NCBI RefSeq assembly: GCF_900104785.1
Contig: NZ_LT629733.1
Location: 714,501 to 778,500, forward strand
Length of the DNA: 64,000 nucleotides
Direction: 5' to 3'
Origin: Formosa sp. Hel1_31_208
GTDB taxonomy: Bacteria > Bacteroidota > Bacteroidia > Flavobacteriales > Flavobacteriaceae
Below are positions 1-64,000 of this stretch, piece after piece. The first letter of the stretch is position 1; every line of letters starts with the position of its first letter. The notes below the pieces were generated by a model. It saw only the letters and a program-made list of their open reading frames with translations. It ran no database searches and had not been told where the DNA came from. Both the position numbers and the translations under genes were made by a program.

Positions 1-452
1 ATCCTAAGGTGTTCGAGATGGCTTCAAGAGATCAAATGAAAGCCGGGATGGAACAAATGTTTAGTTCTCCCGATATGAAAATCGAATTTCTTAATAATGA
101 CATTACAAGCGTTAGCGATAAGAAAGAGGTTGAAGGTGTAACCTACGCAGCTGTTTACTATAACAGTAAAATGAAAATGACTTTTTTGTCTGAATTAGAT
201 AAACCAGAGGCAGATAAAAAAACGTTTATTGATTTTATGAAAGCTACTATGGATACACAATTTGGAGTCGAAAATGTTACCGCTGATGAGAAGACAATGT
301 CTCTAGTGATTAATATGGACGCTACCATGTTTGCTATCAAAGATCCAAAGTATAATGGTTGGAAATTTATCGGAAATGATGATGCTATGCAAATGCTAGT
401 AAATTCTATTATTCCTGAAAGCGTTCGAGCAGAATTATTAAAAAAGGAATAA
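1..452 (+). CDS. Hypothetical protein, 5' end outside the window
   Basis: The reading frame is open to the left edge (codons for Pro-Lys precede a GTG at 9), so this is probably the C-terminal ~150 residues of a longer protein rather than a complete gene. The visible part is charged and mixed alpha/beta, with motifs such as NNDITSVSDKK and YNSKMKMTF, and resembles small secreted hypothetical proteins of Flavobacteria. I cannot name a family. It ends 38 bases before the likely hemH start, so it may be cotranscribed with it. A GTG at 9 or ATG at 18 could be a real start if the gene is short. Confidence 0.6.
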   Translation, partial: PKVFEMASRDQMKAGMEQMFSSPDMKIEFLNNDITSVSDKKEVEGVTYAAVYYNSKMKMTFLSELDKPEADKKTFIDFMKATMDTQFGVENVTADEKTMSLVINMDATMFAIKDPKYNGWKFIGNDDAMQMLVNSIIPESVRAELLKKE

Positions 453-490
453 AATAAGTCGAAAGACCTATTTTAAAATTGCAAAAAAAT

Positions 491-1534
491 ATGAAAGGAG
501 TCTTACTTGTAAATTTAGGGTCGCCAGATTCGCCAGAACCTAAAGACGTTAAACGATATTTGGGAGAATTTTTAATGGATGAACGTGTCATTGATGTACC
601 ACAATGGGCACGAACCTTATTGGTTAAAGGTATTATCTTGAACACACGTCCAAAACAATCGGCCAAAGCTTATAAAAAAATATGGTGGGCCGAAGGGTCA
701 CCTTTAATTGTACTTTCTGAACGTTTACAAGACGGAATTCAAAAAGAAACTGAGGTTCCTGTTGCATTAGCTATGCGTTATGGTAGTATGACTATTAAAA
801 ACGGAATTCAAGAATTAGTAGATAAAGGTGTGGATGATATCTTTCTCATTCCCTTATATCCGCAGTTTGCTATGGCAACGACTGAGACTATTCTAGTACT
901 AGCAGAAGAAATTAGAGCAGTGCATTTTCCACAGGTAAAAATAACCGACTTAAAGCCGTTCTATAACCATCCAAAGTATATCGAAGTGCTTTCAAATTCT
1001 ATCGCTAAACATTTAGAAGGTAAGGATTACGAGCATTTATTATTCTCATATCATGGTATTCCAGAACGTCATATTAGAAAAAGTGATGTCACAAAATCTC
1101 ACTGCACACCTAGTGATAAAGTGGATTGCATTTGCTGTAAAACGCCATCACCAGCACACGAATTTTGCTATAAACACCAGTGTAAAGAAGTCACACGATT
1201 GGTTGGTGAAAAATTGAACATGACAGAAGGCACATTCTCAACGTCCTTCCAATCACGATTAGGTTTTGATCCATGGTTACAACCGTATACAGATCGTACA
1301 ATTGAACGTATGGGAAAAGAAGGCACCAAAAAAATGGCCATTGTCACACCAGCTTTTGTTAGTGACTGTCTAGAAACTTTAGAAGAAATTGCCATGGAGG
1401 GCGAAGAGATTTTTCACGAGATGGGAGGAAAAGAGTTTACAACTATACCATGTTTAAATGATGATCAGGAATTTGTCGATTTATTATCTCAATGGATTAA
1501 TGACTGGGCAATAGCTGAAACCGTTTCGGCATAA
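491..1534 (+). CDS. hemH: Ferrochelatase
   Basis: Inserts Fe(II) into protoporphyrin IX, the last step of protoporphyrin-dependent heme synthesis. The protein (347 aa from ATG 491; an in-frame TTG lies at 479) starts MKGVLLVNLGSPDSPEP, the usual family start, which is why I prefer 491. The metal-site histidine is seen in SYHGIPERH near residue 190 and the conserved acidic helix in ETLEEIAMEGEE near 300. Between them (about residues 205-230) is a Cys-rich segment with HC, DCICC, FC and QC, like the internal [2Fe-2S] ligands of some bacterial ferrochelatases. It overlaps the next gene by one base (TAATG). The protoporphyrinogen oxidase hemJ lies 4.5 kb downstream on the same strand. Confidence 0.95.
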   Translation: MKGVLLVNLGSPDSPEPKDVKRYLGEFLMDERVIDVPQWARTLLVKGIILNTRPKQSAKAYKKIWWAEGSPLIVLSERLQDGIQKETEVPVALAMRYGSMTIKNGIQELVDKGVDDIFLIPLYPQFAMATTETILVLAEEIRAVHFPQVKITDLKPFYNHPKYIEVLSNSIAKHLEGKDYEHLLFSYHGIPERHIRKSDVTKSHCTPSDKVDCICCKTPSPAHEFCYKHQCKEVTRLVGEKLNMTEGTFSTSFQSRLGFDPWLQPYTDRTIERMGKEGTKKMAIVTPAFVSDCLETLEEIAMEGEEIFHEMGGKEFTTIPCLNDDQEFVDLLSQWINDWAIAETVSA

Positions 1535-2886
1535 TGGCAAAACCCAGTACAAAAGATCTTGGTACGCAGCCAATTGGTAAATTACTAATTAAGCAAGCAG
1601 TTCCAGCATCTATTGGTATTTTGGTAATGTCACTCAACATACTTGTTGATACCATTTTTGTTGGACAATGGATTGGTGCCACAGCCATAGCAGCGATTAA
1701 CGTAGTGCTTCCAGTGTCCTTTTTTATTGCGGCGCTCGGAATGAGTATAGGTATTGGTGGCTCCTCAATTATCTCCAGAGCATTGGGAGCCAATAATGAG
1801 ACGAAGGCCTTTCAAACTTTCGGTAATCAAATAACACTAACACTGCTCTTCACCATATCTTTTGTTGTTCCCGGATTACTCTTTGTGGATGATATTATTC
1901 CCGCTTTCGGTGGAAAAGGTGCAATCTTCGATCCTGCAAAAATTTACTATACCATCGTGCTTTATGGAGTACCATTCTTAGCACTTTGTATGATGGGGAA
2001 TACCGTTATTAGAGCCGAAGGAAAGCCAAAATTCGCTATGTACGCAATGATGATTCCATCTGTTGGAAATTTGGTGTTAGATTATGTATTTATTAATCTT
2101 CTAGACTTCGGAATGGAAGGTGCTGCATGGGCTACAACAGGTTCATATATGTTGTGTTTGGCTTATATTGTTTGGTTCTTTTTATCAGACAAGTCGGAAT
2201 TAAAACTGACCAAATGTCAATTCAAACTTAGGCTTCCAATAGTCAAAGAAATTGGAGGGCTTGGCTCTGTGACATTGGCAAGACAAGCTGTTGTAAGTAT
2301 CACTTATCTTTTTATGAATAATATTTTATTTAATCTCGGTGGAGAAACCTCTGTCACGGCTTATGCTATAGTAGGTCGAATGCTTATGTTTGCTTTATTT
2401 CCAGTTTATGGTATTACTCAAGGATTTCTTCCTATTGCTGGATTTAATTATGGTGCCGAACAATATGATCGGGTAAGACTTACTATTTCTACGGCATTAA
2501 AATATGCTATTGGTTTAGCAACTATGGTGTTTATTATGTTAATGATTTTCCCAGAGTCTATTACACGTTTATTTACTACAGATGCCCAAGTCATAAAAGA
2601 AACACCACCTGCCATGCGCTGGGTGTTCGCCGCAACACCAATTATTGCGGTTCAACTCATAGGAGCCGCTTATTTTCAAGCGGTTGGAAAAGCGATTCCG
2701 GCATTGCTACTCACCTTAACTAGGCAAGGAATATTTTTTATTCCATTGATTTTTATTTTACCCCATTTCTACGGAGAATTAGGTGTATGGATGTCTTTCC
2801 CCATCGCTGATGTGCTGTCTACAATAGTTACCGCATTCTTTTTACACCGTGAAGTCAAGTTAAAATTGCTTAAGACTACTGCATAA
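1534..2886 (+). CDS. MATE family efflux transporter
   Basis: A 450-aa membrane protein with about 12 hydrophobic segments in two similar halves, the size and layout of the multidrug and toxin extrusion (MATE) family of Na+- or H+-driven exporters. The N-terminus has GTQPIGKLLIKQAVPASIG and NILVDTIFVGQWIG, the typical first-helix region. The second half carries VTAYAIVGRMLMF and QGFLPIAGFNYGA, also usual for MATE proteins of the VmrA/NorM-like bacterial branch. The start codon overlaps the hemH stop (TAATG), so translation is likely coupled. The substrate cannot be told from the sequence. Confidence 0.9.
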   Translation: MAKPSTKDLGTQPIGKLLIKQAVPASIGILVMSLNILVDTIFVGQWIGATAIAAINVVLPVSFFIAALGMSIGIGGSSIISRALGANNETKAFQTFGNQITLTLLFTISFVVPGLLFVDDIIPAFGGKGAIFDPAKIYYTIVLYGVPFLALCMMGNTVIRAEGKPKFAMYAMMIPSVGNLVLDYVFINLLDFGMEGAAWATTGSYMLCLAYIVWFFLSDKSELKLTKCQFKLRLPIVKEIGGLGSVTLARQAVVSITYLFMNNILFNLGGETSVTAYAIVGRMLMFALFPVYGITQGFLPIAGFNYGAEQYDRVRLTISTALKYAIGLATMVFIMLMIFPESITRLFTTDAQVIKETPPAMRWVFAATPIIAVQLIGAAYFQAVGKAIPALLLTLTRQGIFFIPLIFILPHFYGELGVWMSFPIADVLSTIVTAFFLHREVKLKLLKTTA

Positions 2887-2935
2887 TATTTTTATAATGC
2901 TTATTTTTAAAGCTAGTAATAAAACCATCCAAAAC

Positions 2936-5900
2936 ATGAGACAAATCACTACACTCTTATGCCTTTTTCTAATCGGAAATATGGCACAAATTGACGCACA
3001 ATCTTTTGATGAATCCCAGTATGATGCACTCGAGTATCGCTTGTTAGGCCCTTTTAGAGGCGGTCGAAGTGCCGCTGTAACTGGAGTTCCAAACCAGCCT
3101 AACCTCTATTACTTTGGTTCTACAGGCGGTGGTATTTGGAAAACTTTAGATGGCGGACGCACTTGGGATAACATTTCAGACGGATTTTTCGGCGGAAGTA
3201 TTGGTGCAATTACAGTAGCTAAAAGTGATCCTAATGTCATTTATGTAGGAGGTGGGGAAAAAACTGTTCGTGGAAATGTATCGTCTGGTTATGGTTTATG
3301 GAAAAGCGTTGATGCTGGAAAAACATGGACCTCAGCGGGATTAAAAAACTCAAGACATGTACCGAGAATTGCAGTCGATCCCACGAATCATAATATCGTA
3401 TACGCAGGTGTTTTAGGAAATATCTATAAACCTACCCAAGAGCGCGGTGTTTATAAAAGTACTGATGGAGGTAAAACGTGGAAGAAAACCTTATTTTCTA
3501 ATGAACATGCGGGAGTTGTTGATTTATTAATCGACCCAACAAATCCAAGAATAGTATACGCTTCAACATGGCGTGTGCAACGTACACCATATAGTTTAAG
3601 TTCAGGGGGTGAAGGTTCAGCTTTATGGAAAAGTACCGATAGAGGTGAAACTTGGACAGAAATTTCGACCAATAAGGGATTTCCTGAGGGGACAATAGGC
3701 ATTATTGGAGTTACAGTTTCACCCGTAAACAGTCAACGTGTATGGGCAATTGTAGAAAATAAAGACAAAGGTGGTTTGTATCGCAGTGATGATGGCGGAG
3801 ACACATGGAATCAAGTCAATAGTGAGCGTAAATTACGTCAGCGTGCATGGTATTATACGAGATTGTATGCAGATACAAAAGATGCCGATGTGGTGTATGT
3901 ATTAAATGTTCGATATCATAAAAGTACCGATGGTGGTAAATCTTTCAGTACTTATAATGCGCCTCATGGTGATCATCACGATTTATGGATTGCACCTGAA
4001 AACCCTAACCGAATGATTATTGGAGATGATGGGGGTGCTCAAGTCACATATGATGGTGGTGAAACATGGAGCACCTATCATAATCAACCTACTTCACAGT
4101 TTTATCGTGTAACGACAGATAATCATTTCCCATACCGTATTTATGCAGCTCAGCAAGATAATTCAACCGTAAGAATTCCACATAGAACCGATGGGTTTTC
4201 GATTTCTGAAGATGATTGGGAAAGTACAGCAGGAGGAGAATCTGCTCATATCGCAATAGATCCCGAAGACAATGATATTGTTTACGGCGGAAGTTACGAC
4301 GGCTATTTGACGCGAGTCAATCATAAACGTGGAACGGTTAGAGCTATTAACGTTTGGCCAGATAACCCTATGGGTCATGGTGCTGAAGGGATGAAATACC
4401 GATTCCAATGGAATTTCCCTATTATCTTTTCAAAGCACAATCCGGATCGTTTATATACGTTTTCGCAACACGTTCATGTGACTGAAAATGAAGGTCAATC
4501 TTGGAAAATTATTAGTCCGGATTTAACAAGAAATGATCCTGAAAAACAAAAATCTTCTGGAGGACCAATCACACAAGATAATACATCTGTTGAATATTAC
4601 TGTACGATTTTTGCGGCACAAGAATCCCCAATTACTGAAGGTTTACTTTGGGTTGGTAGTGATGACGGATTGATACATGTTACAAAAGATGGTGGGCAAA
4701 ATTGGGAGAACGTGACCCCTAAGGGGATGCCTGAATGGATGATGATAAATAGCATTGAACCAAGTGCTTTTGATGCAGGAACTTGCTATGTGGCTGGGAC
4801 AAAATACAAAACAGGAGACTTTAATCCTTATCTATATAAAACAACTGATTATGGTAAAACTTGGACGAAAATCACTAACGGCATTAATGCGGAACACTTT
4901 ACTAGAGTCTTACGCGAAGATCCAAAACAAAAAGGATTGCTTTATGCAGGAACAGAAACAGGGATGTATATATCTTTTAATGACGGAAAGAACTGGAGCC
5001 CATTTCAACTGAACCTTCCAATTGTTCCAATAACCGATTTAGCGATTAAGGATAACAATCTTATCGTAGCTACACAAGGGAGAAGCCTTTGGATTATTGA
5101 TGATTTAACGGTATTACATCAGTTATATGCATCCAATTCTGAAGGGGATAAACTTTTCAAACCAAAAGACACCTACCGGATGGATGGAGGATCTAGAAAA
5201 GGGAGTAAAACCAACGGTGTAAATCACCCGAGTGGTGTGATTACTTATTTCAATTTAAATAATTATGATGCTGAAAAAGATGAAGTGTCACTGACTTATT
5301 TTGATACTAAAGGTGACACTATAAAAACCTATTCCACTAAAAATAAAAAGAAAGACAAATTAGAGGTGAAAAAAGGGATGAACCAGTTTGTTTGGAATAT
5401 GACTTATGATGGGGCTGAACGATTAGATGGAATGATCTTATGGTGGGCAAGTTTAAGTGGCCCTAAAGCAATTCCAGGAACCTATAAAGTACATTTAAAT
5501 GTGAATGGAAATGCCAAACCACAATCGTTTAATATACTAGCAGACCCAAGGGCAGAAAGCAGCTTAGCTGACATGCAAAAACAATTTGACTTCATTAAAG
5601 ATGTTAATAAGACAATGGATGATGCACACAAATCCATTAAGAAAATACGAAATATTAAAAAGCAACTGACCGCTTTTGAAACACAATACAAAGACAATGA
5701 CAATGTAAAGGAGCTTCTTGAGAAATCAAAAACACTTAAAGAGGAGTTTACAAAAATTGAAGAGGCCTTATATCAAACTAAAAACCGAAGTGGCCAAGAC
5801 CCGCTGAATTTCCCAATTCGATTGACGAATAAGTTAGGGCATTTAAATGCCTTGGTTGGGATGGGAGATTTTGGGCCAACCGATCAAGATATACTTGTAA

Positions 5901-6028
5901 AAGAGGAATTAACAACTCAAATTAAAGTACAGTTAGATGCTTTTAATCAATTGATAAGTGATGAGATTAGTGCGTTTAATGCAGCCTTCAATACAATGCA
6001 ATTAAATTATTTATTTGTAGAGGATTAA
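2936..6028 (+). CDS. Secreted Asp-box (VPS10/sortilin-like) propeller protein
   Basis: A 1030-aa exported protein. ATG 2936 gives a clean signal peptide (MRQITTLLCLFLIGNMAQIDAQS); a more upstream ATG at 2897 would spoil it. From about residue 30 to 760 there are at least nine Asp-box (BNR-like) motifs such as DGGRTWDN, TDGGKTWKK, DDGGDTWNQ, YDGGETWST and TDYGKTWTK, which mark beta-propeller blades of the VPS10/sortilin-related glycosidase-like group. Residues about 880-960 are Lys/Glu-rich and helical (possible coiled coil). There is no recognisable type IX secretion domain at the C-terminus (ends NYLFVED). Homologues are common and often abundant in Flavobacteria, but enzymatic activity is unproven. 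Stop and next start overlap by one base. Confidence 0.85.
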   Translation: MRQITTLLCLFLIGNMAQIDAQSFDESQYDALEYRLLGPFRGGRSAAVTGVPNQPNLYYFGSTGGGIWKTLDGGRTWDNISDGFFGGSIGAITVAKSDPNVIYVGGGEKTVRGNVSSGYGLWKSVDAGKTWTSAGLKNSRHVPRIAVDPTNHNIVYAGVLGNIYKPTQERGVYKSTDGGKTWKKTLFSNEHAGVVDLLIDPTNPRIVYASTWRVQRTPYSLSSGGEGSALWKSTDRGETWTEISTNKGFPEGTIGIIGVTVSPVNSQRVWAIVENKDKGGLYRSDDGGDTWNQVNSERKLRQRAWYYTRLYADTKDADVVYVLNVRYHKSTDGGKSFSTYNAPHGDHHDLWIAPENPNRMIIGDDGGAQVTYDGGETWSTYHNQPTSQFYRVTTDNHFPYRIYAAQQDNSTVRIPHRTDGFSISEDDWESTAGGESAHIAIDPEDNDIVYGGSYDGYLTRVNHKRGTVRAINVWPDNPMGHGAEGMKYRFQWNFPIIFSKHNPDRLYTFSQHVHVTENEGQSWKIISPDLTRNDPEKQKSSGGPITQDNTSVEYYCTIFAAQESPITEGLLWVGSDDGLIHVTKDGGQNWENVTPKGMPEWMMINSIEPSAFDAGTCYVAGTKYKTGDFNPYLYKTTDYGKTWTKITNGINAEHFTRVLREDPKQKGLLYAGTETGMYISFNDGKNWSPFQLNLPIVPITDLAIKDNNLIVATQGRSLWIIDDLTVLHQLYASNSEGDKLFKPKDTYRMDGGSRKGSKTNGVNHPSGVITYFNLNNYDAEKDEVSLTYFDTKGDTIKTYSTKNKKKDKLEVKKGMNQFVWNMTYDGAERLDGMILWWASLSGPKAIPGTYKVHLNVNGNAKPQSFNILADPRAESSLADMQKQFDFIKDVNKTMDDAHKSIKKIRNIKKQLTAFETQYKDNDNVKELLEKSKTLKEEFTKIEEALYQTKNRSGQDPLNFPIRLTNKLGHLNALVGMGDFGPTDQDILVKEELTTQIKVQLDAFNQLISDEISAFNAAFNTMQLNYLFVED

Positions 6029-6576
6029 TGGAGTATTATAATTTTATAAAAGCCTTACATCTGATTTTTATTGTGACCTGGTTTGCTGGATTATTCTATA
6101 TTCCTAGGTTATTTGTGTATCAAATAGAAGCCTATCATAAACCTTCTCCTGACAAAGAAATTTTGGGAGCTCAGCTTAAGCTGATGGCGAAACGCCTCTG
6201 GAATATTATTACATGGCCTTCTGCAATATTAGCAACAATTTTTGGTGTATGGTTACTAATACTAAATCCATATTTGTTCAATCAACCTTGGATGCATGTG
6301 AAGTTAACCTTTGTTGTTGTATTACTAATATACCATCTTAAAACACATGTGTATTACAAGCAACTACAGCATGATGAAGTAAAGAAAACATCAAATTTCA
6401 TGAGACTTTGGAATGAAGGCGCCACTTTTATTTTATTTGCAGTTATCTTCTTGGTTATTCTAAAAAACGCGTTTAATTGGATCTTTGGAGTGATTGGGAT
6501 TATAGTACTTGGCATATTAATTATGCTAGGTTTTAAAGTTTATAAAAATATGAGGAGTAAAAACCCGAATGTATAG
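6028..6576 (+). CDS. hemJ: Protoporphyrinogen IX oxidase, HemJ/CopD family
   Basis: A 182-aa membrane protein with four to five hydrophobic segments. It carries the HemJ hallmarks: a His in the first helix (KALHLIFIVTWFAGLFY, His11) and a Lys at the start of a later helix (MHVKLTFVVVLLIYH, about Lys92). Both are conserved and needed in studied HemJ proteins. HemJ oxidises protoporphyrinogen IX to protoporphyrin IX in organisms lacking HemG/HemY, the step just before ferrochelatase, and hemH lies upstream in the same run of genes. The C-terminus has an extra hydrophobic helix (about 150-170) beyond the minimal family length. ATG overlaps the preceding stop by one base (TAATG). Confidence 0.88.
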   Translation: MEYYNFIKALHLIFIVTWFAGLFYIPRLFVYQIEAYHKPSPDKEILGAQLKLMAKRLWNIITWPSAILATIFGVWLLILNPYLFNQPWMHVKLTFVVVLLIYHLKTHVYYKQLQHDEVKKTSNFMRLWNEGATFILFAVIFLVILKNAFNWIFGVIGIIVLGILIMLGFKVYKNMRSKNPNV

Positions 6577-6620
6577 ATTGGCTTAATTATTGTTACATTC
6601 ATTGAACTATAAAAGAATTG

Positions 6621-8075
6621 ATGAGGTTAAAAAAACTGTCTTTACGAGTTCGTATATTTTTCGCTATGATTTTACTGGTGCTTATTGCATCTGTATTGAT
6701 TGCTGGTGTAACAATTTATCAGTATAACGAAGAGGCCAGAGACTATCATAAAGAACGCTTAGAGCGCAAGGAAAAAGCGATTATAAGTGATATCAACTAT
6801 GTGATTAAGGAAACCACTTATCCAGTAGAAACAGAGAAAGTACCCTTAATTTTTAAAGATGAAATCTATCGCATTGCAGAGATTCACAGCTTAAGGATTA
6901 ATTTGTATGATATGGAGGGCTCATTACTTATAACCTCTAAAGCTAGTTTTACTAGTGATTCTTTATATCAGTGCATTGATACAGACGTATTAAATGCTAT
7001 TTCGAATACAGCCGAACACAGATATGTTATTAAGAACAGAAAAAACGGAGAGACATTTCAGTCGTCTTATACCTTTATTTTGGATGCAAAATCTAAACCG
7101 TTAGCGATTTTGAACTTACCTTATTTAGAGAATGATGATTTTTTAAATAAAGAACTCAATGAGTTTCTTGAGCGTTTGGGTTATGCTTATGTGTTTATGA
7201 TGCTAATTGCAATTGTATTAGCACTATTACTCTCAAAATATATTACAAGCACACTTAAAACGATAGCTGATAAAATTAATGAGACGCGTCTTGAAAAGCG
7301 CAACAAAAAAATAGATATTGCTTCCTCAAGTGAAGAGATTTCAACATTAGTGAATTCATACAATAGTATGATTGATGAATTAGAAGAGAGTGCTGTACAG
7401 CTTGCGACTAGCGAACGTGAACAAGCCTGGCGGGAAATGGCGAAACAAGTAGCGCATGAAATTAAAAACCCGTTAACGCCAATGCGCCTCAGTGTTCAGA
7501 GTTTTCAACGCAAATTTAATCCAGAGGATGAGAACATCTATCAAAAAGTAGATGAGTATAGTAATACACTCATTCAGCAGATTGACACCATGAGTTCTAT
7601 TGCATCGGCTTTTTCAAATTTTGCTAAAATGCCTGCGCAACAAAATGAATCTTTGAATGTGACTAACATTGTCAAATTGGCTTTGGATATTTTTAGTGAA
7701 GATTATATTGTGTTTATATCAGAAGACGACCAAGTGATGGCAAATTTTGATCGTACACAACTTATTCGCGTAGTCACTAATTTGGTTAAAAATGGCATAC
7801 AAGCTATTCCAAGTGATAAGGAAACTCCTAAAATAGAGGTCAAGGTGATGTCTGAAGGCGATATGGTAAAAATCACCGTTGAAGATAATGGTATAGGTAT
7901 TACTAAAGAAAATGAAAGTAAGATTTTTGAACCAAAGTTTACAACCAAAACCAGTGGAATGGGATTGGGTCTTGCCATGGTAAAAAATATTGTGGAAACT
8001 TATAAAGGAAATATTACCTTTACATCTCAACAAGACGTTGGAACCACTTTTATAGTGACATTTCCGAAGATTTAA
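6621..8075 (+). CDS. Membrane sensor histidine kinase (NtrY-like)
   Basis: A 484-aa kinase. Order: TM helix about 10-32, an extracytoplasmic sensor of about 155 residues, second TM near 188-208 (VFMMLIAIVLALLLSKYI), HAMP linker, HisKA with the H-box VAHEIKNPLTPMRLSVQ (phospho-His near residue 279), and HATPase with N-box VVTNLVKNGIQA, G1 VEDNGIGI and G2 GMGLGLAMVKNIVE. The KNPLTPMRLS form of the H-box is typical of NtrY-type kinases. A TTG at 6618 is also in frame, but ATG 6621 is preferred. No response regulator gene is adjacent on either side, so it is an orphan kinase here. Confidence 0.9.
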   Translation: MRLKKLSLRVRIFFAMILLVLIASVLIAGVTIYQYNEEARDYHKERLERKEKAIISDINYVIKETTYPVETEKVPLIFKDEIYRIAEIHSLRINLYDMEGSLLITSKASFTSDSLYQCIDTDVLNAISNTAEHRYVIKNRKNGETFQSSYTFILDAKSKPLAILNLPYLENDDFLNKELNEFLERLGYAYVFMMLIAIVLALLLSKYITSTLKTIADKINETRLEKRNKKIDIASSSEEISTLVNSYNSMIDELEESAVQLATSEREQAWREMAKQVAHEIKNPLTPMRLSVQSFQRKFNPEDENIYQKVDEYSNTLIQQIDTMSSIASAFSNFAKMPAQQNESLNVTNIVKLALDIFSEDYIVFISEDDQVMANFDRTQLIRVVTNLVKNGIQAIPSDKETPKIEVKVMSEGDMVKITVEDNGIGITKENESKIFEPKFTTKTSGMGLGLAMVKNIVETYKGNITFTSQQDVGTTFIVTFPKI

Positions 8076-8089
8076 TAAAATTACAGACA

Positions 8090-8872
8090 ATGAGCTATCA
8101 AAATATTTTAACATCTACAACTAATGGTATTACCACCATTACTATAAACAGACCAAGTAAATTAAATGCCTTAAATAAAGCAACTATTCAAGAACTACAT
8201 GAGGCCCTCAAGAATGCAAACAAGAGTAAAGCCACTAAAGTTATTATTTTAACAGGTAGTGGTGAAAAGGCTTTTGTTGCGGGAGCTGACATTAGTGAAT
8301 TTGCCGATTTTGACGTTGAAAACGGTGGTAAGTTAGCGGCTAAAGGTCAGAAGTTATTATTTGATTATATTGAAAACTTATCGACTCCAGTTATTGCTGC
8401 AGTGAACGGTTTTGCTTTAGGTGGTGGCTTGGAATTAGCAATGGCCTGTCATTTTAGAATTGCTAGTACAAATGCAAAAATGGGATTACCAGAAGTTTCT
8501 CTTGGTGTGATTCCAGGTTATGGTGGTACACAGCGCTTACCACAACTCGTTGGCAAGGGTCGCGCTATGGAAATGGTCATGACAGCAGGAATGATTGATG
8601 CGAATCAAGCTTTGTCTTACGGATTAGTAAATCACGTTTCTACAGAAGAGGAGCTGATACCTCTAGTAGAAAAAATAGCTACTAAAATCATGCGTAATTC
8701 ATCTGTAGCCATAAAAGGAGCTATCAAAGCCGTTAATGCAAACTTTAAAGATGGTGTGAATGGTTATAAAACTGAAATCAAACAGTTTGGGAAATGCTTT
8801 GGAACCGAAGATTTTAAAGAAGGAACAACCGCTTTCCTTGAAAAGCGTAAGGCTGATTTCCCAGGGGAATAA
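8090..8872 (+). CDS. Enoyl-CoA hydratase/isomerase (crotonase) family protein
   Basis: A 260-aa crotonase. The oxyanion-hole and first catalytic Glu region is seen in AAVNGFALGGGLELAMACHF (about 101-120) and the second Glu in GLPEVSLGVIPGYGGTQRLP (about 130-149). Both catalytic glutamates of true hydratases (positions equivalent to Glu144 and Glu164 of rat mitochondrial crotonase) are present, so hydration of trans-2-enoyl-CoA in fatty acid or butyrate-type metabolism is likely. The gene begins 14 bases after the kinase stop. No other beta-oxidation genes are beside it, so the exact substrate chain length is open. Confidence 0.9.
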   Translation: MSYQNILTSTTNGITTITINRPSKLNALNKATIQELHEALKNANKSKATKVIILTGSGEKAFVAGADISEFADFDVENGGKLAAKGQKLLFDYIENLSTPVIAAVNGFALGGGLELAMACHFRIASTNAKMGLPEVSLGVIPGYGGTQRLPQLVGKGRAMEMVMTAGMIDANQALSYGLVNHVSTEEELIPLVEKIATKIMRNSSVAIKGAIKAVNANFKDGVNGYKTEIKQFGKCFGTEDFKEGTTAFLEKRKADFPGE

Positions 8873-8961
8873 ACCAATTAGATTTTCTGAATAAGGCACG
8901 GCACGGTCAAAACCGAAAGGTCATATTTTTGATTTGAGTTTTGTAGCTATGTTTGTGTTGA

Positions 8962-9072
8962 TTATATCTTCTCAATAGTTTTAAATAAAAAGTAAAACGG
9001 ACTGGTTAAAAGAAGGGCGGCTGCTATTATAGGACTCATCAAAATAAGTAATACTAAATATAATTTGGTCAT
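8962..9072 (-). CDS. Possible small membrane peptide, 36 aa
   Basis: In the long gap between the crotonase and the tRNA there is one short frame on the - strand with a good ATG at 9072. It reads MTKLYLVLLILMSPIIAAA and continues LLLTSPFYFLFKTIEKI. It would be a single-pass hydrophobic peptide with a positively charged C-terminal tail. The clean arrangement of polar start, hydrophobic core, Pro and basic tail is more protein-like than chance, but there is no strong ribosome-binding site and I recognise no family. The rest of the gap (8873-8961 and 9073-9290) shows nothing I can assign. Confidence 0.4.
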   Translation of the reverse strand: MTKLYLVLLILMSPIIAAALLLTSPFYFLFKTIEKI

Positions 9073-9290
9073 AACTTTAAATTTATGGATTTACCCAATA
9101 CATTTATCTGGTAAACCTACAATCAATAGCTTTTATATAAAACAAGAATTTTACCTAATATGTATTCAAAATTACCATACTTAAGTTGTGGTATATGTCT
9201 TTTGAAATTGCAGCCGGCAGCAATCAAAATGCTTGATCCTATTAATTTGGAGTAAAGAGACTGTATCTGTTATAAATGATCTTATTGCAC

Positions 9291-9319
9291 AAAAAAACCC
9301 AACACTTTGGTGTTGGGTT
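9291..9319 (-). terminator. Rho-independent terminator after tRNA-Asn
   Basis: A 10-bp stem (9296-9305 pairs with 9310-9319; core CCCAACAC/GTGTTGGG) with a 4-base loop, followed on the - strand by a run of T (the A7 at 9291-9297 on the + strand). It lies directly downstream of the tRNA in its reading direction. Confidence 0.8.
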
Positions 9320-9327
9320 GTATTTTG

Positions 9328-9401
9328 CTCCTCTTCTTGGGCTCGAACCAAGGACCCTCTGATTAACAGTCAGATGCTCTAACCAACTGAGCTAAAGAGG
9401 A
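9328..9401 (-). tRNA. tRNA-Asn (GTT)
   Basis: A 74-base cloverleaf on the - strand. The acceptor stem is TCCTCTT/AAGAGGA with discriminator G; the D-arm begins TAGCTCAGTTGG; the anticodon stem and loop is TCTGA-CTGTTAA-TCAGA with anticodon GTT; the T-arm is CTTGG-TTCGAGC-CCAAG. CCA is not encoded. Asparagine identity follows from the GTT anticodon. Confidence 0.95.
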
Positions 9402-9423
9402 GTGTTTATCGCATTAGCGAGCG

Positions 9424-9431
9424 CAAATATA
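9424..9431 (-). promoter_or_regulatory. Promoter -7 element for tRNA-Asn
   Basis: On the - strand this reads TATATTTG, a full match to the Bacteroidota -7 consensus TAnnTTTG, 22 bases upstream of the tRNA. A convincing -33 TTTG at the usual distance is not seen. Confidence 0.5.
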
Positions 9432-9485
9432 TGCTATTTTTTATATTAAAAAAAACAATTTTTTTAAAAATGTTTTTAATTTTTT

Positions 9486-10811
9486 TTAAATCCAATCGTT
9501 GATATTTGCAAACAACACTAAGGTAATTAATATGACGAATCCAACTAATTGTGCACGTTCTAAAAATTTCTCGCTTGGTTTTCTTCCTGAGATCATTTCA
9601 AACAATAAGAACATGACATGACCACCGTCTAATGCCGGAATAGGCAATAAGTTCAATACACCTAACATAATAGATAAGAATGCTGTGAGCATCCAAAAGG
9701 CTTGCCAACTCCATACACTAGGAAAAATGCTATATATAGCTTTAAATCCACCAACACCTTTATAAGCTCCTGTACTTGGATTAAATATTGCTTTTAGTTG
9801 TGCGCCATACTTTTGCATGGTATCTACAAAATCACGTCCACCAGCTCCCCAACTTTCACCAAAAGTGTAAGTTTGAGTGGCAATATCAAAATAACCTAAT
9901 TCTGCAAAGCGATCGTCATCATAGGCTGCTTGAATACCGAACTTTCCATTCTCATCTACTTGTAATTGACGCGTAATTTTGTCATTGCCTCTTATTAAAT
10001 TAACAGTCAAGGTTTCATTTTTGTAATCTGTCATTAGTGAATCTAACTGATCAAAATACATTAAATCTTTTCCATCAATCGAGGTGATTATATCTTTAGT
10101 TTTTACGTCAACGGTCTTGTTTAGTGATGAATCTGTAACAGAACCTATCATAAACGGAATTCTACGTTCGAATAAATCTCTACTTTTTGCGGAAGTAAAT
10201 TGACCTAGAAAATCTTCAGGAAGTGAAATGACTTTTTCTTCACCATTACGTCTTATAGTAAAGGTTTCAGCACCAATAATATTAGAGCGCACATCATAAT
10301 CATTAACCACCTTAAAATCGTTGACCTTTATTATTTTATCTCCAGTTTTAAAACCAATATCTTGAAGTAATTCGTTTTCTATCCAATACCCACCTTTCAT
10401 GCTTTCCACTGTGGTGGTTTTATCACCATAAATAAAAGCCACAAATACGTAGATTAAATAAGCGAGTATAAAGTTGACGGTAACACCGCCTAGCATAATA
10501 ATTAAACGCTGCCAAGCTGGTTTTGAACGAAACTCCCAAGGTTGAGGTGGTAAGGCCATTTGCTCTTTATCCATACTCTCATCAATCATTCCAGCAATTT
10601 TTACATAACCACCAAGCGGAAGCCACCCAATGCCGTAGACCGTTTCTCCTATTTTCTTTTTAAATAATGAATATTTAATGTCAAAAAAGAGGTAAAACTT
10701 TTCAACTCTGGTTTTAAATAATTTTGCTGGTATAAAATGACCTAATTCGTGTAATACGATTAGTAATGAAAGACTCAGTAAAAATTGAGATATTCTTATT
10801 ACAAACTCCAT
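9486..10811 (-). CDS. rseP: Site-2 intramembrane zinc metalloprotease RseP
   Basis: A 441-aa inner-membrane protease that cleaves membrane-anchored anti-sigma factors. The zinc site HELGH lies in the first helix (IVLHELGHFIPAKLF, about residues 20-34) and the third ligand motif near the C-terminus (NLLPIPALDGGHVMF, about 390-405), with Asp in LDGGH. Between them are PDZ-like segments (GFKTGDKIIKVNDFKV and VKTKDIITSIDGKDL). Length and order match RseP/RasP (M50B). It stands alone between tRNA-Asn and the M1 peptidase; the anti-sigma substrate is not in this window. Confidence 0.93.
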   Translation of the reverse strand: MEFVIRISQFLLSLSLLIVLHELGHFIPAKLFKTRVEKFYLFFDIKYSLFKKKIGETVYGIGWLPLGGYVKIAGMIDESMDKEQMALPPQPWEFRSKPAWQRLIIMLGGVTVNFILAYLIYVFVAFIYGDKTTTVESMKGGYWIENELLQDIGFKTGDKIIKVNDFKVVNDYDVRSNIIGAETFTIRRNGEEKVISLPEDFLGQFTSAKSRDLFERRIPFMIGSVTDSSLNKTVDVKTKDIITSIDGKDLMYFDQLDSLMTDYKNETLTVNLIRGNDKITRQLQVDENGKFGIQAAYDDDRFAELGYFDIATQTYTFGESWGAGGRDFVDTMQKYGAQLKAIFNPSTGAYKGVGGFKAIYSIFPSVWSWQAFWMLTAFLSIMLGVLNLLPIPALDGGHVMFLLFEMISGRKPSEKFLERAQLVGFVILITLVLFANINDWI

Positions 10812-10841
10812 GTATCGTTAATCATATAAAATTATAGTCGA

Positions 10842-10849
10842 CAAAAGTA
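10842..10849 (-). promoter_or_regulatory. Promoter -7 element for rseP
   Basis: The - strand reads TACTTTTG, a full match to TAnnTTTG, 30 bases upstream of the rseP ATG. No clear -33 TTG is seen in the 17-23 base window. Confidence 0.45.
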
Positions 10850-10890
10850 GTGTTTTAGCAGCATTTAGAAAACTTTAATCCATTTAATGC

Positions 10891-12837
10891 TTATTTTTTT
10901 AACACCGATTTAGTAATGACTCCGTTCATAGTTTCGAATTGAATAAAGACCAATCCACTAGACCAAGAAGCTGTGTCTATTTTGGAATTCCATGGCAATT
11001 GAGTAATTAATTGCCCTAAAGGACTATAAACGCGTATTTCTGAAATGGATAAGGATATAGGTTTTTCAATATGTAACACGTCAGAAGTTGGATTAGGATA
11101 CAATAATAATGGGTTGTCGATTTCAAAATTTTCGGCGCCCAATAGTATACTATTGTCTCTTGAAATGATATCAGATTCTGGATCAAAAAGTATATCTTGA
11201 ACAGTAAAATTTACTGTTTCAATAAAGTTTTGTTGATTAGTAGTATTGTCTAATACAATATCTAATGTTTCTCCCATTGTTCCAAGAATACGCAATGGCA
11301 CAGGTGCTTCAAAGAAAGACACCGAAGCATCACTTTGTAACTGGTTTAGGGTTATAGACACTTGATTTGTATTGGGTTGATTCCAAATGACGTTATAAGT
11401 GGGATATCCTTGATTGTAGAGCCAATCGTTAAAAAATTCGGTCAAATCTTCACCAGATGAGGTTTCAACAATAGTAATAAAATCTTCTGTTTTGGCATAA
11501 TCAAAAGCGTGGGTAGCTGTTCCAAGATAATCTTGTAAAGCTTGAAAAAACATAGGGTCTCCTAGTTTTTTCCGAAGCATATGCAAGACCATTGCGCCTT
11601 TATTATAGCTTAATCTACCATTAAAAATCCGACTAACATTGAGCGTATCAGTATCACTTAAATATACCGCACCGTTTGATGCAGAAGTAATAGAGTTATT
11701 GCGTTGTTGTTTCCACGTGGTAAATGCAGCATTATCATCTAAGTTTTCAATCACTAAACCAGAGAGATATGTTGCGAAGCCTTCATTAAGCCAGATGTCT
11801 TTCCAACTCCCACATGTAATTTTATTTCCAAACCATTGATGTGCCAATTCATGAGCAATGAGGTTACGATTAAAACTGCCCATAAAAGATACGGTAGTAT
11901 GCTCCATACCACCTCCCCAACCAAACTGTGCATGTCCATATTTTTCACTTGCAAAAGGATATTCTTCAAATAGAGCACTAAATAGATTTATAATATCTAC
12001 CGTAACAGGTGTGCTACTTTGAGCTGTTTCAAGACTTTCTGGATAGACGTAATTTACAATGTTAAAAGGATTACCATTATTTGGAACGTTATGTGAATAC
12101 ACTTCATAATTAGTTGCGGCAATAGCAATCAAGTAAGCTGGAATAGGATAACGATGTTTAAAATGCGTTGTTTTTTGAACTCCATTAATACTCTGACTTT
12201 GCTCAACCCCATTTGAAACTGAAACATAAGCTTCATTTGAAGCATTAAACACAGGGGTTGTCATGTATACATCAATAGAGTCGATTTTATCAATAAGATC
12301 TTGTTTGCAAGGCCACCAAGCTTTTGCACCATATGGCTCAGATAAGGTCCAAATAACTGGATCACCATTATGGGTTGTTTGTTCAAAAGAACCAAACCCT
12401 GAACTCACTGGATTGCCCGAATAACTCACTGAAAGTGAATCTAAAATACCTGCTGCTTGAGTGCTCGGAAGCGTAATGATTAATTCATCTTCGGTATTAT
12501 GAGTAAAGGTGAGTGGGTTGCCGTCCTGTAAGACTTGTGATACAGTCATATTTGAAGCTAGGTCAAACGTAATAGTCGTCATGTTGCTTTTTGCCTCAAA
12601 ATATGAGGTAATCGTACCCGAAATAAAGGCAACACTAGGATCGATATCTAATTCCAATCTGTGATATTTTAAATCATAATTTCCTGTATTCAAATTAGCA
12701 CGATGCATAATACGTTGTAGTGCCGATTTTGCTTCAGCCTCTCGAATATTGTTGAGCGTTGTATTATAATCTTGTGAAAATGACACTGTAGAAAACAGTC
12801 CCAATACTAGGAGTAGTCGTAATTTGATAATGGTCAT
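10891..12837 (-). CDS. Secreted M1 family aminopeptidase with type IX secretion domain
   Basis: A 648-aa exported zinc peptidase. It has a signal peptide (LRLLLVLGLFSTVSFSQ), the substrate-recognition loop GWGGGMEHTTVSFM (a GxMEN variant with His in place of Asn), the zinc site HELAHQWFG (about 325-333) and the third ligand in WLNEGFATYLSGL. Residues about 575-648 form a type IX secretion (T9SS type A) C-terminal domain: LLLYPNPTSDVLHIEK, IRVYSPLGQLI and a final VLKK. It is therefore expected on the cell surface or outside the cell, where it would trim peptides. It is divergent from the SCO gene with 117 bases between. Confidence 0.92.
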   Translation of the reverse strand: MTIIKLRLLLVLGLFSTVSFSQDYNTTLNNIREAEAKSALQRIMHRANLNTGNYDLKYHRLELDIDPSVAFISGTITSYFEAKSNMTTITFDLASNMTVSQVLQDGNPLTFTHNTEDELIITLPSTQAAGILDSLSVSYSGNPVSSGFGSFEQTTHNGDPVIWTLSEPYGAKAWWPCKQDLIDKIDSIDVYMTTPVFNASNEAYVSVSNGVEQSQSINGVQKTTHFKHRYPIPAYLIAIAATNYEVYSHNVPNNGNPFNIVNYVYPESLETAQSSTPVTVDIINLFSALFEEYPFASEKYGHAQFGWGGGMEHTTVSFMGSFNRNLIAHELAHQWFGNKITCGSWKDIWLNEGFATYLSGLVIENLDDNAAFTTWKQQRNNSITSASNGAVYLSDTDTLNVSRIFNGRLSYNKGAMVLHMLRKKLGDPMFFQALQDYLGTATHAFDYAKTEDFITIVETSSGEDLTEFFNDWLYNQGYPTYNVIWNQPNTNQVSITLNQLQSDASVSFFEAPVPLRILGTMGETLDIVLDNTTNQQNFIETVNFTVQDILFDPESDIISRDNSILLGAENFEIDNPLLLYPNPTSDVLHIEKPISLSISEIRVYSPLGQLITQLPWNSKIDTASWSSGLVFIQFETMNGVITKSVLKK

Positions 12838-12897
12838 TTTTTCTTTTTTTTAACAATATAGCTAGATAAAAGTAGTCATTTTGTTGCTATTGTGTCG

Positions 12898-12905
12898 TAT
12901 TTTTG
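12898..12905 (+). promoter_or_regulatory. Promoter -7 element for the SCO-family gene
   Basis: TATTTTTG matches the Bacteroidota -7 consensus TAnnTTTG and lies 49 bases before the ATG at 12955. A TTTG at 12880-12883 is 14 bases upstream, shorter than usual for a -33 element, so the pair is uncertain. Confidence 0.4.
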
Positions 12906-12954
12906 CACTCGAAACTTACAATTCTAAAATAGTCAAAGACTTAATTATCAGTTT

Positions 12955-13623
12955 ATGTTGAGATATTTAAAACAACTCAAGATATTTTTCACGGTCTTAG
13001 CAATAGTGTCTGGGATTATCATTTTTCTGATTTATTCAGTCTTAGATGTTGAGAAACCATTGCCAATATATCAGCCTAATCGCCTTGATGCGTCTCTAGT
13101 GGATAGTACTATTCAGCATAAAAAGAAATATCATACTATTGCCGATTTCAAATTGCTTAATCAAAATGGAGATACCATTACTCAAGAGGATTACAAAGAT
13201 AAAATCTATGTAGCCGATTTCTTTTTTACCACATGCCAAACCATTTGTCCCATAATGACCGATCAGATGCATCGCATACAAGATGAAATTTTAGAGGATG
13301 ACGAGGTGTTGTTATTATCGCATTCGGTCACACCTGAAATTGATTCTGTGGCCCAATTAAAACGATATGCTATTGAAAAAGGGGTTAATGATAAGAAGTG
13401 GAACCTGGTTACGGGAGATAGAAAACAAATCTATGACCTTGCAAGAAAATCATATTTGGTCGTTAAAGATGACAACACGGAAGACTACGGAATGGTGCAT
13501 ACCGAAAACTTTGCTCTCATAGATAAAAATAAGCAGATTAGAGGGTTATACAATGGGATTAGTCCAACATCAGTCGACTCATTATTACAAGATATAAAAC
13601 GCTTGAAAAAGGAATATCAATAG
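12955..13623 (+). CDS. SCO1/SenC family copper/redox protein
   Basis: A 222-aa protein with one N-terminal membrane anchor (about residues 10-27) and a thioredoxin-like domain facing the periplasm. It has the SCO metal site: CQTIC (CxxxC, about 94-98) in FFFTTCQTICPIMTDQM and the distal His in MVHTENFAL (about 181). SCO proteins deliver copper to the CuA site of cytochrome c oxidase or act as thiol reductants. No oxidase subunit lies nearby. It is the first gene of the metal-handling stretch and sits 72 bases before feoA. Confidence 0.9.
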   Translation: MLRYLKQLKIFFTVLAIVSGIIIFLIYSVLDVEKPLPIYQPNRLDASLVDSTIQHKKKYHTIADFKLLNQNGDTITQEDYKDKIYVADFFFTTCQTICPIMTDQMHRIQDEILEDDEVLLLSHSVTPEIDSVAQLKRYAIEKGVNDKKWNLVTGDRKQIYDLARKSYLVVKDDNTEDYGMVHTENFALIDKNKQIRGLYNGISPTSVDSLLQDIKRLKKEYQ

Positions 13624-13695
13624 TTTTGGTGCAACAATTTTTTTAGGCTGAATATTTCCTTTATTTTTGCTTCTTTAAAATCAATCTAAATAAGC

Positions 13696-13929
13696 TTGCA
13701 AGTCACTTTAGCAGATATAAAACGAGGGCAACAGGGGATCATCATAGATGTATCCTCCATTCATATTCCACTTAAACTCCTAGAAATGGGTTGTTTGCCT
13801 GGGAACAAAGTAGAACTTGTACAAATGGCTCCTTTTGCCGACCCTATGTATCTTAACATTAATGGCACCCATCTCGCCATCCGAAAAGAAACAGCCATTC
13901 ACATTTTAATAGATATTTCTAATGAGTAA
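13696..13929 (+). CDS. feoA: Ferrous iron transport protein A
   Basis: A 77-aa SH3-like cytosolic protein that assists FeoB. It begins at TTG 13696 (MQVTLADIKRGQQGII), and no ATG fits better; the family features LLEMGCLPGN and a C-terminal LAIRKETAIHILI strand are clear. It overlaps feoB by 8 bases, so the two are cotranslated. A possible -7 element TATTTTTG lies at 13662-13669 without a clear -33 partner. Confidence 0.92.
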   Translation: MQVTLADIKRGQQGIIIDVSSIHIPLKLLEMGCLPGNKVELVQMAPFADPMYLNINGTHLAIRKETAIHILIDISNE

Positions 13930-16021
13930 ACAAATTAACGTTGCGCTTATTGGAAATCCGAATACGGGCAAAACGTCTGTCTTCAATGCATTAACGGGCT
14001 TGAATCAAAAAGTAGGTAATTACCCTGGTATTACTGTAGAGAAAAAGGAAGGCATATGTAAACTTCCTAGAGGTGTAAAAGCGCATATCATTGATTTGCC
14101 TGGCACCTACAGTTTAAATGCCTCCTCTTTAGACGAGAATGTCGTTATCGAACTTTTATTAAATAAAAAAGATAAAGATTTTCCTGATGTAGCTGTTGTG
14201 GTTAGTGATGTAGAAAACTTAAAACGAAATCTATTACTATTTACACAAATAAAAGACTTAGAGATTCCAGCGATATTGGTAATCAATATGTCTGATCGAA
14301 TGAAATATAAGGGCATTCAGTTAGATATGCCATATTTAGAGCAACAGTTACAAACTAAAATTGCCTTAATCAGCACCAGAAAAAATAATGGTATTGACCA
14401 GCTTAAAGAGTTAATAATGAGCTATAAGGAACTATCAGTAACACCTTGTTTAAAAGCCTCTGAAATTGATGCAGATTATTTTGATAAACTGCGTAAGGCA
14501 TTTCCAAACCAGTTACTTTATAAGCTGTGGTTGGTCATTACTCAAGATGTCAACTTCGGAAAAATTGATCGAAATCAAGTAGATGCAATAGATAGTTTTA
14601 AAACCAAAAGCAAAGCAGATCTCAAGCGTTTGCAGCAAAAAGAAACCATTAAACGGTATCAATTTATTAATAATACGCTTAAAAAAGGCCAAACCATTGA
14701 TTTAAAAAGTGCCAAAGATTTGCGTATACGGTTAGATAGAATTCTAACACATAAGGTTTGGGGTTATTTAATTTTTGGAATTATTTTGTTAACCATTTTT
14801 CAAGCCATTTACGTTTGGTCAAGTGTTCCAATGGACTTCATAGACACTACATTTGCTTCCTTAAGTGAATGGGCTAAAAACATCATGCCTGAAGGTGCTT
14901 TTACCAATTTAATTGCAGAAGGTATTATTCCAGGGCTTGGTGGCATTGTTATATTCATTCCGCAAATTGCATTTTTGTTTCTATTCATTTCTATTTTGGA
15001 AGAAAGTGGTTATATGAGTCGTGTGGTCTTTTTAATGGACCGCATTATGCGTCGTTTTGGGTTGAGTGGCAAAAGTGTAGTGCCCTTAATTTCTGGAACC
15101 GCTTGCGCTATTCCCGCAATTATGGCTACTAGAAATATTGAAAGTTGGAAAGAACGCTTAATCACTATTTTAGTAACGCCTTTTACAACCTGTTCTGCGC
15201 GATTGCCAGTATATTTAATTATCATTTCGTTAGTCATTCCAGAAGGCTATTTTATCGGGTTGAGTTATCAAGCACTAACCTTAATGTTACTCTATCTCAT
15301 TGGGTTTGGAACCGCTATTATTTCGGCTTGGATCTTAAACAAAATAATGAAGATAAAAAGCAAGACCTTTTTTGTTGTTGAAATGCCAAACTATAAAGTT
15401 CCATTGTTTAAGAATGTGGTCTTAGCCGTTTTAGAGAAAACTAAATCCTTCGTATTTGGAGCAGGTAAAATCATACTAGCTATATCTATTGTGCTTTGGT
15501 TCTTGGCATCTTACGGACCTGGAGAAGAGTTTAATAATGCAGAAGAAATTGTAAGAACAGCCTCAGCTTCCGAGAATTTATCTTCGGAAGAATTAAACCA
15601 AAAAATCGCATCTCATAAATTGGAACATTCATTTATAGGTATTGCCGGACATGCTATTGAACCGGCAATAAGACCGCTAGGATACGATTGGAAAATAGGA
15701 ATTGCGATTGTCAGTTCATTTGCCGCTCGTGAAGTTTTTGTTGGAACTTTAGCCACTATTTATAGCGTTGGTAGTGATGAACAAGAGACCATAAAAAATC
15801 GAATGGCTGGAGAGGTGAATCCTATTCTTGGCGGACCATTATTTAACTTTGCAAGTGGAATATCCCTATTATTGTTTTATGCGTTTGCCATGCAATGTAT
15901 GAGCACGTTGGCCATAGTTAAACGTGAAACAAATACATGGAAGTGGCCAATGCTACAGTTGACTATTATGAGCGCTTTTGCGTATATTGTAGCATTAATC
16001 GCCTACCAATTTTTAAAATAA
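13922..16021 (+). CDS. feoB: Ferrous iron transporter B
   Basis: A 699-aa Fe(II) permease of the inner membrane. The N-terminal G domain has G1 GNPNTGKTSVF (about 11-21), the switch region GNYPGITVEKKEG and G3 DLPGTYSL. The membrane part follows from about residue 275, with two Gate motifs around SGKSVVPLISGTACAIPAIM and the second half near EVFVGTLATIYSVG. Length is slightly short of E. coli FeoB because the G-domain helical part is compact. It overlaps feoA upstream and abuts a 47-aa Cys-tailed peptide downstream, a common Feo operon layout. Confidence 0.95.
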   Translation: MSKQINVALIGNPNTGKTSVFNALTGLNQKVGNYPGITVEKKEGICKLPRGVKAHIIDLPGTYSLNASSLDENVVIELLLNKKDKDFPDVAVVVSDVENLKRNLLLFTQIKDLEIPAILVINMSDRMKYKGIQLDMPYLEQQLQTKIALISTRKNNGIDQLKELIMSYKELSVTPCLKASEIDADYFDKLRKAFPNQLLYKLWLVITQDVNFGKIDRNQVDAIDSFKTKSKADLKRLQQKETIKRYQFINNTLKKGQTIDLKSAKDLRIRLDRILTHKVWGYLIFGIILLTIFQAIYVWSSVPMDFIDTTFASLSEWAKNIMPEGAFTNLIAEGIIPGLGGIVIFIPQIAFLFLFISILEESGYMSRVVFLMDRIMRRFGLSGKSVVPLISGTACAIPAIMATRNIESWKERLITILVTPFTTCSARLPVYLIIISLVIPEGYFIGLSYQALTLMLLYLIGFGTAIISAWILNKIMKIKSKTFFVVEMPNYKVPLFKNVVLAVLEKTKSFVFGAGKIILAISIVLWFLASYGPGEEFNNAEEIVRTASASENLSSEELNQKIASHKLEHSFIGIAGHAIEPAIRPLGYDWKIGIAIVSSFAAREVFVGTLATIYSVGSDEQETIKNRMAGEVNPILGGPLFNFASGISLLLFYAFAMQCMSTLAIVKRETNTWKWPMLQLTIMSAFAYIVALIAYQFLK

Positions 16022-16165
16022 ATGAACACAGTTATCCAAAACATATTAGTAATTCTAGCGCTAGGAATAGCCGTTTGGTTCCTCTTACAAAAGTTCGGAC
16101 TGCTTCCAAAAAAGAAGGCAGCACCTTCAAAGACCTGTGGACAAGATGACTGCGGGTGTCACTAA
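16022..16165 (+). CDS. FeoB-associated Cys-rich membrane protein, 47 aa
   Basis: Directly after the feoB stop, ATG 16022 opens a 47-residue frame: MNTVIQNILVILALGIAVWF, then a short basic segment (KKK) and a tail ending CGQDDCGCH. One membrane helix with a Cys-rich C-terminus in this place is the FeoB-associated Cys-rich (FeoC-like, virus-attachment-p12-type) family. It probably helps FeoB or binds iron or an Fe-S cluster at the cytosolic face; the role is inferred from position and family. Confidence 0.82.
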   Translation: MNTVIQNILVILALGIAVWFLLQKFGLLPKKKAAPSKTCGQDDCGCH

Positions 16166-16167
16166 GA

Positions 16168-16587
16168 TTATTTGGGATGAAATACGATTTCTAAATTATA
16201 GTCTTTTTCAGGGATTGGATTTCCGTTTTGAGGATATGGCGTTAAGTTTATTCCAAATATTTTAAAATCCTGAGCAACAAATATTAAGTTGTTCTCTTCA
16301 GTTACATACCCACTGGCATGAATAACCACTTCTTTGTCGGTCAGAAAAATATCGTTTTTATACACTGAAATGAGAACTTTTGCCTCACCTGCTCTGATGC
16401 ACATCACATCTTTTGGACATCGAGAATCTGAAATAAGCTTTTCGAAGCTTACCTTATGCGACAGATATTCAACTTTCCCTTGAAATTTAATTATTTTGAT
16501 GATGCTCAATGAATCTTTAATAAAACTTGATTGAGATGACACTTGATGTATCATTACTAAAAAGAGTAAGAACATAGTATATTTCAT
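16168..16587 (-). CDS. Small secreted protein with SRCP-CI-AGEA motif
   Basis: A 139-aa protein with a signal peptide (MKYTMFLLFLVMIHQVSSQ) and a beta-rich body. The only strong marker is SRCPKDVMCIRAGEAKV (about 55-71), a two-Cys motif that I know from many small uncharacterised Bacteroidota exported proteins; the two cysteines may form a disulfide. Function is unknown. It points toward feoB and converges on the FeoB-associated peptide with only two bases between stop codons, and its start is divergent from the metal-efflux operon. Confidence 0.7.
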   Translation of the reverse strand: MKYTMFLLFLVMIHQVSSQSSFIKDSLSIIKIIKFQGKVEYLSHKVSFEKLISDSRCPKDVMCIRAGEAKVLISVYKNDIFLTDKEVVIHASGYVTEENNLIFVAQDFKIFGINLTPYPQNGNPIPEKDYNLEIVFHPK

Positions 16588-16664
16588 GAATGTGCTTTCT
16601 TATAAATATGACCGATTTTTTCAAGTGTTATATTTTCCGAATATAAGTATAAACGAATAGATTA

Positions 16665-16680
16665 CTTAGGTATAATTACC
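16665..16680. promoter_or_regulatory. Possible metal-regulator site before the efflux operon
   Basis: The segment CTTAGGTATAATTACC agrees at 11 of 16 positions with the perfect palindrome found before the MntR gene (22724-22739), sharing TTA-n-GTATA-n-TTA. It occupies the expected -33 area of the promoter whose -7 is at 16699. Its own dyad symmetry is weak and AT-rich DNA gives such matches by chance, so this is only a candidate. Confidence 0.25.
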
Positions 16681-16698
16681 ATAGCATCAAATTTTTTT

Positions 16699-16706
16699 TA
16701 ACTTTG
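16699..16706 (+). promoter_or_regulatory. Promoter -7 element of the metal-efflux operon
   Basis: TAACTTTG matches TAnnTTTG exactly. Its last base is only five bases before the ATG at 16712, so a transcript from this promoter would have almost no leader. No TTTG is seen at the -33 distance, which would suit a promoter that needs or is blocked by a regulator. Confidence 0.4.
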
Positions 16707-16711
16707 TTAAG

Positions 16712-17110
16712 ATGAGTAAATTATTTGCCATACTATTAACGTCTTTAATTCTTGTGCAAAGTCTGCATATAGATTACGATGATATTGTGCAGTTTGATGA
16801 GTTAATTGAGCATGCACAATTTCATAAAGCAGAGTATGGGGATAATTTTTTTGTGTTCATCTCTAAACACTACGGAGAGTTGAAAGCTGATCATAATCAA
16901 AAACACCAAGAAGAGGAGCAGGAGCACAAGCAGCTGCCATTTCAGTGTTCTGATCATATGCTACTTATTACGGCATTCGTTATGCAAGATTTATTTTCAG
17001 AATTAGAGGTTATAGAAATTATGGAAATAAATACGGCAAATTTTCATTACCATTCGTCGTTTTCATCACTGCATAAGAAAGGATTACTACAACCTCCCAA
17101 GCACGCATAA
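16712..17110 (+). CDS. His-rich exported protein at head of metal-efflux operon
   Basis: A 132-aa protein with a hydrophobic N-terminus (KLFAILLTSLILVQSLH) that may be a signal peptide or anchor. The body is rich in His and Glu: EHAQFHKAEYG, then a strongly charged stretch NQKHQEEEQEHKQLPFQCSD, and a C-terminal FHYHSSFSSLHKK. This composition suggests divalent metal binding in the periplasm. Small proteins of this kind precede CzcA/CusA genes in other Flavobacteria. No catalytic motif is seen. It lies 71 bases before the CzcA-type gene. Confidence 0.65.
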   Translation: MSKLFAILLTSLILVQSLHIDYDDIVQFDELIEHAQFHKAEYGDNFFVFISKHYGELKADHNQKHQEEEQEHKQLPFQCSDHMLLITAFVMQDLFSELEVIEIMEINTANFHYHSSFSSLHKKGLLQPPKHA

Positions 17111-17181
17111 TTTATTGAATTATTTAATGTTTTTTGTCAACTTATTTTGAAATGAGTTGTCACACAATTTATCAATGAATT

Positions 17182-20100
17182 ATGTTATCTCATATTATAA
17201 AATTTAGCCTAAGGAATAAATTTATTATTCTGTTATTTACTCTATTTGTCATCGGTTTCGGATTGTATTCGCTATCAAAAATTCCTATTGGTGCTGTTCC
17301 AGATGTTACCAATAATCAAGTTCAGGTAATTACCACATCACGTAACCTTTCAACACAGGATATGGAACAGTTTATTACCTATCCTGTAGAATTAGAGATG
17401 GCGAATCTTCCTGGAGTGGAAGAAATTCGTTCGGTGTCTAAATTTGGATTATCGGTAGTGACTATAGTATTCAATGATGATATTGGGACTTACTTACCAC
17501 GACAACTTATTGCAGAAAAAATTAAATCGGCTTCAGAGAACATACCAGATGGTTTTGGAACTCCAGAAATGGGGCCAATCACTACGGGTCTTGGAGAAAT
17601 TTACCAATACATTCTAGATGTAGAACCAGAATATAAAAATGAATATACAGCACAAGATCTGCGTACGATTCAAGATTGGATTGTAAAACGTCAATTATCA
17701 GGAATTCCTGGAGTGGTAGAAGTCAATACTTGGGGTGGTTTCTTAAAACAATATGAAGTCGCAATAAATACCCAAAAGCTTAATGCGATGCACATTTCTG
17801 CCCATGACGTTTTTAACGCACTTGAGACTAATAATAGTATCACAGGTGGTGGTTACATAGAAAAGGTGAACCAAGCCTATTTTATAAGAGGAGATGGCTT
17901 AGTCACTAGCTTGGAAGATATTGAAAATATTGTTGTAAAAAACACTTCGGGTATTCCTATTTATATCAAAGATGTAGCTAAGGTAGGTTTCGGTAATGCA
18001 CTGCGATTTGGAGCAATCACAGGAAATGGGGAAGGTGAAAAAGTGTTGGGTCAGGTGATGATGCTGAAAGGCGCAAATTCAAAAGAAGTTATTGATGCCG
18101 TAAAAGATCGGGTTGCCACAATTTCAAAATCATTGCCTAAAGGGGTTTACATTAATGCCTTTCTAGATCGTAGTGAGTTAATAGGAAGAACAACGTTTAC
18201 AGTAACTGAAAATCTTGTTTTAGGATGTCTTATAGTGGTCTTTGTTGTGGTATTACTGTTAGGTAATTGGCGTTCGGGTTTAGTGGTGGCATCTGTGATT
18301 CCTTTGTGTTTGTTGTTTGCATTGTCCTTGATGTACATCTTTGGAGTGGATGCGAACCTTATGAGTTTAGGCGCAATTGATTTCGGAATAATTATCGATG
18401 GTGCTGTTATTATTGTTGAATTTATAGCATTTAGAATCACAGAGAAACAAGGAGAGTTTTCTAAATTGAAGGCCAATGAAATCCAATCTGTTAAAGATGA
18501 AATTACTTTCCTTGGTGCTTCAAAAATGATGAATTCAGCTATTTTTGGTCAGCTTATTATTCTTATTGTCTTTATCCCTATTCTTTCATTAAGTGGTGTT
18601 GAGGGTAAAATGTTTAAACCGATGGCCCTAACCTTCAGTTTTGCGTTGATTGGAGCCATGATTTTTTGTTTTACTTATGTTCCAGTGGCAGCTTCTTTAT
18701 TTCTTAAACCATCAAAGGCCTCAAAAAATAATATTTCTATACGTTTAATGCGTTGGCTTAATAGATTGTACGAACCAACAATTCATTGGGCACTACAAAG
18801 TAAAAAGTTGGTATTGAGTGTCGCTATCGCACTACTAGCTGTGTCAGCCTATTTGTTTGCAAATATGGGAGGAGAGTTTGTCCCCACTTTAGATGAAGGC
18901 GATTTTGTAATCCAACCCGTCCTCAGAACAGGAACTTCCTTGAGTGAAACTGTAGAGATTACCACAAAAATAGAAAGGATCTTATTGGATAACTTCCCAG
19001 AAGTAAAACAGGTAGTTACCAGAATAGGTGCAGCAGAAGTACCTACAGACCCGATGTCTATGGAAGAGAGTGATGTTATTATCGTATTGAAGCCGAAAAA
19101 AGAGTGGGTTTCGGCTTCTACTAAAGATGAATTAGCAGATAAATTTAAGGAGGCATTGACAATAATACCAGGGATGGAAGTAGAGTTTACTCAACCTATT
19201 GAGATGCGTTTTAATGAACTAATTACAGGAGTTAGAGCAGATATTGCAATCAAAATATTTGGAGAAAATCTAGACATACTTTCTAAAAAGGGATCTGAAA
19301 TAAAAGCGTTGATTCAAAATGTTGAAGGAGCCGCAGATATTTCTGTAGAAAAAATTGATGGTTTACCCCAAATGAGCGTAAAGTATAATCGAGCGAAGGT
19401 AGCTCGTTATGGATTAAATATTGAAGACCTCAACAATATGTTGTCTATGGGGTTTGCTGGACGAACCGTGGGTAGCGTTTTTGAAGGGGAAAAGCGTTTC
19501 GATTTGGTTGTAAGATTAGATGCGTCCAAACGACGGGATATTAATAATATTAAAAACCTCTATGTGGATCTACCAAATGGAGGTAAGGTTCCTTTGAGCG
19601 AATTAGCAGAAATTACTTACCAAAAAGGCGCTGCTAAAATTTCACGAGATGATACAAGAAGACGTATTGTCGTTGGAATTAACGTAAGAAATCGAGATTT
19701 AGAATCTGTTGTTGCTGATGTTCAAAACCTTATCGATACTAATGTTAAATTACCTGTTGGGTATACCATTACGTATGGAGGACAATTTGAGAACCTACAA
19801 AATGCGAAATCACGCTTATTAATTGCTGTGCCAATTGCTCTCATTCTCATATTTTTAATGCTCTACTTTGCATTTAATTCCATTAAAGACGCCCTTTTAA
19901 TTTACTCTGCAATTCCGTTAGCTGCAGTAGGAGGGATATTATTTCTTTGGATACGCGACATGCCTTTTAGTATTTCAGCAGGAGTTGGTTTTATTGCACT
20001 TTTTGGGATTGCCGTACTCAATGGTATTGTGCTTATTGAACATTTTAAAGAATTAAAACAAGAAGGAATTGAAGACATGGAAACGCTTATTAAACAAGGG

Positions 20101-21513
20101 ACTAAAGATAGATTACGTGCCGTCTTATTAACTGCAGCGGCAGCAGCTCTTGGTTTTCTGCCAATGGCTATCTCGACGAATGCAGGAGCAGAGGTTCAAA
20201 GGCCATTGGCTACAGTGGTTATAGGTGGTTTGGTTACGGCTACTTTACTGACTTTGATTGTACTCCCTGTATTGTATTCCTACTTCAATAGTACTAAAAA
20301 GAAATCCTTCAAATTTAGGAAAAATACACGTTTTGGCATTATCGTATTGATGAGTTTATATTCGTCAATCTCTTTTAGTCAGGAGAAATCAGTAATACTT
20401 GGCGAATTAATAACAATAGCCGTCGACAACAACGCTGGGCTTAAGGCGAATAAATTGAAGGTTAATCAATCTGATGTGTTAATTAATACGGCTTTTGATT
20501 TTGATAAAACCGAAGTTTATTATTCTTATGATGAGAATAATTTAGCCTTCAATAATCAACCTATTCGTGTTTTTGGAATACAACAAGATTTTAAATTTCC
20601 AACGGTTTATTTTGCTGGTAAAAGGTTGAATTCCGCAAACTATGATCTAGAATTATCAAACTATGCAATAAAAGAAAAAGTATTAAAAAGAAAGGTGACC
20701 TCCAATTATTATGAATACTTGCATGCCCTAGAAAAAGAATACATTTATAAACGTTTAGATAGTTTATATCAAAATTTTGCAACAATTGCTAAAAGACGTT
20801 TTGAATTAGGAGAAACTAATTATTTGGAGAAAATCACTGCGCAGTCGAAACAAAAACAAATAAATCTCAATTTATCAAAAGCGCAACAAGAGCTTGATGT
20901 GGCTTTTACACAATTGATGGCTGTCGTTCAAAGTGAAGATACACTAATCATTGAAAAAGAGCCGCTGACAAAGATTCCTTTAGAATCAATTAGTATAAAT
21001 AGTAGCCCTGAAATACAATATTTTAAGAATAAAATGTCCCTATTCCAAGCTAAACGTAAGTTTGAGAAACAACAATTATTACCAGACATTAGTCTTAATT
21101 ATTTCCAAGGGACTAATTCAGGACTCAACACAAATTTGACTGGTTATCAATTTGGATTGAAGATTCCATTACTTTTTAATGCACAGTCCTCTCGCATCAA
21201 AGCTTCAAGAATTGCGCAAGATATTGCTGAAGAGGAATCACATAATTTTGAAATTATTTTAAATACTAAATATCAAGAACTACAATCTGAATTAATACAA
21301 TATGAAGAAGCTTTAGCATATTTTGAAAACGAAGGTGCTTCGCTCGCTGATGAAATTCTAAAAACAGCTAATAGCAGTTTTAAAAATGGAGAAATTGATT
21401 TCTACCAATATATTATAAGTGTTGAAAATGCTTATGAAATACAACTCGACCATCTTCAACATCTCAATAGTTACAATCAAACTATTATTAAACTTAATTA
21501 TTTAACCTTTTAA
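17182..21513 (+). CDS. CzcA/CusA-type heavy-metal RND pump fused to TolC-like channel
   Basis: A 1443-aa fusion. Residues 1 to about 1040 are a heavy-metal-efflux RND transporter: N-terminal IPIGAVPDVTNNQVQV, the TM4 proton-relay line DFGIIIDGAVIIVE (about 399-412; the spacing of D, D and E fits CzcA Asp402, Asp408 and Glu415), and GGEFVPTLDEGDFVIQP. Near residues 1049-1070 there is a second signal-peptide-like segment (FGIIVLMSLYSSISFSQEK), followed by a TolC/OEP-like outer-membrane channel domain with coiled-coil repeats to the end. Together with the adaptor encoded next, one operon supplies all three parts of the trans-envelope pump. Likely substrates are Zn, Co, Cd, Ni or Cu. Confidence 0.92.
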   Translation: MLSHIIKFSLRNKFIILLFTLFVIGFGLYSLSKIPIGAVPDVTNNQVQVITTSRNLSTQDMEQFITYPVELEMANLPGVEEIRSVSKFGLSVVTIVFNDDIGTYLPRQLIAEKIKSASENIPDGFGTPEMGPITTGLGEIYQYILDVEPEYKNEYTAQDLRTIQDWIVKRQLSGIPGVVEVNTWGGFLKQYEVAINTQKLNAMHISAHDVFNALETNNSITGGGYIEKVNQAYFIRGDGLVTSLEDIENIVVKNTSGIPIYIKDVAKVGFGNALRFGAITGNGEGEKVLGQVMMLKGANSKEVIDAVKDRVATISKSLPKGVYINAFLDRSELIGRTTFTVTENLVLGCLIVVFVVVLLLGNWRSGLVVASVIPLCLLFALSLMYIFGVDANLMSLGAIDFGIIIDGAVIIVEFIAFRITEKQGEFSKLKANEIQSVKDEITFLGASKMMNSAIFGQLIILIVFIPILSLSGVEGKMFKPMALTFSFALIGAMIFCFTYVPVAASLFLKPSKASKNNISIRLMRWLNRLYEPTIHWALQSKKLVLSVAIALLAVSAYLFANMGGEFVPTLDEGDFVIQPVLRTGTSLSETVEITTKIERILLDNFPEVKQVVTRIGAAEVPTDPMSMEESDVIIVLKPKKEWVSASTKDELADKFKEALTIIPGMEVEFTQPIEMRFNELITGVRADIAIKIFGENLDILSKKGSEIKALIQNVEGAADISVEKIDGLPQMSVKYNRAKVARYGLNIEDLNNMLSMGFAGRTVGSVFEGEKRFDLVVRLDASKRRDINNIKNLYVDLPNGGKVPLSELAEITYQKGAAKISRDDTRRRIVVGINVRNRDLESVVADVQNLIDTNVKLPVGYTITYGGQFENLQNAKSRLLIAVPIALILIFLMLYFAFNSIKDALLIYSAIPLAAVGGILFLWIRDMPFSISAGVGFIALFGIAVLNGIVLIEHFKELKQEGIEDMETLIKQGTKDRLRAVLLTAAAAALGFLPMAISTNAGAEVQRPLATVVIGGLVTATLLTLIVLPVLYSYFNSTKKKSFKFRKNTRFGIIVLMSLYSSISFSQEKSVILGELITIAVDNNAGLKANKLKVNQSDVLINTAFDFDKTEVYYSYDENNLAFNNQPIRVFGIQQDFKFPTVYFAGKRLNSANYDLELSNYAIKEKVLKRKVTSNYYEYLHALEKEYIYKRLDSLYQNFATIAKRRFELGETNYLEKITAQSKQKQINLNLSKAQQELDVAFTQLMAVVQSEDTLIIEKEPLTKIPLESISINSSPEIQYFKNKMSLFQAKRKFEKQQLLPDISLNYFQGTNSGLNTNLTGYQFGLKIPLLFNAQSSRIKASRIAQDIAEEESHNFEIILNTKYQELQSELIQYEEALAYFENEGASLADEILKTANSSFKNGEIDFYQYIISVENAYEIQLDHLQHLNSYNQTIIKLNYLTF

Positions 21514-21522
21514 ACTAAACTA

Positions 21523-22659
21523 ATGATACGTACCAAGCATACAGTCTATACAGTCTTTTTATTCATCTTATTTTCAGGCTGCGCAAATACTGATAAAGAA
21601 ACTCAAAAGATCGGTTCACAAAACAAAGATGATCGTATAAGTATATCTAAAGCCCAATTTGATCAAAATGAAATGGCTTTAGGAATGACAGAAGAAATGG
21701 CGTTTCCAATAAGTGTGTCTGTGAATGGGATGATTGATGTTCCTCCTGAAAATAAGGCAGTCGTAAATTCTACAATGGGAGGTTATATAAAAACAACATT
21801 ACTTTTAGAGGGTGATACCGTTACAAAAGGGCAACCGTTGGTAACACTTGAAAATCCTGAATATATAGCCTTGCAGCAGAAGTATATGGAAGTGAAAGAG
21901 CAATTGAATTACTTAAAAGCTGAATATGACCGCCAAAAAACTATGTGGGAAGAAAATATAACCTCCCAAAAGAGTTTTTTAAAAGCAGAAAGCACTTATA
22001 AAACGGCAATGGCTCAATACAATGGCCTAAGAAAACAACTAGCAATGCTTAATATATCACCAGCAAATGTTGAAAAGGGCAATATCACTTCTATTATTAC
22101 ATTGTATGCTCCTATAAGTGGGAGTATTACTAAAGTGAATGTCTCTAAAGGGACCTATGTGTCTCCAGCCACATCTGTTATGGAGATTATCGATAATGCA
22201 CATATTCACTTAGAATTATCTGCTTTTGAAAAGGATATTATGAAGATCAAAAAGGGGCAGAAAATCCTCTTTACTATTCCTGAGGCATCCAAAGAGACCT
22301 ATGATGCAGAAGTATATTTGGTTGGAACGTCGTTAGATGCCAATAGAACAATAAAAATTCATGGGCATCCAATAGATGAATCTAATAAATTCTTAACAGG
22401 AATGTTTGTGAATGCTCATATTATCACCGCTGAAAAAATTACAAGCGTGGTAAACGAATCTGCCCTTGTAGAGGTTGATGGCGAATACTATGTTTTGGTT
22501 TTAGATGAACGCAATGAATTCGATTATTACTTTAAAAAAGTGAAAGTCAATATTGGAAATACGATCAACGGATATACAGAGTTAATAGATGACAACGCTC
22601 TTTCAATTAAGGACCATCTATTGGTAAAAGGTAGTTTTGGCCTGTTAGGTGAGGAATAA
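21523..22659 (+). CDS. RND efflux periplasmic adaptor subunit (CzcB/CusB type)
   Basis: A 378-aa membrane fusion protein that links the pump to the outer-membrane channel. It is a lipoprotein: the lipobox is LFSGC with Cys at residue 20. It then has the split biotinyl-lipoyl domain (VVNSTMGGYIKTTLLLEGD and TLYAPISGSITKVNVSKGTY), a helical hairpin between them (about 115-165) and a beta-barrel part. It begins nine bases after the pump gene stop, so the two belong to one operon. Metal specificity is not readable from the sequence. Confidence 0.92.
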   Translation: MIRTKHTVYTVFLFILFSGCANTDKETQKIGSQNKDDRISISKAQFDQNEMALGMTEEMAFPISVSVNGMIDVPPENKAVVNSTMGGYIKTTLLLEGDTVTKGQPLVTLENPEYIALQQKYMEVKEQLNYLKAEYDRQKTMWEENITSQKSFLKAESTYKTAMAQYNGLRKQLAMLNISPANVEKGNITSIITLYAPISGSITKVNVSKGTYVSPATSVMEIIDNAHIHLELSAFEKDIMKIKKGQKILFTIPEASKETYDAEVYLVGTSLDANRTIKIHGHPIDESNKFLTGMFVNAHIITAEKITSVVNESALVEVDGEYYVLVLDERNEFDYYFKKVKVNIGNTINGYTELIDDNALSIKDHLLVKGSFGLLGEE

Positions 22660-22685
22660 ATAATAGTGAATAAGCGTGTCTATTG

Positions 22686-22716
22686 TTGTACCAAATGAAA
22701 ATTTTAGCTATTTTTG
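22686..22716 (+). promoter_or_regulatory. Promoter of the mntR-tro operon
   Basis: TTG (22686-22688), a 20-base spacer and TATTTTTG (22709-22716) fit the Flavobacterium promoter pattern TTG-N17-23-TAnnTTTG. The expected start of transcription falls at about 22722, immediately at the edge of the palindrome at 22724. Confidence 0.65.
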
Positions 22717-22723
22717 AAATATA

Positions 22724-22739
22724 TTTAAGTATACTTAAA
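22724..22739. promoter_or_regulatory. Perfect 16-bp palindrome, candidate MntR/DtxR operator
   Basis: TTTAAGTATACTTAAA is its own reverse complement. It sits across the expected transcription start, 21 bases before the ATG of the DtxR/MntR-family gene. Known MntR/DtxR-family operators are AT-rich inverted repeats of similar size (TTTAGG-type half sites), so autoregulation by the adjacent protein is likely, with metal-bound repressor blocking the operon. Confidence 0.65.
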
Positions 22740-22760
22740 AAATAATTAAAGTCTCTATAA

Positions 22761-23417
22761 ATGTCAGTAGCTATTGAAAACTTTGTAAAAGCAATTTATA
22801 ACAACGATAAACATGATATTAAAGACACCAAACCTGGCAATATTGCGAAACAACTTGGTATTTCTAATGCAGCGGCCACTGATATGGCTAAAAAGTTGGC
22901 TCTAAAAGAACTGTTGCATTATGAAAAATATCAAAAATTGCAGCTTACCGAAAAAGGGACTAAGATGGCACTCAATGTTGTAAGAAAGCATCGACTTTGG
23001 GAAGCTTTTTTATTCAAAATGTTTGATATGTCGTTGCATGATATTCATCGTGAAGCGGAACTTTTAGAACATCAAACCTCAGACTTATTAGCAGAAAAGA
23101 TAAGTAATTATTTAGGTCATCCAAAGTTTGATCCTCATGGAGACCCTATTCCCAATGCTTACGGTGAAATTACGACTATAGATACCTCAATATCACTTTC
23201 CGAAGCAAAAGAAGGAAAAACCTATATCATTGCTCGATTAATGAGTAATGATAAAGAGTTCTTTGATTTCTGTGCACAAAATGGAATTAAATACAGAAAT
23301 GCATTAAAGGTTTCAAAGCAATTTACCGCAAATAAAATGACTCAAATAACTATTGGAACGAATACAATTGTATTGAATGAAGATTTCACTAAAATCATTT
23401 ATGTTGATGAAAACTAA
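22761..23417 (+). CDS. Metal-dependent transcriptional regulator, DtxR/MntR family
   Basis: A 218-aa repressor. Residues 1-65 are a winged helix (PGNIAKQLGISNAAATDMAK, wing LQLTEKGTKMAL), residues 65-140 the dimerisation and metal-binding domain with HREAELLEH (ExxEH, as in the MntR metal site) and a basic, His-containing RKHRLWEAFLFK, and residues about 150-218 an SH3-like FeoA-type domain. Such proteins bind Mn(II) or Fe(II) and repress metal importers. It heads the operon that encodes the Tro-type ABC importer, and a perfect palindrome lies just before it. Confidence 0.92.
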   Translation: MSVAIENFVKAIYNNDKHDIKDTKPGNIAKQLGISNAAATDMAKKLALKELLHYEKYQKLQLTEKGTKMALNVVRKHRLWEAFLFKMFDMSLHDIHREAELLEHQTSDLLAEKISNYLGHPKFDPHGDPIPNAYGEITTIDTSISLSEAKEGKTYIIARLMSNDKEFFDFCAQNGIKYRNALKVSKQFTANKMTQITIGTNTIVLNEDFTKIIYVDEN

Positions 23418-24216
23418 AAACCTCAATCTACTGAGTTTCTTTTTTCTCTTCTGCTCAACAGCATTATTTGCCCAGAATGATAATAACCAAGAAACTCCGT
23501 CTGAACCATTGGTTACAGATAGGCCTGATGCCACCGAGTCGCCAACAACAATAGTACCCGGTTTTATTCAGGTGGAAACAGGAGGGGCTTATGAGAGCTT
23601 TAAGGATAATATTATTAAGTTTGAAACTTATACTTATAACACTACTTTGGTGCGATTAGGACTACTTGATAATCTCGAATTACGTTTGGGATGGAATTTT
23701 ACTGAAGGCAGAAATTCGATAAATAGCAATCTATGGAGTGATGTCACAAGTGGCTTCAGTCCATTATTGCTCGGGACTAAAATTGCAGTTACTGAAGAAA
23801 AAGGATGGCGACCACAAATAGGAGTATTAGGACATGTCTATCTACCGTTTACTGCAGGTGAAGACTATAAGCCAGAAACGACAGGCGTTGATTTTATTTT
23901 TGCATTTGCACATACCTTAAGTGAACGATCAAGTCTAGGATATAACCTTGGAGCCAGATGGCAAGATGATTCTCCTGAAGCATCATATATATACTCAATG
24001 TCTTACGGATATAGTCTTACAGATACATTGGGAACATATATAGAGATTTACGGAAATGTGCCTGAAAATAGTAAAGCCAATCACCTGTGGGATGCTGGCC
24101 TTACCTACTTAATATCTAATAATGTGCAATTAGATGCCACAGTTGGTTCTGGTATTACAGCAGATCAAGATTTATTACTTAGTGCAGGTGTGAGCTTTAG
24201 ATTACCAACTAAATAA
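23407..24216 (+). CDS. Outer-membrane-type transporter (phenol_MetA_deg-like)
   Basis: A 269-aa beta-rich protein. ATG 23407 gives a signal peptide (MKTKNLNLLSFFFLFCSTAL, cleaved after AQ) and overlaps the regulator gene by 11 bases; a nearby ATG at 23401 is also possible. The mature start PLVTDRPDATESPTTIVPGF is the hallmark of the MetA-pathway/phenol-degradation-like transporter family (PF13557), which are small predicted outer-membrane barrels. The many alternating aromatic and polar strands agree. Its place between the metal regulator and the ABC importer suggests a role in passage of metal or a small chelate through the outer membrane; this is inference. Confidence 0.75.
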   Translation: MKTKNLNLLSFFFLFCSTALFAQNDNNQETPSEPLVTDRPDATESPTTIVPGFIQVETGGAYESFKDNIIKFETYTYNTTLVRLGLLDNLELRLGWNFTEGRNSINSNLWSDVTSGFSPLLLGTKIAVTEEKGWRPQIGVLGHVYLPFTAGEDYKPETTGVDFIFAFAHTLSERSSLGYNLGARWQDDSPEASYIYSMSYGYSLTDTLGTYIEIYGNVPENSKANHLWDAGLTYLISNNVQLDATVGSGITADQDLLLSAGVSFRLPTK

Positions 24217-24223
24217 AAACAGA

Positions 24224-25141
24224 ATGAAAACTATAAAACAAATAATATTAGTACTAATCATAACCACTCTTTTTGGCTGTAAAACAGACCAACAAACCAA
24301 TGGCAAATTAAACGTTGTTACGACCACCACTATGATTAGTGATTTGGTTGAAAATATTGGTGGAGATTATATTAATATCAATGGCTTGATGGGTAGTGGT
24401 GTCGATCCACATTTATACAAAGCTAGTGAAGGTGATGTGTCCAAATTAGTAAATGCAGATATCATTTTCTATAATGGTTTGCACCTTGAAGGAAAACTTG
24501 TTGAGGTTTTTGAAAAGATGGGAAGTAAAACTAAAACCCAAATAGCCTTAGGTGAAGAACTAGATAAATCTACTTTAATAGGTTCTGATTATTTTGCATC
24601 TAACTATGATCCGCACGTATGGTTTGATATCAATTATTACAGACAATTTGCAACTAAGGTAACCAAAGTACTTGCTGAAAAAGATCCTAAAAATAAAGAA
24701 GCCTACTATGCTAACGAGAGGGAATACATTGCAAAATTATTTCTATTAGAAAGTGACATTAAGGCGGTTATTGAAACGCTCCCAAAAGAAAAACGCATCT
24801 TGGTTACAGCTCACGATGCATTTAATTACTTCGGAAAAGCATATGATTTTGAGGTCTTAGGATTACAAGGATTATCCACAGCCACTGAGGCAGGAGTTCA
24901 GGATGTGCAAAAACTCTCAGCCTTTATTATTGAAAGAGACATTAAAGCTATTTTTGTTGAAAGTTCTGTGCCTAAACGAACCATAGAAGCTTTGCAGGCG
25001 GCAGTAAAATCAAAAGGCCACAACGTCAGTATTGGTGGTACCTTATATTCAGATGCGCTTGGAACATTAGGAACCGAAGAAGGCACCTATATTGGTATGT
25101 TTGAATATAATGTCAATACTATTGTAAACGCGTTAAAATGA
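24224..25141 (+). CDS. Metal ABC transporter substrate-binding lipoprotein
   Basis: A 305-aa cluster A-I (TroA/ZnuA/MntC) binding protein. The lipobox is TLFGC (Cys19). Metal ligands are seen as His in [11 protein letters not shown] (about 67), His in DPHVWFD (about 129), the His/Glu region [14 protein letters not shown] (about 195) and the final acid near the C-terminus (GTLYSDALG). There is no His-rich loop as in ZnuA, which favours Mn or Fe over Zn. It overlaps the ATPase gene by four bases (ATGA). Confidence 0.92.
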
Positions 25142-25878
25142 TGAAAAACAAAATAGCAGTTCAAGTTGACGATTTAACAGTAGCTTATAATTATAAGCCA
25201 GTATTATGGGATATTGATCTTGAAATTCCAGAAGGTGTTCTGATGGCCATTGTTGGCCCTAATGGCGCCGGTAAATCCACACTTATTAAATCTATTTTGG
25301 GAATTTTAAAACCTATAGCAGGTAGTGTTTCTATCTACGGAAAGTCCTACGAAAAACAACGTTCTTTAGTGGCTTATGTTCCGCAAAAAGGAAGTGTTGA
25401 TTGGGATTTCCCTACCACAGCTCTTGATGTTGTAACAATGGGTACCTATGGAAGTTTAGGATGGATTAAACGCCCTAGACAAAAACAAAAGAAAGCGGCT
25501 TTAGAGGCCTTAGAAAAAGTAGGAATGCTTCCATTTAAACATCGACAAATTAGTCAATTGTCAGGAGGTCAACAACAACGCATCTTTTTGGCTAGAGCAC
25601 TGGTGCAAGAGGCTGCGATATATTTTATGGATGAGCCATTTCAAGGGGTTGATGCGACTACTGAAATTGCCATTATCAATATTTTAAAAGAACTGCGAAA
25701 GGCAGGAAAAACTGTTGTAGTAGTGCATCATGATTTACAAACGGTGCCAGAATACTTTGATTGGGTCACCTTTTTGAATGTCAAAAAAATTGCAACAGGT
25801 CCAGTTAAGGATATCTTTAATGATGATAACCTGACGAAAACCTATGGTATTAATTATAAAGTAAGTATTCAGGAATAA
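25138..25878 (+). CDS. Metal ABC transporter ATP-binding protein
   Basis: A 246-aa ABC ATPase of the Mn/Zn/Fe importer. Walker A is GPNGAGKST (about 40-48), the signature LSGGQQQR (about 141-148), Walker B IYFMDEPF (about 161-168) and the switch His in [27 protein letters not shown] is typical of the TroB/MntB/ZnuC group. ATGA overlap with the binding protein gene and TAATG overlap with the first permease gene show a tightly coupled operon. Confidence 0.95.
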
Positions 25879-27005
25879 TGGGTATTCAAGAGTATTTTTC
25901 TTTGGTGTTTTCAGATTATACCTTACGCACCATCACACTAGGTACTGCTATTCTAGGAGCTGTAACAGGCATGCTGGGTAGTTTCGCTGTATTGCGAAAA
26001 CAAAGCCTCCTTGGTGATGCCATCTCTCATGCCGCACTACCAGGCATAGCTATTGCTTTCTTAATTACAGGAGCAAAAGACAGTAATACCTTGCTTGTTG
26101 GTGCGCTAGTAAGTGGATTGATTGGTACGTTCTGGATTAGAGGCATTGTTTCTAAAACACACTTAAAATCGGATACCGCATTAGGGTTAATTTTGTCCTT
26201 GTTTTTTGGCTTCGGAATGCTCTTGCTTACTTTTATTCAAAAACAACCTAATGCTAATCAGGCTGGATTGGATAAATATTTGTTCGGACAAGCAGCTACG
26301 TTAGTAGAACGTGATGTATGGATGATGGCCATTGTAACTGGGATGTGCTTGTTTGTATTACTCTTATTTTGGAAAGAATTTAAAATTCTATTGTTCGATA
26401 AAGACTATGCCAAAACCCTTGGGTTTAACACCAAAGCTATTGACGTTTTAATCACTAGTTTTATAGTTTTGGCTATCGTATTAGGACTGCAAACTGTTGG
26501 TGTTGTACTTATGAGCGCTATGCTATTAGCGCCTGCAGCTGCGGCAAGACAATGGACCAATAGTTTGGCTAAAATGGTTTTTTTAGCTGCTGTTTTTGGT
26601 GCCTTTTCGGGGGTTTTTGGAACAGCAATTAGTGCGAGCCAGAATAATTTATCTACAGGACCAGTAATTGTGATTGTCGCTGCTGTTTTTGTAGTGTTTT
26701 CATTTGTCTTTTCACCAAGCCGAGGTTTATTATTTAAACAGATTCGATTTATTAAAAATAGACGCGACCTAGAGTTACATAAAACCTTAGCTTTTATGTA
26801 TCATATTGCAAAGACTCACGAAAATATTTCACATCCACATGAGATCAAAATTTTGAATAATTTTCAAGGATTCACTAGAGGGACACTTAAAAAACTGGTA
26901 GAGAATAACTTCGTCACACTAAAAGGAACGACTTGGAGTTTAACTCAAGAAGGATTTAATTCGGCTTCAAATTTATATAATCAACTAACAAAGAACGATG
27001 AGTAA
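25878..27005 (+). CDS. Metal ABC transporter permease with C-terminal winged-helix-like tail
   Basis: A 375-aa protein. Residues 1 to about 285 are an ABC-3 (TroC/ZnuB) permease with about eight membrane helices and the motif QSLLGDAISHAALPGIAIA. Standard permeases stop there, but this one continues about 85 residues in the cytosol. The tail (from about 290: RRDLELHKTLAFMYHIAKTH, then FTRGTLKKLVENNFV and WSLTQEGFNSASN) looks like a winged helix of the DtxR type, including the LT-EG wing also found in the operon's regulator. Overlaps: one base with the ATPase, eight bases with the second permease. Confidence 0.9.
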   Translation: MGIQEYFSLVFSDYTLRTITLGTAILGAVTGMLGSFAVLRKQSLLGDAISHAALPGIAIAFLITGAKDSNTLLVGALVSGLIGTFWIRGIVSKTHLKSDTALGLILSLFFGFGMLLLTFIQKQPNANQAGLDKYLFGQAATLVERDVWMMAIVTGMCLFVLLLFWKEFKILLFDKDYAKTLGFNTKAIDVLITSFIVLAIVLGLQTVGVVLMSAMLLAPAAAARQWTNSLAKMVFLAAVFGAFSGVFGTAISASQNNLSTGPVIVIVAAVFVVFSFVFSPSRGLLFKQIRFIKNRRDLELHKTLAFMYHIAKTHENISHPHEIKILNNFQGFTRGTLKKLVENNFVTLKGTTWSLTQEGFNSASNLYNQLTKNDE

Positions 27006-28158
27006 CACACAACTTGAAATACAACTTATTGCAAGTATGGTTGCTATAGCTTGTGCCATTCCTGGAACATTTTTAGTACTTCGAAAAATGGCTATGATTA
27101 GTGATGCTATTAGCCATTCCATTTTGCCTGGTATTGTTGTTGGATTTTTTATTACTCAAGATTTAAATTCACCACTATTGATTGTATTGGCTGCAATTAC
27201 TGGAGTCATTACGGTAGTTTTAGTGGAGTATATTCAGAAAACGGGATTAGTAAAAGAAGATACTGCAATAGGCTTGGTGTTTCCTGTGCTCTTTAGTATA
27301 GGTGTTATTATGATTGCAAAAAATGCCAATGATGTTCATTTAGATATTGATGCTGTGCTGCTTGGTGAATTAGCATTTGCACCTTTTGATCGTTTGCTTA
27401 TTTGGGGAGTCGACATTGGTCCGAAATCACTTTGGATTATTGGCAGTATTCTGATGATTACAATCATTTTACTGATTGCCTTTTTTAAGGAATTAAAACT
27501 GAGTACTTTCGATAAAGGGCTTGCAGCCTCTTTAGGGTTTTCACCAACATTGATTCATTATGGGCTCATGAGCGTTTCATCTATAACAACAGTTGGAGCA
27601 TTTGATGCCGTTGGCGCTATTCTTGTTGTTGCCCTTATGATTGCACCTGCCGCTGCCGCTTATTTGTTAACTACAGATTTAAAGAAAATGCTATTGCTTT
27701 CCATTCTTTTTGGGGTGTTTAGCGCTATTTCTGGATATTGGCTCGCGCATTGGTTAGATGCCTCCATTGCTGGTTCTATAACTACCATGCTGGGTTTATT
27801 GTTTTTAGTGGTGTATTTATTTGCGCCTAGTAAAGGAATTATAGCTGTGATGTATAGAGAGAGACAACAACGTACCGAAGTATCACTGCTTACATTTTTA
27901 TTACATCTTAAAAACCATGATGACGAAAGTGAACGTCATGTCAATCATTTAAATGAGCATATCAATTGGCAAAAAGTACGTTCAAAAACAGTTCTAGATT
28001 TAGCTCTAAAAAACAACATGATTCATATTGATCACGACGTTGTTTCATTAACTCAAAAAGGAGATGAATTTACCTCAAAAGCTATTGATTATATTATAAC
28101 TAATGAAGATACTCAAATAGAAGACATGAAAGATGATTTCTTCTTATTTAGAGGTTAA
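26998..28158 (+). CDS. Second metal ABC transporter permease with C-terminal winged-helix-like tail
   Basis: A 386-aa ABC-3 (TroD-like) permease with the motif MAMISDAISHSILPGIVVG and about eight helices up to residue 284. It also has a soluble tail of about 100 residues (MYRERQQRTEVSLLTFLLHL, then RSKTVLDLALKNNMI and VSLTQKGDEFTSKAI), again winged-helix-like, ending in an acidic DDFFLFRG. It probably pairs with the preceding permease as a heterodimer. It is the last gene of the operon; the next gene is convergent. Confidence 0.9.
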   Translation: MSNTQLEIQLIASMVAIACAIPGTFLVLRKMAMISDAISHSILPGIVVGFFITQDLNSPLLIVLAAITGVITVVLVEYIQKTGLVKEDTAIGLVFPVLFSIGVIMIAKNANDVHLDIDAVLLGELAFAPFDRLLIWGVDIGPKSLWIIGSILMITIILLIAFFKELKLSTFDKGLAASLGFSPTLIHYGLMSVSSITTVGAFDAVGAILVVALMIAPAAAAYLLTTDLKKMLLLSILFGVFSAISGYWLAHWLDASIAGSITTMLGLLFLVVYLFAPSKGIIAVMYRERQQRTEVSLLTFLLHLKNHDDESERHVNHLNEHINWQKVRSKTVLDLALKNNMIHIDHDVVSLTQKGDEFTSKAIDYIITNEDTQIEDMKDDFFLFRG

Positions 28159-28173
28159 TCAATTCCTCAGTTT

Positions 28174-28497
28174 TTATCTCGCACAGTTGACACAAAACAA
28201 GCTTTCTGGCCTAATAAGTATTCTGCCTAACGGAATCACTTGTTTGCATTTTAAACAGATACCGAAGTCGTCATCATTAATTTTAGAGAGCACAATTTTT
28301 AACGTGTTGAGTTTGCTTTCTGCTTGCCGTAAAGAGGCTTCATTTATAGTTTTATTATTGATGGCATCCATTCTGCTCACGCGACCAATAGCATCATTAG
28401 GAGCAATGGGTTTGCTAAGCTCTTTGTAATGTTCTATAGATGTTTCGGTTTTTAATATTTCATCTAGAATCGTAATTTTTATTTGTGCTTTGTCCAT
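28174..28497 (-). CDS. TraR/DksA C4-type zinc finger protein
   Basis: A 107-aa protein with an N-terminal helical hairpin and a C-terminal C4 zinc finger, CLKCKQVIPLGRI followed by CVNC, as in the TraR/DksA superfamily. DksA-like proteins bind in the RNA polymerase secondary channel and alter promoter use. The coiled-coil tip DxxDA motif of true DksA is replaced by RMDAINN, and the protein is shorter than DksA (151 aa in E. coli), so it is better called TraR/DksA-like. It converges on the second permease gene with 15 bases between. Confidence 0.8.
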   Translation of the reverse strand: MDKAQIKITILDEILKTETSIEHYKELSKPIAPNDAIGRVSRMDAINNKTINEASLRQAESKLNTLKIVLSKINDDDFGICLKCKQVIPLGRILIRPESLFCVNCAR

Positions 28498-28595
28498 AAC
28501 GTTTAATCGAATTCATGATGTAATTCATCTAAAATAAGCGATTTAAACGAAAGTTTTACTTTTATTAGCGACAACAGCACTCTTAATCTACGACT

Positions 28596-28739
28596 ATGGA
28601 AATCATCGAATATATGATTGGTAAAGGCGGAATAATGATTCTAGGCCTTATTGTCGTTGTTATATTTGTCTACAGAAAATATAAAGAAAAACGCTATTTT
28701 AAAGACATTGAGAGACGAATAAACAAAAGAGATAAGTAA
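28596..28739 (+). CDS. Small single-pass membrane protein, 47 aa
   Basis: ATG 28596 opens a 47-residue frame between the TraR-like and DnaJ-like genes. It reads MEIIEYMIGKGGIMILGLIV, then VVIFVYRKYKEKRYF and a basic helix ending RRINKRDK. One membrane helix followed by a strongly positive cytosolic tail is a sensible small protein, and there is no other gene in this gap. No family is recognised. Confidence 0.5.
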   Translation: MEIIEYMIGKGGIMILGLIVVVIFVYRKYKEKRYFKDIERRINKRDK

Positions 28740-28751
28740 GGCGATTGCTGA

Positions 28752-29543
28752 TTAAAACCCACGTTCTTTTTGTAATTGTTCATAGGCTTTTTGGACGTGT
28801 CTAAACTTCTCTTCAGCACCTTTTTGGTGTTCCTTTCCTAGATGAATGACCTTATCAGGATGGTATTTTTTAGCCATTTTCCGATATGCTTTTTTAACTT
28901 CATTATCAGTAGCTTCTTTAGTGATTTCTAAAATTTTATAGGCATTGTCACTGCTATTATAAAACATGGCTTTTATACTTCCGTAGTCTCGAGAGCTGAT
29001 ACCTAAATACCCAGAAATCATATAGATTTGCGAGACTTCGTTATCGGTTACCATGCCATCAGCTTTTGCTATTCCGAAGAGAAAATGTAGCAGTTGAAGT
29101 CTAGCGGCATGATCCATCATTTCTTTAATCTGTAAACAAACTTTTCGCGTTGGAATTTGTTGTTTATTGATATTCTTAAACAAACGAAATGCATGGTTTG
29201 CGCGCTCTTTTCCGTACATATTTACAAACTGCTGACGCACATAATCCAGTTCACGCTGGTCTTGAATACCATCAGCCTTAATCACTACAGAGGCTAACAC
29301 TAATAGGCTTACTTCAAAATCACCAGATTGGGTTGTAGGTCGTGTTCGATTGCGAGTTCGTGATCGGGAACTATTTTGTCGCGATGATCTTCGCTGTTGC
29401 TTAGAATTACCTTCACCCAGCAGAAATCCTCCTTGTTCTGTAGCGCCATCGATTAAACTCCCAATGGCAAGACCAATGATAGCTCCAATAGGTCCTCCAA
29501 ACGACCATCCGAGCGCACCACCTATCCATTTTGCAAAACTCAT
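28752..29543 (-). CDS. TerB-like and DnaJ-domain protein (DjlA-like)
   Basis: A 263-aa protein with three parts: an N-terminal Gly-rich hydrophobic segment (MSFAKWIGGALGWSFGGPIG, about 1-35) that may contact the membrane, a central TerB-like helical domain (about 80-185) with VIKADGIQDQRELDYV and GIAKADGMVTDNEVSQIY, and a C-terminal J domain (about 195-260) with the HPD motif in KKYHPDK. The Arg/Ser-rich linker at 45-75 is low complexity. This order matches DjlA-type co-chaperones, which stimulate DnaK near the membrane. No DnaK gene is adjacent. Confidence 0.88.
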   Translation of the reverse strand: MSFAKWIGGALGWSFGGPIGAIIGLAIGSLIDGATEQGGFLLGEGNSKQQRRSSRQNSSRSRTRNRTRPTTQSGDFEVSLLVLASVVIKADGIQDQRELDYVRQQFVNMYGKERANHAFRLFKNINKQQIPTRKVCLQIKEMMDHAARLQLLHFLFGIAKADGMVTDNEVSQIYMISGYLGISSRDYGSIKAMFYNSSDNAYKILEITKEATDNEVKKAYRKMAKKYHPDKVIHLGKEHQKGAEEKFRHVQKAYEQLQKERGF

Positions 29544-29617
29544 ATACTATAGTTTTTATTTATATTCAAATATACTATTTGTTAGTAGAAACACTCTAGA
29601 CTTTGTTACACAATTGG

Positions 29618-29625
29618 TATCTTTG
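29618..29625 (+). promoter_or_regulatory. Promoter -7 element for the bacilliredoxin gene
   Basis: TATCTTTG is an exact TAnnTTTG match 33 bases before the ATG at 29659. A TTTG at 29602-29605 is only 12 bases upstream, so the -33 element is unclear. Confidence 0.5.
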
Positions 29626-29658
29626 CAGTCTAAATAATAATTTTAAAAATAAAAATAT

Positions 29659-30069
29659 ATGTATCCAGCAGAATTAGTAAAACCAATGCGTGAAGATTTG
29701 ACCAACGTAGGTTTTGAGGAATTACAAACAGCAGACGCTGTTGAAGCTGCATTAGCAAAAGAGGGCACAACTTTAGTTGTAGTCAATTCGGTTTGTGGAT
29801 GTGCTGCTGCCAACGCTCGTCCTGGAGCGAGACAAAGTTTACAAAACGCAAAACGTCCAGATCATATTGCAACTGTATTTGCAGGTGTTGATAAAGAGGC
29901 TGTTGATGCTGCCAGAGCACACATGGTACCATTTCCCCCAAGCTCACCTTGCATGGCCTTGTTTAAAAATGGTGAATTGGTTCACATGTTAGAACGTCAT
30001 CATATTGAAGGTCGTCCCGCTGAATTAATTGCCGAAAACCTTATGGATGCTTATAATGAGCATTGTTAG
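29659..30069 (+). CDS. BrxA/BrxB family bacilliredoxin
   Basis: A 136-aa thioredoxin-like protein of the YphP/YqiW (DUF1094) family. The active site is CGC in VVNSVCGCAAANARPGA (about residues 46-62), the usual bacilliredoxin motif. In Bacillus these proteins remove bacillithiol from oxidised protein thiols; many Bacteroidota have the family too. A second conserved block, MVPFPPSSPCMALFKNG (about 93-109), is also present. It stands alone with its own promoter and a strong terminator. Confidence 0.92.
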   Translation: MYPAELVKPMREDLTNVGFEELQTADAVEAALAKEGTTLVVVNSVCGCAAANARPGARQSLQNAKRPDHIATVFAGVDKEAVDAARAHMVPFPPSSPCMALFKNGELVHMLERHHIEGRPAELIAENLMDAYNEHC

Positions 30070-30096
30070 ACACTATAACTCTTAAATAGATGATAG

Positions 30097-30124
30097 AAGC
30101 CACGAATTAGTCGTGGCTTTTTTT
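30097..30124 (+). terminator. Rho-independent terminator after the bacilliredoxin gene
   Basis: The stem AAGCCACGA/TCGTGGCTT (9 bp) with loop ATTAG is followed by a T run to 30124. The end of this T run also supplies the TTTG of the next promoter. Confidence 0.85.
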
Positions 30125-30152
30125 GTGTATACAGGACATTGAATTATTTTTG
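30122..30152 (+). promoter_or_regulatory. Promoter of the plsC gene
   Basis: TTTG (30122-30125), a 19-base spacer and TATTTTTG (30145-30152) match the Bacteroidota consensus TTTG-N19-21-TAnnTTTG in full. The -33 element lies in the T tract of the preceding terminator. The ATG at 30157 is only four bases beyond the -7 element, so the transcript would be leaderless or nearly so. Confidence 0.65.
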
Positions 30153-30156
30153 CCAC

Positions 30157-30900
30157 ATGAGAAAACTTTTAGCATATCCTTTAACAGTCATTTATTTTAT
30201 GGTATTTGGTATGACATTGCTGTTTTTTCATCCAATCCAGTGGCTTTGTTTTAATGTATTTGGCTATAAAGTTCATAAACTAAGTGTTGATGCGCTTCAG
30301 TTTAGTTTAATGCGGTGTTTAAATGTCTTAGGGACTCGTTTTACGTGGGATAATCAATTCGAAATTCCTAAAAACCAGCCGTTATTGATTGTGTCAAATC
30401 ATCAAAGCATGTATGATATTTCACCAATTATGTGGTATATGCGCAAGCATCATGTGAAGTTTGTGGCTAAACAAGAATTAGGAAAAGGCATACCGAGTGT
30501 GTCTTATAATTTGCGCCATGGTGGTTCAGTTTTGATTGATCGTAAAAACCCAAGACAAGCCTTACCTGCTATGATTACGTTTGGTGAGTATCTCGAAGAC
30601 ACTAAGCGCGCTGGAGTCATTTTTCCTGAAGGAACTAGAAGTAAAGATGGTCATCCTAGGCCATTTAAAACTAGAGGACTAGATATTTTAATCAAAAAAA
30701 CGCCTTCTGCTTGGATTGTTCCAGTAACGGTAAATAATTCATGGAAAATGTTACGCTATGGCAAATTCCCGTTGGGAATAGGAAATCATATTAAGTTTAC
30801 CGTTCACAAGCCTATAGAAATTGCTACCTTTACGGATAAGAAGGCGTTAGTTACTACTGTCGAAAATAGTATTATTAACGCTATTCGTGTAAACCATTAA
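30157..30900 (+). CDS. plsC: 1-acyl-sn-glycerol-3-phosphate acyltransferase
   Basis: A 247-aa membrane-bound acyltransferase that makes phosphatidic acid from lysophosphatidic acid. The catalytic HxxxxD block is NHQSMYDISP (about 82-91) and the glycerol-phosphate-binding block FPEGTRSKDG (about 155-164); PVTVNNSWKMLRYG near 195 is the later conserved block. An N-terminal membrane segment covers about residues 6-25. ATG 30157 is preferred to an in-frame TTG at 30139, which lies inside the promoter spacer. The acyl-ACP desaturase gene starts 11 bases after it, so both act on membrane lipids. Confidence 0.9.
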   Translation: MRKLLAYPLTVIYFMVFGMTLLFFHPIQWLCFNVFGYKVHKLSVDALQFSLMRCLNVLGTRFTWDNQFEIPKNQPLLIVSNHQSMYDISPIMWYMRKHHVKFVAKQELGKGIPSVSYNLRHGGSVLIDRKNPRQALPAMITFGEYLEDTKRAGVIFPEGTRSKDGHPRPFKTRGLDILIKKTPSAWIVPVTVNNSWKMLRYGKFPLGIGNHIKFTVHKPIEIATFTDKKALVTTVENSIINAIRVNH

Positions 30901-30911
30901 ATTACAATAAC

Positions 30912-31901
30912 ATGTCGTTGAAAAATATACGATTAGAAGTGATGCAACATCTTGAAAAGGACGTTAATCAACTTATCGAAAAATACCTTATTCCTATTGA
31001 AAAGATATGGCAACCAACAGATTTTTTACCGAATTCTGAAAGCGAAAATTTTTACGAAGAGGTAAGAGAAATTCGTGAACTTTCAAAAGAATTACCTTAT
31101 GATTTTTGGGTTGTTTTAGTTGGAGATATGATTACAGAAGAAGCTTTACCATCTTACGAATCTTGGTTGATGGATGTTGAAGGTGTTGATCAAGTAGAAC
31201 GTAATGGTTGGTCAAAATGGGTGAGTCATTGGACAGCTGAAGAAAATCGTCATGGCGATGTGCTGAATAAATATCTATATTTATCTGGTCGTGTTAATAT
31301 GCGAGAAATTGAGAGAACCACACAATATTTAATAGCTGATGGTTTTGATATCGGTACAGATCGAGATCCATATAAAAATTTTGTATATACAAGTTTTCAG
31401 GAGTTAGCAACTTACATTTCTCATAATAGAGTTGCAAAAATAGCTAAGGAGAAAGGGAACAAACAACTGGCAAAAATGTGTAAAATTATTTCTGGAGATG
31501 AAATGAGACACCATCATGCGTACTCAGAGTTTGTAGAACGTATTTTCGCCGTTGACCCAAACCAAATGATGGTGGCATTTCATTATATGATGAAACGAAA
31601 AATTGCGATGCCAGCACATTTCTTGAGAGAATCTGGAGATAAAATGGGGACTGCATTTGAAGAGTTTTCAAATACAGCACAACGCATTGGTGTTTACACA
31701 TCGGCCGATTACGTAGATATTCTTCAAAAACTAATTGATCGATGGGATATTGGTGGTATGACCAATCTATCCGATGAGGCTGAAAAAGCACGTGACTATT
31801 TAATGAAATTGCCTTCAAGAATGATTCGTTTAGCTGATCGTATCACAATCCCAGAAAATTCATTTCAGTTTAAATGGGTAGAGCCGGCAAGGTTGAAATA
31901 A
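30912..31901 (+). CDS. Acyl-ACP desaturase, ferritin-like (fatty acid desaturase type 2)
   Basis: A 329-aa soluble diiron enzyme. Two iron-ligand motifs are visible: EENRHGDVLNKYLYLSGRVN (ExxH, near residue 108) and SGDEMRHHHAYSEF (ExxH, near 196), with additional Glu ligands at TEEALPSYE and FQELATYISH. The PF03405 family inserts a double bond into acyl chains bound to acyl carrier protein. It follows plsC by 11 bases and ends before a strong terminator, so the pair probably adjusts phospholipid unsaturation, for example at low temperature. Confidence 0.9.
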   Translation: MSLKNIRLEVMQHLEKDVNQLIEKYLIPIEKIWQPTDFLPNSESENFYEEVREIRELSKELPYDFWVVLVGDMITEEALPSYESWLMDVEGVDQVERNGWSKWVSHWTAEENRHGDVLNKYLYLSGRVNMREIERTTQYLIADGFDIGTDRDPYKNFVYTSFQELATYISHNRVAKIAKEKGNKQLAKMCKIISGDEMRHHHAYSEFVERIFAVDPNQMMVAFHYMMKRKIAMPAHFLRESGDKMGTAFEEFSNTAQRIGVYTSADYVDILQKLIDRWDIGGMTNLSDEAEKARDYLMKLPSRMIRLADRITIPENSFQFKWVEPARLK

Positions 31902-31920
31902 TTCAAATAAAAAGAGATAA

Positions 31921-31950
31921 AAAACCTATCAGTTACTGATAGGTTTTTTA
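31921..31950. terminator. Hairpin terminator after the desaturase gene
   Basis: CCTATCAGT (31925-31933) pairs with ACTGATAGG (31935-31943), flanked by AAAA and TTTTTT, so it can act on the + strand and is nearly symmetrical. The HD-domain gene begins just 11 bases later. Confidence 0.8.
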
Positions 31951-31960
31951 ATTTTAGCTC

Positions 31961-32617
31961 ATGCATACTTCCGAAGACATCATAGAAAAAACAAAGCAAT
32001 TTGTTAGAAGTGAACTTGAAAACGCCGAAGGTGGACATGACTGGTTTCACATCGAGAGGGTTTACAATAACGCCTTGCATATGGCCAAAGATGAAAATGT
32101 AAATACGTTTATTGTCGCGCTTGGAGCCTTACTGCATGATATTGCTGATAGTAAGTTTCATAAAGGAGATGAAACCATAGGGCCACAAAAAGCTAGGGAG
32201 TTTTTATTTGCACTTAATGTGGATTCTGTAGCCATAGAACATGTAGTGAATATTATAGAAAATATATCATTTAAAGGAGGTAATCAAGATCAACAATTTA
32301 AATCTCCTGAACTGGATGTCATTCAAGATGCAGATCGCTTGGATGCACTAGGAGCCATTGGGATTGCAAGAACGTTTAATTATGGCGGTTATAAAAACCG
32401 GAAAATATTTGATCCATCCATTCCTCCTAATTTGCAGATGACTAAGGAGGAATATGAAGCATCTCAAGCCCCTACTATAAATCACTTTTATGAAAAGCTA
32501 TTGCTTCTTAAAGATCGCATGAATACCGAATCAGGGAAGCGAATTGCATTAAAGCGTCATCAGTTTATGGAAACCTTTCTTGAGGAGTTTTATAAAGAAT
32601 GGGATGGAGAGAAATAA
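31961..32617 (+). CDS. HD domain phosphohydrolase
   Basis: A 218-aa HD-superfamily protein similar to E. coli YedJ. The metal-binding signature is spread as usual: GGHDWFHIERVYNNA (first His, about residues 25-39), LGALLHDIADSKFH (the HD pair, about 54-67) and the final Asp in IQDADRLDALGAIGIARTF (about 122-140). Such proteins hydrolyse phosphate esters, possibly nucleotides; the natural substrate is not known. It converges on the lipoprotein gene at 32669. Confidence 0.88.
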   Translation: MHTSEDIIEKTKQFVRSELENAEGGHDWFHIERVYNNALHMAKDENVNTFIVALGALLHDIADSKFHKGDETIGPQKAREFLFALNVDSVAIEHVVNIIENISFKGGNQDQQFKSPELDVIQDADRLDALGAIGIARTFNYGGYKNRKIFDPSIPPNLQMTKEEYEASQAPTINHFYEKLLLLKDRMNTESGKRIALKRHQFMETFLEEFYKEWDGEK

Positions 32618-32618
32618 T

Positions 32619-32646
32619 AAAAAAGGCTCACCATATGGCAAGCCTT
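32619..32646 (-). terminator. Terminator of the lipoprotein gene
   Basis: On the - strand the stem AAGGCT/AGCCTT (32641-32646 with 32623-32628) encloses a 12-base loop that contains CCATATGG, followed by a T run. It is placed between two convergent genes. Confidence 0.6.
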
Positions 32647-32668
32647 CTTCATATGATAAAAATAACAT

Positions 32669-33445
32669 TTAGTTTGATGCTTGGTAAGTAAATGTCAATG
32701 AGTAGATACTTGTAGTTTCTCCATCAAATTCGTCAAAATCAGTCGCTGTAATTGTCCCAGAAGTCGGATAATTATCTGAGTTATAGACGAAGTCGGCAGT
32801 GACTTCAGATAATACATTTCCTTCTAAATCTCTATAGATGATTTTCTTGATGTTTTTAGATGGAAATAACATTCTTGCTTGTACAATTTGTGGTGCATCT
32901 GGATTTGCACTAAAGTTGAGATCTACATTATCCATAACTTCAATTCCGCCTGCGGCTTGAATTGTATAAAAGTAAGGGTTTGGCTGGTTATCATATTGGA
33001 TTTCAGCTCTGTATTCTTCAGTGATGTCACTATTGGTATTCCAATCGTATTCACTTTCAAAAAACCTTAGATTTACTGGGTTACCATCATTATTATAATT
33101 AATGACTTCGCCTGTGTCAAAAGCATCATATGGCGATTCATATAATTCTTCGATTGCGAAAGTATCGCCACTGCTGGCAACATTTGCTAAATCACCATTA
33201 TTATAAGCTAATATTCCTGAATCGATACCGTCAGAAATACTGGTTACTCGATTAGCATCATCATAATTTACTGTGATTGTTGTATTATCACTCGCATCTT
33301 GAGCAGATACAACCGTAATGCTTGTAATATATCTTGCAACGGCATCTGGATTTCCGTCCAAAAACCCATCAGAAGTGGAGTCATCGCTACAAGATGTGCA
33401 TAACGTTAAAGCTAAAGTAATTATTGATAAAAATTTAAGTTTCAT
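32669..33445 (-). CDS. Hypothetical lipoprotein
   Basis: A 258-aa exported protein with lipobox LCTSC (Cys19) followed by SDDSTSDG, a serine/aspartate linker typical of Bacteroidota surface or periplasmic lipoproteins. The body is beta-rich with YDDANRVTSISDG and YNNDGNPVNLRF, which resemble the Tyr-Asp repeats seen in RHS-like or DUF4595-type proteins. No enzyme motif is found. It is transcribed alone toward a terminator shared with the HD gene region. Function unknown. Confidence 0.7.
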   Translation of the reverse strand: MKLKFLSIITLALTLCTSCSDDSTSDGFLDGNPDAVARYITSITVVSAQDASDNTTITVNYDDANRVTSISDGIDSGILAYNNGDLANVASSGDTFAIEELYESPYDAFDTGEVINYNNDGNPVNLRFFESEYDWNTNSDITEEYRAEIQYDNQPNPYFYTIQAAGGIEVMDNVDLNFSANPDAPQIVQARMLFPSKNIKKIIYRDLEGNVLSEVTADFVYNSDNYPTSGTITATDFDEFDGETTSIYSLTFTYQASN

Positions 33446-33565
33446 AAAATTTGAATTTAGGTGTATAATTTAATTTTGCCGAAAACAGTAAAACGGATGA
33501 TTAATAGACAGAAAATTCTTAATATTTTTTATATCAGTTATTAGCCCCACGATATTTTCTACTTA

Positions 33566-33739
33566 TCAATTTTCTTTTGCAACTTCTAAAGCTGTAATTT
33601 TAAATTCAATGGCGGCCATGTCTTGACCATATTCAATAATTTGATCTGCCGTTAAATTCTTGCTAGAATTGACAGCATTGAGGATTAGTTGGCCTTTCTT
33701 ATGGTAATATTCTAAAGCAATATCTATTTTATTTTTCAT
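33566..33739 (-). CDS. Small helical hypothetical protein, 57 aa
   Basis: A - strand frame from ATG 33739 to TGA 33566. It starts MKNKIDIALEYYHKKGQLIL and ends ITALEVAKEN, and is charged and helical with no signal peptide or membrane segment. It starts 15 bases after the stop of the AraC-type regulator gene in the same direction, so it may be the second gene of that operon. The remainder of the gap (33446-33565) has no assignable feature. No family recognised. Confidence 0.5.
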   Translation of the reverse strand: MKNKIDIALEYYHKKGQLILNAVNSSKNLTADQIIEYGQDMAAIEFKITALEVAKEN

Positions 33740-33754
33740 TGTTTTATATTAGAA

Positions 33755-34627
33755 TTACCGTACAACTAGTTTTAATTCCCCTCTATATTTAGAGGCGCTT
33801 TTGCCAGTAATTTCTTTGAATAATTTATTAAAATGTGAAAAATTATTAAATCCACATTCAAAGGCCACATCGGTGACACTCATTTGACTTTCAGACAGTA
33901 ATTTTGTTGCGTGAACCACGCGATATTCATTTACAAGTTTAGTAAAAGTCTTGCCAGTAGATTTTTTAAAATATCTACAAAAGGCAGGAACCGTCATACT
34001 TGCAACGTGAGCAATTTCATTTAATGAAATGTGATTTTTAAAATTAGTATTAATATGATTATAGATTAAATCAATTTTAAAACTGTCTTGTAAATTGGTT
34101 TCAAAAGCAAACCCATCTGCATTTAATAGCTCATAGTCCTTAGCTTCAGCCAAATCAAATAGTATTTCTAAGAGTAATATTATGCGTCTAAAACCTTTAA
34201 CATCGTCAAGCTTTTGGATTTTTAATCCAACTTTTTGCTTAGTTTCTACCTTAAAAAGAATGCCATTTTTTGCACGTTCAAATAAACCTTTAATGCTCGA
34301 CATTTCTGGGATATTAAAAAATTGGTCACCAAGAAATTCTGGTTGAAATTGTACCAATACCTCAGAACCTTCTTCAGTGAGTCGATCTGTAAAACCATGG
34401 TGAGGTAAATTAGAACCTAATAAAATTAATTGACTGTTATTAAAATAAGATAAGTGATTTCCAATATGACGTTTACCACGGCCTTTATCAACATAAACCA
34501 ATTCGATTTCTGGATGAAAATGCCAAAACGCTTTATTGTCAGTATATTGGGCCATATGCTTATATACAAACACTGAACTTCCAAACTCTGGTTTTATCTT
34601 TTCTAAAGTAGGTTTGTTCTGATTCAT
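33755..34627 (-). CDS. AraC family transcriptional regulator
   Basis: A 290-aa regulator. The N-terminal half is a cupin-like sensor (FWHFHPEIELVYVDKGRGKR, about 35-54, and LGSNLPHHGF). The C-terminal 100 residues hold the double helix-turn-helix: LNEIAHVASMTVPAFCRYFK (about 205-224) and SVTDVAFECGFNNFSHFNKL (about 253-272), with the family-typical GKSASKYR near the end. The effector is unknown. It lies downstream of the threonine dehydrogenase gene in the same direction but 198 bases away and has its own -7 element. Confidence 0.92.
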   Translation of the reverse strand: MNQNKPTLEKIKPEFGSSVFVYKHMAQYTDNKAFWHFHPEIELVYVDKGRGKRHIGNHLSYFNNSQLILLGSNLPHHGFTDRLTEEGSEVLVQFQPEFLGDQFFNIPEMSSIKGLFERAKNGILFKVETKQKVGLKIQKLDDVKGFRRIILLLEILFDLAEAKDYELLNADGFAFETNLQDSFKIDLIYNHINTNFKNHISLNEIAHVASMTVPAFCRYFKKSTGKTFTKLVNEYRVVHATKLLSESQMSVTDVAFECGFNNFSHFNKLFKEITGKSASKYRGELKLVVR

Positions 34628-34644
34628 GGCCTGCTATGAAAAAA

Positions 34645-34652
34645 CAAAGATA
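34645..34652 (-). promoter_or_regulatory. Promoter -7 element for the AraC-type gene
   Basis: The - strand reads TATCTTTG, an exact TAnnTTTG match, 17 bases before the ATG. The rest of the gap 34653-34824 is AT-rich and holds nothing else I can name. Confidence 0.5.
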
Positions 34653-34824
34653 TTATATATAATATGAAAAATATATAGAGAATTAGCCTAAAAGTATGCT
34701 ATTTTAACTTTAATGCTTTTTAAATTCTTTATTAGAGATAATATAGTAAATAAAATGAGCTGAGTTGTGGTTTCCAAATAGGACCTATTGCTAGTTTCAA
34801 CGGAACTAATTCAGTTCTAAGAAA

Positions 34825-35790
34825 TTAAGAGATTTTTTCAGAGGTAGCATATTTTTCACGAAGTTTGCTAATCATCTCGCTAGTCATTTTTTCAAGATCA
34901 TAGTTGTGCTCCCAGCTCCAGTCGGCTCTAGCCGAAGAGTCATCAATAGACTTTGGCCAAGAATCAGCAATATGTTGTCTAAAATCTGGTTCATAAGTGA
35001 TTTCAAAATCGGGAATGTGCTTTTTTATAGCTTTGGAAATTTCTAAAGGTGTAAAACTCATGGCTGCTAAATTATATGATGACCTAATTTTAATTTGATC
35101 AGATGGCGCTTGCATAATGTTTACAGTCGCATTGATGGCATCATCCATATACATCATAGGTAGTTCAGTGTGCTGCGCTAAAAAGCACTCATACTTTTTG
35201 TGCTTTATAGCGTCGTGATAAATTTCTACGGCATAATCTGTAGTCCCTCCACCTGGTAAGGTTTTCCAACTAATCAATCCGGGATAACGTATGCTTCTCA
35301 CATCTACACCATATTTTTTATGATAATATTCGCACCAACGCTCACCAACTTGTTTGGTAATACCATAAACTGTAGTAGGTTCCATGGTTGTATGCTGGGG
35401 TGTATCGGTTGCTGGTGTAGATGGCCCAAATACCGCGATGCTTGAAGGCCAAAAGACATGTTTTATAAAACCATCTTTAGCAAGATTGAGAACATGAAAT
35501 AAAGAGTTCATGTTTAAATCCCAGGCTTTCATAGGATACTTTTCTCCTGTCGCACTTAGTATAGCGGCCATTAAATAAATGGTGTCAATATTGTACTTTT
35601 CAACACAAGTTCTTACTGAATTATAATCTTGAGCATCGACAATTTCAAAGATGCCCGAATTTACCACATCTAGATTATTATAGCTAATATCGCTGGCAAC
35701 AACGTTTTCTGTGCCATGAATATCCTTAAGTTTAAAAGTTAATTCAGAGCCAATTTGGCCGCAGGCACCAATAATCAATACTTTAGGCAT
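34825..35790 (-). CDS. L-threonine 3-dehydrogenase, SDR type
   Basis: A 321-aa extended short-chain dehydrogenase. The NAD site is IIGACGQIGSELTFKL (about 5-20), the catalytic Tyr/Lys is VYGITKQVGERWCEYY (about 141-156) and the substrate region has WPSSIAVFGPSTP and SIRYPGLISW. These, with GGTTDYAVEIYHDAI, are the features of the UDP-galactose-epimerase-like threonine dehydrogenases, which oxidise threonine to 2-amino-3-oxobutyrate. The usual partner 2-amino-3-ketobutyrate CoA ligase is not in the window. The AraC regulator next to it could control it, but this is only a guess from position. Confidence 0.9.
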   Translation of the reverse strand: MPKVLIIGACGQIGSELTFKLKDIHGTENVVASDISYNNLDVVNSGIFEIVDAQDYNSVRTCVEKYNIDTIYLMAAILSATGEKYPMKAWDLNMNSLFHVLNLAKDGFIKHVFWPSSIAVFGPSTPATDTPQHTTMEPTTVYGITKQVGERWCEYYHKKYGVDVRSIRYPGLISWKTLPGGGTTDYAVEIYHDAIKHKKYECFLAQHTELPMMYMDDAINATVNIMQAPSDQIKIRSSYNLAAMSFTPLEISKAIKKHIPDFEITYEPDFRQHIADSWPKSIDDSSARADWSWEHNYDLEKMTSEMISKLREKYATSEKIS

Positions 35791-35816
35791 AGCTATAAGG
35801 TGTTATATTGTTACCT

Positions 35817-35844
35817 CAAAAATAACAAGAATAAAGCCTACAAA
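35817..35844 (-). promoter_or_regulatory. Promoter of the threonine dehydrogenase gene
   Basis: On the - strand, TTTG (35844-35841), a 16-base spacer and TATTTTTG (35824-35817) lie 26 bases upstream of the ATG. The -7 box is exact; the spacer is slightly short. Confidence 0.45.
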
Positions 35845-35946
35845 AAATTTAAAATCGTAAAATTAACAACTCTTTAATTTTTGTTAATTGCCTATGAGAT
35901 ATTTGTGCTTTCAGTATATTTACCTCAAATTGAATTGTCCACACTT

Positions 35947-36471
35947 ATGCGTATTTATTTGTTGTATTATATCGGTTTAAGTTTGTTCCTATCCAACTGT
36001 AAAGACACTGGTGTTTCCGAAGTTGTTGAGGAAACACAAGAACAAATTCAGGCACGTACTATTAGTGAAAGAGATATTGACGATCTGCGCTATTCTGATT
36101 TTGGGTTGAGTGCAGATTCAAAAAAAGCAGTCAAGGATTGGCAGAAATTTCAAGAGCTTATTAATCAAACGGAATTCTTAAAAAACGGGGATTTAAGTTT
36201 TTTTAATGGTGAGCGTTTATTACTCAATACATTTTTACAAGAAATGAGTGTTGAAATGCCAAAACCGTTGCAAACCAACGAAATAATGGCAAGAATAGTG
36301 GCACTAGATACAAAAATGCAAAAACTGAATAGTTTGTTAACATTGGGTAATATTGATAAAGAAGAACAACTGCAAGCAATCAAGGAATACCTCATTACAT
36401 TATCAAATCTTATTCTTCAAATCAATAAGAAATTTGAATTTGAAAAGAATAATGTTTTAAAGCCGCAATAA
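35947..36471 (+). CDS. Hypothetical lipoprotein
   Basis: A 174-aa protein starting at ATG 35947, which gives a lipoprotein signal (MRIYLLYYIGLSLFLSNC, Cys18); an upstream TTG at 35881 would bury it. The rest is highly charged and helical with repeated Glu/Gln/Lys, such as VSEVVEETQEQIQA and NIDKEEQLQAIKEYLITL. No domain is recognised. It precedes the M13 peptidase by 111 bases, in which a separate promoter-like element is found, so the two need not be cotranscribed. Confidence 0.65.
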   Translation: MRIYLLYYIGLSLFLSNCKDTGVSEVVEETQEQIQARTISERDIDDLRYSDFGLSADSKKAVKDWQKFQELINQTEFLKNGDLSFFNGERLLLNTFLQEMSVEMPKPLQTNEIMARIVALDTKMQKLNSLLTLGNIDKEEQLQAIKEYLITLSNLILQINKKFEFEKNNVLKPQ

Positions 36472-36502
36472 TTTCCTGTTTCATCAGTTATTTTCTTAAT
36501 AT

Positions 36503-36531
36503 TTTGTTAATATGTAACAAATTTATCTTTA
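36503..36531 (+). promoter_or_regulatory. Promoter of the M13 peptidase gene
   Basis: TTTG (36503-36506), a 17-base spacer and TATCTTTA (36524-36531, seven of eight matches to TAnnTTTG) lie 51 bases before the ATG at 36583. Confidence 0.45.
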
Positions 36532-36582
36532 AAGGGTCTAATAAATAACTAATTTTAGTCAAATTAAATTTCCACAAACATT

Positions 36583-38646
36583 ATGAAAACCAATATTAAA
36601 AGTATTTTGGTGGTTTCTGTATTGGGTCTTGTTGCATTTTTAGGATGTAAGGAAGAGTCTAAAGACGAAACTGCTATGATTGAGAAGATTCCTGGAATTA
36701 ATCTCGAAAACATGGACACAACGGTGAGCCCAAAAGATGATTTTTATAGTTACGTTAATGGTAATTGGGTAAAAGCCACAACCATTCCAGAAGATGAAAC
36801 GCGCTGGGGCGGCTTTGGTGTTTTACGTAAAGCTACCAGAGCTGATGTATTAGATATTATGAATACATCAAAAGAGCTTGGTAAATATGAAGAAGGCACA
36901 GACCAAAAAAAGGCACTTCATATTTTTGAAACAGCTTTAGATACAGTAGCTAGAGATAAAGCTGGTATCAAACCTATCCAACCATTATTAGATGCAATAG
37001 ATAGTATCAACACTCTTGAAGACATGCAAACTATTTATGCCACAACAATTGGAGTTTCTGCTCCATTTGCAGGAATAGGAGCTAACGCAGATCTTAATAA
37101 CAGTAGTATGAATGTGGCTTGGGTTTTTCCAGGAGGTACAGGATTACAGCGTGATTATTATTTAGATCAAGATACGAAGTCACAAGAAATTAGAGAACAA
37201 TACGTTGCTCATGTTTCTAGAATGTTACAATATATTGATTATAGTAAAGAAGATGCTGATGCAGCGGCTGAGAAAATCTTAGCAATGGAAACCCAATTGG
37301 TTGAGCCAAGATTAGATAAAGTGGCTATGCGAGACGCTCGTAACTATAACAATCCAACATCTTTAGAAGATTTACAAAACATGTGTCCAGCAATAGACTG
37401 GAATAAGTTGATTACAGATATGGGTATCACAAAGGAGATGGAAAAACTTAATGTGATGCAACCGACATATATGTCTGCCATGAGTGACTTTTTAAAGTCA
37501 ACTTCAATTGAAGATATTAAAATCTTAATGGACTGGAGTACTCTTGATAATGCTGCAGGATATTTAAGTACTGAAATTGAAAAAGCAAATTGGGAGTTTT
37601 ATGGAAAGACTCTGAATGGAGCAAAAAAGATGCGTCCAGCTGATGAACGTGCACTTGGTACCGTTGATGGGACCGTAGGTGAGGCTATTGGTAAATTATA
37701 TGTAGATGCAAAATTTCCACCTGAAGCTAAGGAAAAAGCAGAAAAGATGATTGCTAACGTAATTAAAGCTTTCCAAAATAGAATCCAAGATTTAGATTGG
37801 ATGACAGATTCTACAAAAATAAAAGCTGTTGAAAAGTTAGACAAATTTACAGTGAAAATTGCGTATCCAGATGAATGGGAAGATTATTCAAAAATGATGG
37901 TGAAAGAAGGTAATTCTTATGCTGAAAATATGTTAGCTGTAGGACAATGGCAAATGGAGAAAAACTTATCTGAAATAGGTGAGCCAGTTGATAAATCAGA
38001 ATGGGGAATGCCACCACAAATGGTTAACGCATATTTTAACCCTTTAAACAACGAGATTGTTTTTCCAGCAGCAATTTTACAACCACCTTTTTATAATTAT
38101 ACGGCTGATGAAGCTGTAAATTATGGAGGTATTGGAGCAGTTATTGGTCATGAAATTTCACATGCATTTGATGATTCAGGAGCGCGTTTTGATGGCGACG
38201 GAAATTTAAAAAACTGGTGGACAGATACAGATCTTGAAGAGTTTACAAAACGTGGAGATGCTTTAGCAGAACAGTATAGTGCTATTGAGGTTATGGATAG
38301 CGTCTATATCAACGGTAAATTTACCTTAGGTGAAAATATTGGAGATCTTGGCGGTGTGCTTGGAGCTTATGACGGATTACAATTATATTTTGCGGAAAAT
38401 GGAAGACCAGAAAACATTGATGGGTTTACTCCAGAACAGCGCTTCTTCATGTCTTGGGCAACCGTTTGGCGAACCTTAACTAGAGATGATGCATTAAGAA
38501 CTCAGGTTAAAACAGATCCACATTCGCCAGGAATTCAAAGAGCAATACAACCGTTAAAAAACATTGATGCTTTTTATGAAGCATTTGATATTAAAGATGG
38601 GGATAAAATGTGGCTAGCACCTAAAGATCGCGTTAGAATTTGGTAA
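36583..38646 (+). CDS. M13 family metallopeptidase (neprilysin-like) lipoprotein
   Basis: A 687-aa zinc peptidase. The lipobox is AFLGC (Cys22). The zinc site is GHEISHAFDDSGARFD (HExxH near residue 523) and the third ligand is ENIGDLGG (near 584). The conserved NAYFNP substrate-binding motif (VNAYFNPLNNEIVFPA, near 484) and the C-terminal RVRIW (in place of the usual CRVW) are present. It is the full family length, so it should cleave short peptides at the periplasmic side of an envelope membrane. A strong terminator follows. Confidence 0.94.
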   Translation: MKTNIKSILVVSVLGLVAFLGCKEESKDETAMIEKIPGINLENMDTTVSPKDDFYSYVNGNWVKATTIPEDETRWGGFGVLRKATRADVLDIMNTSKELGKYEEGTDQKKALHIFETALDTVARDKAGIKPIQPLLDAIDSINTLEDMQTIYATTIGVSAPFAGIGANADLNNSSMNVAWVFPGGTGLQRDYYLDQDTKSQEIREQYVAHVSRMLQYIDYSKEDADAAAEKILAMETQLVEPRLDKVAMRDARNYNNPTSLEDLQNMCPAIDWNKLITDMGITKEMEKLNVMQPTYMSAMSDFLKSTSIEDIKILMDWSTLDNAAGYLSTEIEKANWEFYGKTLNGAKKMRPADERALGTVDGTVGEAIGKLYVDAKFPPEAKEKAEKMIANVIKAFQNRIQDLDWMTDSTKIKAVEKLDKFTVKIAYPDEWEDYSKMMVKEGNSYAENMLAVGQWQMEKNLSEIGEPVDKSEWGMPPQMVNAYFNPLNNEIVFPAAILQPPFYNYTADEAVNYGGIGAVIGHEISHAFDDSGARFDGDGNLKNWWTDTDLEEFTKRGDALAEQYSAIEVMDSVYINGKFTLGENIGDLGGVLGAYDGLQLYFAENGRPENIDGFTPEQRFFMSWATVWRTLTRDDALRTQVKTDPHSPGIQRAIQPLKNIDAFYEAFDIKDGDKMWLAPKDRVRIW

Positions 38647-38667
38647 ACAAGCCTAGTTATTATTAAA

Positions 38668-38695
38668 AAAAAGCGACCATTTGGTCGCTTTTTTT
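38668..38695. terminator. Bidirectional terminator between M13 peptidase and TPR gene
   Basis: AAGCGACCA (38671-38679) pairs with TGGTCGCTT (38682-38690) around a two-base loop, with A runs before and T runs after. It can stop both convergent transcripts. Confidence 0.85.
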
Positions 38696-38713
38696 GTTTT
38701 GTAAAAAAGGCTA

Positions 38714-39409
38714 TTAGTCTTTATTAGCTCCTGTTTTTCGTGCTTCAAGCGCATCTTTACTAAGTTTTGCCAAATTAAAATTAGCATCCATTGTAATAAC
38801 TTCATTCAGTAAATTGATAGCTTGGTCTAAATTATCAGTTTGATTCATGTTAAATACCACCAGTGCTTTCATGTAGGTTAGAGCACCTTTTAGAGAGACT
38901 TCATAAGGTCTTTGCGATTCATAATAACCACGCTTCATGTCAGGTTTCACATTTGCCAAACCATAATCAACACTGGCTTTTGCTCCTGATAAATCTTGAA
39001 GCTGTGTTTTTAAATCTGCTATTTCGTAAGCGATATAAGGATTTGCATTTCTTTTAAATAACTCTTCGTAGAATACAACTGCGCGTTTTGGTTGGTTAAC
39101 CGCTTTTAGTGCTATTGCTTTAACTTCAGTATTAATGTCTGAGTCATTAGGATTTTGTTCAATACCAATGGTATTTAATGCTTCCACGTTACGACCTTCA
39201 GAAACATAAACATACGCTAAGGTATCTAGCCTTGCCTGAGATGGTTGAAGTGCTTGTAAATGTGTCATGGCATTTATAACACCTTGAGCATCACCTTGTA
39301 CTTGCATTTGTTTATAATAGGTTTCAAAGTGTTTTAAAAGTTCAGATTTTGTTTGAGCCGTTGCTCCAATGGTTGTCATTACCGCTAGAAGTAATATGAT
39401 TTTTTTCAT
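38714..39409 (-). CDS. Periplasmic TPR-like protein
   Basis: A 231-aa exported protein with a signal peptide (KKIILLLAVMTTIGATAQ). The body is helical with tetratricopeptide-like repeats: DAQGVINAMTHLQALQPSQA, KRAVVFYEELFKRNANPYIA and DQAINLLNEVITMDANFNLA. TPR proteins act as scaffolds; the partner is unknown. No catalytic residues are seen. It stands alone, 70 bases after the SDR gene in the same direction. Confidence 0.75.
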   Translation of the reverse strand: MKKIILLLAVMTTIGATAQTKSELLKHFETYYKQMQVQGDAQGVINAMTHLQALQPSQARLDTLAYVYVSEGRNVEALNTIGIEQNPNDSDINTEVKAIALKAVNQPKRAVVFYEELFKRNANPYIAYEIADLKTQLQDLSGAKASVDYGLANVKPDMKRGYYESQRPYEVSLKGALTYMKALVVFNMNQTDNLDQAINLLNEVITMDANFNLAKLSKDALEARKTGANKD

Positions 39410-39479
39410 GATATTGATAATTTACTTGCGCCAAAACTAAAAAAATTAATAAGATTAATTCTTAAAAGTCTGCTAATTA

Positions 39480-40286
39480 TTAGAGTTTTACTTTGAACTT
39501 GTAATTCAAAAGGCGTACCAACTTTTCAGAATTAATAATTTTCCCTTCACTTTTCTGCTTAAACTCAAAATGAGGAATGGGTATTTGCAAGCTTTCACAC
39601 ACTGTTGTGTAGTAGTTTTTTCTAGTTGGGTGAGGTGTGGTAGACGCATTAAAAACCGTATTCCAAGTCTGATGCTTAAGTATAGAGACTATGATTCCAA
39701 TACAATCCTTACGATGAATAAGATTTACTGGTGCATCTGGATTTTTTAAATCTGTTTTACAAGATAAGAATTTGGCGGGATGACGGTCTTCAGCAAAGAG
39801 ACCACCAAAACGTAAAATGGTTGTTTTGAAGTTTTTGTTCTTCTGAAACAGTGCCTCTACAGCAACGAGCTGCTTTGCATTTATAGACCTTGCTGTAGGA
39901 CTGGTTTCGTTGATAATTGGAATTGATGTAGCGTCTGCGAAAACTGAAGTTGAACCAATAAATAGTACCTGTTTTATTTCAGAGGATTCAATATGAGTAA
40001 TGAGATGTTCTATCTTCTGAACATAATTACCCTTTGGATCTTTGCGAAGACCGGGAGGAATATTAAGAATGAGTGTTTTACAATGCGCGAGACAGGACGT
40101 AATAGACCCTACAACACCTTCCGAAGTTAATTGAACGATAAATGGCGAAACTCCTTCAGTCTCAAGCATCACAATTTTTGATGCACTCGTTGTGGATCCA
40201 TTTACATGATACCCATTTTCAATGAGATGTTTAGCCAACGGAAGGCCCAACCAACCGCAGCCTATGACGCAAATATTTTGTTTCAA
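39480..40286 (-). CDS. NAD(P)-binding SDR/epimerase-like protein (YeeZ type)
   Basis: A 268-aa Rossmann protein. The nucleotide site is IGCGWLGLPLAKHL (about 8-21), the GxGxxG variant of the YeeZ group rather than classic epimerases. FIGSTSVFAD (about 104-113) fits the central strand, and the expected YxxxK catalytic pair is not obvious, since the region reads SPTARSINAKQLVAVEALF. RFGGLFAEDRHPAKFL is a conserved late block. It may bind a nucleotide without oxidoreductase activity. Substrate unknown. Confidence 0.75.
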   Translation of the reverse strand: MKQNICVIGCGWLGLPLAKHLIENGYHVNGSTTSASKIVMLETEGVSPFIVQLTSEGVVGSITSCLAHCKTLILNIPPGLRKDPKGNYVQKIEHLITHIESSEIKQVLFIGSTSVFADATSIPIINETSPTARSINAKQLVAVEALFQKNKNFKTTILRFGGLFAEDRHPAKFLSCKTDLKNPDAPVNLIHRKDCIGIIVSILKHQTWNTVFNASTTPHPTRKNYYTTVCESLQIPIPHFEFKQKSEGKIINSEKLVRLLNYKFKVKL

Positions 40287-40397
40287 GTTTCAAGTTTTAA
40301 GTGATTTGAAATGTACAAATAATTGCACGAATCTAGGTTTTAGTATAATTGACTATTTTTCAGTAACTTTAAGTTCAACACAAAAATTAAATTGGTT

Positions 40398-40865
40398 ATG
40401 GGCATTAAAAGTTTTCAAGGAGCAAGGAAGCTGCAAGGGACAGCAGGCACCACAGTGGCAATTACAGTAAGTGATTTTATGACTCGTGATCTCATCACGT
40501 TTAAACCAGAACAATCGGTAGAAGAAGTCATTCAAACTTTAATTAAGTACAAGATTTCTGGAGGACCAGTAGTTAATAATAACAATGAATTGGTTGGTAT
40601 TATTTCTGAAGGCGATTGCTTAAAACAAATTAGTGAAAGTAGGTATTACAATATGCCAATGGAACAACATACGGTTGAGAATAGAATGGCACGAAATGTT
40701 GAAACTATTGATGGTAATATGAATGTGTTTGATGCTGCCAACGTATTCTTAGAGTCTAAAATTCGTCGTTTTCCAATTGTTGAAAATGGTAAATTGGTAG
40801 GACAAATTAGTCAGAAAGATATTCTCAAAGCGGCTTTAGAGCTAAAAGGTCAAAACTGGAAATAG
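40398..40865 (+). CDS. CBS domain pair protein
   Basis: A 155-aa cytosolic protein made of two CBS domains: the first VSDFMTRDLITFKPEQSV with GGPVVNNNNELVGIISEGDC, the second ENRMARNVETIDGNMNVFDA with FPIVENGKLVGQISQKDIL. Tandem CBS units bind adenosine nucleotides and sense energy state. ATG 40398 is preferred over a TTG at 40392. No fused effector domain is present, so the partner it regulates is unknown. It nearly touches the convergent GIDE gene (two bases apart). Confidence 0.9.
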   Translation: MGIKSFQGARKLQGTAGTTVAITVSDFMTRDLITFKPEQSVEEVIQTLIKYKISGGPVVNNNNELVGIISEGDCLKQISESRYYNMPMEQHTVENRMARNVETIDGNMNVFDAANVFLESKIRRFPIVENGKLVGQISQKDILKAALELKGQNWK

Positions 40866-40867
40866 CC

Positions 40868-41557
40868 TTATCGTCTTCTAGTATTTGGCAATACTTCAGG
40901 GAGGTCAGTGATGATTAGCTTGGTCTTACCTTCACTTTCTAATTCGGCAATTTTAGAATATGGGTATTCAGGTAAGGGCTCATTGAGCGTCTTCCATTTA
41001 ACAATGCCCGCTGCAGTGATTTGCTCTCCAATTTCAATAACACCTTCGGTAACCCGTAAACTCTTATTAAAACCAAAATAAGTCTCACTTTTGATATTGA
41101 ATTGTCGAAGTAAAGCTTCAAATTCTGGTGTTGGGTCATTAAAAGTTCCTGATTTCTGTTTGCGGTCTTTTACAAGATGACAAATATAGTTTTTTGGATT
41201 GTTTGATGGTTTCACGATGACAAAGTCATTGTTGGTGTTTATAAAGAACTCTTGAAACTTTTCTTCAGATGTGATGGTTTTCCAATGTGAACTTTTTCCA
41301 GTACTTACTAGTTGTTCAATTTTTATTTGATAGAAAACACATTGACGTTTTGAGTAAGGGGCAATTAATGGTTCTTTAACATGCAGTGCTTTACCAGTAA
41401 CTTTGGACAATTCATTGGTTCGTAAACTAGAAGCAGGCTTCACTGGAATTTTTGAGAGCGTTCTAATAATCACATTTTTACCGTTATAATAATAGGCGAG
41501 GAGTGCGATAATTCCGATTGCAAGAATAACGATTGAAATAAGTATTGGAACGTTCAT
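40868..41557 (-). CDS. GIDE-domain membrane protein
   Basis: A 229-aa protein with one N-terminal membrane helix (ILISIVILAIGIIALLAYYY, about 5-24) and a soluble body resembling the GIDE domain (PF12483) named after the human mitochondrial ubiquitin ligase MUL1/GIDE: VTGKALHVKEPLIAPYSKR, QCVFYQIKIEQLV and late FGFNKSLRVTEGVIEIGEQI. The RING part of the eukaryotic protein is absent, so it has no ligase activity. Bacterial GIDE-domain proteins are membrane proteins of unknown role. Confidence 0.7.
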   Translation of the reverse strand: MNVPILISIVILAIGIIALLAYYYNGKNVIIRTLSKIPVKPASSLRTNELSKVTGKALHVKEPLIAPYSKRQCVFYQIKIEQLVSTGKSSHWKTITSEEKFQEFFINTNNDFVIVKPSNNPKNYICHLVKDRKQKSGTFNDPTPEFEALLRQFNIKSETYFGFNKSLRVTEGVIEIGEQITAAGIVKWKTLNEPLPEYPYSKIAELESEGKTKLIITDLPEVLPNTRRR

Positions 41558-41610
41558 AATGTGGTTAACTTGTTTATATAGGTACTGAAATATATTAAAA
41601 TGTTACAGCC

Positions 41611-41961
41611 TTAACTTTCTCGTTTTACTAATGCGTAATAATCACCTTCTAAAGGCAAATAGCCTTGATCGTAAACAAAATAATATATCGTTCCAACTTT
41701 CGTGGTATAGATACTTGTAAAATAATTAAAATCGAATCCCTTTTCAATGAGTTTGGCTCTAGATACCTTTTTCTTTTGGTCTGGATTGAGGGTTTCTAAA
41801 ATACGGTAGTTTTTTCTCAAACGATTATTCGTATTTCTAATGAGGTTTTTACTGTCTTTATTAATCGCATTATTATAGGCGTTGCGACAGGCATCACTGC
41901 AGAATTTTTTATCAATTCTACCTACTATTTTATTGCCGCATTCAGGACATTGTTTTTGCAT
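41611..41961 (-). CDS. Zinc-ribbon protein
   Basis: A 116-aa protein that begins with a zinc ribbon CPECGNKIVGRIDKKFCSDA (Cys5, Cys8, Cys21 and Cys25, the last in the following CRNAY), followed by a basic helical region (NNRLRKNYRILETLNPDQKK) and a beta-rich end with YYFVYDQGYLPLEGDYYAL. Basic helices after a zinc ribbon suggest nucleic-acid binding, but no named family is certain. It overlaps the GNAT gene upstream by 20 bases, so the two are translationally coupled. Confidence 0.7.
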   Translation of the reverse strand: MQKQCPECGNKIVGRIDKKFCSDACRNAYNNAINKDSKNLIRNTNNRLRKNYRILETLNPDQKKKVSRAKLIEKGFDFNYFTSIYTTKVGTIYYFVYDQGYLPLEGDYYALVKRES

Positions 41962-42493
41962 AATCTTGGTTTTTTAGTTCATACCAATTAATTAGTTCTC
42001 CTTCATAAGTAAATTGTTCATGGTACTGTAATCCTATGTTTTGTAATATTTTGTTTGAGGCGATATTGCCTATTTCGGCAGCACCACAAATGAGATCTAG
42101 TTTCAAATTGTCAAAACCAAAATCTAATACTGCTTGAGCCGATTCTTTGGCATAACCTTTTCCCCAATATTTTGGAATTAATCTATACCCTATGTCATAG
42201 AAATCGCGTTTACTTCCCAAAGTCTCTTTATCACCAGTGTTAAATTTTAAACCAGACCAACCAATAAAATTTCCAGATGATTTTTCAATAGCAGCGAAAC
42301 GGCCAATTCCACGTTCATTATATTGTTCAATAATGAAATTAATGATAGTTTCGGCTTGTGTTTTGGTGGTGATAGGATTCTTGCCAAGATATTGATGAAC
42401 CTTGGGATTGGAGTCTAACTCAAATATGCCGTCCATATCAGTGGGTAATATATCACGCAAAATAAGATGTTCTGTTTCTAAGTAAAAGGTCAT
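41942..42493 (-). CDS. GNAT family N-acetyltransferase
   Basis: A 183-aa acetyltransferase of the RimJ/RimL-like type. Visible blocks are TEHLILRDILPTDMDGIF (start), IGRFAAIEKSSGNFIGWSGL (about 76-95) and the acetyl-CoA-binding region GYRLIPKYWGKGYAKESAQA (about 120-139). The acceptor amine is unknown. It is the first gene of a two-gene - strand unit with the zinc-ribbon gene. Confidence 0.88.
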   Translation of the reverse strand: MTFYLETEHLILRDILPTDMDGIFELDSNPKVHQYLGKNPITTKTQAETIINFIIEQYNERGIGRFAAIEKSSGNFIGWSGLKFNTGDKETLGSKRDFYDIGYRLIPKYWGKGYAKESAQAVLDFGFDNLKLDLICGAAEIGNIASNKILQNIGLQYHEQFTYEGELINWYELKNQDYAKTMS

Positions 42494-42654
42494 AGGTAAA
42501 GATACAAAATATCCGTTTGCAAATGACTACAAACATTTACAAACGATTTTAAATAAGTAACTACCGACTAACATTTGCAAGCTGTCCCATATTTGTAGTG
42601 TTGAATCAATGAAGGTTCAATAGCATTAACTGTTTAACATTAAAATTTAAAATT

Positions 42655-42987
42655 ATGAACACACTTAGAAACAAAGTACAGTTGATTGGAAGATTAGGAC
42701 AAGATCCAGAAATTGTAAACTTCGAAGACGGAAACAAAATGGCAAAATTCTCTTTAGCTACAGATGATAGCTACAAAGACAAAGAGGGAAACAAAGTAGA
42801 ACGTGCTTACTGGCATAATGTGATTGTGCGTGGCGGACTTGTAAAGGTAGTTGAAGAGTACGTCACTAAGGGCAAAGAAATAGCCATTGAAGGAAAGTTA
42901 ACCAATCGGTCTTGGGACGACAAGGAGGGTAACAAGCGTTATACGACCGAAATTATTTGTAATGAATTATTAATGCTAGGGAAATAA
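42655..42987 (+). CDS. ssb: Single-stranded DNA-binding protein, short form
   Basis: A 110-aa OB-fold protein, starting MNTLRNKVQLIGRLGQDPEI with AYWHNVIVRGGLVKVVEEYV and GKLTNRSWDDKEGNKRYTTE, the usual SSB core. It lacks the Gly/Pro-rich linker and acidic C-terminal tail that recruit replication proteins (E. coli SSB has 178 aa), so it may be a specialised copy rather than the main replication SSB. It has its own terminator and is monocistronic. Confidence 0.9.
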   Translation: MNTLRNKVQLIGRLGQDPEIVNFEDGNKMAKFSLATDDSYKDKEGNKVERAYWHNVIVRGGLVKVVEEYVTKGKEIAIEGKLTNRSWDDKEGNKRYTTEIICNELLMLGK

Positions 42988-43010
42988 CAATCGGTAATCA
43001 ATGTATTTTA

Positions 43011-43039
43011 AAAAGGCTTCCATCATGGAAGCCTTTTTT
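43011..43039 (+). terminator. Terminator after the ssb gene
   Basis: GGCTTCCAT (43015-43023) pairs with ATGGAAGCC (43025-43033), preceded by AAAA and followed by T6. It may also serve the convergent paralogue gene at 43061. Confidence 0.85.
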
Positions 43040-43060
43040 GTTTTTTAAATCACTTGAGGA

Positions 43061-45457
43061 TTACATACCATTCATCATAACTAATTTCTCTTCAGAAATC
43101 AATTTACCTTCATTAGTAGTTCCTTCAATAAATATTTTTAATTCTTCTGAACCCGTATCTTTAAATTTAAGATTCATGATATTAGAACTGTTTATTTCTA
43201 CATTAGGAATCCAATCAATAACGCCATAATCTTTAAAAAACTTTGTATCATAATACACATATTTCGGTGCGTAAAACTTCTTTTCTGATGTAAAAGTTAA
43301 TGGAAGGTTTATTCTTTGATTAAATAATTTACGTTTATCATTCTTAAACTTCAAGTTTGGATTTGTATATAAATGTATTGTACCAGCCAAACTGATTGGC
43401 CCTCCATTAGGGTATTGTCTTTGAGTTCTGTCAAAAACAATATAATCCATATCACTCATGTCCCAACGATTTAAAATACTAAGATCGAATAAACGTTGTC
43501 CATTTAAGAAAATACCTGGAGAGCCTAATGCTCGACTTCTGACAATGGAAACTCGACCACCAATATCTTGAAAAGCAGTATATCCTTGAAAATTTAAATA
43601 TGTGACTAAATCTATTGTATTATATCGTTTTTCATCATCAAACATATCAATTCTACCCGTAGGAAATCGTTTAGAGATCTTATCTGCTCTTTGTTTTTTC
43701 ACATAAGCCTCTAATTGCACTTCGTCTAACAGTTCATATTCATCCCACGTTCTGTTAAATAATATATCTGAAGTGTTTGCTTCAAAGGTCGTCTCATCTT
43801 CAATAGTTAGTGCGTTTATGAAATTATCCATTTTAGGAACACTTGATGGTGAGAATTGCACATATAGATTTGCTTTTTTGATCTTTTTATCATTAATGAC
43901 TTCTGTAAATTCGAGATACTCTCTATCTTCAATAAAGAATCCGCTTTCGCTGAAGCTTTGTTCACCATCTTTTAGGATGTAAGACTGTGCATCATGATTT
44001 GTCGTTGTATGTAAAACAAATTTGCCTTCGTCTTTAGTTGCATTATTGTTAGCTTTAAATGAGATGCCATTTTCGAAATCGAATAATTGTTGCGGTGGAT
44101 TGTTGAAAATATCATTCCAAGAATAGCTACTCCAACCTTGAGTGATTAATAATTTATCAAGTTCAAATTTTTTCTTATCCGTTATATCTGTAAAATAGTA
44201 TTTAGCATTTTCTATGTACCCTTTAACAAATGGTTGCAGCATGGTATAAGACAACATATTGTGATGTGTATTGTATGACTTAGTAGTTGCTGGTAGAATA
44301 GATACACTTAAATTTGCTATTTCATTAGGATTTAAACCTTTAAGTGGGATTTGTACAGTAAGAAAATTATCCTCTTTCCGAGTCGTTGCATCACTTGTTT
44401 TAAATGTTTCAACACCTTCATAATTAAAGTATAATCGCTCTAATATAGGTTGATTGTTTTCATTGAACAATGTGAAAATATTAATACCAGGATAGAGATC
44501 ATTCTTGTCAATCGCTTTTGTCAATTTAGTGGCATCTGTAAACGTGATGGCACTTGTCTTTGATTTAAAACCATTATGAATAAATAAAGAATATGCCTTA
44601 TTCTTCAACATTGGTAGTGTTTTTTTATTCGTATTAAAACTTAATAATACTTTTGATCCCAACTCTTTTAAGATGACATTGATACCTTTTTGTTCACTGA
44701 AGTTCAAGTCGAATGTTTGAACATCGTTATTAAATTCTAATTCTACAGTGTATGTGTTTTTAATATCATGTAATAATGGAAATTTACCAATACCCATAGC
44801 ATTTGTTTGAAAATGAGTAACTATCGTCCCATATTGATCTAGGATATTTCCTGTAACACTAGAAACACCAAATCCGTTTACGTCTTTAATTACAACACCA
44901 ATACTGTTTTCGGTATTAGCCACAATATGACCACCTTCGGGTAAAAACTGTGCATCAAGTTTTGCAGATATTACCTGAGGATCATTTTGAACGTCATTAG
45001 GATTGATGATTTTTATACTTTGTGTGTAGTAATTTTGTTCATCAAAATTTTTCATCCAATTGGTAAAAGTTTTGAATGTGTAATTCCCACTTGCAAGAAG
45101 GCTATCGACATAAAATACCCCAGACGTTTTGCCGCCTTTGGCCCATATTAATTGTTCTTTAACTGTATTATTTTTATCATCAGAAAGAACGACATAAACA
45201 TTAGTTGTTTTTGATGATGGTTTTTTAGTGTTCTTGTCAAAAACGTAAACACTAAAACCGATTGTTTCACCATGCACGTACAGAGATTTGTTAAGATGTG
45301 CATATGCAACTTCTCTAGGTAAATTTACATAGTTATCATATGAGGATCTGAGGTCTACATTATTTTGTGCTGAAATAGTGTGCATAACAAATAAGCAAAA
45401 AATAAAAACGATTAATTTAGTGGGATTAGTTTTTAACGAGTGATACTTTTTTTTCAT
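43061..45457 (-). CDS. Large secreted MG2/plug-domain protein, third of three tandem paralogues
   Basis: A 798-aa exported protein with a hydrophobic signal segment near residues 13-30 (KLIVFIFCLFVMHTISAQ). The first third has an alpha-2-macroglobulin MG2-like unit: LPREVAYAHLNKSLYVHGET and ASGNYTFKTFTNWMKNF, then AQFLPEGGHIVAN. Residues about 570-730 resemble a TonB plug domain (SPGIFLNGQRLFDLSILNRW, SLAGTIHLYTNP), and the protein ends with a conserved block KKFYAPKYVYYDTKFFKDYG. There is no outer-membrane barrel. It is the last gene of a three-gene - strand unit; function is unknown. Confidence 0.75.
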   Translation of the reverse strand: MKKKYHSLKTNPTKLIVFIFCLFVMHTISAQNNVDLRSSYDNYVNLPREVAYAHLNKSLYVHGETIGFSVYVFDKNTKKPSSKTTNVYVVLSDDKNNTVKEQLIWAKGGKTSGVFYVDSLLASGNYTFKTFTNWMKNFDEQNYYTQSIKIINPNDVQNDPQVISAKLDAQFLPEGGHIVANTENSIGVVIKDVNGFGVSSVTGNILDQYGTIVTHFQTNAMGIGKFPLLHDIKNTYTVELEFNNDVQTFDLNFSEQKGINVILKELGSKVLLSFNTNKKTLPMLKNKAYSLFIHNGFKSKTSAITFTDATKLTKAIDKNDLYPGINIFTLFNENNQPILERLYFNYEGVETFKTSDATTRKEDNFLTVQIPLKGLNPNEIANLSVSILPATTKSYNTHHNMLSYTMLQPFVKGYIENAKYYFTDITDKKKFELDKLLITQGWSSYSWNDIFNNPPQQLFDFENGISFKANNNATKDEGKFVLHTTTNHDAQSYILKDGEQSFSESGFFIEDREYLEFTEVINDKKIKKANLYVQFSPSSVPKMDNFINALTIEDETTFEANTSDILFNRTWDEYELLDEVQLEAYVKKQRADKISKRFPTGRIDMFDDEKRYNTIDLVTYLNFQGYTAFQDIGGRVSIVRSRALGSPGIFLNGQRLFDLSILNRWDMSDMDYIVFDRTQRQYPNGGPISLAGTIHLYTNPNLKFKNDKRKLFNQRINLPLTFTSEKKFYAPKYVYYDTKFFKDYGVIDWIPNVEINSSNIMNLKFKDTGSEELKIFIEGTTNEGKLISEEKLVMMNGM

Positions 45458-45483
45458 AGTAGAGGATGAATTAAAGAGTTAAA

Positions 45484-47871
45484 CTAATTTATTGTGATTA
45501 TCTTTTCATTTACAAGAAACGTGCCGAAATTTCCTACACCTTCAATAAACAGTTTGAATTGATTGTTTTTTGTATTCTTGACTTTAAGGGTTAAGTTGCC
45601 ATTATCATCTGCTTTAAGATTTGGAAACCAATCAATGACACCATAGTTTTGAAAAAAAGTACTTTTATAATAGGTATAAGCGGGTGTGTAGAATTTTTTT
45701 TGTGTCGCGAAGGCTAAGGGTGGTTTAACTTTTAGACCAGCTTCTGGATTGTTATTATAACGTTCAGTTCTTAATTGTGGATCGGTAACAATCCTAATTA
45801 CGCCTCCAGCCCCTCGAATACCTTCACCTAAACCTGATTTGTCTATTTGTACATAATCTACAATTGACATGTCTAAATTGAGCAGTATACCATTATCGAA
45901 AAGAAGTAGACCATCGAGATAGATAATTGGAGAACTTGATCCTAATGTTGTTCTTCTGGTATTCGTGATAGTTAAGGTTGTTGCATTTTGAAAGACATTA
46001 AATCCTTTGGTACTAATGTAGTTGCCAAAAGTGGTATAAGAATCGCGTTGCACATCAGTGAGAAAATCGATTTGTCCTATTGTATTACTCTTTATTTTTT
46101 CAATACGCTCTTCATCTCTTTTAGATACTATTAAGACCTCACCGAGTTCTTCAATATCTTTCCATGAACTATCTAAAATAGGTTCCTCTGGATTATAACG
46201 AAAAACAGTAGTCTCATTATAATCTAAAGTTGAAAATGAACGATTTAAATTCGGAACTTTTGAGGGCGTAAATTGTGCGTATAGACTTGGTTTTAGAACA
46301 CGATTCTTTTTTTCTACGGCACCAATAGTAATCATTTCATCTTCGAAAGGTCGGAGGCCTTTAACGTTAAAAGACGATTCGCCATCTGGCACATTCATGG
46401 TTATGGTGGAGGAGTTATTTAATGGGTAAATAATAAACTGTTTTGCCTTGGTATTATTGAGGTTTGCCGTAAGACTAATCCCGTTTTCAAAGGCATAATT
46501 AGCTTTAGTATCGTAATTAAAAATCGTATTCCAATCATAACTACTCCAACCTTGTGTTAATAATAAATTGTCTAATTCTAATGTCTTTTTTCGATCGACT
46601 TTGGTAAAATAATATTTGGCATTTTCGACATAACCGTTAAGGTAGGGTTGAAGATATGTATAGGATATAATATTGTGATGGCCTCGATATGATTTGGTAT
46701 TTGCAGGTAACACGGAAACACTAAAATTGTGCGGTTTGGTTTTGTCGATACCACTTACTGGAATTGTAATGACTAACGAATCGGTTTCTTGTTTTATAGT
46801 TTCCTTTCCGGTAAAAAGACGTTCTATACCATCGTGTTTGAAGAATAAACGTTCTAATACCGGCTTGTTAGTCTCATCAAATAAGGTGATAATGTTGATT
46901 CCTGGATACAAATCGGAATAATTAATCAATCTCGCAATTTCAGTTTTATCATTAAAAACCAAATCAATGACTTTTAACTGGCTTCCATTACTAAAGGATA
47001 GTTTGAATTTTTTGTTTGATATATCTGATAGTGTGCTCGCGTTTGTTCTAAACACTAGAGCAACTCGCTTACCTAAATCAGTTACGCTCATATTAATTCC
47101 CCGATTTTCGGCAGGTTGCAAAACAATAGGTGTAGAGTCTTCAGAATTTAATATCACCGAATACGTCTTTCCAGTTTCTGGAATGATATTGAATTTACTA
47201 ATTCCAAAATCATTAGTTTTAAAATTTGTGATTTCGCTTCCTGTATTGTCCAATACAATTCCTTCTAAATTGCGAATTCCAAAGCCTTGTTCATTTTTGA
47301 TAACAACACCCATTGTGTTTTGGGTATTCAAAATTAAATGACCACCTTCAGGTAAAAATTGAGCATCAATACCCGAATCTGACATCTTATTTGGAGCATT
47401 GTAGTCATTGGGATTTATGATTTTAATATTTTGAACATAGAAGTTTTGTTCGTCAAAGTTTTTCATCCAATTGGTATACCCCTTAAAGATGTAGTTACCA
47501 GATGCAAATGTGCTATCTATATTAAAGAGTCCAGAAGCAACGCCTTCCGTAGCTAATATTAATTTACTTTTTAGCACCTTACCAGTCTCAGTTTCAATTG
47601 AGCAATAGACGTTCGAGGTTACCTCAGAAGGTTTCTTAGTATACTTGTCAAAAATGTATATTGAGAACCCTAAACTTTCTCCGTTGAGTAAGGTTGTTTT
47701 GTTTAAATGTCCATATGCCGTTTCTCGAGGAAGCTTAGAGTAATTCTTATAGGCTTCAAAAAGATAAGTATCATCCTCTGCTTGTGCCATCACAGTATTT
47801 GAAAACAGGAAACAACACCCTAATACTATTAACTTAATTGTGTAGTCTTGATAATCAACAGGTTTAATCAT
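45484..47871 (-). CDS. Large secreted MG2/plug-domain protein, second of three tandem paralogues
   Basis: A 795-aa paralogue of its two neighbours with a signal segment near residues 10-30 (KLIVLGCCFLFSNTVMAQA). Shared blocks are LPRETAYGHLNKTTLLNGES, ASGNYIFKGYTNWMKNF, AQFLPEGGHLI, ELDNLLLTQGWSSYDWNTIF and the C-terminal KKFYTPAYTYYKSTFFQNYG. The plug-like part reads SPIIYLDGLLLFDNG, and GIRGAGGVIRIVTDP is the typical plug end. It is spaced 26 bases from the third gene and 33 bases from the first. Confidence 0.75.
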   Translation of the reverse strand: MIKPVDYQDYTIKLIVLGCCFLFSNTVMAQAEDDTYLFEAYKNYSKLPRETAYGHLNKTTLLNGESLGFSIYIFDKYTKKPSEVTSNVYCSIETETGKVLKSKLILATEGVASGLFNIDSTFASGNYIFKGYTNWMKNFDEQNFYVQNIKIINPNDYNAPNKMSDSGIDAQFLPEGGHLILNTQNTMGVVIKNEQGFGIRNLEGIVLDNTGSEITNFKTNDFGISKFNIIPETGKTYSVILNSEDSTPIVLQPAENRGINMSVTDLGKRVALVFRTNASTLSDISNKKFKLSFSNGSQLKVIDLVFNDKTEIARLINYSDLYPGINIITLFDETNKPVLERLFFKHDGIERLFTGKETIKQETDSLVITIPVSGIDKTKPHNFSVSVLPANTKSYRGHHNIISYTYLQPYLNGYVENAKYYFTKVDRKKTLELDNLLLTQGWSSYDWNTIFNYDTKANYAFENGISLTANLNNTKAKQFIIYPLNNSSTITMNVPDGESSFNVKGLRPFEDEMITIGAVEKKNRVLKPSLYAQFTPSKVPNLNRSFSTLDYNETTVFRYNPEEPILDSSWKDIEELGEVLIVSKRDEERIEKIKSNTIGQIDFLTDVQRDSYTTFGNYISTKGFNVFQNATTLTITNTRRTTLGSSSPIIYLDGLLLFDNGILLNLDMSIVDYVQIDKSGLGEGIRGAGGVIRIVTDPQLRTERYNNNPEAGLKVKPPLAFATQKKFYTPAYTYYKSTFFQNYGVIDWFPNLKADDNGNLTLKVKNTKNNQFKLFIEGVGNFGTFLVNEKIITIN

Positions 47872-47904
47872 AGTGAAAGTGTAAAGCTTTATAAGCAGAT
47901 TTAG

Positions 47905-50319
47905 TTAGTTAGAGTTTATTAGTTTTTCTTCTGAAATAAAAGAACCATCGTTAGCGATACCTTCTATAAATAGCTTGAGTTGCTTATTTTTAGTATCCTT
48001 TATTTTGAATTTGATATAGCCGTCTTTATCAACCGTGCAATGACTAAACCAATCAATCACTCCGTAGTTCTCAAAGAAATCAGTACTATAGCTGGAATAG
48101 GTAGGTGCATAGAATTTCTTTCTTGCTGAAAATGCTAACGGCACTTTAATTTCTTGACCAGCATCTCGTGTGATGTTGTACTCTCTGGTTCTTAATTCAG
48201 AATTCGTAAAGATTTTTATCACACCATTAGCGCCGCGCATCCCCTCACCAAGGCCTTGTTTATCAATAATAACATAATCAAGTGTACTCATGTCTAAATC
48301 CATTAAAAACCGATGATCTTCTTGATCGATAAGCAGATTATTCAAATAAATTAATGGACGCATTTGAGAACTATTATCTTGAAACGTTGTTCGTCTGGGT
48401 AGTTGTATAATTAATGATCTAGGATCACGTGGGTCTTGAAACACACGAAATCCTTTGGTCGCTATGTAAGAGGCAAAATCCGTTGTGTTTTTGCGTTGTG
48501 AGTCTGTGAACACATCAACTCTTCCTTTATTAAATCGTTTAATCTTTTCAAAGCGTTCTTCTTCCTTTTTAGCAGTTAATACAACTTCATCTAATTCTTG
48601 AATATTTTTCCAAGATTCATCTAAAATAGGTCGGTCAGAGTTGAATGAATAGCCGGAATTATTACTGTATTTTAAGGAAGCGAAAGCTCCTGAAAGTTGG
48701 GGAATTTCAGTAGGTGAAAACTGCACATAAAGGTTAGGCCTTTCAACGCGATCATTTTTATCGACTACACCAATTTTTAATGTTTCACCTTCCATTGGGA
48801 GTAACCCTTTGGTAATGAAATTGCGCTGACCATCTTTTAATTCTAATGTAATTGTTGGTGTGTTCTGCTGTGGGTAAATAACAAACTTGTTGCCTTTTGT
48901 ATTGTTTAAACTGGCATTAATGGTCAGTCCGTCCTCAAATTCAAAGCGTTTTACAGGTGGATTATTAAAAATAGTAGTCCAATCATAACTACTCCAGCCT
49001 TGTGTTAGTAGGAGATTATCTAACTCTAATATTTTCTTTTTATTAATAGCTGTGAAGTAGTATTTGGCATTTTCAATTCGACCTTTTACATAAGGTTTCA
49101 GAAAGGTATAAGAGACGATATTATGGTGATGATTATAGGATTTAGTCCCTTCAGGTAATACCGAAATGCTCAAATTATGAATCTCTTGGTTATTGATATT
49201 TTTTGCAGCAATTGATATCTCTAAAGAGTCTTTTGATGCTATCACATTTACCGCTTGTGTTTTAAGATGGCTAATACCATTGTGTTTAAAATATAAGCGC
49301 TCTAACATAGGTTGATTAGTGGCGTCAAATAAGGTGATAATGTTTATTCCAGTGAATAAATCATCGTGACTAATCAATGTGGTTATTTCCGAATTATCTC
49401 CGAATTTGATGTCAGTAGCATTGAGTTGATTTCCGTTACTGAATGTAAGTTTAAACGTTTGATTTGCAATAGTTGGTAAGGTTGAGGCGTTGGTTCTGAA
49501 TACTAATGCTAATTTATTGTCAAGATCTTTAAGACTCATAGCTATTCCTCTTGCTTTACCTGAATCTAAAGTAACAACCGTTTCTTCCTCATCATCAAAT
49601 TCTACCTTGTAAATACGACGACTCTTAGGTGTGAATTCAAATTTAGCGATACCAAAAGCATTAGTAATAAAATTAGTGAGCTCTAAGTCATAACCATCTG
49701 TTAATGTGCCTCTTAAATTGGGCACACCAAAACCGTAATCATCTTTTACAACTACACCAACCGTGTTTTTAATATCTAAGACTAAGTGACCACCTTCAGG
49801 CAAAAACTGAGCTTCAATATCAAAATAATCCTCTTCCTCTTCATTATTATTGTTGTCTTCCGGATTAATTACTTTTATGTGTTGTACATAAAAGTTCTGC
49901 TCTTCAAAGTTTTTCATCCAGTTAGTAAAAGCCTTAAAAATGTAGTTGCCGGAAGCGAATACACTATCAATTTCTATACTTCCTGAAGCGACACCATTAG
50001 TCGCTAGTATCAGTTTCTTTTTTAGAATCTTGCCAGCACTATTCTCTATGGTACAATAGACATTTCGCGTCACAATGGAAGATCGTTTGGTATATTTGTC
50101 GAATAAATACACCGTAAACCCGAGACTTTCACCATTAATTAGAGTAGATTTATTTAAATGACCATAAGCCGTCTCTCTCGGAAGTTTTCCATAGTCTTGG
50201 TACGTGTTAAAAAGATAAGCATCATCATTGATTTGCGCGCTTCCGAAGAACGCACACATCCCGAGCGTTATGCATAAGAATGACTGTAAGGATATGAAAG
50301 AGGAGTGGGAAGTTTTCAT
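47905..50319 (-). CDS. Large secreted MG2/plug-domain protein, first of three tandem paralogues
   Basis: An 804-aa protein with a hydrophobic signal region (FLCITLGMCAFFGSAQ). It has the MG2-like start LPRETAYGHLNKSTLINGES, ASGNYIFKAFTNWMKNF and AQFLPEGGHLV, a middle domain ending ELDNLLLTQGWSSYDWTTIF, and a plug-like part with RPLIYLNNLLIDQEDH and GMRGANGVIKIFTNS. A short acidic stretch NNNNEEEEDYFD (about 155-166) distinguishes it from the other two. It is divergent from ppc and probably carries the promoter for all three genes. Possible roles are surface glycan, protein or protease-inhibitor functions; none can be shown. Confidence 0.75.
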   Translation of the reverse strand: MKTSHSSFISLQSFLCITLGMCAFFGSAQINDDAYLFNTYQDYGKLPRETAYGHLNKSTLINGESLGFTVYLFDKYTKRSSIVTRNVYCTIENSAGKILKKKLILATNGVASGSIEIDSVFASGNYIFKAFTNWMKNFEEQNFYVQHIKVINPEDNNNNEEEEDYFDIEAQFLPEGGHLVLDIKNTVGVVVKDDYGFGVPNLRGTLTDGYDLELTNFITNAFGIAKFEFTPKSRRIYKVEFDDEEETVVTLDSGKARGIAMSLKDLDNKLALVFRTNASTLPTIANQTFKLTFSNGNQLNATDIKFGDNSEITTLISHDDLFTGINIITLFDATNQPMLERLYFKHNGISHLKTQAVNVIASKDSLEISIAAKNINNQEIHNLSISVLPEGTKSYNHHHNIVSYTFLKPYVKGRIENAKYYFTAINKKKILELDNLLLTQGWSSYDWTTIFNNPPVKRFEFEDGLTINASLNNTKGNKFVIYPQQNTPTITLELKDGQRNFITKGLLPMEGETLKIGVVDKNDRVERPNLYVQFSPTEIPQLSGAFASLKYSNNSGYSFNSDRPILDESWKNIQELDEVVLTAKKEEERFEKIKRFNKGRVDVFTDSQRKNTTDFASYIATKGFRVFQDPRDPRSLIIQLPRRTTFQDNSSQMRPLIYLNNLLIDQEDHRFLMDLDMSTLDYVIIDKQGLGEGMRGANGVIKIFTNSELRTREYNITRDAGQEIKVPLAFSARKKFYAPTYSSYSTDFFENYGVIDWFSHCTVDKDGYIKFKIKDTKNKQLKLFIEGIANDGSFISEEKLINSN

Positions 50320-50510
50320 AGCATAAAGCGTTGATTCAATGAGGTAAAGTTAGCGCAAAACGTCATATTTTCTTACATATAAACTATTAATTTCTAGTTA
50401 AAATTTGATTTTATTGACAGATTAGTAACGACCTTATTTTAAAACTGAATATTCTGTAAAAAGAACTAACAAATTATCTAAATTACTAAAGCTTTACTAC
50501 TTTTATCTAA

Positions 50511-53108
50511 ATGATTTTGAACATGTCTACACCAACAAAACTTACAAGATTCAAGCAAAACGTAATGTCGAAATACCAGATTTATAATAGTATTTTTATG
50601 ACCTTACCCTTTGACACTATAACTAAAACAGTTGTATTACTTCCTTTATTCCATGAAACTTGTAAAAAAGGATTTGAGTCTGGAGACGATCCTACAACTA
50701 TTGTGGAGACCTTCTTTAAAAAATATCAAGGGAGAAGAAATAAAGAAAGTCAAATTAATCTGCTGTTTCGTTTTATTCAATACATAGAACGACAAGTCGT
50801 ATTATTTGATGCCGTTGAAGATGCTGCATTTTCTGTAGTACATAATATGGAGGGTATTGGTACGCTTCGAAGTTTAAAAGAAAATGCAGAAGCTGAGAAT
50901 AAGAAGCAGCTCTTGCAAGATTATCTCGAAGCGTTTAAAGTTCGGATAGTTTTGACGGCGCACCCAACTCAATTTTATCCTGGAACGGTATTGGGAATAA
51001 TTACAGACTTAGCTGAAGCTATTAAATCTGATAATCTAATTGAGATTAATAGTCTGTTAGCCCAATTAGGAAAAACACCATTTTTCAAGGATAAAAAACC
51101 GACTCCTTATGATGAAGCAGTGAACCTTATTTGGTATTTAAAAAATGTATTTTACCATTCGTTTGGGTCAATTTATGACTATGTTCAAGATAATATTTTT
51201 GAGGGAAAAGAAATAGAGAATTCTATCATTAATATAGGGTTTTGGCCAGGTGGAGATCGTGATGGCAACCCATTTGTAACACCTCAAATCACACTAGATG
51301 TTGCTAAAAAATTAAAGGAATCAATCATTAAAAACTATATAAAAGATGTTAAGTACTTAAGAAGGCGTTTAACGTTTAAAGGAATCAGAGAACGTGTTAT
51401 TGATCTTAATCATAAGTTACACAATACCTTATTGCATCGCAATGATAACTTCCAAGTCACGCTTGATGAATTTAGAAATGAGCTTAAAGAGATAAGAGAT
51501 CAATTAATTACCGAACATCAGTCTTTGTTTGTTGAAAAGTTAACCACATTAATCAACCGGACCACTCTTTTCGGCTATCATTTTGCGAGCTTAGACATTC
51601 GTCAAGATAGTCGTGTTCACGATAGTATGTTTACAGCTTTGGTTACTGAACTTATTGACAGTGATAGTGAGCTATTCCCTAAAAATTATTTTGAACTCCC
51701 TTTAGACCAACAATTGAAACTGCTTTCTGAAGTTAAGGGATCTGTTAGAGACATAACATTTAAGGATGAGTTAGCTATAAATATTAGTGAAACTATCAAA
51801 GCAATGAAAACCATTCAAGAAGAAAATGGAGAGATTGCCTGTAACCGTTATATCATTAGTAATAATCAAACAACTTTAAACGTATTACAATTATTTGCCA
51901 TGTTAAAAATTGTGGCGTTTCACGAATCTTTGACGGCTGATATCGTGCCATTATTTGAAACCGTAACCGATTTAGAAGCATCGCCAAAAGTGATGGAAGA
52001 GCTATATACTAATCCAAACTATAGAGCTCATTTAGAAGAACGGGATAACAAACAAACCATTATGTTAGGTTTTAGTGATGGTACCAAAGATGGTGGATAT
52101 TTAATGGCTAATTGGGCAATTTTTAAGGCCAAGGAAGCCTTAACCGAATTGTCGCGCCGCTATGGTATTGGTGTTATTTTCTTTGATGGTAGAGGAGGAC
52201 CACCTGCAAGAGGCGGAGGAAAGACGCATCAGTTTTATGCATCACTTGGGCCAACAATTGAAGACAAAGAAATTCAGTTGACCATTCAGGGACAAACTAT
52301 AAGTTCTAATTTCGGAACCGTAGATTCGTCACAATATAATATGGAACAACTCATTAGTTCTGGGATTTCTAACCGGCTAAATGACAAAAATATAGCCATG
52401 TTACCTGATGATAAGTCTGTAATGGATAATTTGGCTAATATTAGTTACCAAACTTATGTTGATTTTAAAAATCACCCCATGTTCTTGCCTTATTTGGAGC
52501 GCATGAGTACTTTAAAATACTATGCAAAAACAAATATTGGGAGTCGGCCATCTAAACGAGGCAAATCAAGTAAACTTGTTTTTGAAGATTTAAGAGCGAT
52601 TCCTTTTGTGGGAAGCTGGAGTCAGTTAAAACAAAATGTTCCTGGATTTTTTGGTGTTGGAACCGCGCTAAAGCATTATGAGGATAAAGACGAATTTGAC
52701 AAGGTTAAAACATTATATCACAATTCAAGTTTCTTTAAAACTTTGGTAGAAAACAGTATGATGTCCTTATCTAAATCCTTTTTTGACCTTACGAAATATA
52801 TGGCCGAAGATGAAGAGTTTGGTGCTTTTTGGACGGTTATTTATAAGGAATACGAAACTTCTAAACGATTATTACTAAAGCTCACTGGATATGGGGAATT
52901 GATGGAAAATGAACCTGTTGGTAAAGCATCAATTAATGTTAGAGAGTCTATCGTGTTACCTTTATTAACCATTCAGCAGTATGCATTAAAAAAGATTCAG
53001 GAATTAGAAAAGGCTGAGGTCAGAGATTTGAAACAAATTGAAATCTATGAGAAGATTGTGATGCGTTCTCTTTTCGGAAATATTAATGCAAGTCGAAATT
53101 CGGCCTAA
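50511..53108 (+). CDS. ppc: Phosphoenolpyruvate carboxylase
   Basis: An 865-aa cytosolic enzyme that makes oxaloacetate from PEP and bicarbonate to refill the TCA cycle. The catalytic His block is LTAHPTQF (about 148-155), then WPGGDRDGNPFVTPQI (about 245-260), LDIRQDSRVH, SRPSKRGKSS, LRAIPFVGSW and a C-terminal RNSA (RNTG in E. coli). At the second active-site loop the sequence is FFDGRGGPPARGGG, where most PEPCs have FHGRGG(S/T)xGRGG; the His (579 in E. coli) is Asp here. The protein is otherwise complete and of normal length, so it is probably active but of a divergent lineage. An alternative start is ATG 50523. Confidence 0.93.
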   Translation: MILNMSTPTKLTRFKQNVMSKYQIYNSIFMTLPFDTITKTVVLLPLFHETCKKGFESGDDPTTIVETFFKKYQGRRNKESQINLLFRFIQYIERQVVLFDAVEDAAFSVVHNMEGIGTLRSLKENAEAENKKQLLQDYLEAFKVRIVLTAHPTQFYPGTVLGIITDLAEAIKSDNLIEINSLLAQLGKTPFFKDKKPTPYDEAVNLIWYLKNVFYHSFGSIYDYVQDNIFEGKEIENSIINIGFWPGGDRDGNPFVTPQITLDVAKKLKESIIKNYIKDVKYLRRRLTFKGIRERVIDLNHKLHNTLLHRNDNFQVTLDEFRNELKEIRDQLITEHQSLFVEKLTTLINRTTLFGYHFASLDIRQDSRVHDSMFTALVTELIDSDSELFPKNYFELPLDQQLKLLSEVKGSVRDITFKDELAINISETIKAMKTIQEENGEIACNRYIISNNQTTLNVLQLFAMLKIVAFHESLTADIVPLFETVTDLEASPKVMEELYTNPNYRAHLEERDNKQTIMLGFSDGTKDGGYLMANWAIFKAKEALTELSRRYGIGVIFFDGRGGPPARGGGKTHQFYASLGPTIEDKEIQLTIQGQTISSNFGTVDSSQYNMEQLISSGISNRLNDKNIAMLPDDKSVMDNLANISYQTYVDFKNHPMFLPYLERMSTLKYYAKTNIGSRPSKRGKSSKLVFEDLRAIPFVGSWSQLKQNVPGFFGVGTALKHYEDKDEFDKVKTLYHNSSFFKTLVENSMMSLSKSFFDLTKYMAEDEEFGAFWTVIYKEYETSKRLLLKLTGYGELMENEPVGKASINVRESIVLPLLTIQQYALKKIQELEKAEVRDLKQIEIYEKIVMRSLFGNINASRNSA

Positions 53109-53121
53109 TCATTTGAGGATA

Positions 53122-54024
53122 TTAAAAGAAAATCTCTTGTGCTAATCGGAAGGTGTTAGCATGAGCTTCAACAATAGTTTTAATGTCTGGAGAGTACCCA
53201 CCTCCCATACTGCACATCACTGGTATTCCATAAGATTTGCAGGTGTCGAGTACAAACTTATCCCGGGATTTACAGCCTTCTAAAGTCATGCCGAGTTTCC
53301 CTAGTTTGTCTGTTTCAATTACGTCAACACCGCATAGGTAGTAGATAAAATCGGGTTGTTCTTGTTCAATCAATTTGGGTAGTGCATTTTGTAGAAGATT
53401 TAGGTAAGTCTCGTCATTAGTGTTATTCTCTAAGGCGATATCTAGATCACTTATTTCCTTTTTAAATGGATAGTTCCCTTTCCCATGCATTGAAAAGGTG
53501 AAGACTGTTGGGTCATTTTGAAATATTTCAGCAGTGCCATTTCCTTGGTGTACGTCCAAATCTACAATAAGAATTTTTTCTGCTAGTTTTTGCTTCTGAA
53601 GATAGCGTGCTCCAATAGCTTGATCGTTTAAAAGACAAAAGGCTTCACCGCGATTGGTATACGCATGATGCGTCCCTCCCGCAATATTCATAGCTATACC
53701 ATTTGACAGCGCAAATTCACTGGCCTTTATCGTTCCATCGGCAATAATGACTTCACGTGTTACTAAAATATCACTTAATGGGAATCCAATTTTTCTTGCC
53801 GCTCTTCTATCTAAAGTTAGCTGCTTAAGATCTTGATAGTAAGCTTTGTCATGAACACGCAGAATATGATCTTCTTTAGGAATGTTAGGTTCAAAAAAAT
53901 GTGCTTCTGTGCACGTGCCTTCATAACGCAATTGCTCTGGAAGCAATTCATATTTTAGCATTGGAAAGCGATGCCTTTCTGGTAATGGATGTTTATAAAT
54001 AGGATGAAAAGCTATTTTGAGCAT
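53122..54024 (-). CDS. Histone deacetylase-like amidohydrolase
   Basis: A 300-aa zinc amidohydrolase of the HDAC/acetoin-utilisation superfamily. The active-site His pair is GGTHHAYTNRGEAFCLLND (about 115-133), the zinc and catalytic region is VDLDVHQGNGTAEIF (about 155-169), the second Asp ligand is GVDVIETDKLGKLGMTLEG (about 228-246) and GGGYSPD lies near the end. In bacteria such enzymes remove acetyl groups from polyamines, proteins or small amides; the substrate is unknown. It is one base from metG in the same direction, so it is probably cotranscribed downstream of it. Confidence 0.9.
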   Translation of the reverse strand: MLKIAFHPIYKHPLPERHRFPMLKYELLPEQLRYEGTCTEAHFFEPNIPKEDHILRVHDKAYYQDLKQLTLDRRAARKIGFPLSDILVTREVIIADGTIKASEFALSNGIAMNIAGGTHHAYTNRGEAFCLLNDQAIGARYLQKQKLAEKILIVDLDVHQGNGTAEIFQNDPTVFTFSMHGKGNYPFKKEISDLDIALENNTNDETYLNLLQNALPKLIEQEQPDFIYYLCGVDVIETDKLGKLGMTLEGCKSRDKFVLDTCKSYGIPVMCSMGGGYSPDIKTIVEAHANTFRLAQEIFF

Positions 54025-54025
54025 A

Positions 54026-56071
54026 TTAACTTATCTGCAACCCACTATTAACCGTTGTATCCGGATTAACAAACACCAATTTGCCTTCAGGAGTTTCAGT
54101 CATTAAGATCATGCCCTCGCTTTCAACACCTCGTAATGCTCTAGGTGCTAAATTTACTAAAACAGTCACTTGTTTGCCAATTACTTCTTCGGGAGTAAAA
54201 CTTTCCGCAATACCAGAAACAATGGTTCTGGTATCAATACCGGTATCTACTTTTAGCATGAGAAGTTTTTTTGTTTTGGGCATTTTTTCAGCTTCCAGAA
54301 TCGTACCTACTCTCATGTCTAGTTTCGTAAAATCTTCGAACACAATGATGTCTTTTTGTGGTTCAATTTCTTTATTAGCAGCTTCATTCACTTTTTTACT
54401 CGCTTCTAGTTTATCGAGTTGTTCTTGAATAGTTTTGTCTTCGATTTTTGAAAACAATAATTCGCCTTTCCCAATTTGATGTTCAGATGGAATAAGAATG
54501 TCTTTAGTTGAAATATCACTCCAAGAATTATCATCAGTGTTTAGAATACTTTTTAATTTCGTTGAAGTAAATGGCAAAAATGGCTCACACAAGGTCGCTA
54601 AAGCACTTGCTATTTGAAGTGCAACAAACATTATGGTCTTGGTGCGAGTGCCATCTGTTTTAACTAATTTCCACGGTTCTTCATCAGCTAAATATTTATT
54701 TCCAAGACGGGCTAAATTCATCAACTCTTGACTCGCTTCTCTAAAACGGTAGCGTTCAAGAGAACTTTCAATAACCGATGGATACGCTTTTATAGTCGCT
54801 AAAGTTTTATTATCCACTTCTGAAAATTCTGAAGCTTCTGGCACAATACCATCATAATATTTATTGGTAAGCACAACAACGCGGTTTATAAAATTTCCGA
54901 AGATAGCCACTAACTCATTGTTATTTCTTGCTTGAAAATCTTTCCAGGTAAAATCATTATCCTTGCTCTCTGGCGCATTAGCCGTTAAAGCATAGCGCAA
55001 CACATCTTGCTGATTAGGGAAATCTTCTAAGTAGTCGGGTAGCCAAACAGCCCAATTTTTAGAGGTAGATAGTTTCTTGCCTTCCAAATTTAAAAATTCA
55101 TTTGCCGGAACATTATCTGGTAAAATATATGAGCCTTCAGCTTTTAACATTGCTGGAAACATGATACAGTGAAATACAATATTGTCTTTGCCTATAAAGT
55201 GCACTAATTTAGTGTCTTTATCTTTCCAATAGGGTTCCCAGTCTTTACCTTCGCGTTTTGCCCATTCTTTGGTTGAAGAAATATACCCAATAGGTGCATC
55301 AAACCACACGTAAAGCACTTTCCCTTCGCCTCCTGGAACAGGAACTGGAATTCCCCAATCCAAATCACGTGTTACAGCTCTTGGCCTTAACCCATCATCA
55401 ATCCAAGATTTTACTTGTCCGTAAACATTAGGCTTCCAATCTTTTTTGTGGCCTTTTAAGATCCATTCTTTTAAAAAGTCCTCATGTTTATTTAAGGGTA
55501 GAAACCAGTGTTTGGTTTCTTTTAAGGTTGGCACATTTCCAGTAATTGCCGATTTTGGATTTATGAGATCGGTTGCATTCAAGCTGGAGCCACAATTTTC
55601 ACATTGATCGCCATAAGCTTCTTCGTTTCCACATTTCGGACAAGTACCAGTGACAAAGCGATCGGCTAAAAATTGATTTGCTTCTGCGTCATACAATTGC
55701 TCTGTGACTTCCTCAACAAATTCGTGCTTATCATAAAGGGTTTTAAAAAACTCTGAAGCGGTATCATGATGAATTTTTGCTGAAGTACGAGAATAATTAT
55801 CGAATGTAATTCCGAAGTCTACAAATGATTTTTTAATAATCGCATGATATTTGTCTACGATATCTTGAGGTGAGACACCTTCTTTTTTTGCTTTAATTGT
55901 GATTGGCACACCATGTTCATCGCTTCCACAAATAAAAGCCACATCATTTCCGGTTAATCGTTTGTAGCGGGCATATATATCTGCGGGGACATAAACACCA
56001 GCGAGATGTCCGATATGTATGGGACCGTTAGTGTATGGTAATGCTGCCGTAATGGTATATCGTTTAGACAT
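54026..56071 (-). CDS. metG: Methionyl-tRNA synthetase
   Basis: A 681-aa class I synthetase that charges tRNA-Met. HIGH motif: [10 protein letters not shown] (about 15-24); the zinc-binding knuckle [18 protein letters not shown] (about 144-161); KMSKS-equivalent KLSTSKNW (about 335-342). The C-terminal ~110 residues (from [19 protein letters not shown], with MLKVDTG and [10 protein letters not shown]) are the tRNA-binding OB-fold domain that many bacterial MetRS use for dimerisation. Complete and of the expected length. Confidence 0.96.
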
Positions 56072-56094
56072 CTTGAATTCGTTTTAACAAGCCA

Positions 56095-56102
56095 CAAAAG
56101 TA
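56095..56102 (-). promoter_or_regulatory. Promoter -7 element for metG
   Basis: The - strand reads TACTTTTG, an exact TAnnTTTG match, 23 bases before the metG ATG. No -33 TTG at the usual distance. The remaining 56103-56283 holds no other recognisable feature. Confidence 0.5.
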
Positions 56103-56283
56103 CGCAATTTGCAAGGGATTTAGAAACGAGCATTTATAAATTTTAAGCTTCATTTTTATTAGGAAATGTTTAATATTTTTAGTGACAGAACCCAGTGGTT
56201 GTTGACGTTCTTAATTTTATAATTAATTTATGCGTTGATAATTATTAAATTTAAACATGTGAAAAAAAATGTACATTTACATT

Positions 56284-57291
56284 ATGTCTAAAATCCGTAT
56301 TTTTTTTCTCTTAAGCATCCTGTTTTTTTCCTTCGGAAAGTTACAAGCTCAAAATAAATCTGTTCAACAAAACCAAACTGCTTTGATACAACCACAATAC
56401 TTAAAGGCTGGAGATACAGTTGCAATTGTCGCTCCTTCAGGAATTTTAAAAAACAGAAATGAAGAAATTGGACGAGCTCTTGCTTTATTGGATAGTTTGG
56501 GATTAAATGCCGTTGTTGGAAAACATGTGTTTAAGCAAGAAGATCATTTTGCAGGAACCGATGATGAACGTTGTGAAGATTTTCAAAAGGCTTTAGATGA
56601 TCCAACTATAAGCGCAATTTGGTGCGCTAGAGGGGGTTATGGCACGGTTAGAATTCTAGATAAATTAGATTACACTAAGTTTAAAGAACACCCAAAATGG
56701 ATTATTGGATATAGTGATATTACGGCATTACACAATCAAGTTCACAATGAAGGGTATCAATCAATTCATGCGCTGATGTGTGTGAGTTTAACAGAAGATT
56801 TAAATGATATTAAAGAGACTATAGATACATTTAGGTCTACAATTTTTGGCAATCCCGTGAGCTATACTTTAAAGGGCTCATCATACAACAAAGAAGGCGA
56901 AGCCATAGGGCCTTTAGTTGGAGGAAATCTTACGATGCTTCACACCATGCTTGGTTCTAAGACTAGTATTGATACTTCTGGTAAAATTTTATTTATTGAA
57001 GAGATAGGAGAATACAAGTATCATATAGATCGCATGTTACAAAGTTTAAAGCGTGCTGGTTATTTTGATAATTGTAAAGGCTTAATTGTAGGCGATATGA
57101 GTAAGCTTAGAAAGAATACCACACTTTGGGGCACTTCAGTTGAGCAACTGATTATAGATGCCTTGGCTGATTATGATTTTCCAATTGCCTTTCATATGCC
57201 AGCGGGACATGAAAAAGATAATCGTGCTATGATTTTTGGAATGACCATAAAGCTTGAAGTAAAAAAAGATAAAGCGATTTTGAATTATTAG
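56284..57291 (+). CDS. LD-carboxypeptidase (peptidase S66)
   Basis: A 335-aa protein of the S66 family that removes the terminal D-Ala from tetrapeptide muropeptides during peptidoglycan recycling. It has a signal peptide from ATG 56284 (MSKIRIFFLLSILFFSFGKL, then QAQ); an earlier ATG at 56269 is less suitable. Catalytic blocks: IWCARGGYGTVRILDKLDY, IIGYSDITALHNQ (nucleophile Ser), GGNLTMLHTMLGS, FIEEIGEYKYHIDRML (Glu) and HMPAGHEKDN (His). Ser, Glu and His of the family triad are all in place. Presence of a signal peptide is unlike cytosolic E. coli LdcA and points to the periplasm. It is 15 bases before yraN. Confidence 0.88.
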   Translation: MSKIRIFFLLSILFFSFGKLQAQNKSVQQNQTALIQPQYLKAGDTVAIVAPSGILKNRNEEIGRALALLDSLGLNAVVGKHVFKQEDHFAGTDDERCEDFQKALDDPTISAIWCARGGYGTVRILDKLDYTKFKEHPKWIIGYSDITALHNQVHNEGYQSIHALMCVSLTEDLNDIKETIDTFRSTIFGNPVSYTLKGSSYNKEGEAIGPLVGGNLTMLHTMLGSKTSIDTSGKILFIEEIGEYKYHIDRMLQSLKRAGYFDNCKGLIVGDMSKLRKNTTLWGTSVEQLIIDALADYDFPIAFHMPAGHEKDNRAMIFGMTIKLEVKKDKAILNY

Positions 57292-57306
57292 TAGAAGCCA
57301 ATTCTT

Positions 57307-57666
57307 ATGGCAAGCCACAACGACTTAGGGAAATATGGAGAACAGTTAGCTGTTGATTTTTTGTTAAATAAAGGATATGCACTACTTGCGACTAACTATG
57401 TTTACCAAAAAGCAGAAATTGATATCATTGCATTATTTGAGGGGACTCTAGCCGTTGTTGAGGTTAAAACACGTTCATCTTTAGATTTTGGAAATCCTCA
57501 GGATTTTTTAAAACCGAAACAAATCCAGCGCATAATTAAAGCTGTAAATGAATTTGTATTATCAAATGATCTTGATGTGGAGGTCAGGTTTGATATTATT
57601 GCTATTGTAAAGAAAGGCAGTAAATATGATATCGAGCATTTAGAAAATGCCTTTTATCACTTCTAA
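57307..57666 (+). CDS. YraN family nuclease-like protein
   Basis: A 119-aa UPF0102 protein with a restriction-endonuclease-like fold: LGKYGEQLAVDFLLNKGYAL, YQKAEIDIIALFEGTLAVVE and VKTRSSLDFGNPQDFLKP. The E-x(n)-D-x(n)-ExK nuclease pattern is visible (Glu, DIIAL, VEVKTR). The family is conserved across bacteria, and the biological role is not firmly known. It follows the LD-carboxypeptidase and overlaps the convergent small membrane gene by four bases. Confidence 0.88.
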   Translation: MASHNDLGKYGEQLAVDFLLNKGYALLATNYVYQKAEIDIIALFEGTLAVVEVKTRSSLDFGNPQDFLKPKQIQRIIKAVNEFVLSNDLDVEVRFDIIAIVKKGSKYDIEHLENAFYHF

Positions 57667-58001
57667 AAAAAGATGTTGATGCAAGCTAAAAGTAGAACAT
57701 AATAACAGGCATTAATAATTTTATCTTTCTGACTAAGGGATAAATATCGTTTCAATTCATTTCTAAATACTTTAGACGATAAACTCACAGATAGAATTAT
57801 AATTGCAGAAAAGATAAACCAGTACAAAGAATCAGGATAACTTAAAAAATGGCCAGTAGCAATAAATGCAGCTATTAATAAACCTGAAACCACAAATTTT
57901 ATTTTCTCTAGTTTTTTGAGATTATTGCGTCTAGCGCACTCAAAGAATTTATAGAGTAAAATCGCAATAAGACTAATACCTATTATAAAAGTATAACTCA
58001 T
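57663..58001 (-). CDS. Hypothetical membrane protein
   Basis: A 112-aa protein with four hydrophobic segments: FIIGISLIAILLYKFF, LLIAAFIATGHFL, FIFSAIIILSVSL and VLLLACINIFF. There is a short basic loop (CARRNNLKKLEKIKF) after the first helix. No domain can be named. It converges with yraN and has 126 bases of AT-rich DNA before nadD's end. Confidence 0.6.
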   Translation of the reverse strand: MSYTFIIGISLIAILLYKFFECARRNNLKKLEKIKFVVSGLLIAAFIATGHFLSYPDSLYWFIFSAIIILSVSLSSKVFRNELKRYLSLSQKDKIINACYYVLLLACINIFF

Positions 58002-58127
58002 TTAGAGGATAAAAATTTTAGATAATAAAAATATGATTTTTTTTTAATGATTAAAACTATTTTAAGGATTAGTTTTGAACAATATGATTAAACCCATGCA
58101 ATGCGAAAAGTATAACATGTTATGAGC

Positions 58128-58706
58128 TTAATGATAAAAGTTCATTTCATCTAAATATTCCCAAACGTGTTCGGGTAACATTGGTCGCACATTTTTTCCT
58201 TCTTTTATCGCATTTCTGATAAACGTAGATGATAATTCCATAATTGGAGCATCAACTTTGTGGATATTGATGTGGTCGTCAAATTTTGATTCTAATTGTC
58301 CTTCAGAAATTCTCGGATACACATAGATATTGTGATTCGCTAAAATCAATTTAAAGTTTTTCCATTTGTGAAAACTCTTTAAATTATCTTCTCCCATAAT
58401 CAGTGAAAACTCATGTTGAGGATATTTTTCTTGCAGATAAACTAGCGTATTAATAGTATAATTGGGTTGGGGCAAACTAAATTCAATATCACTAGGCTCC
58501 AGTTTATTATAATCCTTGGTAGCACGATATACCATTTCATAGCGTTGACGATCATCTAGAAGCGAGCTTTTCTTTTTAAAGGGACTATGAGGCGTGACTA
58601 CAAACCAAAGTTTATCCAAATCACTATATTCTACCATGTGATTGGCAATCGTAAGGTGACCAATGTGAATTGGATTAAATGTTCCAAAATAGAGTCCAAT
58701 TTTCAT
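58128..58706 (-). CDS. nadD: Nicotinate-nucleotide adenylyltransferase
   Basis: A 192-aa enzyme of NAD synthesis that joins ATP and nicotinate mononucleotide. Motifs: FGTFNPIHIGHLTIAN (about 7-22, the HxGH site), PHSPFKKKSSLLDDRQRYEM, MGEDNLKSFHKWK and LSSTFIRNAIKEG (about 158-170, the SxTxxR site). Its start overlaps the stop of gmk by four bases. With gmk and yicC it forms one operon. Confidence 0.95.
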   Translation of the reverse strand: MKIGLYFGTFNPIHIGHLTIANHMVEYSDLDKLWFVVTPHSPFKKKSSLLDDRQRYEMVYRATKDYNKLEPSDIEFSLPQPNYTINTLVYLQEKYPQHEFSLIMGEDNLKSFHKWKNFKLILANHNIYVYPRISEGQLESKFDDHINIHKVDAPIMELSSTFIRNAIKEGKNVRPMLPEHVWEYLDEMNFYH

Positions 58707-59299
58707 GACTTCTCATTAATAAAGTTAGACACTAGGGCATACGCATCATCAAGTGCTCTATCTAAATCTTTATTGAGTACAATTTCATCAAACAAAGGTG
58801 CTGTTGCCAATTCGGCAGGAGCTTTGGCTACGCGCATACTAATCTTTTCAGCACTTTCTTCACCACGTTGTTTAAGTCTAATAATTAACTCATTCAAATC
58901 TGGAGGTTTTACAAATATAGCGAGCGTTTCATCAGGAAATTTCTTCTTAATACGAAGTCCGCCAGATACATCTATATCAAAAATTACGTTTTTACCTTTG
59001 GCCCAAATACGCTCAATTTCAGTTTTAAGTGTGCCATAAAAGTTATCTCTATAGACTTCTTCCCATTCTAAAAACTCGTCATTTTTTATCTTGTTTTTAA
59101 ATGTTTTTAAATCTAAGAAATAATAATCTTTCCCATCAGTTTCCTGGCCTCTTTTTTCTCGAGAAGTTGCTGAAATAGAGAACTCTAAATTGAGTTCTTT
59201 TTGATTTAATAAGTGTCTAACTATGGTTGTTTTTCCAGATCCAGAGGGTGCTGAAAATACAATTAATTTACCTGTTTTTTGAGTGCTATTATTTTTCAA
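58703..59299 (-). CDS. gmk: Guanylate kinase
   Basis: A 198-aa kinase that makes GDP from GMP. P-loop SAPSGSGKTTI (about 15-25), GMP-binding FSISATSREKRGQETDGKDY (about 36-55) and the lid IKRLKQRGEE-type segment (LIIRLKQRGEESAEKI). It sits between yicC (23-base gap) and nadD (four-base overlap), an order common in Bacteroidota. Confidence 0.95.
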   Translation of the reverse strand: MKNNSTQKTGKLIVFSAPSGSGKTTIVRHLLNQKELNLEFSISATSREKRGQETDGKDYYFLDLKTFKNKIKNDEFLEWEEVYRDNFYGTLKTEIERIWAKGKNVIFDIDVSGGLRIKKKFPDETLAIFVKPPDLNELIIRLKQRGEESAEKISMRVAKAPAELATAPLFDEIVLNKDLDRALDDAYALVSNFINEKS

Positions 59300-59322
59300 A
59301 AATGTGATTTATAACGTTGTTT

Positions 59323-60180
59323 TTAAAGAACATTCAATAATTGTTCCTTAATTTTTTCAAGTTCATCTTTCATTTGTACGACTAATTTCTGCATAGGTGC
59401 ATAATTAGATTTGGATCCAATAGTATTAATTTCACGACCCATTTCCTGAGCAATAAACCCAAGCTTTTTTCCATTTGAATCATCAGATTTTAAAGCCTTT
59501 TGAAAGTAATCTAAATGGTTTTTTAGGCGAACTTTTTCTTCTGTGATATCAAATTTTTCAATATAATAAACGAGTTCTTGCTCAAATCGGTTTTCATCTA
59601 CTTTCTCTTTGATTTCTGAGATCCCTTTGTTTAAGCGTTCTCTAACACCTTCAATCCGTTCCGGATCCATGGCAATAACCTCTTCTAAGAGGGTAGAAAT
59701 ATTTTGTACTCGCGTGAGAAATTCTGTTTCAAGACTTTTTCCTTCATCGCGTCGGTATTCGTGTATTTTTTCTAAACTCTTATCTATTTCAGTTGCAATT
59801 AGTTTCCATTCATCTTCATCAATGTCATCCCGTTCAGTAGTTATTGCATCGGGAAGTCTAATAGCCATCTTTAACAGCTCTGTATCATCACCATCAACAA
59901 CATCTTTTAATTGCTTCATGTACTGTTTTACAACCGTCTTATTAATCTGTGAAGAGGTTGCTTCTCCAGTAATTTCCATATATAAAGAAAAATCAACCTT
60001 ACCTCTCACTAATTTGGAAGCAATAAGCTTTCTTATTGCTAATTCCTTTTCACGATACATTGACGGCATACGTGTATTTAAATCGAGATTTTTACTGTTA
60101 AGTGATTTTACTTCGATTGATATTTTCTTGGTTGGGAGTTGTATTACAGATTTCCCATAACCTGTCATTGATTGGATCAT
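59323..60180 (-). CDS. YicC family endoribonuclease-like protein
   Basis: A 285-aa protein that starts MIQSMTGYGKS, the hallmark of YicC; an ATG six bases upstream at 60186 is also in frame. Other conserved parts are SLNSKNLDLNTRMPSMYREK, RDEGKSLETEFLTRV and the C-terminal EMGREINTIGSKSNY. E. coli YicC is an endoribonuclease linked to RNA turnover. It is the first gene of the yicC-gmk-nadD operon. Confidence 0.93.
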   Translation of the reverse strand: MIQSMTGYGKSVIQLPTKKISIEVKSLNSKNLDLNTRMPSMYREKELAIRKLIASKLVRGKVDFSLYMEITGEATSSQINKTVVKQYMKQLKDVVDGDDTELLKMAIRLPDAITTERDDIDEDEWKLIATEIDKSLEKIHEYRRDEGKSLETEFLTRVQNISTLLEEVIAMDPERIEGVRERLNKGISEIKEKVDENRFEQELVYYIEKFDITEEKVRLKNHLDYFQKALKSDDSNGKKLGFIAQEMGREINTIGSKSNYAPMQKLVVQMKDELEKIKEQLLNVL

Positions 60181-60201
60181 GTACAAATTTTAAAAGTTGA
60201 A

Positions 60202-60209
60202 CAAAGGTA
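60202..60209 (-). promoter_or_regulatory. Promoter -7 element for the yicC-gmk-nadD operon
   Basis: The - strand reads TACCTTTG, an exact match to TAnnTTTG, 21 bases before the yicC start. It is divergent from the thioesterase -7 element at 60258. Confidence 0.5.
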
Positions 60210-60257
60210 ACGAAAATCATAAAGTTATGAATGATCCTAAAACATTATAAAAAACGA

Positions 60258-60265
60258 TAACTTTG
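60258..60265 (+). promoter_or_regulatory. Promoter -7 element for the thioesterase gene
   Basis: TAACTTTG matches TAnnTTTG and lies 20 bases before the ATG at 60286. The -33 element is not obvious. Confidence 0.5.
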
Positions 60266-60285
60266 CAGATCTTAAAACTGTCCTG

Positions 60286-60762
60286 ATGTATAAAAAAGAT
60301 TTTGAAATTAGATGGAGTGATGTTGATGCTAATAGCCATTTAGCCAATTCAGCATATGTTAACTTTATGAGTCATACGCGTGTTGGGTTTTTAAATACAC
60401 ACGGATTTTCTATGAAAGAGCTCATTAATCATGGTATAGGTCCTGTAGTCTTTTCTGAGCAGATCTATTATTTTAAAGAATCTTTTCTTGGCCAAACCTT
60501 GACAGTAACACTTGCCGTTTCGGGATTAAGTGAAGATGGGATGTTTTTTAAGTTTGAACATAATTTTTATAATCAAAAAGGACAACATGTTGCGACTTGT
60601 GATATACTTGGAGCGTGGATTAATTTAAAAACGAGACAACTTATTAGTCTACCCGAAAACCTTTTGAGTTTAATAGCACAGTTTCCGAGATCAGAAAATT
60701 TCAAAACATTAACGAAAGAGGATACCAGAAAATCTGGTAAAAAGCCTATAAATCTAAGTTGA
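60286..60762 (+). CDS. Acyl-CoA thioesterase, hotdog fold
   Basis: A 158-aa 4HBT-type thioesterase. The hotdog core and catalytic Asp are in IRWSDVDANSHLANSAYVNF (about 8-27), with MSHTRVGFLNTHGF following. It hydrolyses acyl-CoA or aryl-CoA thioesters; the physiological substrate is not known. It overlaps the convergent EamA gene by nine bases at its 3' end. Confidence 0.85.
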   Translation: MYKKDFEIRWSDVDANSHLANSAYVNFMSHTRVGFLNTHGFSMKELINHGIGPVVFSEQIYYFKESFLGQTLTVTLAVSGLSEDGMFFKFEHNFYNQKGQHVATCDILGAWINLKTRQLISLPENLLSLIAQFPRSENFKTLTKEDTRKSGKKPINLS

Positions 60763-61647
60763 TAGTTTTGGCTTTTTGGTAACTAAATACACCCCTGAAA
60801 AAATCAGTAGCATAGCAACTATCTTAACTGGACTAACCACATCAACTCCCATAACAATAGCAAAAACCCCAGCAATTACAGGCTGTAAATAAATAAATAC
60901 GCCTACTGTTGATGCTTTAAGTGATCTTAAGGCCAATGGGTTTAAGATGTAAGTTCCAAATGTTGCACCGATGACTACAAATAGCACCGAGAACCAGATG
61001 TAAGGTGTGAAAGTATCCCATTGAATTTCTGTAGTCTCATGATATCCAAAAGGTAAGACAAGAAGTAGCCCAAATAAAAATAGCCATTTAATAAAAGTGA
61101 ATGGATGGTATTTTGCGGTTAATTTTTTAATGATAATGATGTAGATACTATAAGAAATAGCATTAATGAATATTAAAGTATTTCCAAGTGGCACATTGTC
61201 TCCAATACGTGTTGACTTTCCAAGTATTGTCAATAAAATTCCACCACAAAACCCTAAAACAACCCCAAGAATCTTTAATCTAGTGATTTTTTCTGACAAG
61301 AAAAATGAAGATAAAATGAGAATAATAATTGGTGTGATTGTTACGATTACAGAGGCGTGGATGGGAGAAGTTAATTCTAAGCCTTTTAGAAATAGTAGCA
61401 TATTAATTGCTACACCGAATACTGCTCCTAAGAAAAAGGTGAAATAATCTTTAAGTTCAATTTTTTCTTGTTTAAAAAACAATCCAAAAATCCAAAATAA
61501 TAGTGTTGCTCCTCCAACCCTTAATAGCACCAAGGAAAATGGTTTCACAAAACTTTCATTAATAACGATTTTGGCGAAGGTATAGTTTAAGCCATAGAGT
61601 AACTGCACTAAAAAGAGGGCAATAATGGCAAATTTCTGTTTATTCAT
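60754..61647 (-). CDS. EamA family DMT transporter
   Basis: A 297-aa drug/metabolite transporter with ten membrane helices in two EamA repeats: IALFLVQLLYGLNYTFAKIV at the start, and YSIYIIIIKKLTAKYHPFTF at the start of the second. PVIAGVFAIVMGVDVVSPVK marks the ninth and tenth helices. These proteins export amino acids or other small metabolites; the substrate is not deducible. It overlaps the ArsC-like gene by eight bases. Confidence 0.9.
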   Translation of the reverse strand: MNKQKFAIIALFLVQLLYGLNYTFAKIVINESFVKPFSLVLLRVGGATLLFWIFGLFFKQEKIELKDYFTFFLGAVFGVAINMLLFLKGLELTSPIHASVIVTITPIIILILSSFFLSEKITRLKILGVVLGFCGGILLTILGKSTRIGDNVPLGNTLIFINAISYSIYIIIIKKLTAKYHPFTFIKWLFLFGLLLVLPFGYHETTEIQWDTFTPYIWFSVLFVVIGATFGTYILNPLALRSLKASTVGVFIYLQPVIAGVFAIVMGVDVVSPVKIVAMLLIFSGVYLVTKKPKLST

Positions 61648-61999
61648 GTAAATGGATAAAAGCTTTTGCAGCTTCTACAGTTTTAGAACTATTTCCAATA
61701 AAAATATGATTGTTATATACTAGAACAGGTCGTTTTAAGAAGGTATAATGCTTGAGAATATAGGCCTTAAAGTCGGCTTCCGAAAGTTGTTTGTCCTTTA
61801 AACCTTCACTTTTGTATAGCTGCGCACGTTTGCTGAATAATGCTTCGTATGATCCTGAGAGTGATTTTAATTCATCTAACTGTATTTCATTTATTGGATT
61901 AGATTTTATTTCCTGAAGGACCACTGAACTGGGTAAATTGAGCTCATTAATAATCCTTGTGCACGTATTACACGTTTTAAGATAGAAAATTCTATTCAT
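61640..61999 (-). CDS. ArsC/Spx-like thioredoxin-fold protein
   Basis: A 119-aa protein starting MNRIFYLKTCNTCTRI (ATG 61999; another ATG is seven codons upstream). Its CNTC pair (Cys10 and Cys13) matches the CxxC of Spx/ArsC-related proteins, and the later FLKRPVLVYNNHIFIGNSSK is the usual C-terminal block. The CxxC form is more like Spx than like ArsC of plasmid R773 type, so redox regulation is as likely as arsenate reduction. It is upstream of and coupled to the EamA gene. Confidence 0.8.
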   Translation of the reverse strand: MNRIFYLKTCNTCTRIINELNLPSSVVLQEIKSNPINEIQLDELKSLSGSYEALFSKRAQLYKSEGLKDKQLSEADFKAYILKHYTFLKRPVLVYNNHIFIGNSSKTVEAAKAFIHLHE

Positions 62000-62074
62000 T
62001 TGGTGTGGGTTGATTTGCAAAGTAAATAGAAATTAAGGTAAATTTGGCTACTTTTAGATAAATTTTAGGAGCTT

Positions 62075-63322
62075 ATGGACTATTATGGAATAGCATCTAT
62101 TTTAATCGTGTTTTCAGCACTTTTTGGATATATAAATGTAAAGTATTTAAAATTACCCATAACAATTGGCTTAATGCTCATCACCATTGTATTTACAATT
62201 ATTGTGGTTGTTATAGGTCAGTTTGATGATACGTTGTTGTTGCGTGAAAAAGAATTGATAACTCAAATAGATTTTAAAACAGTGCTTTTAGACATTATGC
62301 TCAGTTTTTTGCTATTTGCAGGAGCTTTACATACTAATTTTAATCAACTCAAAACACAACGTGGGCCAGTGTTAGTTTTTGCCACACTGGGCGTATTAGT
62401 GTCTACGTTTTTGATTGGTATTTTTATGTTTTATATGTTCTCTCTTTTTGGTTATCATATTAGTTTTATTTATTGTTTATTATTCGGAGCATTGATCTCT
62501 CCTACAGATCCTATCGCTGTGCTCGGAATTTTAAAGAAAGCAAATGCGCCAAAAAAATTAGAAGCTAAAATTGTTGGCGAATCCTTATTCAATGATGGTG
62601 TAGGAGTCGTTGTATTTTTAACTATATTTTCAATTGCTGAATCTCCGAATGCAGCCATAGAGGTTTCTCAAATATTGGAGTTATTTGGTATAGAAGTTCT
62701 TGGTGGAATTGGCCTAGGTCTGGTTTTAGGATATACAACATACAAACTTTTGAAATCCATAGATAATTACGAAGTTGAGGTTATTATCACTATTGCAACC
62801 GTTATGGGTGGAAGCCTATTAGCACATAAATTGCATATGTCAGCGCCTTTAGCTATGGTAACAGCTGGACTTATGGTTGGTCACGATACCGTCAGGAATT
62901 CGGCAATGTCTGAAATTACAGAAGCTTATGTAGATAAATTTTGGGAGCTCATTGATGTCTTGCTCAATACGGTCTTGTTTGTGATGATAGGTATGGAAAT
63001 GCTGGTAATCAATTTTGAACGTAATTTTATAATCGCTGGTCTTATAGCAATTCCACTCGTATTGTTTAGTCGATACGCCTCACTATGGTTTCCTATTAAG
63101 TTTTTTGCAAAAAAGTTAGAATTCGTCCCCAATACAAACCTAATTATGACTTGGGGCGGATTGCGCGGTGGAATTTCAATAGCATTAGCCTTAAGTCTCA
63201 CACAAGAGATGCATCGTGAATTGTTTTTGGTTATTACTTATGTCATTGTTGTATTTTCAATTATTGGTCAAGGATTGACGGTGGAATCAATTATTAAACG
63301 GCTAACAAACAAATTAGATTAG
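62075..63322 (+). CDS. Monovalent cation:proton antiporter, CPA1 family
   Basis: A 415-aa membrane protein with about 12 helices. The CPA1 active-site helix is seen as LLFGALISPTDPIAVLGIL (about 143-161) and GESLFNDGVGVVVFL (about 168-182), with the ND pair of the Na+/H+ exchangers, and TWGGLRGGISIALALSL near 353. It exchanges Na+ or K+ for protons and helps pH and salt balance, as expected for a marine bacterium. It overlaps the convergent last gene by four bases. Confidence 0.93.
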   Translation: MDYYGIASILIVFSALFGYINVKYLKLPITIGLMLITIVFTIIVVVIGQFDDTLLLREKELITQIDFKTVLLDIMLSFLLFAGALHTNFNQLKTQRGPVLVFATLGVLVSTFLIGIFMFYMFSLFGYHISFIYCLLFGALISPTDPIAVLGILKKANAPKKLEAKIVGESLFNDGVGVVVFLTIFSIAESPNAAIEVSQILELFGIEVLGGIGLGLVLGYTTYKLLKSIDNYEVEVIITIATVMGGSLLAHKLHMSAPLAMVTAGLMVGHDTVRNSAMSEITEAYVDKFWELIDVLLNTVLFVMIGMEMLVINFERNFIIAGLIAIPLVLFSRYASLWFPIKFFAKKLEFVPNTNLIMTWGGLRGGISIALALSLTQEMHRELFLVITYVIVVFSIIGQGLTVESIIKRLTNKLD

Positions 63323-64000
63323 TACTTCAATAAATAAGAAGTCACCTCTTCAAATGGAATATTAAACTCAATAATACCTTGAGCATAAGAGGCAATTTCA
63401 TAAGGATTATATAAAATAATTAAGCCTTCATCACTATAACCAATAGTTTCTGGTAGTTGAAAGTTTTCTCCAAAGAATACATCTTCCATGGAGTCACCAT
63501 CAGAACTTGTATCTAACGCTTTGTTCAGTTTGCTTTCGACCAGCTTTGAAAAACCCTCTATATTAGAAATAAGATCTAAATTTGTCAATAGCGCTCCTGT
63601 TTCGGCATTAAAATTCAGAAATTTGACTAAGGTATTACCATGTGCCCCTCCTGTATCTAAATACGAATTTACTACTATGCATATCAAATCAGGAGAACGA
63701 TACGTAACTTCGCTATCAATAAAAGCTTCCCATTTTTGAGATGCTTCCGGAAAATCAGTTTTAAAGTCTACAAATGCTTTATCAAATTGCTCAGCTGCTT
63801 CCTTAACATTCGTGATTTTAATGGAGTCGTTACTTAAATCAAGCTGATTTGCAATGTAATTCTCTAGGGTCTTATTGATGAGTTTACTCGCTTCGGAGGT
63901 GCTTATTGCATTTGGATAGTTGATAGAAATCTCTGCCTCTTCAGACGATTCAATGTTAGCTTCCGAAAACGCAATAGGAATATCTTCTTTGCATGAAAAA
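63319..64000 (-). CDS. DUF3298-type (RsiV-like) lipoprotein, N-terminus outside the window
   Basis: The frame is open on the - strand from 63319 to the right edge, so the true start is beyond 64000. The most N-terminal visible residues are FSCKED, probably just after a lipobox Cys. The body reads KAFVDFKTDFPEASQKWEAF and the C-terminal part YLDTGGAHGNTLVKFLNFNA with ALLTNLDLISN, the usual DUF3298/RsiV core (TGGAHG). RsiV in Bacillus is an anti-sigma factor that binds lysozyme, but this lipoprotein lacks a visible anti-sigma part. Internal TTG at 63687 is not the start. Confidence 0.75.
   Translation of the reverse strand, partial: FSCKEDIPIAFSEANIESSEEAEISINYPNAISTSEASKLINKTLENYIANQLDLSNDSIKITNVKEAAEQFDKAFVDFKTDFPEASQKWEAFIDSEVTYRSPDLICIVVNSYLDTGGAHGNTLVKFLNFNAETGALLTNLDLISNIEGFSKLVESKLNKALDTSSDGDSMEDVFFGENFQLPETIGYSDEGLIILYNPYEIASYAQGIIEFNIPFEEVTSYLLKY

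Follow-up and report, generated by a model that had tools for sequence, protein, structure and literature searches.

Winged-helix tails with apparent DtxR kinship on both permeases of a bacterial ABC-3 metal importer

Why do both permeases of one metal importer end in tails that resemble part of the repressor encoded in the same operon? The window (the whole stretch of 64,000 nucleotides that was analysed, from Formosa sp. Hel1_31_208, whose genome is 3.1 Mb on one contig) contains an importer operon with two permeases, called A and B here (Table 1). Both belong to the ABC-3 family (PF00950; 247.4 and 174 bits, cut-off 20.1). The first-pass annotation had drawn attention to the two frames of 375 and 386 aa and their extra C-terminal tails, and these are present: PF00950 extends as far as residue 278 in A and 275 in B, and ~92 and ~106 residues follow the last permease motif. 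Its statement that mntR lies three genes upstream of permease A needs correction, as mntR is four upstream with three genes intervening. Because no Pfam or NCBIfam model matches either tail of the window above cut-off, routine annotation overlooks them; P0122, a relative from the B profile search, has a precomputed winged-helix label, PF25213. The nearest relative of permease A among the matches listed is from Psychroserpens (93% identity). The importer is patchy among the same-family genomes listed, with strong matches in 5 (the window's included), weak matches only in 3 and none in 20.

Two neighbouring regions were inspected by eye. Shortly upstream of the operon lies a 1443-aa ORF (17182-21513), the N-terminal part of which is CusA/CzcA-type RND pump-like and the C-terminal part of which resembles a TolC-type outer-membrane factor. 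Convergent with permease B, the minus strand at 28174-28497 encodes a small DksA/TraR-like protein with paired CxxC motifs; the plus-strand ORF that overlaps its gene (28133-28429) is probably spurious.

Table 1. Positions of the importer operon, the permease tails and their motifs in the window.
Feature	Position	Strand	Evidence or remark
Operator-like palindrome TTTAAGN4CTTAAA, TTTAAGTATACTTAAA	22724..22739	+	Upstream of mntR
Free MntR/DtxR regulator	22761..23417	+	PF01325 and PF02742 above cut-off, FeoA slightly under
Phenol_MetA_deg-like protein	23377-24216		Between mntR and the lipoprotein gene
Metal-binding lipoprotein	24224..25141	+	PF01297
Importer ATPase subunit	25138..25878	+	PF00005; top NCBIfam PRK15056 (manganese/iron), under cut-off
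Permease A, 375 aa	25878..27005	+	ABC-3 match at residues 14-278, followed by the tail
Permease A tail (winged helix), residues 284-375	26727..27002	+	AlphaFold2, profile and structure matches
A-tail histidine motif H314 ... H319-P-H321	26817..26840	+	Stretch from helix 1 to helix 2
Permease B, 386 aa	26998..28158	+	ABC-3 match at residues 10-275, followed by the tail
Permease B tail (winged helix), residues 281-386	27838..28155	+	AlphaFold2 pLDDT 86.9, profile and structure matches
B-tail motif H303-x3-H307 ... E312 ... H317-x3-H321-x2-W324	27904..27969	+	Helix 1 end to helix 2
B C-terminal extension ending FFLFRG	28105..28155	+	Ending kept in at least 97% of 80 close rows (best 80 of at least 580 loci)

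The predicted fold class of both tails is clearly the winged helix, as had been proposed from the sequence alone. For tail A (AlphaFold2, alignment n = 45) the best model has a mean pLDDT of 81.9, the other four reach 57.1-66.9, and a long helix is followed by two short ones, two strands and a further helix. The five models of tail B (alignment n = 47) range from 81.9 to 86.9, and the best has the winged-helix order and a C-terminal helix. Structure matches of both tails are mostly winged-helix proteins; B. subtilis and E. coli MntR appear among those of tail A and E. coli MntR among those of tail B, with MarR and PadR winged helices level with or ahead of MntR. As the scores are tied across many winged-helix families, structure leaves the family undecided.

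Kinship was examined by sequence comparison. The LTQ(E/K)G wing motifs on which a relation to the operon's own MntR had been proposed were located from residue 354 of A (SLTQEG) and 350 of B (SLTQKG), and LQLTEKG starts at residue 60 of the MntR-like protein. Compared directly in a three-sequence set without composition correction, tails A and B agree at 29% over 76 aa (E 3e-5), and their similarity to the window's MntR is marginal, the best value being that of tail B (E 0.027). The profiles support the proposed relation where direct similarity does so only marginally. They were built from 23 tails of each permease, 15 DtxR-fused wings and 18 MntR wings (L065, with a bare B, was excluded; L038 and L039 are near-copies). 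The A-tail profile matches the wings of DtxR-fused permeases at 98.4% over 88 columns, nearly the whole tail length, the free MntR wings at 94.6% and the B tail at 90.4%; the B-tail profile matches DtxR-fused wings at 95.9% and MntR wings at 56.8%, and all reversed-profile controls (n = 12) gave at most 0.9%. Searched against 2301 ORFs, the A-tail HMM reached 7e-11 on a DtxR-fused permease, 2e-5 on MntR and 0.21 on the best unrelated ORF, while the B-tail HMM hit MntR at 0.0033 (an end-truncated 99-aa ORF), a DtxR-fused permease at 0.038 and an unrelated ORF at 3.6. Judged from these sequence comparisons, the DtxR kinship is firm for tail A and moderate for tail B.

The tails correspond to the wing and lack the sensing half. 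PF02742, the DtxR metal-binding/dimerisation domain, has no match in the window's permeases A or B and was found in 0/13 A and 0/10 B members of the alignments, window included. All seven long-form permeases that were scanned contain it (77.8-97.6 bits, cut-off 27), and the same HRLWE-type stretch can be seen by eye in the eight remaining long forms. The whole genome of the window has a single PF02742 match, that of MntR. PF01325 does not match the tails A and B of the window up to E 1; in the DtxR-fused long permeases it is also under its cut-off of 26, being listed in 3 of the 7 scanned with 12.8-13.5 bits. FeoA is above cut-off in the DtxR-fused permease of L041 and under it in that of L042.

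A survey of the phylum, taken as Bacteroidota, covered 296 genomes and gave an ABC-3 match in 147 of them. ORFs were called in 39 loci from 38 genomes, hand-picked for long permease frames among the matches listed; the genomes left out include G104, G022, G049, G076, G111, G034, G158, G278, G270, G167, G058 and G008, and L061 was excluded because its permease is broken at a contig end and its stretch has no B. Two classes of permease pair emerged from this set. Wing-only A is accompanied by wing-tailed B in 23/23 loci, window included. The longer, DtxR-bearing permease (421-496 aa) is found in 15 loci, and DtxR-fused A is accompanied by bare B in all 10 genomes from which both were fetched, in one of them on separate contigs. 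A separate MntR gene lies near the DtxR-fused permease in L043, L044, L052-L056 and L058, so that two DtxR-type proteins are encoded next to each other. Two wing-tailed B permeases, P0194 and P0218, are labelled Deltaproteobacteria and Thermoflexales, which would be either an occurrence of the variant beyond Bacteroidota or mis-binned contigs.

The permease cores were placed in a maximum-likelihood tree, in which L070 was entered twice and for which the software flagged meeting long branches and an unsettled bootstrap. In this tree, wing-only A forms one clade (100/98) among the DtxR-fused A rows and wing-tailed B one clade (96/93) adjoining the bare B rows. As each wing-tailed set is one clade, the pattern points to a few events rather than many independent ones; the change counts for 'bare' and 'DtxR' may be inflated, since L042 was tagged bare despite its PF02742. 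The single DtxR-fused permeases L041, L042 and L070 fall outside the A/B pair, so the fused DtxR is plausibly the older state, as far as a tree that is only midpoint-drawn can tell.

Conservation was followed in a set of close relatives, namely the best 80 of at least 580 confirmed loci in named genomes, ranked by similarity to permease A with its tail. Retention in relatives, a check that the first-pass annotation had called for, is complete in these best 80: the A tail is kept in 80/80 and the B tail in 79/79 complete B genes, one B being incomplete. The annotation had named as refuting its view an unrelated fold, or tails that match no DtxR-type domain and vary freely among relatives. Neither is seen: the predicted fold is a winged helix, the DtxR kinship is firm for A and moderate for B, and relatives retain both tails. 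Over the same best 80 of at least 580 loci, the A tail is more variable than the permease core (mean entropy 0.69 vs 0.23), and the B tail comes close to its core in conservation (0.47 vs 0.35).

Within the tails, the histidines are conspicuously conserved. H314, H319 and H321 of A occur in 81/81 close rows and H303, H307, H317 and H321 of B in 80/80, window included in both (best 80 of at least 580 loci). Across the 23 phylum-wide loci, A keeps H314 and H321 in 23/23, and B keeps H303, H307 and W324 in 23/23, E312 and H321 in 22/23 and H317 in 19/23. All six B residues are present in 120/120 of the best 120 of 8000 scored proteins of the B profile search, a sample biased to the closest matches. 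In the model of tail A, the three histidines (model residues 31, 36 and 38) fall in the stretch that joins helix 1 to the next helix; in that of tail B, H303 is close to where helix 1 ends, H307 immediately follows that helix, and H317 and H321 are part of the next one. The conserved histidines around the helix 1-helix 2 turn suggest a candidate metal site; invariant histidines can also have a structural role or make protein contacts. The ends of the tails differ among loci. The A tail stops directly past the wing in 3/23 loci (L066, L067 and L072), and the FFLFRG-ending extension of B, possibly a docking peptide, is found among the 23 phylum-wide rows only in the 5 same-family rows.

Among the best 80 of at least 580 loci (L073-L152), two MntR types with different upstream palindromes alternate beside the same importer, which amounts to a natural regulator swap: 35 loci have the window's type, 40 another type and 5 none in the fetched stretch. 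The palindrome at 22724, present as the first-pass annotation had reported, recurs as TTTAAGN4CTTAAA upstream of the window-type mntR in 34/35 of these loci and upstream of the other type in 0/40; by eye, TTTAGAN4TCTAAA was seen in several of the 12 type-2 stretches inspected. With regulator type read within the fetched stretches, up to ~6 kb per side, so that a second MntR elsewhere is possible, we compared tail similarity given core similarity between loci of the same and of different type. The residual difference is -0.0033 for the A tail (75 loci, 995/1000 label shuffles as high) and 0.0003 for the B tail (74 loci, 370/1000 label shuffles); A tails in same-type loci are, if anything, slightly less alike than across types. 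The tails had been considered as partners of the 22724 palindrome, and this candidacy was lowered because tail likeness is independent of regulator type. Free MntR together with its operator suffices to account for transcriptional control.

These results bear on the proposal that the tails are tethered or proteolytically released DNA-binding regulators in the manner of Chlamydia YtgR, which was the functional suggestion of the first-pass annotation. The fold and the DtxR kinship agree with it, cleavage of YtgR from YtgC has been described (PMC5599777 and PMC7755916), and tail A is as basic as the MntR wing (pI 9.8 and 9.7). Against it, tail B is acidic (pI 5.6), PF02742 is absent from the tails, the genome already has a complete MntR, and the tails are insensitive to operator and regulator type. 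The recognition helix of the tails also has no special conservation, in contrast to that of free MntR: recognition-helix and whole-domain entropies are 2.03/2.10 for A, 2.19/1.89 for B, 2.27/2.24 for fused DtxR wings and 1.26/1.54 for free MntR, which is less variable there than over the rest of the domain, in sets that differ in taxa. As the wings of the DtxR-fused relatives in the phylum are equally variable at this helix, this argument is weakened and does not separate the classes. The lost sensor, the recognition helix and the indifference to MntR/operator systems together disfavour the Chlamydia-like reading, which we regard as unlikely. The comparison with YtgC-YtgR remains apt as regards descent, full DtxR fusions being present in the phylum; the part that concerned release and DNA binding is not supported.

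Two other explanations need to be considered beside it. In the main rival explanation, the tails do no more than dock or assemble: they would contact the ATPase, contact each other or anchor MntR, the histidines would be structural and no metal would be sensed. Histidine and hydrophobic positions are conserved together and the B ending, near-invariant in close relatives (best 80 of at least 580 loci), is docking-peptide-like, both of which speak for such a role. Against it, both tails of this metal importer have, in the same region, several near-invariant histidines, more than a generic wing needs, and the tail histidines are not shared by the 15 DtxR-fused wings. We consider this explanation possible but less likely than not. 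A functionless vestige of an old DtxR fusion would fit the missing sensor domain and the greater variability of the A tail relative to its core. It is very improbable in view of the retention of both tails in the close relatives, a set chosen by permease A similarity, and of the 23/23 phylum-wide loci in which both subunits keep tails with invariant residues.

We favour, at a probability of about one half, the reading that the tails are domesticated DtxR wings which now serve the importer as cytosolic modules for regulation or docking, possibly with a response to metal, and which are no longer transcription factors. A DtxR-type repressor formerly fused to the permease, as in the YtgC-YtgR arrangement, would be their source, its DNA-binding half being either their ancestor or their relative by common descent. 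In one lineage, permease A has the wing domain only, and permease B bears a wing as well. With a wing on each, the A/B pair offers two cytosolic winged helices. These would lie under the membrane close to the ATPases and may associate as a pair or bind to the ATPase, most likely without any present role as transcription factors, and transcriptional control would be left to the separate MntR. Metal in the cytosol may be sensed by the near-invariant histidines at the turn from helix 1 to helix 2, and transport may be gated in this way. A more specific version, in which a repressor wing that lost its sensor now sits on both importer halves with a new histidine metal site and forms a heterodimeric gate acting as a transinhibition domain, is one that we put forward tentatively and consider more doubtful than not.

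Permease-DtxR fusions as such are already known, having been reported from 11 phyla (PMC5599777; PMC7755916). As far as our literature search shows, what is new here is the wing-only tail on both permeases with a histidine signature of its own; the search, which covered titles and abstract openings and few subscription journals, returned no account of wing-only tails on both permeases. Among the accounts found, the Chlamydia protein is the only permease-repressor fusion with an experimental study. The occurrence of a wing without the sensing half on both permeases in several families provides a natural series of full repressor, wing only and bare permease, useful for asking how a gene regulator turns into a transporter part. 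If the histidines bind metal, the tails would represent feedback at the post-translational level for ABC-3 metal importers.

The known systems resemble the importer described here to different degrees. In YtgC-YtgR of Chlamydia trachomatis, too, an ABC-type metal permease bears a domain of DtxR kinship at its C-terminus, within a metal-importer operon; the likeness drawn here is one of arrangement. YtgR has retained the metal-coordinating residues conserved in DtxR and is released from YtgC by cleavage (PMC5599777), whereas here the wing stands alone, on both permeases, alongside a separate complete MntR. The DtxR-fused ABC-3 permeases (for example L041, L043, L052 and L070) belong to the same permease family and their wing aligns with the A tail, but they retain PF02742 and their partner permease is bare wherever it was fetched. 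Free MntR/DtxR regulators share the winged-helix fold and the profile matches given above; unlike the tails, they have no permease part, contain PF02742 and conserve the recognition helix. The transinhibited ABC importers MetNI and ModABC also carry additional cytosolic domains, and we compare them only for the way they work: C-terminal regulatory domains on their ATPases gate transport in response to substrate (PMC10710835), whereas the tails described here are placed on the permeases.
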